29,748 bases of DNA from positions 1 to 29,748 of the IMG/VR virus record IMGVR_UViG_3300028392_000225; one strand, given 5' to 3'. Positions 1 to 29,748 of this stretch are shown piece by piece. Made by a program: the position numbers and the translations under genes. Numbering within the stretch: the first letter of the stretch is position 1; every line of letters starts with the position of its first letter. The stretch comes from a virus. The notes beneath the pieces were generated by a model that was not told where the DNA came from, made no database searches, and saw nothing but the letters and a program-made list of their open reading frames with translations.

Positions 1-2
1 TT

Positions 3-1466
3 TCGTTCCAAGGCGTTATTGCCATGCAGCTACAGATGAACTTGATTCTCGAGTATCTCGTGCAGTGCGCAAAGGAACTGCAGGTATCACACGAGGCAGA
101 AATGATGAGATTGCAATTTGGATGGGTTGACGAAGACTCTAAGTTTATTTTGGGCGACCGAGAGATCGGCCCTAGCTTTATTCGGTATAGCCCGCCGTCT
201 AAGGCTACCCGTGAAGTGGCTCACGCCCTACGCCCCGCTGGTACGCTGGAGGACTGGAAAGACATCATCAATGTCTACAACATGTCTGGCTTTGAGCCAC
301 ATGCCTTCGCTGTGTTCACGGCATTTGGTGCACCGCTACTGAAGTTCATGAACCTCAAAGGCGGCATCATTAACCTAGTCAACAACCGCTCAGGTACGGG
401 CAAGTCCACCATCCTGCAGGTTATGAACAGCGTATGGGGGCATCCCGATTACCTGATGCTCCAGTGGCGGGATACTTTGAACGTGAAGCTACACCGCATG
501 GCTGTGATGTGTAACCTGCCAATCGGCGTGGATGAGATTACTAAGATGAGTGGTGACGACTTCTCCGACCTAGCCTATAGCGTTACCCAAGGCACACCAC
601 GGCGTCGTATGAAGGCGTCTGCCAACGAAGAGCGCGAGTCCCAAGGCTTCTGGGCAACCATGATGGTCAGCACTTCCAACTCAAGTATGACTGACAAACT
701 GGAGTCATTGAAGTCTACGTCTGAGGGTGAACTGATGCGCTTGTTGCAGTACAGGATTGACCCAACCAATAATCTAGACAAGGCCACAGCTAAGCATATC
801 TTCGGTCGGCTCAACAGCAACCACGGGTTAGCGGGTTTACCCTATGCTCAATATTTGGTGCAGAACCTAGAAGAAGTCGTTGATATGGCGTTACGTATGC
901 AACTTAAATTCGATGCCGCAGTAAAGATTGAGACTCGTGAACGCTACTGGTCGGGTATGGCGGCGGCTAACTTGACTGGCGCTCTGGTTGCTAAAAAGCT
1001 AGGGCTCCACGACATAGATGTCAGACGCGTCTACGACTGGTCAGTCAACGAAATCTCGGGTATGCAGAACGCAACACGCCTGACCTTCGAGGACTACGCT
1101 ACCGTGGTGGGTGAGTTCTTACTCAAGCACAACGTGAATACGCTAGTCTGCAACCGCCACAGCACATCCCGCTCCGGCATAGCCGCTTCACCTATCGTTA
1201 GCCCCAAGGGGTCGTTGATGATTCGCTATGAGCCTGACACCAAGAAGATATTCATCGTGCGCCAAGCACTAAAGGACTTCTGCGTAAGCCGCCAAGTTAC
1301 GTTTATGGACTTGCTCGAAGGCTTGAACAAGACTGGCGCATTCATAGCTGAGGTGCGCACTCGCTTAGATATTGGCATGGAGATGACCGTACCGCCCGTA
1401 GTAGCCCTAGAGTTCGACGCTGACCTGCTGGGCATTGCACCACCTACCGCTGGCGATGCGGATTGA
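3..1466 (+). CDS. DUF927-type phage replication ATPase/helicase, 5'-truncated
   Basis: The reading frame is open to the left edge of the window (in-frame codons from base 3), so the true start lies outside and this is the C-terminal part; the first in-frame ATG is at 24. A Walker A motif, RSGTGKST, is encoded at 387-410. A Walker B-like IGVDE follows, with its acidic pair at 531-536, and then a sensor-1-like stretch ending STSN. This spacing and the surrounding sequence resemble the DUF927 ATPase domain of phage and plasmid helicase-primases. The expected role is ATP-driven DNA unwinding during phage replication. It is one of only two plus-strand genes, so the replication genes probably lie to the left and converge on the late genes. 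A small gene overlaps its 3' end. The ATPase call is firm; the exact helicase subclass is inferred. Confidence 0.8.
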   Translation, partial: SFQGVIAMQLQMNLILEYLVQCAKELQVSHEAEMMRLQFGWVDEDSKFILGDREIGPSFIRYSPPSKATREVAHALRPAGTLEDWKDIINVYNMSGFEPHAFAVFTAFGAPLLKFMNLKGGIINLVNNRSGTGKSTILQVMNSVWGHPDYLMLQWRDTLNVKLHRMAVMCNLPIGVDEITKMSGDDFSDLAYSVTQGTPRRRMKASANEERESQGFWATMMVSTSNSSMTDKLESLKSTSEGELMRLLQYRIDPTNNLDKATAKHIFGRLNSNHGLAGLPYAQYLVQNLEEVVDMALRMQLKFDAAVKIETRERYWSGMAAANLTGALVAKKLGLHDIDVRRVYDWSVNEISGMQNATRLTFEDYATVVGEFLLKHNVNTLVCNRHSTSRSGIAASPIVSPKGSLMIRYEPDTKKIFIVRQALKDFCVSRQVTFMDLLEGLNKTGAFIAEVRTRLDIGMEMTVPPVVALEFDADLLGIAPPTAGDAD

Positions 1467-1656
1467 AGGCATAACCTACAAACTTAACTGGCTGGAGTTC
1501 ACCGTAGGTAGCTCCTTCTTTGTGCCGTGTCTCAATGATAAAGAAGCACGAGAGCTTTTAGAGCGTAAGCTGAAGCGTCTTAATTACGCCACATCTATTA
1601 AGCTAGTAGTAGAAGATGGAATAAGGGGATTACGGGTTTGGAGAATTAAGCGTTAG
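1456..1656 (+). CDS. Small conserved phage protein with FFVPC motif (66 aa)
   Basis: The ATG at 1456 lies inside the end of the helicase gene (11-base overlap), suggesting translational coupling; a TTG at 1435 would add seven residues but is a poorer start. The product is 66 residues, with SSFFVPCLND near residue 22 and a basic C-terminus ending in a VWRIKR-type strand. From memory, small proteins with a GSSFFVP motif and a terminal VWR strand recur next to replication genes in environmental phages, but I know no demonstrated function. There is no signal peptide or membrane segment. It is the last gene of the plus-strand unit and is followed by the terminator at 1703-1732. Confidence 0.65.
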   Translation: MRIEGITYKLNWLEFTVGSSFFVPCLNDKEARELLERKLKRLNYATSIKLVVEDGIRGLRVWRIKR

Positions 1657-1702
1657 AATTCGCCTGCAACTAGCAGTTGCTCTCTCTCCTTAGATAGTGA
1701 TT

Positions 1703-1732
1703 AGCCCCGCCTTAAACAGCGGGGCTTTTTTT
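1703..1732 (+). terminator. Rho-independent terminator of the plus-strand unit
   Basis: A perfect 8-bp stem, AGCCCCGC (1703-1710) with GCGGGGCT (1719-1726), closes an 8-base loop and runs into seven T residues (1726-1732). It lies between the convergent plus-strand small gene and the minus-strand giant gene, whose stop codon starts at the end of the T-run. On the minus strand the hairpin is followed by AATCACT, not a T-run, so it is not an obvious terminator for the late operon. A weaker 6-bp hairpin (GCAACT/AGTTGC, 1666-1680) lies just upstream. Nothing else is visible in this 75-base gap. Confidence 0.9.
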
Positions 1733-4700
1733 CACTGCTCAGCCAAGTAGTTATGTTGCTGAGTTAGCGCAGAGCGCATACGCTGATCAATGTACAGACC
1801 ATGATCTGTTTCTGCTTTCTTCACGTAACGGTTGAAGAGAGAGTTAATAATGGTGTCTGCATCAATAGCAACCTTGCCGTGCTTCTTGTTGAACTCCATC
1901 ATCTTGTCGAAGGATGATCTATTGGCGTCGTATTCATTTGACATGAACGTCAGCGCGTAATAGTTCAATAGATTCTGGCGTTCTTTCAGAACTGTTTGTT
2001 CTTGGCCCTTAACAGTAATGTTGTAGTACTGGCGCTCCGCTAACTCTTGTGAACGAAGGCCAGCAGACTGCATCAACAAAGTAAACGGTGTATCGTTTTC
2101 AGTAAGCAGGTCACCGCTTAAGTTAGTCGCGCCACCTTCTTTTGCCATGCGTTTGGCAATCAGCACATTCTTAATGAACGCAGGCGATATGGCTTCAATC
2201 GCACGATCGCCGTGACCTTGATTCCATAAATCAACTGCGCGGAAGGCGTTTACGCCTATGCCGATAGTTGGGCCAAGGCTATCCACTAAGAACGATTGCA
2301 GAGCTTCCGCTTCATCTTGGTTCTTACGCCCATCGCGCCACCACATATCATCGAGCTTCACACGGCTACCGATGTCCAACCCAGTCACAGCGTTGGGGAT
2401 ACCGCGAGTGATCGCAGTACCAACTTGTTTGCCGAAGGTCTTAGTAGCCCAGTCAACAAACGCTAACTCGAAGTCAAACGGAATTTCATCATCATCACCG
2501 CCCGCGATATTAAACACAGCGTTAACGACAGTCGCTACAGTGGAGAAGCCCCAGAGACCAGTTCCCCCACTCATGATGCCCGCCATACCCATCGTGCCAA
2601 CAAACCGCGCACGCGCTTCGCGTCTGACTTCGGGCGACTCGCCTTTGAGCGAGTTCACTAAGTTGTGCGCTAAAAAGAAAGTCATCTGCTGCGGGAACTG
2701 TTTGAACTGCAGGACGATGCGGGCGACGGGATGCTGGAAGTAGCGTGGTTTATTAGTTGACGAGTAGTCAAACATAGACCGGTTCGTTACATCTTTTGCG
2801 CTAGTAACAGCTTTGGTGAACGCGGCTCTTGGTGATATGCCAGCCTTAGTTGCTTCTGCATACGCTGACCGGAAGGCAGACATAGCCACCACTTCACGGT
2901 TAAACCGCTCAGCGTTATGGAACAAGTAAGTTAGTACTTGCATACTTCTATGGCGGAACCCAGAGTAGTTCTCTGTTGGTGTAGAAGCCAGACCAGACTG
3001 GTCATACGTAGCCGTAATATCAATCAGGCCCTCAGCAACAAACTTGTTGTAAGCCGCTTGCTCTACAGGGGTCAAGTCTGCAAACCTATCGAGCGGCGAT
3101 GCTATACCGCCCGCTACACCCGTACCGGTCAAGTTGTCGATACCGTGCGCACCGTGAGCAATGGCACCCGCCATCACTTGTGCCGCCGCTTTACTAGTCT
3201 CATAGAGAGTACGAGCAGTTGCTTCTGTGTAGGACATGTTGGGGTTAAGTTTGACTTTCTGCCCAACCAAAGTTGGGAAGCCAATCACCACACCACCAAG
3301 CACGTTGGTAATCGCAGAAGCGGCAGAAGATAGATAGTAGATGAAGCCCACGTTGGACAACATAGATGGGATAGTGCCTATGTCTGTTGGGTTCAAGATC
3401 AAATCTAGGCGACGTTTTGTCTCACCGATGTAATCGTTTAGCTCATCATTCTCACGAACCACTGTTGGGTCGTACCCAACTTTAGGATCAAATCTATCTT
3501 TTAACTGTAGTCTTGCCGCTTCCAACTGCGAGAACATCTCGGGAGAGAACTCGAAACGAGCAAGTTGATACGCCATATTGAACGATGATGAGGCAAAACT
3601 ACGGAGAGCATCTTCCGAGTAGCCCGCCTTGTTCTGGCGATGGATGAATCTTGTGCGCACACTGCGGTCAGGTTGGTACGCCAAGAACGACTGATAGAAG
3701 CTATCTTTCAGTGCTTGTTTCTTTTCATCAGCATCTTTTGGACTCAAACCTGTAACATCAATACCATCTACAGCGTTGAATGCTTCTTTGAGGAAGTTAG
3801 ATTGCTGCGCATGGAAGTCCATCTGCGACTTATAGTCGTTACCAATGCTAGACCCAATCGTGTCTGCCAGATGTGGGTCTTTAGCAATGCGCTCTTCGAG
3901 ATGGGCATCGCGGGCACCTTGGGACTCGAACATGTAGTATTCGCGGTTACCACGAGGGCCAATCTCATACCAAAAACGTCCGAAGCGCATCAGTGGGAAG
4001 TAGGGGCCTTTTAGTTTGCCCTTCTCAAACTCGTTGCGAATCTCAAGGATAGTTTTTTCAGACACACCCATCTGGCGCATTTGAATAATCCTACGATTCA
4101 TCAACTGTTTGTACCCACTATACCGGCGCTCGTAGAAGTCCCGCACGTCGCGGTACACCTTCTTAGCGCCCGCATCAAGTTTGTTCCATTCGATCATCAA
4201 CTGCTGGTTAGCGTTGCGCTGGTGTACTGTGGCTTTATCTGGGTCAATCTCAGTAATGGTAGCCGTGTGCATGACCAAGCCAAGTTGTCTAGACATCTCA
4301 GGGCTTTTGCTTTGGAGTTTTTCCCATGCCTTAGAGATTTCGCCGGACTCTTTAAGGATGTTGTTCTTGCGGGCAAGGAAGTTCTCAGTTACCTTAATGA
4401 AGTTGCTAAGTTGTGGGATGCGCCCAGCGACCAGATCATCAAGCTGGCGCAAAGTTAATAACCCCAACGCTGCAGGTCTAGCACTAGCAGACATACTCTG
4501 GAACTCTCTGATGGCTTGCTTAGACCATGAGCTAGATGTCAGTAGGCGGCGAATAGTTCCCGGCTGGTTAGGCATACCGGGTTTAAATGTTTTGACGCGT
4601 GCCTTCCGAGTACCGGTAGCCATAGGCTTAGCGCCGCCCGCAGTATTCAAGCCTTCCAAAGACATTGTTCCAGCAAGCAGAGCGTCAGTAGCAAGCATGG

Positions 4701-7700
4701 TTTCAACCATAACGTTGCTCTCACGACCGGGCTTAGCATTGAACATCTTACGGATAGCTTGTGTAAATTCGTTCCACAGCGAAACGGCCCAATTCTTATA
4801 CCCCAAGGTACGTAGGTGCGCTTGGAAGATCGGGTCTGTTAGTGCATAGGATACAAACTCGTGTAGATCGTAGAACTCGTTTGCAAATTCTTCACCTTGC
4901 AAAGTATTCTTAGAATATTCGTATAGCTCTACTAACCGGTCATAACCTTGGCGTTGTATGCCGGTCAGTTTGTCTGCATTGTCAATAAGATGTGAAGCCG
5001 CAGCGTGTAACGTCTCGTGCAGGAATAAATGGTTAGTTAGCCTACCGCCACCAGAACGCAACACTATTTCATCAGTGGCGGGATCGTATTTACCGTTCCA
5101 ATTGAACTCTTCAACTAGAAGATTGTTTGCGTTCTCTAGTGCTTGTTTCTGCGCCTCTGACGCACCTACAGAATCAATCGTATGCTGAAGTGTTTCTATT
5201 GCACTATGCAACTCACGTAATTTAGACGAACGTAGTCCTGCAATTATTGTGGCTTGCTGTGCTGTGGGGTACATAGTAACCACTATGTCGCGCAAGACTT
5301 CTAAGCGTTGTTCAAGAGATTCTTTAATAGCTGGGTCGTTGTTTAACGACTCTATAACATCCACGTCGATCAAACGCGATTTAGCGGTCATACCAGTATC
5401 TAGCAAACGCTGAGCCAAGGACGCATAGTAAGGGTTACCCTTAGCGTCAACCATAACTTCTAACGCTTCTTGTACCTTACCCTGCTCCAGCATACGTGTA
5501 ATGACTGGGTGCACTATGTTGATGCTAGGAAGATTTTTGACATTTACTAGTCGTTCTTCTTGCTCTTCCTTGATGTCACCAATACGCACCTTCTTAGGCG
5601 CTCTCTTTACTTTCTGTCCCGTACGTTTTTCGTAGGCATTAATTTGGTTTTTAGAGTACGCGTCATCTTCCTCAAGGAACTTAGAGGTAGCTTCTTTAAA
5701 CTTTACCCGCTCTGCATGATTGCGTGCGTGCTCTGCCACCATTGCATTAAGAATATCGACCGTACTCTGGTCCAGATTTAAAACAATCCACTCGCGGAAA
5801 TCTCGTGCGTACTCACCACCTTCGCCAAAGAACGTCGAGTTAGCCCCGTGGCGTTTAGGGTCTATAACACCATACGCAAGATCAAACGCTAAATCAGCAA
5901 GAGCTTCGCCAAGAGTGCTTCGGTTCTTACTGCTAAGATAATTTATGGCAGCACGCTGCCTATCGGATAAATTCTTTTTACCAGCAGAAAGTGTTTGCTT
6001 CAGTATGGTAAGCGCGGGCCGCCATTTTTTATCTACGATTACATGTTGAGTTTCTATCTCCACCTGATTGGGGCGGCGAGGTTTACCAGACTCATACTTA
6101 CTTGTTTTCGTTACTATGCCCGTTGTTGTAATAGTCTCTGTGTAGGGGATAGTCCGCCCGTGGAAAGGCGATGGCGTATTACGCGAAATTAGATTTACAC
6201 CTTCTCCAGAACTGTGTAAGTCGTTAACAAACTGTTGCACCTCATCACGGAATTGGTCCATGCCCCGGATGGTTGTTAGGTCTGGAAGGTCGAGCTTCTC
6301 AAACATGCGCGACTGTTGGGCGGGCGTGGAGTTGTATAACGCAGAGATGAGGCCCTTCAACTTCTCTACACCACCCACACGGCTGGCGAGATAATCCAAC
6401 ATCTTGCGTGCGCCTTCACTACTTTTCTGTCCGGGCTCTGCAATATCGTATTCCAGTAATGTTTCAGCGGCAGTACCTTTAGAACTACCGTGACGTATTA
6501 CGGACGCCTCTTCATTTGACTGAGGTTGAATGCTGTCAAAGAAGTCGCTAATAATTCCGCCTTCTTCAGTTTGCGGGATGTGTTCGGTATCGGTTTCAAG
6601 TTCTTCGTCTTCACCTATCTTTTGTGAAACATCTGCGCTTTTAAACTTGTAACCCTTGCTCTCCAGCACATCGTATATGTCAGCCACCTCGATAGCCGCG
6701 ACTCGATACTCTTGCTTGGCAACTTCTATATCAGCCATGATCTTGTCGATCTGGCTCTTAGGCGCGTCTTTAGCTGCGGCTTCTTGTAAAGAGGCTTCTA
6801 GTGCTCTGAACTTTTTCAAAGCAGTATCTCTGATGGCAGCGGCGGCGTCTAAATCTTTTTCGGTAACGTTTGCAAGTCTGTTTTCTTTTGCATAAGATAT
6901 ATCTTCCTGTTCTTTCTTTGACAGGTATTTTTCCCGTTGGGCTTGCTTTTCACTTGAAACAGTAAGCGGTTCGGGTCGCGCTTGTTTGACATCCTCAAAC
7001 AGTTTTGGTTGTTCTTGCGTAGACTCAACAGTAGTAGGGGCTGCGGGCTTTTTAAGTTCCGCTGGAGCCGTGTAGGTTTCTGCTTCCTTTTGAGTCTTCG
7101 CTATTTCTTTACGGGTGTCGTTAAGTTCTTTGTTGTAACTTACAGCCAATCCTTTGGCTTGGTTTATTTCTGAGCCAGAGGGTCGCGCAAATCTCTCTTC
7201 AACGGGACGAGCGCCTAGATCAGCTAAGCGTTTGTGCTCAGCTAAAGCGGCTTCATGTTTACGTTTAAGGTCCGCCTCACGTTGGGTAAGAATCTTCAAC
7301 CGCTCTTGGGGCGTTGTTTGAGTTACTTCGTAATCTACGTTCTTACGGCGTTTCTCAATGTCTTGCTGTTGTTTGATGAGCTCCATCCGAGCGATATTCG
7401 CTGGGTCAGTGGCATCGCCAATCATCTCACCCTGCTCACCTTCTAGGAGTTTGGCTTTTTCATCTTCGGTTAACTCAACAGCTTTAGTAGCGGGTATTTC
7501 ATCCTGCTTACCTTCACCAAACATATCGCCTTGGGATGGTCTAGCTCTACGTTTAAGTTGTTCAGCGGCCTGCTCAATATTAGCAAGCGTTTGGTCCAGT
7601 ATGTGTTTAGCTACCGTTTCTGGGTTTCTAGCCGCTTCGCCTTTTGTCATACCCAGTTGACTGCCATACGTCATACCAAAAACTGGGTCGTCTTTGTTCT

Positions 7701-9489
7701 TCTCAAACTCCGCTAATGCGCGTTGTTTTCTACTCTCCAGTTGTTGTAGAGCTTGAGCGGGGTCTCTTCCAGCCAACGCCATAGCAGACTGAGCGGCACG
7801 ATTAGCGCCACCAAAACTACCAAACATATTGCCTTGGGATGCTTTAGCTTTACCCACAACGTCGTTCGTAGCCATCTCACCAATGACTTTGTTGCCGTCG
7901 AATGCGGGATTTAAGAAACTAGATGTTCTTCCGCCAGCGGCTTCAATTTTGTCGGCGTTCGCAGTAACAACTTCATTGAAGTCTTTATATATCAAATCGA
8001 CCTGACGTCTATCTGCGTCTGTCGGATTAGGTTTGTTCATGAGCGTTAAAAGCTCACTGCGTAAATCGTTGTACTGACGAGAGAAATCTTCTAGTGAACT
8101 TGCTGGTGCAGCTTCTCTTCCAGCAGGTCTCGCAGGAGCCCTGTTAGCACGTACCACTCCGCTGGTGTCAGGCTCTCCAGCTCCTGTGGTGGTGGTTGCC
8201 GCAGGGGGCTGTGTATCCACGCTAACGCCTGCTCCAGTTGCGGGACTGATAGGTTGTCCAACATTTTGTATCTCCCCATGAGTATCTAGCACCGAACCTT
8301 TTTGTAGCTCTTGTTTTTTCTCTGCGGGTGTAAGAGCGCCTTTAACGCCGCCGGGTCCTGCGCCGCCCAAAAAGCCTAACGCCAAATTAGCGGCGGAATC
8401 TTCGCCCAGTTCTTGACTTGGCAAAACTTGTTTAACACCGATGTTGGCGGCTACGCCTTCACCTAGTTCTTGGATACCTTCTTCCAAGCCCTCCGCGCCC
8501 AATCCAACCGCACCCCTAGTTAAAGCGCCTTTGCCTACCTTGGCGATCAAGTGGTCAAACGCGCCGGTCATCAACTTACTGGTTATGTTAGAACCAAGCG
8601 CACCAACTAGTCCTTGCAAGATAGCGCCCGTCTCAGATGCTTTGCTGACAGTCAGTTCTTTTGCGCGTTCTGGTTTAACGCCACTATCTACTAGACCCTT
8701 ATAAAACGGGCTGACTTGATACATCTCATCAGTTGACAGCTTCTCTAGTTTTTCGCGTGCGTTTTGCGCTCCTTCGCCCGCAGCCATACCACCACCAACG
8801 GCAGTGCCACGACTAACAGCTTTAGTCGGGTCTTTGGTGAGCATCGACACTGCAAGAACAGGGCCCATAGAACCCAATACGCCAGCCGCTTGCAAAAGAT
8901 AACCACTTATTGTGGGGTCATCACCAAAACTAAACTCGCCCTTAAATATATTGCCTTTTGGGGTCGAGCCTTCTACGCGCCCCTTCCCGACCTCAGACAT
9001 GCTATCTTCAATATTTTTCTGCACGCCATAAGCGTAATCAGACAAACTTCGTAAACCGGGTACGTGAGGTATAGCACCTATTGCCTGCTCAATAAAAGCG
9101 CGTTCTTTTTGCTGATCTGCAATACTACGCCCAGTAACTTTCTCTTGGACCCGCATTTTGTCTAGGTCGTACTTAGCTTTAGTTTCGGGGGCAATAAGAC
9201 CCAAGAAAGACTCTAACGTATTTTCACCCGTTAGTGCATTACGTATCGTACCCCTAGCGGCTTGCTCAGCGCCTTCGGGTAAAGAACCAACACCGCCTAC
9301 AGTAGCGCCGGTTAGTTTCTTTAACGTATCCGCAATAGCTGAACCTACACCGTATTCTTGCTCTGAAGCTTTAACTACGGGGGGCTTTTCCTCGACCTTC
9401 TTCTCAGGCTTTTCTTCGGTCCGTTGAGCGAAAGGATCAAAGATCGCTGGCTCTTTACGTTGAGCGAACGGATCGAAGATTTCTGGCAT
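1732..9489 (-). CDS. Giant polyvalent ejection-type protein with HExxH metallopeptidase domain (2585 aa)
   Basis: The N-terminus carries two copies of IFDPFAQR. Hydrophobic Gly/Ala-rich segments follow around residues 190-380, then a long charged, coiled-coil-prone region at about 450-960. A zincin domain follows with HETLH at 1491-1495 (zinc ligands H1491 and H1495, catalytic E1492) and E1544 in HEF as the likely third ligand. Near 1830 is a GPYFPLMRFG motif, and hydrophobic segments occur near 2045 and 2295. The C-terminal third resembles the LPD38-type domain of large polyvalent phage proteins. Such proteins are thought to enter the host with the DNA, like T7 gp16. The ATG overlaps the upstream stop (TAATG), and the gene closes the late operon. 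The zincin motif is certain; substrate and ejection are inferred. Residues 552-831 also contain three sliding-clamp-like peptides. Confidence 0.85.
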   Translation of the reverse strand: MPEIFDPFAQRKEPAIFDPFAQRTEEKPEKKVEEKPPVVKASEQEYGVGSAIADTLKKLTGATVGGVGSLPEGAEQAARGTIRNALTGENTLESFLGLIAPETKAKYDLDKMRVQEKVTGRSIADQQKERAFIEQAIGAIPHVPGLRSLSDYAYGVQKNIEDSMSEVGKGRVEGSTPKGNIFKGEFSFGDDPTISGYLLQAAGVLGSMGPVLAVSMLTKDPTKAVSRGTAVGGGMAAGEGAQNAREKLEKLSTDEMYQVSPFYKGLVDSGVKPERAKELTVSKASETGAILQGLVGALGSNITSKLMTGAFDHLIAKVGKGALTRGAVGLGAEGLEEGIQELGEGVAANIGVKQVLPSQELGEDSAANLALGFLGGAGPGGVKGALTPAEKKQELQKGSVLDTHGEIQNVGQPISPATGAGVSVDTQPPAATTTTGAGEPDTSGVVRANRAPARPAGREAAPASSLEDFSRQYNDLRSELLTLMNKPNPTDADRRQVDLIYKDFNEVVTANADKIEAAGGRTSSFLNPAFDGNKVIGEMATNDVVGKAKASQGNMFGSFGGANRAAQSAMALAGRDPAQALQQLESRKQRALAEFEKNKDDPVFGMTYGSQLGMTKGEAARNPETVAKHILDQTLANIEQAAEQLKRRARPSQGDMFGEGKQDEIPATKAVELTEDEKAKLLEGEQGEMIGDATDPANIARMELIKQQQDIEKRRKNVDYEVTQTTPQERLKILTQREADLKRKHEAALAEHKRLADLGARPVEERFARPSGSEINQAKGLAVSYNKELNDTRKEIAKTQKEAETYTAPAELKKPAAPTTVESTQEQPKLFEDVKQARPEPLTVSSEKQAQREKYLSKKEQEDISYAKENRLANVTEKDLDAAAAIRDTALKKFRALEASLQEAAAKDAPKSQIDKIMADIEVAKQEYRVAAIEVADIYDVLESKGYKFKSADVSQKIGEDEELETDTEHIPQTEEGGIISDFFDSIQPQSNEEASVIRHGSSKGTAAETLLEYDIAEPGQKSSEGARKMLDYLASRVGGVEKLKGLISALYNSTPAQQSRMFEKLDLPDLTTIRGMDQFRDEVQQFVNDLHSSGEGVNLISRNTPSPFHGRTIPYTETITTTGIVTKTSKYESGKPRRPNQVEIETQHVIVDKKWRPALTILKQTLSAGKKNLSDRQRAAINYLSSKNRSTLGEALADLAFDLAYGVIDPKRHGANSTFFGEGGEYARDFREWIVLNLDQSTVDILNAMVAEHARNHAERVKFKEATSKFLEEDDAYSKNQINAYEKRTGQKVKRAPKKVRIGDIKEEQEERLVNVKNLPSINIVHPVITRMLEQGKVQEALEVMVDAKGNPYYASLAQRLLDTGMTAKSRLIDVDVIESLNNDPAIKESLEQRLEVLRDIVVTMYPTAQQATIIAGLRSSKLRELHSAIETLQHTIDSVGASEAQKQALENANNLLVEEFNWNGKYDPATDEIVLRSGGGRLTNHLFLHETLHAAASHLIDNADKLTGIQRQGYDRLVELYEYSKNTLQGEEFANEFYDLHEFVSYALTDPIFQAHLRTLGYKNWAVSLWNEFTQAIRKMFNAKPGRESNVMVETMLATDALLAGTMSLEGLNTAGGAKPMATGTRKARVKTFKPGMPNQPGTIRRLLTSSSWSKQAIREFQSMSASARPAALGLLTLRQLDDLVAGRIPQLSNFIKVTENFLARKNNILKESGEISKAWEKLQSKSPEMSRQLGLVMHTATITEIDPDKATVHQRNANQQLMIEWNKLDAGAKKVYRDVRDFYERRYSGYKQLMNRRIIQMRQMGVSEKTILEIRNEFEKGKLKGPYFPLMRFGRFWYEIGPRGNREYYMFESQGARDAHLEERIAKDPHLADTIGSSIGNDYKSQMDFHAQQSNFLKEAFNAVDGIDVTGLSPKDADEKKQALKDSFYQSFLAYQPDRSVRTRFIHRQNKAGYSEDALRSFASSSFNMAYQLARFEFSPEMFSQLEAARLQLKDRFDPKVGYDPTVVRENDELNDYIGETKRRLDLILNPTDIGTIPSMLSNVGFIYYLSSAASAITNVLGGVVIGFPTLVGQKVKLNPNMSYTEATARTLYETSKAAAQVMAGAIAHGAHGIDNLTGTGVAGGIASPLDRFADLTPVEQAAYNKFVAEGLIDITATYDQSGLASTPTENYSGFRHRSMQVLTYLFHNAERFNREVVAMSAFRSAYAEATKAGISPRAAFTKAVTSAKDVTNRSMFDYSSTNKPRYFQHPVARIVLQFKQFPQQMTFFLAHNLVNSLKGESPEVRREARARFVGTMGMAGIMSGGTGLWGFSTVATVVNAVFNIAGGDDDEIPFDFELAFVDWATKTFGKQVGTAITRGIPNAVTGLDIGSRVKLDDMWWRDGRKNQDEAEALQSFLVDSLGPTIGIGVNAFRAVDLWNQGHGDRAIEAISPAFIKNVLIAKRMAKEGGATNLSGDLLTENDTPFTLLMQSAGLRSQELAERQYYNITVKGQEQTVLKERQNLLNYYALTFMSNEYDANRSSFDKMMEFNKKHGKVAIDADTIINSLFNRYVKKAETDHGLYIDQRMRSALTQQHNYLAEQ
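9422..9480. repeat. Tandem 23-base direct repeat encoding IFDPFAQR twice
   Basis: Two near-identical 23-base copies lie at 9422-9444 and 9458-9480, giving a 36-base (12-codon) period. They encode the doubled IFDPFAQR peptide at the extreme N-terminus of the giant protein. The copies differ at only two positions. Confidence 0.85.
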
Positions 9490-11873
9490 TACTTATTCCC
9501 GTAATTCTGGTGGTAGTACGCTGCTAGTTGATCGTCAGTATAGTCTTTGTTTTGTGGAGCTTTCCTAGCTTCCGCAATAAACTGCGCAAGGGTCGGTGTA
9601 CCAGTAGCCGCACCAGCGGCTGGTGCCGCAGTGCCATCACTGCCCGCATACTTCTTGGCTCTTTCAAGCTCAGTGTTGTAGCGGTTCTGTAAGAACGCCC
9701 GCTTCTGGGTTAGTTGAGCGTCTTGTGCTGGGGTACGTTTCTCCATACCTTCCAACTGTGCGACTTCCATCTGCGCCAGACCAACACCCTTGTCCTTAGA
9801 CAAAGAGTCCATGACCATCTTGTGGTGCTCCCAGTCTTTGTTTTGACCAGTAAATCTGACACCGAGCCTAGATGCGTTTGTCGCAGCCACGGCTTCTTGA
9901 TAGGCTTTGGCAGCGGCTGGTCCTTTTTGACCGTTGAAAGAGTCTTCGCCTCTATAAATAGCATCTGCCTTAGCCATCATGCGTTCTGTCTCACCGGGCT
10001 TATTGGCAGTATCTCTAGCAGAGGCAGCAGCAATCTCAGAAGATTTAATGCCAGCAGCAGAAGTGAGGCCCTTCTCAAGAATGCCCGCCCGCATCTCTTC
10101 AGCCTTCTGAGACAACATGTTGTTAGCCGCGTTGAGGTCAGCAGCTTTACCAGTCATGCCGTCCTTACGTGCTTGGTTAGCACCAACCAACGCGATCTCC
10201 GCCTGACGATCGAGTCTGTCAGCTTCTTTAAACTCTTTAATAGCGGCTGTGCCTTCTCTGCCAGCAGCACCGATTGTTTTACCAAGCACATGTCGTAGGC
10301 TCGGTCCCGAACTGAGTGCTTCAGCGGCGGCAAACGCCATACGCCCTTTGGCGTCGTCCATGCTTTTCTCTTTATTTGCAGCACGGTCGGTTTTAATTTG
10401 TTCGACGTAGGGGTCTAATTGGCTAGGGCCATATGCCTTCTCTAACCCAGTCTGAAATTTGCCAATACCTTCTATAGTCTGCTCGGGTGTTGGTGCATCC
10501 TTAACATTAAAGTCAGATAACTTTTTCTGGTAGTCTTCGTAACTTGTGCCACCACCAAGGGCAAACGCAACGATACCGCCGTTGGCATGACGAGTCATGT
10601 TGTCAGCAAATTGTGCAGGTACTTGTCCAGAAACACCACGACGAATCGCGGCATCTTCACTCATCTCGTTCTGCGCGGCTAGTTGTGTCTCTAAGTCACC
10701 ACGGGCTTGCGCACCCATAGCAGCGGCTTGTAGACCTCTGTCAGTGGGGATGTTGCCAACCGCATCTTCTTTAAATTCGCGGCTCATCACACTGCCACCG
10801 GGGACAGCGCCACCTAAACCTCCGCCCGCCATACTCTTGACGGTGCCGCCCTCGGCTTTGAACATCTGCCCAATACCGTACGCGCCTAGACCCAACGACC
10901 CAATAGACTGGGCGGTAGAAGGTGGTGGTGTATATACAGACGCAGTTGATTGCTGACCCAGTGGCAAACCACGGATAAGGTCGGACATGAAGCCCAACTG
11001 CTTGTATGGGTAGTTCTGTTGATTCTGGAAGTCAGAGTATGCTTGTGTAAGCCCTTGCTGTTGCAGAGCTTGTTGCTGCCCGCCGTACTGGTTCTGCAGG
11101 GTGTTGATACCCATACCTTGTTGGTATTGTTGTTGACCCAAATTACCCAACTGACCTGCGGCTTGGTTAGCCATCCCGTAACCTGCAAGTTGATTCTGCA
11201 AGTTCTGGTTGTATTGATTTTGTGCGTTGGTATACGCAGTGTTTAGGCCCTGACCATAGATTTGGTTCAGACCCGTATTACGATTACGTTCGTTTTCCGC
11301 AGCCATGATCGCTTCACGGGAACCGCCAAACGCACCGGCTTGCGTCGCTGCGCTCTGTTGTTTAGTAGCACCAATATCATAGTTACGGTTAGCTTCGGCT
11401 AGTTGAGGAGCCAAAATCTGGTTCATGTACGGGTTCGTGTACCCGCCAACTTGGTTCTGGAAACCGCCTACATTAGATTGCCCAGCAACATCAAGACCAC
11501 CTAAGCCCGCGCCAGTAGCGGCGGCTGTGCCCTGACCTATTTGGGGAGCAACCTGCATATTTGCAGCGCCTTGAAAAGACTGCTGCTGCATTGGGGAAAA
11601 CCCGGCTATACGCGGGTTTGAGTAAGTTTGGTACGGGTTCTGGTTAACGTCGGTAAGAGCTTGGCCTTTAGCTAATGCTTCCTTAGCGTAGCCGCGTGCC
11701 CACTCTGGTAACTCAGTAGTCTGGGTTGTTGTAGATGTAGTATTGGCTGGCTGCGCGGCACCGCCGCCGCCAGAGTCACCTTGGGGTCTGATTTTGCGGT
11801 CGCCGATATGCTTAAACGCTTCCTCTGGAAGGTCTGGAATATCTAACAAGGCTTTAGCAGAATTCATTCTCAT
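9489..11873 (-). CDS. Large Q/N-rich internal virion/ejection-type protein (794 aa)
   Basis: The start overlaps the upstream GNAT-like gene (ATGA), and the stop overlaps the start of the giant gene. The first 60 residues are polar. Residues about 190-290 are strikingly rich in Gln, Asn, Tyr and Gly (motifs such as NQYNQNLQNQLAGYG). Short glycine-hinge peptides follow (AEGGTVKSMAGGG, ANGGIVAFALGGG), and the C-terminal half is Ala/Lys/Glu-rich and helix-prone, including a long run between residues 520 and 740. I see no enzyme motif. The position between a T7 gp13-like candidate and the giant protein parallels T7 genes 14-15, so it is probably an internal core or DNA-ejection protein. That role is inferred from order and composition. 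A second start at Met3 is possible. Confidence 0.65.
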   Translation of the reverse strand: MRMNSAKALLDIPDLPEEAFKHIGDRKIRPQGDSGGGGAAQPANTTSTTTQTTELPEWARGYAKEALAKGQALTDVNQNPYQTYSNPRIAGFSPMQQQSFQGAANMQVAPQIGQGTAAATGAGLGGLDVAGQSNVGGFQNQVGGYTNPYMNQILAPQLAEANRNYDIGATKQQSAATQAGAFGGSREAIMAAENERNRNTGLNQIYGQGLNTAYTNAQNQYNQNLQNQLAGYGMANQAAGQLGNLGQQQYQQGMGINTLQNQYGGQQQALQQQGLTQAYSDFQNQQNYPYKQLGFMSDLIRGLPLGQQSTASVYTPPPSTAQSIGSLGLGAYGIGQMFKAEGGTVKSMAGGGLGGAVPGGSVMSREFKEDAVGNIPTDRGLQAAAMGAQARGDLETQLAAQNEMSEDAAIRRGVSGQVPAQFADNMTRHANGGIVAFALGGGTSYEDYQKKLSDFNVKDAPTPEQTIEGIGKFQTGLEKAYGPSQLDPYVEQIKTDRAANKEKSMDDAKGRMAFAAAEALSSGPSLRHVLGKTIGAAGREGTAAIKEFKEADRLDRQAEIALVGANQARKDGMTGKAADLNAANNMLSQKAEEMRAGILEKGLTSAAGIKSSEIAAASARDTANKPGETERMMAKADAIYRGEDSFNGQKGPAAAKAYQEAVAATNASRLGVRFTGQNKDWEHHKMVMDSLSKDKGVGLAQMEVAQLEGMEKRTPAQDAQLTQKRAFLQNRYNTELERAKKYAGSDGTAAPAAGAATGTPTLAQFIAEARKAPQNKDYTDDQLAAYYHQNYGNK

Positions 11874-12277
11874 AGGTCTATCCTCATCACGTTATGGGTT
11901 TTACCTAAACCCATTTTCTCGTACATAGGCACGAGGTTGTCTTGACACCAACACTGCGCTTTTGTAGCGCCGTTAGCACGCATCCAGTTCTGGGCTTGCT
12001 CAAACACATGTTTTTTAACAATACCCGCACCACCCATTAAATGAACTTGCGCGATTCGTTCAGTTGGATGATCTGTAAAACTCACAGTGGCTGCGCCTGT
12101 AATACCTTCATTCTCTTCTTCCCACACCAGTAAATTCATCACCCCAGTACGGATGGTGTAATTTACATGCTGTGTCGACGTAGACGTTGGGTCTAAGTCA
12201 ATAGCCTTCTGTAACAAAGGAGCAACAACATCCCACACTAGGGGCAGTTCATTTGCTTTGATATGGAACAAAGGCAT
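11870..12277 (-). CDS. GNAT-fold acetyltransferase-like protein, T7 gp13-like candidate (135 aa)
   Basis: The product is 135 residues. Its second half has the look of a GNAT acetyltransferase: a central strand (QVHLMGG), then a helix (FEQAQNWMRANGA), a strand rich in Cys and Trp, and a terminal YEKMGL followed by a last strand (HNVMRIDL), as in the Y-x-K-x-GF/L ending common in the family. The acetyl-CoA pyrophosphate loop (Q/RxxGxG/A) is poorly conserved (LMGGAG), so activity is uncertain. From memory, T7 internal virion protein gp13 belongs to a phage family described as GNAT-related, and this gene sits next to other ejection-type genes, which fits that role. It starts two bases after the upstream stop and overlaps the 794-residue gene by ATGA. 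An active acetyltransferase is the alternative. Confidence 0.6.
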   Translation of the reverse strand: MPLFHIKANELPLVWDVVAPLLQKAIDLDPTSTSTQHVNYTIRTGVMNLLVWEEENEGITGAATVSFTDHPTERIAQVHLMGGAGIVKKHVFEQAQNWMRANGATKAQCWCQDNLVPMYEKMGLGKTHNVMRIDL

Positions 12278-12279
12278 GT

Positions 12280-13770
12280 TTATGCGGGTAAATACTTATC
12301 CGCACGGCTGTTCTTTGCCACTTTGCCTTTACCCACAGTTTTGCTACGAACCGATTGAACCCTGTCCAACATGGCGTAGAGTTTACGTGCGCCAGCCTCA
12401 GTTGAGCCGTTGCCCAACTCTGACACGATACGGGCTGGAACTACGAACTCACCATCAGCAAGACGAGCAGGTTGTTTGTGACCTATAGAAGCAGGTATCG
12501 AATCAGATACGCCATCGCCCGGCCCGCGAAGTAAGCGACCACCATCAGAATAACCACCCAAGTTATATCCCGCACCTGAGATACCTCCTTCAGCCAGACG
12601 AGTCCCCTGCATATTAGGTTCGCCGGACATCATGTTTACCGTACCGCCGCCAGACGGGGCGATTGTTGGAGCAATCATGTTAGTAGAGCGTGGGTCTTGG
12701 TAAGGCGTAGCAAAAGCAGATGTGCCGATATTTGCCATTGGGTACATGGTGTTCTCACCCAAAGTGGCTTGATTAGACATTTGCTCTACTGGCCCGCCAC
12801 CTGCAAAGTGGTAAATGTTCTTGGCTTCGTCGTTGGTAACAGCTTTGAACTCTGGGTTTGCAAAATACCTTTGCTCCGCGCCAAAGTTACCTTGTTTGGT
12901 GTTTATGTCTTGGTAAGTAGGAACATCTGGAGCGGGTAAAGGCGTAGCTTTGTTTGCGCTGTATGTGTAGCGCTGACCCATGTCTTTGTCGCCTACGGCT
13001 GCGGCAGGAGCAGCGGCTTGTTGAGTTGCAAGTGGTGCGGCGGCGGCAAGTGCTGTTTGGGCTATACCTGAATAACCGCCTAATTTGCTACCTAAACCAC
13101 TAAGACCGCCGGGTTGTGTAAGAGAACCAATACCTTGGCCCACGGTACCAAAACGGTCCGCCATACTTTGGGCAGCAAATCCAGCTTTTAAATCTGTGGG
13201 GGACATACCCGCGCCATATTGATTAGCGTTTAAAACTGCTGGCATATCACCACTAGCCATAGTGCCCGACATTCCCGTTCCGTAAGGCAATACTTCCCCC
13301 GGCGCTAACCTAGGAATTACGCCGCTAGAAGGTAGATTACTACCCATCTGCGTAACATTTTCAGCGACTTTACCTTCTAACAGTTTCTGTCCGGCAGCTT
13401 TTTCCATACCCTGTTGCGCCAAAGCCTCGCCCAAATTAGCGCCACCATACGCGCCAAGACCAGCCATCAAACCACCCATCAATCCTGCTTTGGGGTTCAT
13501 CAACATACTTGCGCCGCCAACTAGAGCAGGTACAAGCATTCCAGAACCGGGAAGTGCGACGTTCAAGGCGGCACCGGCAATCATAGGTAATAACGAAGAC
13601 AAGAAGCCCGCTTCGGGTAACCCAGTATGCGGATTAGTAGTTAGTTGACCCCCGTGTGCCATAGCCAAGTCATTGAGGCTTTTGACTTCATCACGAGACA
13701 TGTGGACGAGCGTATCGTCAGGGCCGCGACCGTGATCGGATAAATGTTGGGCAGCAAGTTGTAGGCTCAT
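12280..13770 (-). CDS. Internal/ejection-type protein with SDSIPA-GEFVVPA C-terminal motif (496 aa)
   Basis: I choose the ATG at 13770 because GAGG lies five bases upstream and it clears the previous gene; an upstream start at 13827 would overlap that gene and lacks support. Near residues 50-120 is a Gly/Ala/Leu/Met-rich membrane-active-looking segment (LLPMIAGAALNVALPGSG and onwards). The middle is low-complexity with glycine-hinge peptides (FAGGGPVEQMS, AEGGISGAGYNLGGYSDGG). The C-terminus has GPGDGVSDSIPA, then LADGEFVVPARIVSELGNG, a combination I recall from tape-measure and other internal tail proteins of many phages. Together with the neighbouring large genes this suggests a virion protein that contacts or crosses the membrane during ejection. 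The role is inferred. Confidence 0.65.
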   Translation of the reverse strand: MSLQLAAQHLSDHGRGPDDTLVHMSRDEVKSLNDLAMAHGGQLTTNPHTGLPEAGFLSSLLPMIAGAALNVALPGSGMLVPALVGGASMLMNPKAGLMGGLMAGLGAYGGANLGEALAQQGMEKAAGQKLLEGKVAENVTQMGSNLPSSGVIPRLAPGEVLPYGTGMSGTMASGDMPAVLNANQYGAGMSPTDLKAGFAAQSMADRFGTVGQGIGSLTQPGGLSGLGSKLGGYSGIAQTALAAAAPLATQQAAAPAAAVGDKDMGQRYTYSANKATPLPAPDVPTYQDINTKQGNFGAEQRYFANPEFKAVTNDEAKNIYHFAGGGPVEQMSNQATLGENTMYPMANIGTSAFATPYQDPRSTNMIAPTIAPSGGGTVNMMSGEPNMQGTRLAEGGISGAGYNLGGYSDGGRLLRGPGDGVSDSIPASIGHKQPARLADGEFVVPARIVSELGNGSTEAGARKLYAMLDRVQSVRSKTVGKGKVAKNSRADKYLPA

Positions 13771-13775
13771 TTTTG

Positions 13776-13779
13776 CCTC
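13776..13779 (-). promoter_or_regulatory. Ribosome binding site deciding the start of the 496-aa gene
   Basis: The minus strand reads GAGG, five bases, then ATG at 13770. This is the best Shine-Dalgarno match near either candidate start and falls in the 34-base gap after the upstream stop, so it supports the shorter protein. Confidence 0.7.
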
Positions 13780-13804
13780 GTAGATGGGGGGTTGATTGAG
13801 TTTA

Positions 13805-14467
13805 TCATGGGAAGAGCGCAGACACAAACGACATTGTGGCTACCACAGATTGAGTTGCTGGTCTGGTTGGGCTTGTACTAGCCCCGTAGTATTGAATAGT
13901 TACAGCGGCATTAGTGGTTGACCAGTAAATTTCTATGTACTGCCCCGCCTGCAAACTAACATAGTAGTTCCACCCAACAATTTCATGCGCTTCTTCGCCT
14001 GCTGATGCACTCTTTCTGGCAGGGATAGATACAAGTCCAGTTGACCCCGGAATATCCGTACCGTTTTGCTTCAACCAGATACTAATGTCTTGGATTTGGT
14101 TATCAGTGTTTTGAAACTGTGCGCTGAACTGTAAGTTGTAGACCCCTGATATTGATGCCGTAATCTTAGATGAGCTAATAGACACAGAGTTAGAAAAATC
14201 CGTTGTGTTCAACGTCATCAGTGTGGCTGTATTGGCTGTAGCAGTTTGGGTGGCGCTTGATGAAAATGCCCCATAAGGAAACTGTAAATACGCTCCGCCA
14301 TACGTAGATGAAAACGGTTGGGTAAAGTTGTCAATCGTATTGAAATACTGACGAAGAATACTTGTTAGCGCATCAATATAGTTGCGGTCGTACTCCACCG
14401 GAGCCGCAGGCACTCGCGGATTTTTGGGCGGGATTAACGGACTTATCCGAAACAGAGGTAACGTCAT
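13805..14467 (-). CDS. C1q/TNF-like jelly-roll virion protein (220 aa)
   Basis: A short helix-prone N-terminal region (YIDALTSILRQYFNTIDNF, residues 29-47) could trimerise the protein. It is followed by an all-beta domain with the alternating pattern typical of C1q/TNF-like jelly rolls: ASISGVYNLQFSAQF, then ISIWLKQNGTDIPGS, and finally YVSLQAGQYIEIYWST. In phages such domains form trimeric knobs or decorate the tail or capsid. The start overlaps the stop of the nozzle gene (ATGA), which implies coupled expression, and an RBS-containing gap of 34 bases separates it from the 496-residue gene. A tail-tip or fibre-like component is likely. The fold call is fairly good; the virion position is inferred. 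Confidence 0.6.
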   Translation of the reverse strand: MTLPLFRISPLIPPKNPRVPAAPVEYDRNYIDALTSILRQYFNTIDNFTQPFSSTYGGAYLQFPYGAFSSSATQTATANTATLMTLNTTDFSNSVSISSSKITASISGVYNLQFSAQFQNTDNQIQDISIWLKQNGTDIPGSTGLVSIPARKSASAGEEAHEIVGWNYYVSLQAGQYIEIYWSTTNAAVTIQYYGASTSPTRPATQSVVATMSFVSALFP

Positions 14468-16812
14468 CTGCGCCCGTCTGGTCTTACATCAATACGTGGA
14501 GCACCTAACTGCCACTGTGTACCAAGGTCTGATGAGGAAATCCTAAACGCCATCTGACGCCCACGTATCCGCACATAGACCTGTTGGGTAAATTGTTGGA
14601 CGTTATATGTTGTTGTGCTGGCGTAGGACAGGGCGCTGTTTACAAACGGATTGTCTGAGTCTCCGTAGTTTGCACCGGGATTTTGTCGCGGTCTTACCGT
14701 AAAGTTAGTGGAGGGCGCTGCTGAGGTGGAGCCATCAAAAGTGATGTCGGGAATAAGTCTCCAAACAAAACCAAAATTATGACCATCACCAATATCAAAG
14801 TCCGAAGATTGAACATACGATGTAAGGGCAACTGGAGTGCCAGTCTCGTTGTTATCTACACCTGTCTCGTGATATACAAGCCCGCCATTTGTGTATGCGC
14901 CATTAGAGTTGTATCCAATAGCCACAGTAGGTTCAGCACGTAATGGACTGTCTAGCCAAAAAGAGCGAGGGCGAATTGTTGAGCCGTTTAGTGTGCCGTA
15001 GTACCAAGTACGTTCTAAGTGGTTATAAATTACGTAACGATCAATCAGCGTGTTTGGGTTAGCGGCAGTACCCGTACCGTTTTCTCCAGTAGACGTAGTC
15101 CCAGTAATAGACACATACAACCACCAAACTTCGTTGTAGCCTTCGTTAGTGCCAGATGAAAATTGAAACGCTTCAGTAGTATTGATATTGCCGTAGATGT
15201 ACTGGCGCAAAGCGCAAGGCAGTGTTTCCACACGACCAGAGTACATATAAAACTTATCAACACCCATCCAGTAAACGACGTTGTTTACCACCTGTACAGC
15301 ATTAGGGCTAACGATAGAAATGTTGTCACCAAGAATTTGACTGCCCCATACATATGGAGCGCCAAGGTATTGGAAGGAATAGATAGCCGCATCAGTAAAC
15401 ACCAATATTTCTTGGCGTGTTTGAAACGCAGTAATGATGGCAGAGCCGTGGCTTAGACGAATACCACCTGCTTGATTAGTAATAGCCGGTGTCCAAGTAG
15501 CAAGTGTGTTTTGGTCAGACCAGCGAATCTGCATTGGGTCTTGCACGGCAGTTGCGTATACGCCAGTTGGATCGTTACAGCCAAAAGCAAACGTAAACCG
15601 CGAAGCATCTGATACAAGTATGAAGTTAGCCACAGATGGGCAGGTTGCATCGGGTGTAAATGAACCACCTTTTACATATACCGGAGTGCTGGCTTTGATA
15701 ACTTGTCCACGATCATAGACGTTAACACTTGAGTTGTTAGCCCAGTAGTAAATAGGCGAACCACGAGGATTAAACACTAAGTCCTCACCGTAGTTTGTTT
15801 GGCTCCATAAACGCAACTGAATACCTACACCTGTAGAAGCAGGAGAGCCGTAACCCGTGGCAGTTGATGGGTACTGATATATAGCAGAACCATTTGCGTG
15901 TGCCGCCGCAGTACTCTGATAACCACGAGTTATCGTGCCCGCAAACGTAGTGCCTGTTATAGAAGTATAAGTAATACCTTCAGTGCCAATCCAAATAGTC
16001 CCACTCGCAGCAAAACCGGTTGTAGACACCACAGTAATAGCCGTAGTAGAACTAGCAGTAACCGCAGTACCGCCATTTATAGTAGTTGTATATGAAGGGC
16101 CAAGCGAACCACCATAGCCACCAGCACCATAACCTGTACCATAAGTAAAAGTGGTGTAGCCAGTAGAAATTTGATAGTTGCCCACAGTAGAACCGCCACC
16201 ATTGCCTGAGTCGCCGCTAGTTGCGTTAACCGATGCAGTTATCGTGTAAGTAGAAATAGTCGGCACAGTTTGTACTTGGTACTCTCTATTGAGCACAGCT
16301 GCAGTAATTGCACCACCGAGAGAAACAGCGCCACTAAAAATTACAAAGTCACCCACCTGCACACCGTTAGCCGCATCAGTCACAGTAATAGTTGGCGAAC
16401 CCGCTGAGGCAGAAAAAGTTACATCGCCAGCCGCCGTAGTATCTCTGATAGGAGTTACGTCATTAAATGCGCCACCACTTGAGTTTTGTATGTAGAACTT
16501 AAGGCTAGTACCAATAGATAGCAGGTTATACCCAGCCAAGTTAATCCAATTCCACATGGATTTAGCGATACCCCAATACGTACCTGTACCACTCGGTACT
16601 GTGGCAGATGTGGAAACACCGCTAGTAGCGGCAAGTGTGGTAGTCGGCGCAGTTGGATAAATAGTTCCGCCATCTACTTGCCAACCACCGATCTTCTCAG
16701 GGTAACCAGAGCGAAAACGAATTTTGTCGCAGTCAAACCAACCACCCTCGTTGGAAAGAGTAGTGCCTTCGCGGTTTACACCGGGTCTAAACTGTAGTTT
16801 CTGTAATGGCAT
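14464..16812 (-). CDS. Tail nozzle / packaged-DNA stabilisation protein (782 aa)
   Basis: The N-terminus (LQFRPGVNREGTTLSNEGG, then WFDCDKIRFRSGYPEKIGGW) and the C-terminus (LGTQWQLGAPRIDVRPDGRR) match the podovirus packaged-DNA stabilisation family, which includes P22 gp10 and is structurally related to T7 gp12. These proteins form the hexameric nozzle below the adaptor ring and keep the genome in the capsid. The core is a beta-propeller-like run of strands. There are two insertions: one at about residues 130-215, and a TTGF/GTIWIGTE module at 252-314 that also occurs in the 317-residue adaptor candidate. The start lies one base after the endolysin stop (TAATATG). A length near 780 is somewhat larger than P22 gp10, which the insertions may explain. 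Confidence 0.85.
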   Translation of the reverse strand: MPLQKLQFRPGVNREGTTLSNEGGWFDCDKIRFRSGYPEKIGGWQVDGGTIYPTAPTTTLAATSGVSTSATVPSGTGTYWGIAKSMWNWINLAGYNLLSIGTSLKFYIQNSSGGAFNDVTPIRDTTAAGDVTFSASAGSPTITVTDAANGVQVGDFVIFSGAVSLGGAITAAVLNREYQVQTVPTISTYTITASVNATSGDSGNGGGSTVGNYQISTGYTTFTYGTGYGAGGYGGSLGPSYTTTINGGTAVTASSTTAITVVSTTGFAASGTIWIGTEGITYTSITGTTFAGTITRGYQSTAAAHANGSAIYQYPSTATGYGSPASTGVGIQLRLWSQTNYGEDLVFNPRGSPIYYWANNSSVNVYDRGQVIKASTPVYVKGGSFTPDATCPSVANFILVSDASRFTFAFGCNDPTGVYATAVQDPMQIRWSDQNTLATWTPAITNQAGGIRLSHGSAIITAFQTRQEILVFTDAAIYSFQYLGAPYVWGSQILGDNISIVSPNAVQVVNNVVYWMGVDKFYMYSGRVETLPCALRQYIYGNINTTEAFQFSSGTNEGYNEVWWLYVSITGTTSTGENGTGTAANPNTLIDRYVIYNHLERTWYYGTLNGSTIRPRSFWLDSPLRAEPTVAIGYNSNGAYTNGGLVYHETGVDNNETGTPVALTSYVQSSDFDIGDGHNFGFVWRLIPDITFDGSTSAAPSTNFTVRPRQNPGANYGDSDNPFVNSALSYASTTTYNVQQFTQQVYVRIRGRQMAFRISSSDLGTQWQLGAPRIDVRPDGRR

Positions 16813-16813
16813 A

Positions 16814-17266
16814 TTACTTCGTGTGGTATTCGGCTTCTGTCCAGATGCCGGGTTTGTATTTGCCTTCTGGCTTATAGATAGTCAACTCTTGCTGACGCAT
16901 CTCAGGCGCAAAAGAAATGTGCATCCAACGTCCATACTCGTGAATCATCTGGTCAAATTTAATACCAGCTTTCAAAACAAGCTGACATAGGTCATAAGGA
17001 GTATGAGCAGAAGAAGAGCAGTCAATAGCCCAACCATCCATGTGGCTGGATACTTTAGAACCGCCAACAGCAAGATTAACGTCGGGCAGGCGTAACCAAG
17101 AATTAACACGCATAGGGCCAGTGACATTACGCACCTCTTCCAAATGCCCAGCCGCCGTCTTCATGTTTGCCAGTTGGCGTTCATCGGGCTGGTTATTGAT
17201 GTTCATGCGTATAGCAGTCTCGCTATACGTGCCTTCTTCTAGTGTAAAGTGTTCGGACAGGTTCAT
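16814..17266 (-). CDS. Endolysin, M15-family peptidoglycan peptidase (150 aa)
   Basis: The catalytic signature of the M15_3-like D-Ala-D-Ala peptidase/endolysin group is visible: SSHMDGWAID supplies zinc ligands H75 and D82, E110 is the likely general base, and WMH supplies H116. An upstream conserved segment (VRNVTGPMRVNSWLRLPDVN) matches the substrate-side region of this family. The enzyme would cleave peptide cross-links in host peptidoglycan at the end of infection. There is no signal peptide, so it should need the holin for release. Its start overlaps the stop of the holin gene (ATGA). The length is typical of single-domain M15 endolysins. It might alternatively be virion-borne, but adjacency to the holin favours lysis. 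Confidence 0.9.
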   Translation of the reverse strand: MNLSEHFTLEEGTYSETAIRMNINNQPDERQLANMKTAAGHLEEVRNVTGPMRVNSWLRLPDVNLAVGGSKVSSHMDGWAIDCSSSAHTPYDLCQLVLKAGIKFDQMIHEYGRWMHISFAPEMRQQELTIYKPEGKYKPGIWTEAEYHTK

Positions 17267-17736
17267 TTCTTTTTCATCTCAGCAAGTTTCTCGACGGTGC
17301 GTCCGCCAAAGTATGCCCCCATTATCAGCATTCCCCACTGTCCTAGCAAGGTGACATAGGCTTCATTTGCGTTCAAACCAAAGGCGCTCATCATGGCAAA
17401 CAGGAAGTAACCCACAAAGATAGCCACAAGACTCATTGGACGAATGTTCTTGGACAGCCAAGAATCGCTAGACATGTCTGCGTTCCATCGGGTAGAGACA
17501 TTGTTATCTTCGTTCTTCATGGCGTCTGCCGCCACTTTGGTCATCTCTAACTCTAACTCTGCAATTTTTTGGGCAGCGGCTGGGTCACCAGCAATAGCCT
17601 TGGCTACCGCTTCAACAGAGTCACCAACGCCCAAGCGACTAGCGATAGCGCTAACAGCGGCACCGCCCAAAGGACCAGCAACGGCAGTAGCCAAAGTAGG
17701 TGCAATGCCTTTAAGCAAGTTGAATAAGTCATTCAT
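17263..17736 (-). CDS. Holin, 3TM (GTA-holin-like) family (157 aa)
   Basis: The N-terminus is Ala/Gly-rich and hydrophobic (IAPTLATAVAGPLGGAAVSAI, beginning at residue 11). A charged helix follows (residues 55-75), then SDSWLSKNIRP (residues 90-100), which I recognise as typical of the 3TM holin family found in phages and gene transfer agents. Two clear membrane segments follow, at about 102-120 and 127-144, before a short lysine-rich tail (EMKKK). This arrangement of three hydrophobic stretches suits a holin that permeabilises the inner membrane for endolysin release. The gene overlaps both neighbours by ATGA: the 55-residue membrane protein upstream and the endolysin downstream, so the three form a compact lysis cassette. 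Confidence 0.85.
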   Translation of the reverse strand: MNDLFNLLKGIAPTLATAVAGPLGGAAVSAIASRLGVGDSVEAVAKAIAGDPAAAQKIAELELEMTKVAADAMKNEDNNVSTRWNADMSSDSWLSKNIRPMSLVAIFVGYFLFAMMSAFGLNANEAYVTLLGQWGMLIMGAYFGGRTVEKLAEMKKK

Positions 17737-17900
17737 TTCTGTTCCTTTAGTTCGCGTTTGAGTTTACGAAGTTCTTTCATCTCTTGTTTAAGTTGCGCTC
17801 GCATGTATAGGGTTTCTACGTATGCCATTGAAGTTGCTGCTACGACGATACATAGTGCGACTCCTATCAATATCCACCAGACAAGTTTCGTAGTTGCCAC
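17733..17900 (-). CDS. Small membrane protein of the lysis cassette (55 aa, GTG start)
   Basis: This gene starts with GTG at 17900, inside the end of the 238-residue gene (34-base overlap), and its stop overlaps the holin start (ATGA). The product is one transmembrane helix (about residues 6-28, LVWWILIGVALCIVVAATSM) followed by a strongly basic, heptad-like helix (residues 33-55, with LKQEMKELRKLKRELKE). Without it there would be a 130-base hole in an otherwise gapless operon. Candidate roles are a holin regulator or antiholin, or a very short inner-membrane spanin. The high Lys/Arg content of the tail suggests a cytoplasmic C-terminus, which argues against a spanin. I do not recognise a named family. 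Confidence 0.7.
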   Translation of the reverse strand: MATTKLVWWILIGVALCIVVAATSMAYVETLYMRAQLKQEMKELRKLKRELKEQK

Positions 17901-18583
17901 ATTAGCCACCCAAAAAATAAAGATATGAACATCACGGCAATTACCCCACTTATCATTTCAATGACTCGAATCTCATTTTGCTCTTGCTTCCACCTAGCCA
18001 ACCTAGTCCTGCGTATCAGTTCTGACCTTGCCCACGCTTGTTCTTGTTCTATCTTGGCGTGCATCTTTAGAAATCGGCTATACAAATCTTTTAACTCAGG
18101 CGGCGCATAAACCATCGCTTCCCTTGTCTGCTCCATCAACTTCTCCAACTGTAATTCAACCAACGCACGCTCAATAGCTTTTTTGCTGGTGTTCTGGGTC
18201 GGGTCGTAGTTGGTCTTTGATGTCTCCTCTAGTTCAAGGTAGAAGTTTGTAATCTGTTGTTGTGTATCAAAGAGAACACCGATGTTTGCACCAATCTCGC
18301 TGATGAGTTTAAGTTCAAGTTCCTCGTAAGACTGTTGTTGCTTGCTGGCTTTGGCTTTCGCTTTTGCCACAGGCTTTTCTTCGGTTGGCTTGGCTGGTTT
18401 GCTAATGAACAGACCAATGAACCAATCAAACACGCCCTTGATTGCTTTGACATCGCCAATGACCTGCTCGGCTGTTTTCTTGGCCCCTTCCAACTCCATA
18501 CGCCCTTCATGCAGGAGAGTACACCCCCGCTTGATAAAACCAACGGCGGTTTGGGCCGCCATGAGAAGAGTGAAAGGGTCCAC
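17867..18583 (-). CDS. C-terminally membrane-anchored helical protein upstream of lysis genes (238 aa)
   Basis: The start is a GTG at 18583, with AGGAG upstream; an ATG two bases further upstream is in another frame. The N-terminus is MDPFTLLMAAQTAVGFIKRG, followed by an aromatic hydrophobic patch (VFDWFIGLFI, residues 51-60), a Pro/Lys/Ala linker (62-80), a long helical coiled-coil-like region (85-205), and one transmembrane helix at about 208-230 near the C-terminus. From memory, marine phages carry similar proteins beginning MDP(I/V)TLAL with a C-terminal membrane anchor near their lysis genes; their function is unknown. Topology and location suggest a membrane-bound late protein, perhaps linked to lysis. 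It overlaps the 55-residue gene. Confidence 0.6.
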   Translation of the reverse strand: MDPFTLLMAAQTAVGFIKRGCTLLHEGRMELEGAKKTAEQVIGDVKAIKGVFDWFIGLFISKPAKPTEEKPVAKAKAKASKQQQSYEELELKLISEIGANIGVLFDTQQQITNFYLELEETSKTNYDPTQNTSKKAIERALVELQLEKLMEQTREAMVYAPPELKDLYSRFLKMHAKIEQEQAWARSELIRRTRLARWKQEQNEIRVIEMISGVIAVMFISLFFGWLMWQLRNLSGGY

Positions 18584-18584
18584 A

Positions 18585-19154
18585 TTAGTGTGCTCCTACT
18601 TTAATAACACCGTCTTCCCAATCTTGCATAGGAACGTAAGCGCCAAACATCCACAAAACACGGGGGGTATTGCCCTCCACAGATGTAACTTTATGTTCAA
18701 AATCAGAAGCAAGATAACAGTGCAGTTCCCCAACTTCTATATTTACAAACTGCCCATCAACATAAAGTTCTGCGCCAGCATCAGCGGCACGGGTCATCAC
18801 ATTACAACGAAGGGCTGATAATTTGCTTGAGGGTTTTGGGTCTTTATGTTCATACACATCCCCCCCACCAAAAGTACAAGATACAACTACGCCGTCTCTA
18901 CCGTGCCCATCATCAATCAACCCATAAGAATTAACACCACAAAATTTACGAATACGATCAGAAATATCTAAAACAATTTGGGGGTATTCAAACCGATACC
19001 CATACCCTCGACTGGTTACGCGCCCGGTATACCCTAACATACCCCTCGAAATACCAGCATCAAGCCATTTCTTTTCAACGCCCTCGTCTACCCACGCATT
19101 TAGCGCAGTGCAGTCTTCTGGCGACAAAAAGTTTTTATGGCGCTCTAATCTCAT
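18585..19154 (-). CDS. 2OG-Fe(II) oxygenase, prolyl-4-hydroxylase-like (189 aa)
   Basis: The iron-binding facial triad of 2-oxoglutarate/Fe(II) dioxygenases is present: H103 and D105 in YEHKDP, and H154 in FEHKVTS. R165 in TPRVLWMF is the usual 2-oxoglutarate-binding arginine, eleven residues after the distal His. The segment between (LRCNVMTRAADAGAELYVDG, then VEVGEL-like IEVGELHCYLAS) fits the double-stranded beta helix of the P4H-like group. Such enzymes hydroxylate proteins, nucleic acids or small molecules; the substrate here cannot be told. All catalytic residues are intact, so it is probably active. The start overlaps the cupin gene stop (ATGA). It lies between the adhesin cluster and the lysis genes, a spot typical of accessory genes. 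Confidence 0.85.
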   Translation of the reverse strand: MRLERHKNFLSPEDCTALNAWVDEGVEKKWLDAGISRGMLGYTGRVTSRGYGYRFEYPQIVLDISDRIRKFCGVNSYGLIDDGHGRDGVVVSCTFGGGDVYEHKDPKPSSKLSALRCNVMTRAADAGAELYVDGQFVNIEVGELHCYLASDFEHKVTSVEGNTPRVLWMFGAYVPMQDWEDGVIKVGAH

Positions 19155-19507
19155 AGTGGTTTGGCTAACCCCTCTGCAAATGGATCGACACCTACAGGGA
19201 CCATTGAGGGGTCAAGGATGTCTTCTTCCCGTTCACCTGTACGCAAAGCGTGCAAACAGCAAGCAACTGTGTCATCTTCCAAAGCAGTGAGGAAATGGCG
19301 TTTACCCGCAGTGATATAAATCATATGTGGGGCTTTAAATTCAGTTAGTTGCCCTTCAACATCAACCTTTACACGTCCTTTAGATAAAAGAGTGATATGG
19401 TCAAAGTTGTGTACATGGCCTTCGTTGCAGTCACCTGCTTTTACAAAGTGCATCATGCGCACCCATAGGTTGCTAACGCAAACCATTTTTGTAATTGGGG
19501 CGTCCAT
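19151..19507 (-). CDS. Small single-domain cupin protein (118 aa)
   Basis: A cupin motif 1 is visible: GHVHNFDHITLLSKG gives H31 and H33 with H37 in place of the usual glutamate. Motif 2 is APHMIYITAGKRHFLTA, with H71 as the fourth ligand candidate. Cupins are small beta-barrels that bind metals and act as enzymes or sensors; the substrate is unknown. Replacement of the motif-1 Glu may change metal choice. The start overlaps the upstream stop (TAATG), and the stop overlaps the oxygenase start, so the two beta-barrel proteins are co-translated. They could act in one pathway, but this is inference. Confidence 0.75.
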   Translation of the reverse strand: MDAPITKMVCVSNLWVRMMHFVKAGDCNEGHVHNFDHITLLSKGRVKVDVEGQLTEFKAPHMIYITAGKRHFLTALEDDTVACCLHALRTGEREEDILDPSMVPVGVDPFAEGLAKPL

Positions 19508-19791
19508 TAGGCGATGGTCACTGGGATTTCGCCAGCGTTTCTGAAAGAATTTAAGTATTTAATATGGGCTTCCAATTCAGTGTGAGTCATTCGTTGCTCC
19601 CCTGTCGGTGTGTACCATTTTTCTGCGCCAGATTCGTCAACTTCCACTATTGAGTATGGTTCACCATTGCAATAATGTGAACAATATATCTCAGCCGCCA
19701 TAGCAGCTAAAACATTTATTAGTTCTTCACGGCTTTCGGTGTATTGATATTCTCTTGTGTGTGGGTTTATATAAGCATATTTAATAGTCAT
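19507..19791 (-). CDS. Hypothetical protein of the accessory island (94 aa)
   Basis: I do not recognise this 94-residue protein. It is soluble-looking, with no membrane segment, rich in Tyr and Glu, and has a Cys/His cluster (CSHYCNGEPYSIVEVD, residues 37-52) and a Trp-Tyr strand (EKWYTPTGEQ). A clear ribosome binding site (AAAGGAAAAAT before the ATG) supports the start. It is the first gene of a three-gene block with the cupin and the oxygenase and overlaps the cupin start by TAATG. Confidence 0.6.
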   Translation of the reverse strand: MTIKYAYINPHTREYQYTESREELINVLAAMAAEIYCSHYCNGEPYSIVEVDESGAEKWYTPTGEQRMTHTELEAHIKYLNSFRNAGEIPVTIA

Positions 19792-19802
19792 ATTTTTCCT
19801 TT

Positions 19803-20807
19803 CTAAGCAACAGTTCCATAAGTTGTTCCAGAACCACTACGAGTAGCGGTGTACCCATTCAAAGCAATTGCGTATCCACCAGCACCGCCATATGGGTATG
19901 CGTTGCCATAACCGGTAGAAGAGCAATTTCCTCCAGCCGCGCCCCACCCACCACCACCAGAACCAGCAAACGGGTTCGGGCTAGGACCACCGCAATTACC
20001 ACCAGCATTATTTGCAGAACCGCCAGTACCACCAAGGACATTACCCATAGTGCCGCCGCCGCCACCAGCGCCTCCGCCTTTACCGAAATAACTACCACTA
20101 GAACCGCCCGCACCACCAGAACCGGGAAGGATACGACCCCCGCCTCCGCCAGACCCCTCTGTGGAAGTGCCTTTGCCTGCCGGATACGTAACAGTTACAC
20201 CATTACTTCCCGCTGAACCGGGTCCACCACCTGCGCCGCCCGAATTAACGGTAGCACTATCCATGCCTTGAGCGCCACCGGCACCGCCGCCACCACCAGA
20301 AGCGGTTGCAGAACCCGCTCCAGAACCGCCGCCGCCCGCAATATAAGCACCTGAATTATTTGTAATAGTGGTATTAACACCTAAAGATATAGCCGAGCCG
20401 CCAGCACCCGATGAAGGCCATCGACCGCCCATCCCCATGATATAGCCGTTGTTAATTACAGTTACACCGCCGGGCCATGAACCGTTAATAGTTAATCCGG
20501 CATTTGATGTGCTTGTGGCGTAAATATAAACACCAGAATTTATAGTAATTATTGCAGCTGATGTGCCACCCCAACCATTTGCTAACGCCCAAGTGCGTAA
20601 ATTTAGATTTGTTTGGTTAGACGAGATAGTGCCCGAAAATGAGTTTGACTTATTTTGTAAATTTTGCATCGTAATTATAGTACCACTTCCGCCAACGCCA
20701 GCAAGTGTTCGCACAGCAGCGTCGTTCATTGTTATAAGCGCGGTTGATGAATACCCTAATTCGGTATTTACATCGGATAGTCCTATCGTTCCAGAAGGTG
20801 TAGTCAT
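19803..20807 (-). CDS. Glycine-rich tail adhesin / receptor-binding protein (334 aa)
   Basis: Residues 1-50 form an N-terminal domain (TIGLSDVNTELGYSSTALIT, then NDAAVRTLAG) that I recall from many phage tail proteins and that probably attaches to the virion. A beta-rich segment follows (residues 55-130). Residues about 135-320 are dominated by Gly runs (GGGGGAGG, GGGAGGGGG, GSGGGGWGAAGG) broken by short variable loops, as in polyglycine-II sandwich adhesins such as the T-even gp38 type. It ends with GGAGGYAIALNGYT. The variable loops would be the receptor-binding part. The RBS AAGAGG precedes the ATG. It is the last gene of the fibre cluster. Confidence 0.7.
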   Translation of the reverse strand: MTTPSGTIGLSDVNTELGYSSTALITMNDAAVRTLAGVGGSGTIITMQNLQNKSNSFSGTISSNQTNLNLRTWALANGWGGTSAAIITINSGVYIYATSTSNAGLTINGSWPGGVTVINNGYIMGMGGRWPSSGAGGSAISLGVNTTITNNSGAYIAGGGGSGAGSATASGGGGGAGGAQGMDSATVNSGGAGGGPGSAGSNGVTVTYPAGKGTSTEGSGGGGGRILPGSGGAGGSSGSYFGKGGGAGGGGGTMGNVLGGTGGSANNAGGNCGGPSPNPFAGSGGGGWGAAGGNCSSTGYGNAYPYGGAGGYAIALNGYTATRSGSGTTYGTVA

Positions 20808-20816
20808 TTAAACCTC

Positions 20817-21527
20817 TTATGGTGTACCGTATGCGGTTACGTTGGCAAGGGCAATAAAGTTACCCGAAGAATCCAACGATGCTACAGTTGTTCCGTTATA
20901 ACTAAAATTTAACTTTGTACCTGATGGGGTTACGCTCCACCCACCTGAGTTGGTTATCTGAGTTGCGTTTGTGGCATTTGTAACTGCGGTTGAACCAATT
21001 ACAGCCACAGTTTGAGCCGCAGTAGCCGCAGTAAATGGGGCTGTTCCATTACCGTAGGCTAAACCTGTAAGCGTTGCTACGCCTGTACCACCACTGTCGG
21101 CTGTTAATGGCGCTGCTAATGTTAGGCTACCCAAACGGTTAATTGCACCAACAACATCGGTACCATTACATACCATCAAATACTTACTACCTACAGGAAC
21201 CGATAACCCAATTTGTCCGCTAACCTTTACGGTAGTGGCATTTGAAGTGTTGTTGTATATGAAATACAACTTCTTGTTGGCTGGAACAATTAGACTTGCT
21301 CCGCCTGTGCCAGTCAACTCAATAAACATATTACGAGCTGTAGCAGACGCACCGTTTGACATAGTTAACGTCACATCGGTACCGGGCATACTTTGAGTCA
21401 CATAGCCAGAAATTGCCTGCTCTAAAAGCGTACCAATATTGAGGTTGTTAGTCGCGCCCCAGTTACCAGCCTGTTCGCCAGTGCCCGTTAGCTCAAGGGC
21501 TAGGTTTGTGGAATAGGTACTGCTCAT
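20817..21527 (-). CDS. Tail fibre protein (236 aa)
   Basis: The N-terminus (TYSTNLALELTGTGEQAGNWG, residues 4 onward, with NWGATNNLNIGTLLEQAI) is characteristic of a short attachment domain found on many phage fibres. It is followed by beta-strand-rich, Thr/Ala/Gly-rich sequence, a PLTADSGGTGVATLTGLAYGN segment typical of fibre shafts, and a terminal WSVTPSGTKLNFSYNG unit that looks like a small knob. No enzyme or chaperone domain is present. A GAGG ribosome binding site is seven bases before the ATG. It probably forms part of the same host-recognition apparatus as its neighbours; which tip it bears is unknown. Confidence 0.7.
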   Translation of the reverse strand: MSSTYSTNLALELTGTGEQAGNWGATNNLNIGTLLEQAISGYVTQSMPGTDVTLTMSNGASATARNMFIELTGTGGASLIVPANKKLYFIYNNTSNATTVKVSGQIGLSVPVGSKYLMVCNGTDVVGAINRLGSLTLAAPLTADSGGTGVATLTGLAYGNGTAPFTAATAAQTVAVIGSTAVTNATNATQITNSGGWSVTPSGTKLNFSYNGTTVASLDSSGNFIALANVTAYGTP

Positions 21528-21535
21528 GTGTTACC

Positions 21536-22405
21536 TCATTGTGAGTTATTTATGGTTGTCCAACCAGCAGTTTCAGAGTTGCTTATGGTTGACCAATTTG
21601 CGGTTTGTGCATCAATAATCTTTAGCCAGCCTGATACGGCTGGATTATCCGCCATAGTGACATTTTCGGCAATCGCAACTTTTAACTGGGCAAGGATTGT
21701 TAGTACGTCTACTGGACTGAAGTTTTCTGCTATGGTTTGTACAAATGCAGACTGCTGGGTATTAGAGTCGGCGGAAGTCAACGCTTCTGTTATGCTAAAC
21801 AATACGATTAAGCCAGCAAGATACGATGCTTCGGGGGTTAAATTTTCAGTCAGACTTACCGCAAATTGTGCGGCAATCGTAGGCGCATCCCCGCTTGTCA
21901 GGGCTTCAGTAATAGAGGGTTTGAACTGCGCCGCTATAGCCAGTACATCTGCAAGCGTAGTGTTTTCCGCTATAGATGACGCAAATTGAGCGGCGATAGT
22001 CTGTGTGTTAGCTGCACCAAAGTTTTCTGTAATAGTTTGTAATACCGCCAAATATGCCACCAAAACATCTGCCACCGTAGTCGCTTCGGACAGAGAAACA
22101 GCAAACTGCGCGGCTATTGTTAGAGTGTCCGCAGGTGTGTAGTTCTCCGTCAGACTCTGTAGGAACGCAGACGCTTGGGTGCTGGAGTCGCCAAAAGTAA
22201 AACTCTCAGTTACACCCGTAGAGTAACTAATACCCGCATCATTGGGGGTATCCGCTATCGTAAAGCCTTGTGATATGGTTTGAAGAAACGTGCTTAATTG
22301 CGTGCTGGAATCTGCCGCGCTAATATTTTCTGCAAGCGTAAGGTAAATAACTGTGGCTGCTTGAGAAGCAAAGGGGGTTACGCCAAGGGCAGGTATCCCA
22401 AACAC
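21536..22405 (-). CDS. Tail protein made of twelve 20-residue repeats (289 aa)
   Basis: The gene starts with GTG, two bases after the stop of the S74 fibre gene. Residues 23-262 are twelve tandem repeats of about 20 residues (ten of exactly 20, one of 21, one of 19) with the pattern S-I-x-E-x-x-T-x-A-D-x-x-T-x-x-A-x-F-x-x. The Glu at position 4 and Asp at position 10 are the most constant. The C-terminal 27 residues contain two shorter units (ANWSTISNS and AGWTTINNS). The regularity suggests an extended beta or solenoid shaft. Its place between two fibre genes points to a tail-fibre or fibre-associated role. No named family is claimed. Confidence 0.65.
   Translation of the reverse strand: MFGIPALGVTPFASQAATVIYLTLAENISAADSSTQLSTFLQTISQGFTIADTPNDAGISYSTGVTESFTFGDSSTQASAFLQSLTENYTPADTLTIAAQFAVSLSEATTVADVLVAYLAVLQTITENFGAANTQTIAAQFASSIAENTTLADVLAIAAQFKPSITEALTSGDAPTIAAQFAVSLTENLTPEASYLAGLIVLFSITEALTSADSNTQQSAFVQTIAENFSPVDVLTILAQLKVAIAENVTMADNPAVSGWLKIIDAQTANWSTISNSETAGWTTINNSQ
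21620..22339. repeat. Protein-coding tandem repeat array, 12 x about 60 bases
   Basis: The array spans 720 bases, exactly 12 x 60 on average, and encodes the 20-residue units of the 289-residue tail protein. Copies are diverged in DNA but keep the E and D positions and the hydrophobic pattern. Confidence 0.8.
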
Positions 22406-22407
22406 GG

Positions 22408-24633
22408 TTACCCTTTCAGCTTGGCTTCAAGCTCGATGATGCGGTCTTCTAAAGCCTTAACAGATTCAAGTAACAACGGCACCAAACGCTCATAGCGAAC
22501 AGTCAGATATTTGTCATCAATAGGGGCAGGGGCGACGGCTTGGGGCTGTACAGCTTGCACAGATTGAGCACTCACACCAACTTCAATCACACTAGCGTCG
22601 TACCCTAACTCGACCGCAGTCTCATTAGCGTGGTAAATCAAAGTATCAATCTGGCGTACTTTACCCAATGGGTCAGTAATATCACCAATCTTTGTTTTTA
22701 GGCGAATATCAGAGTAGTACGCAGTGACGTTATTAGTTGCGCGAATCTCACCGGCAGTAGCCGAACCAGCCGTACCCACACCAAGTGAGTTGAACTGGAC
22801 GTTGGATGATGTAGCAACAGCTTGACCAATAGAAACTGTAACTGCGCCTGTTGCGCCTGACACGGTAACACCTGTACCAGCTACGTTGGATGTAACACCG
22901 GAGTTGGTAATAGTCACCGCACCAGTCGCGCCTGATACGGAAATACCTGTGCCAGCTACGTTAGATGTAACGCCTGTATTAGCAAGAGTAATTGCGCCAG
23001 CGCCGTTAGTTACAGAAATAGCTGTACCAGCAGTTAATGTGGTCTTAGCTAAAGTATTACCAGTCGTATTGCCAATAAGAATTTGACCGTCAGTGTATGA
23101 AGTTTGTCCTGTACCACCTTGAGCCACAGTTACTGCGGCATTTGAAGTTAGTATGGTTGCCGTAGCATCTGGGAGAGTGAAGGTTTTTTCTGCCGTAGCT
23201 GGTCCAGAAAATTTAGTAAACCCGTTACCTGTACCACCATAAGTAGACGCAATGACCTGAGTTAAGGCGGCAGAACCATCAAAGTTATTGCCGTAAATTG
23301 CGCGTGCTGTAGTCAGTGTTGCTACAGTGCCATTTATATTTCCAGTACCGCCATTTGCAGTGGGTAGGGTTCCTGTAACCCCTGTGGATAGTGGCAACCC
23401 CGTGCAACTAGTTAAAGTACCCGATGAAGGCGTCCCCAATACGGGAGTTACTAAGGTAGGGCTAGTTGCTAGAACATTTGCGCCAGAGCCTGTAGAGGTA
23501 GTTACACCTGTGCCGCCGTTTGCAACAGCCAGAGTACCTGTAACACCTGTAGTTAACGGTAAACCTGTACAACTAGTTAAAGTTCCAGACGAAGGAGTAC
23601 CAAGAACAGGAGTGACTAGAGTAGGGCTATTTGACAAAACAACTGCTACCGTACCCGTAGAGGAAGTCACCCCAGTACCGCCAGCCGCAACAGGTAAAGT
23701 ACCCGCTGCTAAAGCAGAACCTGATGTGGAATACAAGGCATTATTAGCCGCAGTGAAGGTAGTTAAACCTGTACCGCCGTAGCCTGACGCGATTGTGTTA
23801 CCTTGATAGGTAGCGTTGGTAATAGTCGCTGTACCAAAGTCGGCTGTACTTGTATTGAAGTCATATGTTGCTGGGATAAGCGCATACTTACCCCAAGAAC
23901 CCGCAGATGTGGCATTGCTTTCTACAAAAATGTAGGAGTATGCACCAGAGGGAATGGTGTCTATGGTGCTAGAAGCATTATCAACAATTGTTACTGTTCC
24001 GCTTGAGTCGTTATCAAAGGTAAAACCTTGTCCATTAACCAGCGTCGTGGCATCAGGTAGCTTGATTGTCTGAGTGGTAGAGCCGCTAATGCGCTGGTAG
24101 TAAGCCGAAGAAACAGTTAGCGTGGTAGTCGTACCTGCAGCCGTAATGACGTTGTAGCCACCAAGAAAGTTGTTTGCTGTTACGTTCTGGTTTGCATCCC
24201 GCAATACAAGCGAACTTGCGCCAGAAGAAGTAGTTACGCCCGTACCACCATAAGCGACAGGGATAGTAGAAGCGTTCCAAGTACCAGAGGCAATCGTACC
24301 CAGAGCACTGACATTACCAGACGCGTCAAGGTTTACAGACCTACCGGATGGATAAGTAATAAATACGTTGCAAGTACCACTAAAAGTAACTGCGCTTCCA
24401 GAGTTACTAGAAGCGTAGACGGTCGTGCGCGTGAGCGTAGGTCCAGAAGTAGCATACGTGCCAAGACCAACTTCCCAATTACCAGAAGCATCAGTGGCTG
24501 CATAAAACGTCGTGTTGGTATTACCAACAGCGGCGAATGTCTGAAAGCCAGCAACAGCACCAGAAAGCGTAAAACTTATGGTGGTGTTAGCTGTCCCCGT
24601 TTCTTGGACACGGTTTGCTAGAACGAGAGCCAT
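22408..24633 (-). CDS. Tail fibre with C-terminal S74 intramolecular chaperone (741 aa)
   Basis: The N-terminal 150 residues are fibre-attachment-like (LANRVQETGTANTTISFTLS, then a segment ending FITYPSGRSVNLD). The shaft (about 150-630) is Gly/Thr/Ser-rich with repeated GGTG turns, two copies of a TLVTPVLGTPSSGTL unit and two copies of a SNVAGTG unit. Residues 641-741 are a Peptidase_S74 (endosialidase-type) chaperone: S641-D642 in SDIRLK is the self-cleavage site, followed by YHANETAVELGYDASVIEVG and a helical C-terminus (LLLESVKALEDRIIELEAKL) that trimerises. After folding, the last 101 residues should be cut off. An AAGGAG site lies six bases before the ATG. It is the likely main side fibre. 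Confidence 0.9.
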   Translation of the reverse strand: MALVLANRVQETGTANTTISFTLSGAVAGFQTFAAVGNTNTTFYAATDASGNWEVGLGTYATSGPTLTRTTVYASSNSGSAVTFSGTCNVFITYPSGRSVNLDASGNVSALGTIASGTWNASTIPVAYGGTGVTTSSGASSLVLRDANQNVTANNFLGGYNVITAAGTTTTLTVSSAYYQRISGSTTQTIKLPDATTLVNGQGFTFDNDSSGTVTIVDNASSTIDTIPSGAYSYIFVESNATSAGSWGKYALIPATYDFNTSTADFGTATITNATYQGNTIASGYGGTGLTTFTAANNALYSTSGSALAAGTLPVAAGGTGVTSSTGTVAVVLSNSPTLVTPVLGTPSSGTLTSCTGLPLTTGVTGTLAVANGGTGVTTSTGSGANVLATSPTLVTPVLGTPSSGTLTSCTGLPLSTGVTGTLPTANGGTGNINGTVATLTTARAIYGNNFDGSAALTQVIASTYGGTGNGFTKFSGPATAEKTFTLPDATATILTSNAAVTVAQGGTGQTSYTDGQILIGNTTGNTLAKTTLTAGTAISVTNGAGAITLANTGVTSNVAGTGISVSGATGAVTITNSGVTSNVAGTGVTVSGATGAVTVSIGQAVATSSNVQFNSLGVGTAGSATAGEIRATNNVTAYYSDIRLKTKIGDITDPLGKVRQIDTLIYHANETAVELGYDASVIEVGVSAQSVQAVQPQAVAPAPIDDKYLTVRYERLVPLLLESVKALEDRIIELEAKLKG
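22852..22980. repeat. 75-base tandem repeat near the chaperone end of the fibre gene
   Basis: Two adjacent copies with a 25-codon period encode SNVAGTG(I/V)(S/T)VSGATGAVT, just before the chaperone domain. Confidence 0.65.
23370..23636. repeat. Two copies of a shaft-encoding repeat in the S74 fibre gene
   Basis: Two segments of about 100 bases each, roughly 23370-23470 and 23537-23636, encode nearly the same peptide (TLVTPVLGTPSSGTLTSCTG and flanks). They differ at many third codon positions, so protein identity has been kept while the DNA diverged. Confidence 0.7.
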
Positions 24634-24647
24634 TTAAGACTCCTTTA

Positions 24648-25247
24648 TTAAGATGTCGCGGTAGTCGAGTAGGTAACGCTAACAGTGTCGCCAGATGTAA
24701 CAGTCTTGGCAGTGCTGAAGTTTCCTTCTGAGTACAAAGTACCCGCAGTGCTAGAGAGTGTGCTGACAGCGCCTGTGCCTGTTACCAAGAAGCAGCCATA
24801 CACAGTAGCAGAACCTGTCATTGTGTAGGTAATCGCTGTGGCTGTAGAAGTTGTTACGTTTGATGGAGTTGAACCAGAAGAGGTAGAGGCACCAAACACA
24901 GCCGTACCGCGAACAGCAGAACCACTTACGGTGTAGGTAGTCAACTCAGTCCATGTCTTAGAAGTCATGGTGTCTGCCGCTGCAAACGTAGTGCTGTTGC
25001 TAATCAAACCTAGGAATGGGCCAACAGTTGTGTAAGTACCAGAAGTACGTAGCAAGGTATCAAGCATCAACTGCTTACCGATAGCCACAACTAAGTTAGG
25101 GAACTCTTCATTCCACTTGAGTTTGCCATCAGCATCACGGCACTCTACGTGGTAGTAGCCGTCAACACCCATGCCTTCTGGGATAGAAGCGTTTGCTTGT
25201 AGCGTTGCTACTGCATGGTCGCCAAAGTTAGAAAGTTCGTTTTGCAT
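24648..25247 (-). CDS. Beta-rich virion protein upstream of the fibres (199 aa)
   Basis: The first 70 residues are mixed in composition (GYYHVECRDADGKLKWNEEF, then NLVVAIGKQLMLDTLLRTSG). The remainder is Thr/Ser/Ala/Gly-rich beta sequence with many short strands and ends in an SVTYSTTATS tail. I recall proteins with this N-terminal pattern beside tail genes in environmental phages, but no characterised function. A TAGGAG site precedes the ATG. Its position between the 147-residue structural-type protein and the S74 fibre suggests a tail or fibre-connector component. No membrane segment or enzyme motif is visible. Confidence 0.6.
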   Translation of the reverse strand: MQNELSNFGDHAVATLQANASIPEGMGVDGYYHVECRDADGKLKWNEEFPNLVVAIGKQLMLDTLLRTSGTYTTVGPFLGLISNSTTFAAADTMTSKTWTELTTYTVSGSAVRGTAVFGASTSSGSTPSNVTTSTATAITYTMTGSATVYGCFLVTGTGAVSTLSSTAGTLYSEGNFSTAKTVTSGDTVSVTYSTTATS

Positions 25248-25258
25248 ATATGCTCCTA

Positions 25259-25702
25259 TTAAGAGATGCGGATGATTGCAGACGTATTAGTGACTGCTGG
25301 GAATTGTACGGTGAATGTACTCGTAGAGGTCTTATCTGAACCAAAATCAAGCACGCATACTGCGGGGTTTGTTGTGCCGTTAGACAAATAGATCAATGCA
25401 CCTCTTGCGGTGATTGAGCCTGTCCATGCGGCGTTAGTAAAAGACAAATAGGTTGTTGCCATACCTGTCTGGTTACCGATTGTCGGTACTTGAGAAACTA
25501 CCAGAATCTGTCCACCTGCCGCGTAATTTCCACCCGTTGCTTCGCCTGTGCTTGTGTAAGCTGTAGTATCTGCATTTAGCGTAGCGGCGTTTGTGTACAA
25601 CGCAATCTTGTAGACCTGCGATGTACCTGTGTTGAAGTTAAACACCCCATCAAGCAAGCCTGTCTTGAACGTGTTGGTGGTGAAGTTACCCGTGAAAGAC
25701 AT
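25259..25702 (-). CDS. Conserved beta-rich structural-type protein (147 aa)
   Basis: This is a compact all-beta protein with a regular pattern: SFTGNFTTNTFKTGLLDGVF, then YKIALYTNAATLNADTTAY, later AWTGSITARGALIYLSNGT, and a closing VCVLDFGSDKTSTSTFTVQF. I recall this pattern from many marine and freshwater phage genomes, always among tail genes and without a known function. The start overlaps the adaptor stop (TGATG), so it is translated with the SU10-like adaptor. It might be a decoration or tail-tip protein. No catalytic motif is seen. Confidence 0.6.
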   Translation of the reverse strand: MSFTGNFTTNTFKTGLLDGVFNFNTGTSQVYKIALYTNAATLNADTTAYTSTGEATGGNYAAGGQILVVSQVPTIGNQTGMATTYLSFTNAAWTGSITARGALIYLSNGTTNPAVCVLDFGSDKTSTSTFTVQFPAVTNTSAIIRIS

Positions 25703-26406
25703 CAGGTCACCGCCTGTCTAAATTGACCAGAACGATACGCATCCTGACGCTCCATACCATCACCAAGGCGTTTAGCAAGAGCTAATGCTTCCTTGTACTT
25801 TCCGTCGTACAAAGCGATGATGTCAGCTTCACCCTTCATGTATGTGTACGCTTCAACCAAGCAACCATACAAAAGGACAGTATCAAAGTTGTCCCCCAGC
25901 CATGTATGCCCATCAGAAGCAACAGAAATAGAAACTGGGTAGTAGTAATAGTGCAGTTCTACTGCGTAAGACGCATCTGGTGTTGGGCCAACAATGAACG
26001 AGAGTTCGTTGGTGATTGTGCTTGTATTAACAGTCGGACCAAACAACGCGTAGTATTTAGGGATACCTGTATCTGTTGTTGGGTTGGGGTATGCCTGACG
26101 AATGAAGTTTGCATCTTTGTTCAGCAAGTACTCATACTTACCATCCCCATCTATCACTGCTAAAGAGTAGGTAGCTAGGAAATCATCTGGAGCAGACAAA
26201 TATTTATTGGTAGATGTCACATTACCCGTCACGTTCTTACGTAACGACGGAAACTGAACAGAGTTGTATATACGCTGTTCAGCTTGCTCAATAAAGCGAT
26301 TTAGCTGGGTCGTTGAAGACACAACTGTGCTATCCGCCAAAGTGGTGGCGGGAAACGTATTTTCTGTATACGTTTGGATCGCTGTAAGGAGCTCCGTATA
26401 GGTCAT
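25702..26406 (-). CDS. Head-tail adaptor, SU10-like (234 aa)
   Basis: The product has helices at the N-terminus (YTELLTAIQTYTENTF, then LNRFIEQAEQRIYNSVQFPS), followed by LRKNVTGNVTSTNKYLSAPDD and a beta domain, with a helical C-terminus (LVEAYTYMKGEADIIALYDG) that ends in RSGQF. This layout matches the adaptor proteins of podoviruses such as SU10 and, more remotely, T7 gp11. Twelve copies of such proteins bind the portal and seat the nozzle. The start overlaps the upstream stop by ATGA. The length (234) is typical. Together with the 317-residue protein there are two adaptor-type genes, so which contacts the portal directly is unclear. Confidence 0.75.
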   Translation of the reverse strand: MTYTELLTAIQTYTENTFPATTLADSTVVSSTTQLNRFIEQAEQRIYNSVQFPSLRKNVTGNVTSTNKYLSAPDDFLATYSLAVIDGDGKYEYLLNKDANFIRQAYPNPTTDTGIPKYYALFGPTVNTSTITNELSFIVGPTPDASYAVELHYYYYPVSISVASDGHTWLGDNFDTVLLYGCLVEAYTYMKGEADIIALYDGKYKEALALAKRLGDGMERQDAYRSGQFRQAVT

Positions 26407-26681
26407 GCCATCGGTCCGCGTGCCATCACGCCTTTAGTTGCTGCGCCTGTGCCACGGATTTTGATACCAGTGGTCTTGACGTTGGTGTTAGCTGGGTTGC
26501 CACCGCTTACACGACGACCGGGCATACCACCGGGAGTAGACTCAGCCGCGCTCATGCTGTTGGGGTCGGTCTTGTAACCGATGTCTGAGCCTGTAGCTTT
26601 ACCAGACATATCGTGCGGTTGGGCGTAAGTGTTGGCTGAACCAACTTCTTTGCCCATCATTTTTTTACTAAAAGTAGCCAT
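26403..26681 (-). CDS. Small basic glycine-rich phage protein (92 aa)
   Basis: The product is rich in Gly, Met, Lys and Ser and probably disordered. It begins MATFSKKMMGKEVGSANTYA and ends with TTGIKIRGTGAATKGVMARG, an ending I recall from several environmental phage proteins. No domain or membrane segment is seen. The start overlaps the upstream stop (TAATG) and the stop overlaps the adaptor start (ATGA), so it is co-translated with neck proteins. A DNA-binding or assembly-helper role is possible but unproven. Confidence 0.6.
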   Translation of the reverse strand: MATFSKKMMGKEVGSANTYAQPHDMSGKATGSDIGYKTDPNSMSAAESTPGGMPGRRVSGGNPANTNVKTTGIKIRGTGAATKGVMARGPMA

Positions 26682-26881
26682 TATTTGCCCCTTTGGTTTG
26701 CGACACGAGCCATGTTGCGTCCCATAGACTTCATCATGTCGGTTGTTACACCGCCTTTTTTGAGTGTAAGTTTAGTACCCTTACCACCCTTGTGTTCTTG
26801 CATGTCGTGTTGCTTAAAGGCTTTTTTGATCATCGCCTTGTCTTGAGCCATGTCAGCTTTACCAGATTCCATTTTTGCCAT
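26681..26881 (-). CDS. Small basic Met/Lys-rich protein (66 aa)
   Basis: The ATG at 26881 is preferred because TAGGAG lies six bases upstream; a TTG at 26887 would overlap this site. The product is highly charged (DMAQDKAMIKKAFKQHDMQE) and ends with LKKGGVTTDMMKSMGRNMAR and a basic tail. The KKGGV segment resembles the GG-hinge peptides in other proteins of this window. No named family or function is known to me. It overlaps the next gene by TAATG. Confidence 0.6.
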   Translation of the reverse strand: MAKMESGKADMAQDKAMIKKAFKQHDMQEHKGGKGTKLTLKKGGVTTDMMKSMGRNMARVANQRGK

Positions 26882-26890
26882 TTTCAACTC

Positions 26891-27319
26891 CTAAGTTGTT
26901 GCTACCGTAACTGTACCAAGTTGTACAACCAAATTCAAATTATTTGGCGTCAACGCTGCGTCAAAACTGCTTGCCCCGCCAACAGGATTCCAGCCCCATT
27001 GAAAGATTCGGCTACCACCTTGCGGTGTACCAGTACCAGTTGGCCCAGTGCCACCACTCACATTTGTCTGCAATCCGCTCGTTCCAGAAATCACATAACT
27101 TCTGTCAGGACGAGGATTACGCAATGCTTGTGGATCATCCACAGGCCACATACCCAACTGCAACTGCGGATGGTCTGGGTCCCAGCACTCTGGACACACC
27201 AACAAGTTGTAGTTCTTAGTCTTGATGATCTCAGTCTTAAGAACCTTTAACTTGAACCGCTGACCACAGCGGTCACACTCCGAAATCGCATTCTTGCCAG
27301 AAGCAAAACGATTACCCAC
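26891..27319 (-). CDS. Zinc-ribbon protein of the neck region (142 aa)
   Basis: The start is a GTG with a strong GGGAGG site five bases upstream. Cys pairs C15-C18 (CDRC) and C42-C45 (CPEC) form a zinc ribbon, and the conserved segment CWDPDHPQLQLGMWPVDDPQ follows. The rest (85-142) is Gly/Thr-rich and ends in beta-strand-like sequence (NLNLVVQLGTVTVATT). I recall zinc-ribbon proteins with this DHPQLQLG motif next to adaptor genes in many environmental phages. The function is unknown; a virion protein with a small metal-stabilised head is one option, a DNA- or RNA-binding protein another. It starts after a 2-base gap behind the 317-residue gene. Confidence 0.7.
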   Translation of the reverse strand: MGNRFASGKNAISECDRCGQRFKLKVLKTEIIKTKNYNLLVCPECWDPDHPQLQLGMWPVDDPQALRNPRPDRSYVISGTSGLQTNVSGGTGPTGTGTPQGGSRIFQWGWNPVGGASSFDAALTPNNLNLVVQLGTVTVATT

Positions 27320-27321
27320 GA

Positions 27322-28275
27322 CTACCTCCCAATGTAGGTCTGTCTAGGAACCAAACGTAATGCTGCCTTTTCATGATCTTCATACGCGGCAAGTTCCCAA
27401 GCCTCGTCATACTGAGCCTTCAACATAGGTAACCGCTCCATCCCAGTTGGAACTTTGCCAGCGATGTAGTACGACAGACCAGCCGCCATACAAGGGATAA
27501 ATCTAAACGGCACGTCCATGATGTTCACACCGCCGCCAGCATCTTGGGTGCGGCGTAGACGCCAGTAAACAAATGTGTAGTCCTGAGCATTGTCAGGAGT
27601 AGGCCAAACAGTTATGGCTGGTACTTGTTGCCAGTACACAGGGAGAGCGATACCACCTGTATGACCTGTCGCAATCGTGTTTTGTTGCCCACGGAAACAG
27701 CTATTCAAAGTTCCAGTTACAGAATTTGTATTCTGGGTTATGTATCCGTAGTTGATGATCTCATTCTCAATCTTTACAAACCCTGCTGCGGGTAAACCCG
27801 TAACATCACTCACCACGATTGTGTCTGATGTAGATGTAATTGTTGTAGTTAATGTAGAAGCTACAGGGCTAGTCTGCCCGTTGTAGCGCTGAATCCAGAC
27901 TTGAATAGGTCTGGCTTGGGTTAACTTGTTTGGGATCGTAGCGTATGTAGATACGCTGATGCGCGTGATCGTTAAGTCCGCTTGGTTGGTCGTATTGTTC
28001 GCATTTGTGCGAATTAGGTGCTCAAGCAAGTCAATAGTGTCGTTGGGCAGTGCGTATGTGTTCTGACCGGGAACTAGGGTAATAGACCCCGGCTCAATAG
28101 TCCACATGTTGATGCCACGGTTCGCCCAATCAGCGAACATGATATTGAGACTACGACGTGCAGTACGCAGGTCGTATCCTGTGCGCATCTCACTACCGGC
28201 GCGTTCAAACGCCTCCTCGACCAACTCGGTGAGGTCAAGGTTAAAGCTGAGTGCGCCAGAGGTAGTTGTTGCCAT
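27322..28275 (-). CDS. Neck/tail-adaptor protein, P22 gp4-like candidate (317 aa)
   Basis: The N-terminal helices (LTELVEEAFERAGSEMRTGY, then ARRSLNIMFADWANRGINMW) are followed by a loop-strand region ending YALPNDTIDLLEH. This is the pattern of gp4-like tail accessory factors, where a helical bundle binds the portal and a central beta part faces the nozzle. The C-terminal part is helical again (SYYIAGKVPTGMERLPMLKA, then YDEAWELAAYEDHEKA). Residues 144-215 are an inserted beta module (VVSDVTGLPAAGFVKIENE and onwards) resembling an insertion in the nozzle protein. Role: head completion and docking of the tail. The gene starts two bases after the upstream stop. The family call is moderate. Confidence 0.65.
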   Translation of the reverse strand: MATTTSGALSFNLDLTELVEEAFERAGSEMRTGYDLRTARRSLNIMFADWANRGINMWTIEPGSITLVPGQNTYALPNDTIDLLEHLIRTNANNTTNQADLTITRISVSTYATIPNKLTQARPIQVWIQRYNGQTSPVASTLTTTITSTSDTIVVSDVTGLPAAGFVKIENEIINYGYITQNTNSVTGTLNSCFRGQQNTIATGHTGGIALPVYWQQVPAITVWPTPDNAQDYTFVYWRLRRTQDAGGGVNIMDVPFRFIPCMAAGLSYYIAGKVPTGMERLPMLKAQYDEAWELAAYEDHEKAALRLVPRQTYIGR

Positions 28276-28277
28276 GA

Positions 28278-28493
28278 TTACTCGTCAGAGGTAGAGGCTT
28301 TAGCTTTTTTAGCTTTGGGTGCTGGAGTTTCAACTTCAGTCGCTACAGGTATAAATTGACCAGCGACTTTAGCAACCAACGCTTCTAGTGCGGGGTCTAC
28401 AACGCCACACATCGTATGGTATAGATTGGCTTTAGCACGAAGAGCATCAAGAACGATTGCGTCTTCTTCGGCAGTTAGAGTGAATTGAGACAT
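28278..28493 (-). CDS. Small hypothetical protein (71 aa)
   Basis: The first 50 residues look like a small helical domain (LTAEEDAIVLDALRAKANLY, then VDPALEALVAKVAGQF), and the last 20 are a Lys/Ala/Pro-rich disordered tail. An AGGAAACC site precedes the ATG at 28493. I do not recognise it. It sits just ahead of the 317-residue neck gene with a 2-base gap. Confidence 0.55.
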   Translation of the reverse strand: MSQFTLTAEEDAIVLDALRAKANLYHTMCGVVDPALEALVAKVAGQFIPVATEVETPAPKAKKAKASTSDE

Positions 28494-28501
28494 GGTTTCC
28501 T

Positions 28502-28687
28502 TTACTTTTTAAAACTTTTAAGGGTCTGGGCTAGACGAGCTCGTTGACCCATCTTGCCGGGGGCTTTGGCGGCTTTAGCTAACAACTTTGGAGAGATCGG
28601 GTTCTTTGGATTCTTTGGGTTAATACCTAAAGACTTCCGCAATGCTCCGGGCTTCTTGATTGCTTTTTGTATCCACTGTTCAGCCAT
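28502..28687 (-). CDS. Small basic WIQKAIKKPGAL-type protein (61 aa)
   Basis: The product is strongly basic, Lys/Pro/Ala-rich, and starts MAEQWIQKAIKKPGALRKSL, ending with RARLAQTLKSFKK. I recall this signature (W-I-Q-K-A-I-K-x-P-G-A-L and a terminal ARLAQTL) in very many phages, usually near head and neck genes; its role is not established. The charge suggests nucleic-acid binding. AAGGAAATAAT precedes the ATG. Confidence 0.65.
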   Translation of the reverse strand: MAEQWIQKAIKKPGALRKSLGINPKNPKNPISPKLLAKAAKAPGKMGQRARLAQTLKSFKK

Positions 28688-28688
28688 A

Positions 28689-28937
28689 TTATTTCCTTGC
28701 GGTTTTAGCAGAGTTTATGAACGCTTGACCAGTTGGCGCACCTTTGCCACCAACTCGGCGCATTTTTTCACCAGAGCCTGCAGCAATTCTTTTGCGCTTT
28801 GCATTGATATTTGCATATAGTCCTACCTTTCCGCCTTCGGCGTATTGTGTGAAGTCGGTGTCATCCCTTCGGGCAGTCTTCTTGCCTTTGGGCATCTTGG
28901 AAGGGCGTATAGCGCCCATACCGCGACTTGACATCAT
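28689..28937 (-). CDS. Small basic protein with GG-hinge peptide (82 aa)
   Basis: I place the start at the ATG that overlaps the upstream stop (TAATGATG); a longer frame starting at 29000 runs inside the upstream gene. The product starts MMSSRGMGAIRPSKMPKGKK, contains QYAEGGKVGLYAN and ends in a basic Gly-rich segment (MRRVGGKGAPTGQAFINSAK). No membrane segment or enzyme motif is visible. The EGGKVxxYA peptide relates it to other GG-hinge proteins in this window. Function unknown. Confidence 0.6.
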   Translation of the reverse strand: MMSSRGMGAIRPSKMPKGKKTARRDDTDFTQYAEGGKVGLYANINAKRKRIAAGSGEKMRRVGGKGAPTGQAFINSAKTARK

Positions 28938-29176
28938 TACTTGTACATCCCACCACCGCACATGACGATGGTCCCTTTGGTCTTGCCACGTTGGGCACAA
29001 CCATCTGCACGAGAAGAAGCTGAACCACCAGAAGCTAATTTCTTAACTACCTTTGGTGCTGGCATAGGCTTAGGTTCTTTTTCAACCTTGATTGCGCTAC
29101 CGGGTTCTTGGGGCTTAGTGCCTGTACGAACAGGCTCGTCCACGGGGGTGGAATCGGGGTATTTAATGTCAGCCAT
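28937..29176 (-). CDS. Small protein with basic GG/RADG C-terminal module (79 aa)
   Basis: The ATG at 29176 is preferred because GGAAAG lies eleven bases upstream; a GTG at 29185 lies inside the previous gene, two bases from that site. Residues 1-45 are acidic, Pro-rich and probably disordered (DSTPVDEPVRTGTKPQEPGS). Residues 45-79 form the module VVKKLASGGSASSRADGCAQ, then RGKTKG, and end with MCGGGMYK. The same module ends the preceding gene, so the two are paralogous at their C-termini. Possible roles include capsid-DNA contact or an assembly peptide; none is shown. Confidence 0.6.
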   Translation of the reverse strand: MADIKYPDSTPVDEPVRTGTKPQEPGSAIKVEKEPKPMPAPKVVKKLASGGSASSRADGCAQRGKTKGTIVMCGGGMYK

Positions 29177-29178
29177 GA

Positions 29179-29715
29179 TTAGCACATCTTTCCGCGAGTT
29201 TTGCCTTTGGTAGCAATACCATCAGCGCGTTTAGAAGCAGAGGAAGCCATGCCGCCAGAAGCCATCTTCTTGACTGCACCGCCTTTTTTGTAGGGATTGT
29301 CAGCTTCGTCGCGACGACCACGTAAAGGTACGTTGAACGCCCCTGCTAAGTTACGGACACGATCAGCTTGGGCTGTGTCTGCGGGGGTATTCGCCCGCGC
29401 TATTTGTTCTGAGTCAGACATGTAGCCGCCAATACGTGGCGATGCCGCCCGAACAGGAACTTTACCAACACCTACAGGCCCCGTACGACGACCTTCGTTA
29501 CCGTAGTTTTCGTCAGGACGGGCAGCCGCACCGGGTTCTGGTGTAGACATACCGGTATCCACGAGGTCTGTTCTACCGCGTGAGACTGCATTAGCACGGT
29601 CTGCCATTTCAGCATCCATACCAGATGTATCTGCGCCTTCTTTACCCTTACGCTTGGACAACATCATGCCCAATGCGCCAAGCGCCGCTAATCCTGCTAA
29701 ATCTTTACGTGCCAT
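29179..29715 (-). CDS. Protein with hydrophobic N-terminus and GG/RADG C-terminal module (178 aa)
   Basis: Residues 4-19 form a short hydrophobic helix (DLAGLAALGALGMMLSKRKG) with basic residues on both sides. The middle is polar, Gly/Pro/Asp-rich and probably disordered. The C-terminus reads KKGGAVKKMASGGMASSASK, then RADGIATKGKTRGKMC, the module shared with the next gene. AAGGAG lies six bases before the ATG at 29715. It is the first complete gene of the visible late operon and is probably expressed with capsid genes to the right of the window. No function is known to me. Confidence 0.65.
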   Translation of the reverse strand: MARKDLAGLAALGALGMMLSKRKGKEGADTSGMDAEMADRANAVSRGRTDLVDTGMSTPEPGAAARPDENYGNEGRRTGPVGVGKVPVRAASPRIGGYMSDSEQIARANTPADTAQADRVRNLAGAFNVPLRGRRDEADNPYKKGGAVKKMASGGMASSASKRADGIATKGKTRGKMC

Positions 29716-29721
29716 GATTTA

Positions 29722-29727
29722 CTCCTT
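29722..29727 (-). promoter_or_regulatory. Ribosome binding site of the 178-aa gene
   Basis: AAGGAG followed by six bases and ATG at 29715. It overlaps the TAA that ends the frame running in from the right edge, so translation is likely coupled. Confidence 0.75.
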
Positions 29728-29748
29728 AGCAATATTTCTTAGCCATAC
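29726..29748 (-). CDS. Possible 3' end of an upstream gene, partial
   Basis: The last bases of the window read, on the minus strand, ...MAKKYC then TAA, ending inside the ribosome binding site of the 178-residue gene. It could be the tail of an upstream gene cut by the window edge, perhaps another protein ending in a basic Cys-terminated tail like its neighbour (GKMC), or a six-codon leader. Too little is visible to decide. Confidence 0.3.

Follow-up and report, generated by a model that had tools for sequence, protein, structure and literature searches.

Repeated candidate sliding-clamp-binding motifs in the linkers of a giant virion-type phage protein

Introduction

The known phage proteins that attack the host sliding clamp or its loader are separate, dedicated inhibitors. 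Twort gp168 and G1 gp240 inhibit DnaN of Staphylococcus aureus, and gp8 of phage N4 targets HolA, the delta subunit of the clamp loader, disabling host clamp loading (PMC3594737). Clamp-binding motifs have been defined as Q-aliphatic-x-[L/M]-[F/L], where the F is strictly required and the Gln is important, not essential; position 2 tolerates substitution at reduced affinity, position 3 slightly favours Asp, and the residues flanking known motifs are often acidic (PMC11139829). The internal clamp-binding motif of Escherichia coli DnaE (Pol III alpha) is QADMF, at residues 920-924.

Polyvalent proteins, which carry several unrelated domains in one chain, including LPD or MPTase domains, have been described and include DarB/DdrB types (PMC5512222). 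Self-processing by built-in peptidase domains has been proposed for them in general, and an MPTase assignment has been published for the N4 virion RNA polymerase (vRNAP); clamp, linker or disordered motifs are not mentioned in that paper (PMC5512222).

Here we analyse a stretch of DNA of 29,748 nucleotides from a lake phage (the window), which encodes a giant protein with several peptides of the form Q..[LM]F. Like Twort gp168 and G1 gp240, this phage protein is proposed to be aimed at host DnaN for shut-off of host replication; however, those two proteins are dedicated inhibitors, whereas here a conserved short motif is present in multiple copies within a giant virion-type protein. In the open-access literature, we found no report of clamp motifs in a virion-borne polyvalent protein, and no paper on the peptides QGDLF, QGNLF, QGDMF, QGNMF or QSDLF.

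Results and Discussion

The giant protein and its neighbours

The giant-protein gene occupies positions 1732..9489 on the minus strand, and its product is a polyvalent, virion-type protein of 2585 aa. An N-terminal stretch (residues 196-545; 7855..8904, minus strand) matches phrog_2206 (E 1.1e-18), namely the N-terminal part (profile 234-547) of the PHROG of N4-like virion RNA polymerases. In its C-terminal third, residues 1674-2582 match PHROG families of giant phage proteins; the best match bears the name 'DarB-like antirestriction', and others are unknown families. The protein also contains LPD39, a large polyvalent protein associated domain (PF18858; residues 1665-1830; 4000..4497, minus strand), with a score of 72 bits that exceeds the Pfam cut-off. 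Between these regions, conservation and a fold model delimit a metallopeptidase-like domain (residues ~1440-1605; 4675..5172, minus strand) containing the HExxH sequence HETLH (residues 1491-1495; 5005-5019, minus strand), which is invariant across 36 aligned relatives and is placed by the model on a confident central helix. The closest Foldseek matches of this region are N4 vRNAP gp50 and zincin structures, all of them weak (E ~0.5 or worse), in agreement with the MPTase assignment published for N4 vRNAP (PMC5512222); a weak Tox-MPTase4 match was also found. The domain is followed by a disordered linker (residues 1604-1658; 4516..4680, minus strand) according to model and alignment.

The N-terminal PHROG match and the weak fold match of the HExxH region are thus shared with N4 vRNAP gp50. 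In contrast to N4, no Pfam match to an RNA polymerase domain was found in the giant protein, which does not qualify as an N4-like virion RNA polymerase, and the clamp-loader inhibitor of N4 is encoded by a separate gene. With polyvalent proteins (PMC5512222), the giant protein shares LPD39, the HExxH domain, GNAT insertions in some relatives and a late-gene neighbourhood. The combination of LPD39 and the HExxH domain, the fold match of the latter being weak, places it among proteins of this kind, and its gene sits among virion genes, as do those of polyvalent proteins. The neighbouring gene (9489..11873, minus strand) matches the PHROG 'DNA ejection protein' (phrog_4287, E 4.5e-20). Because of this neighbour and the PHROG and LPD family matches, the giant protein is likely packaged in the virion and injected. 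The initial annotation had called it an ejected virion protein; gene context and family agree with that description, and ejection itself is what we infer from them.

Several further features of the locus were observed. A DUF927 or primase-helicase-like ORF (24-1466, plus strand) is convergent with the giant gene at the end of the window. Near the N-terminus of the giant protein, a short aromatic peptide is repeated at least twice in the window (residues 4-23; 9421-9480) and in the relatives L001-L044. It varies between phages and repeats within each (IFDPFAQR, NFFDQFD, GPWDQY, NPFAQFA and SPEEWLA, each twice), and possibly represents a packaging or docking tag.

Three motif sites in disordered linkers

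Exactly four Q..[LM]F pentapeptides are present in the protein, at residues 552, 653, 827 and 1059. Site 1 is QGNMF (residues 552-556; 7822..7836) in the context SQGNMFG, site 2 is QGDMF (residues 653-657; 7519..7533) in the context SQGDMFG, and site 3 is QPKLF (residues 827-831; 6997..7011) in the context EQPKLF, all on the minus strand. These three peptides had been reported at these residues, within 6997-7836, and our check of the translation bears this out. QSRMF (residues 1059-1063; 6301..6315, minus strand), previously offered as a weaker fourth copy, is rejected as a motif because it lies inside a helix modelled with confidence and varies freely among relatives, which read QSRLL, QGRLY or QQAIF.

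In an AlphaFold2 model built from 32 family sequences (protein residue = model number + 439), confident helical modules are joined by low-confidence linkers. The segments below pLDDT 50 include residues 544-559, 652-673 and 816-853, which hold sites 1, 2 and 3, respectively. The middle of the protein had been described as disordered or coiled-coil; this holds for the linkers that carry the sites, but they join confident helical modules. Alignment and model delimit one such module before site 1 (residues 465-543; 7861..8097, minus strand) and another between sites 1 and 2 (residues 560-650; 7540..7812, minus strand). A fold search with the middle region, which is helical only, gave no significant match. 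According to the model, sites 1-3 occupy the accessible, often disordered kind of position in which clamp-binding motifs are found. In the giant protein of the nearest relative (L001), a GNAT acetyltransferase-like domain (residues ~600-710) is inserted directly after the site-2 motif, and weak GNAT Pfam matches were obtained in 4 of 32 relatives; judging from the L001 insertion, the site-2 linker appears to be a place where modules are inserted.

The number of sites exceeds the chance expectation. For the whole protein, four Q..[LM]F were observed against 0.55 expected, a count reached by 0.25% of shuffles; for residues 401-1000, three were observed against 0.08 expected (0.04% of shuffles), and none of the shuffles of these residues contained two QG[ND]MF. 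As a control, we counted every alternative placement of Q, L/M and F within a pentapeptide, 59 in all. In the aligned region of the 32 relatives, these averaged 1.2 occurrences and never exceeded 5, compared with 70 for Q..[LM]F.

Conservation among relatives

We collected 45 related loci from IMG/VR and extracted the full-length giant proteins; 32 relatives entered the alignment of the motif region. L001 is ~70% identical to the window protein over this region, while most others are only 22-42% identical in the middle region, so that conservation there is informative. Site 1 is intact in 25 of the 32 relatives, site 2 in 28 and site 3 in 13, the linker of site 3 being absent in 15. Sites 1 and 2 are spaced 101-103 residues apart in most relatives, e.g. 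PRAMQGNLFG ... PRAMQGDLFG. The contexts of site 3 vary (EQPKLF, PEQVDMFG, PVQTSMF, PAQSELF), and many of them keep Q..[LM]F alone, as in QPKLF, QVDMF, QESLF, QTSMF and QSELF.

Among 451 columns ranked by conservation, F657 is first, F556 fourth and Q653 eighth. With L and M merged, we counted changes on a tree built from the C-terminal domain, separate from the motif region. Motif positions 1, 4 and 5 required 5, 1 and 2 steps at site 1, 2, 1 and 0 at site 2, and 3, 3 and 4 at site 3, compared with 10 for the median column and 11-16 for neighbouring linker columns. Motif positions 2-3 and most flanks drift across relatives at the three sites. A three-residue comb with spacing (0,3,4) scored highest exactly at 552, 653 and 827, the next frame at site 1 being nearly equal. 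The expectation in the initial annotation that Q, M/L and F stay fixed while their flanks vary was therefore borne out at sites 1-3 in the 32 relatives. Moreover, the 48 motif occurrences are encoded by 34 distinct DNA 18-mers with varying synonymous codons, which shows that selection acts at the protein level. The conservation has exceptions: Q is lost in some copies, with R, A or T in its place or as in KGDLF, and the relative L020 has no intact linker copy of Q..[LM]F.

Q..[LM]F in this form belongs to a single phage lineage. In the large contigs of three relative phages, the giant protein alone carries more than one Q..[LM]F. The possibility that Q..[LM]F is general to giant polyvalent phage proteins was rejected, since we counted 7 copies in 16 long ORFs of 13 loci from other phages, where the remaining letter orders predict 5.8; the DarB-type relatives that other phages encode are without the motif.

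Resemblance to the clamp-binding motif of DnaE

All three sites have Gln at position 1, and the required [L/M]-[F/L] at positions 4 and 5 is present as M-F, M-F and L-F and is nearly invariant in relatives. Position 2 is not aliphatic, being G, G and P in the window and Gly or Ser in most relatives; natural DnaE motifs also depart from an aliphatic residue here (G, S, T, H, N, D). The Gly or Pro at this position predicts weak single-site affinity, which would fit the presence of several copies and the occasional loss of Q in one of them. The upstream flanks of sites 1 and 2 are basic, unlike those of most known clamp motifs.

The internal clamp motif follows the pattern GQxD[ML]FG across a set of 80 gammaproteobacterial DnaE proteins, five of which have exactly QGDMFG, identical to site 2. 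With a six-position profile of the DnaE motif, QGDMFG of the window (653) scored 20.0, versus a best score of 15.0 in 300 shuffles of the protein. QVDMFG, QTDMFG and QSDMFG of other relatives all occur in DnaE. The likeness is thus closer than first described, since some natural DnaE proteins carry the very hexapeptide of site 2. The phage and DnaE motifs share Q-x-D-[ML]-F-G, a preceding helix rich in A, E and Q, and a tolerant position 2. However, the phage motif differs in being repeated two to three times in disordered linkers with a basic upstream flank, in a protein in which no polymerase was detected.

On sequence grounds, Q..[LM]F resembles a clamp-binding motif and probably functions as one. 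We treat it as a candidate rather than a proven member of the class, because position 2 lies outside the consensus and the flanks are basic. That sites 1-3 are functional clamp-binding motifs seems to us reasonably likely.

Similar peptides were seen at the ends of other proteins. PcfK-like proteins on unrelated viral contigs (L075, L089, L091 and L093) end in the clamp-like tails MQGDLFGF and QQDLFGF, by which they may bind the sliding clamp. The first of these tails were found with a pattern demanding AMQG[ND]LFG, and the AM in them is therefore not independent evidence. A 180-aa ORF on the minus strand of L085, with no Pfam match, ends ...ERRAMQGDLFGWMADS, another candidate clamp-binding tail.

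A second linker motif and alternative explanations

Directly before Q..[LM]F, sites 1 and 2 have [PA][RK][AG]M, which is conserved too, at site 1 about as much as Q. The conserved block is therefore wider than a clamp motif, and part of the conservation has another cause. P[RK]AM is found 53 times in the family, whereas no other permutation of these letters exceeds 5. A further copy, with no Q..[LM]F beside it, sits in the disordered linker past the metallopeptidase-like domain, where relatives read P[KR]AMA and the window has AKPMATG (residues ~1614-1620). Relatives thus carry [PA][RK][AG]M at two or three linkers; in the L004 protein, the linker copies lie at residues 543, 646 and 1379.

These observations bear on a reading in which [PA][RK][AG]M-Q-[GS]-[ND]-[LM]-F as a whole is a processing site between modules, cut by the protein's own HExxH domain or by another protease, the clamp likeness being incidental. 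The invariance of HExxH, the self-processing proposed for polyvalent proteins (PMC5512222) and the excess of P[RK]AM over its other letter orders, with a copy on its own past the metallopeptidase-like domain, are in line with it, as is the fact that in several clades the tetrapeptide takes matching variants at all three linkers. However, the clade of the window has lost PRAM at the linkers and kept Q..[LM]F, at site 3 Q..[LM]F stands with no PRAM and with Pro, Val or Glu after Q, and the third PRAM linker lacks Q..[LM]F. The two motifs are therefore separable, and we regard a joint processing site as unlikely. A processing role may fit PRAM itself: by analogy with the proposed self-processing, [PA][RK][AG]M may be a site for the built-in peptidase, and this is the chief competing account for part of the conservation.

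A second alternative is that Q..[LM]F serves as a docking peptide for a structural or ejection protein of the phage, for packaging of the giant protein into the virion. This would suit a motif confined to one phage lineage and a gene that lies among virion genes and adjoins an ejection-protein gene, and the duplicated N-terminal peptide is suggestive of repeated docking. It is nevertheless somewhat less probable still than the processing site, given the match to the DnaE clamp motif down to the trailing Gly and the similar peptides at the ends of the unrelated PcfK-like proteins.

Tandem duplication of a whole ~100-residue module was rejected, as hhalign of the two modules pairs the motif tail only (26 columns). 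This short alignment looks as if a linker had been copied, but the explanation that neutral linker sequence was copied in a module duplication and conserved by recent ancestry alone is very improbable, since the fewest changes on the tree fall in the motif columns, against 11-16 in linker columns nearby, and synonymous codons vary.

Probable partner and proposed mode of action

If Q..[LM]F binds a clamp, the clamp may be that of the host or of the phage. Searches of the window and of a set of relatives, records which may be fragments, found neither a bacterial-type nor a PCNA-type clamp. A phage-encoded clamp as partner of the motif was accordingly set aside, the search for a T4-type clamp in the same material having had no working control. 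Pol III alpha was sought in the relatives and none was found; a family-A DNA polymerase is encoded in 15 of 16 relatives. Since the relatives supply a family-A polymerase of their own and yielded no clamp, we prefer shut-off or hijacking of the host's clamp to the use of one made by the phage, and host DnaN is the favoured candidate partner. A search of bacterial genomes for relatives that would point to the host found none.

We propose that sites 1-3 act as repeated motifs of the DnaE-internal type (Q-x-[D/N]-[L/M]-F-G) in flexible linkers of a polyvalent protein delivered with the virion. After injection, the whole protein or processed modules would dock on the DnaN ring of the host, and several weak copies would provide avidity. 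Since a single helical module separates sites 1 and 2, these two could occupy both pockets of the DnaN dimer. Once docked on the clamp, the protein or its modules would displace the polymerase of the host or keep phage modules tethered at the fork. Injection, the binding to DnaN and its consequence for host replication (shut-off or recruitment) are all predictions from sequence. An action of the motifs on host DnaN as infection begins is a tentative suggestion, appreciably less secure than clamp binding as such. A fuller scenario is doubtful: the injected protein would capture DnaN through several DnaE-mimicking motifs within the first moments of infection, ahead of any phage gene expression, and the second linker motif would let its own metallopeptidase-like domain free the clamp-binding modules.

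Implications

If host DnaN is indeed the partner, the replisome would be a target from entry onward, through a DnaE-like motif repeated in an injected giant protein. Such a motif would also give functions to the anonymous linkers of polyvalent proteins, and copies of Q..[LM]F in disordered linkers would provide a testable rule by which viral dark matter could be searched for clamp ligands.
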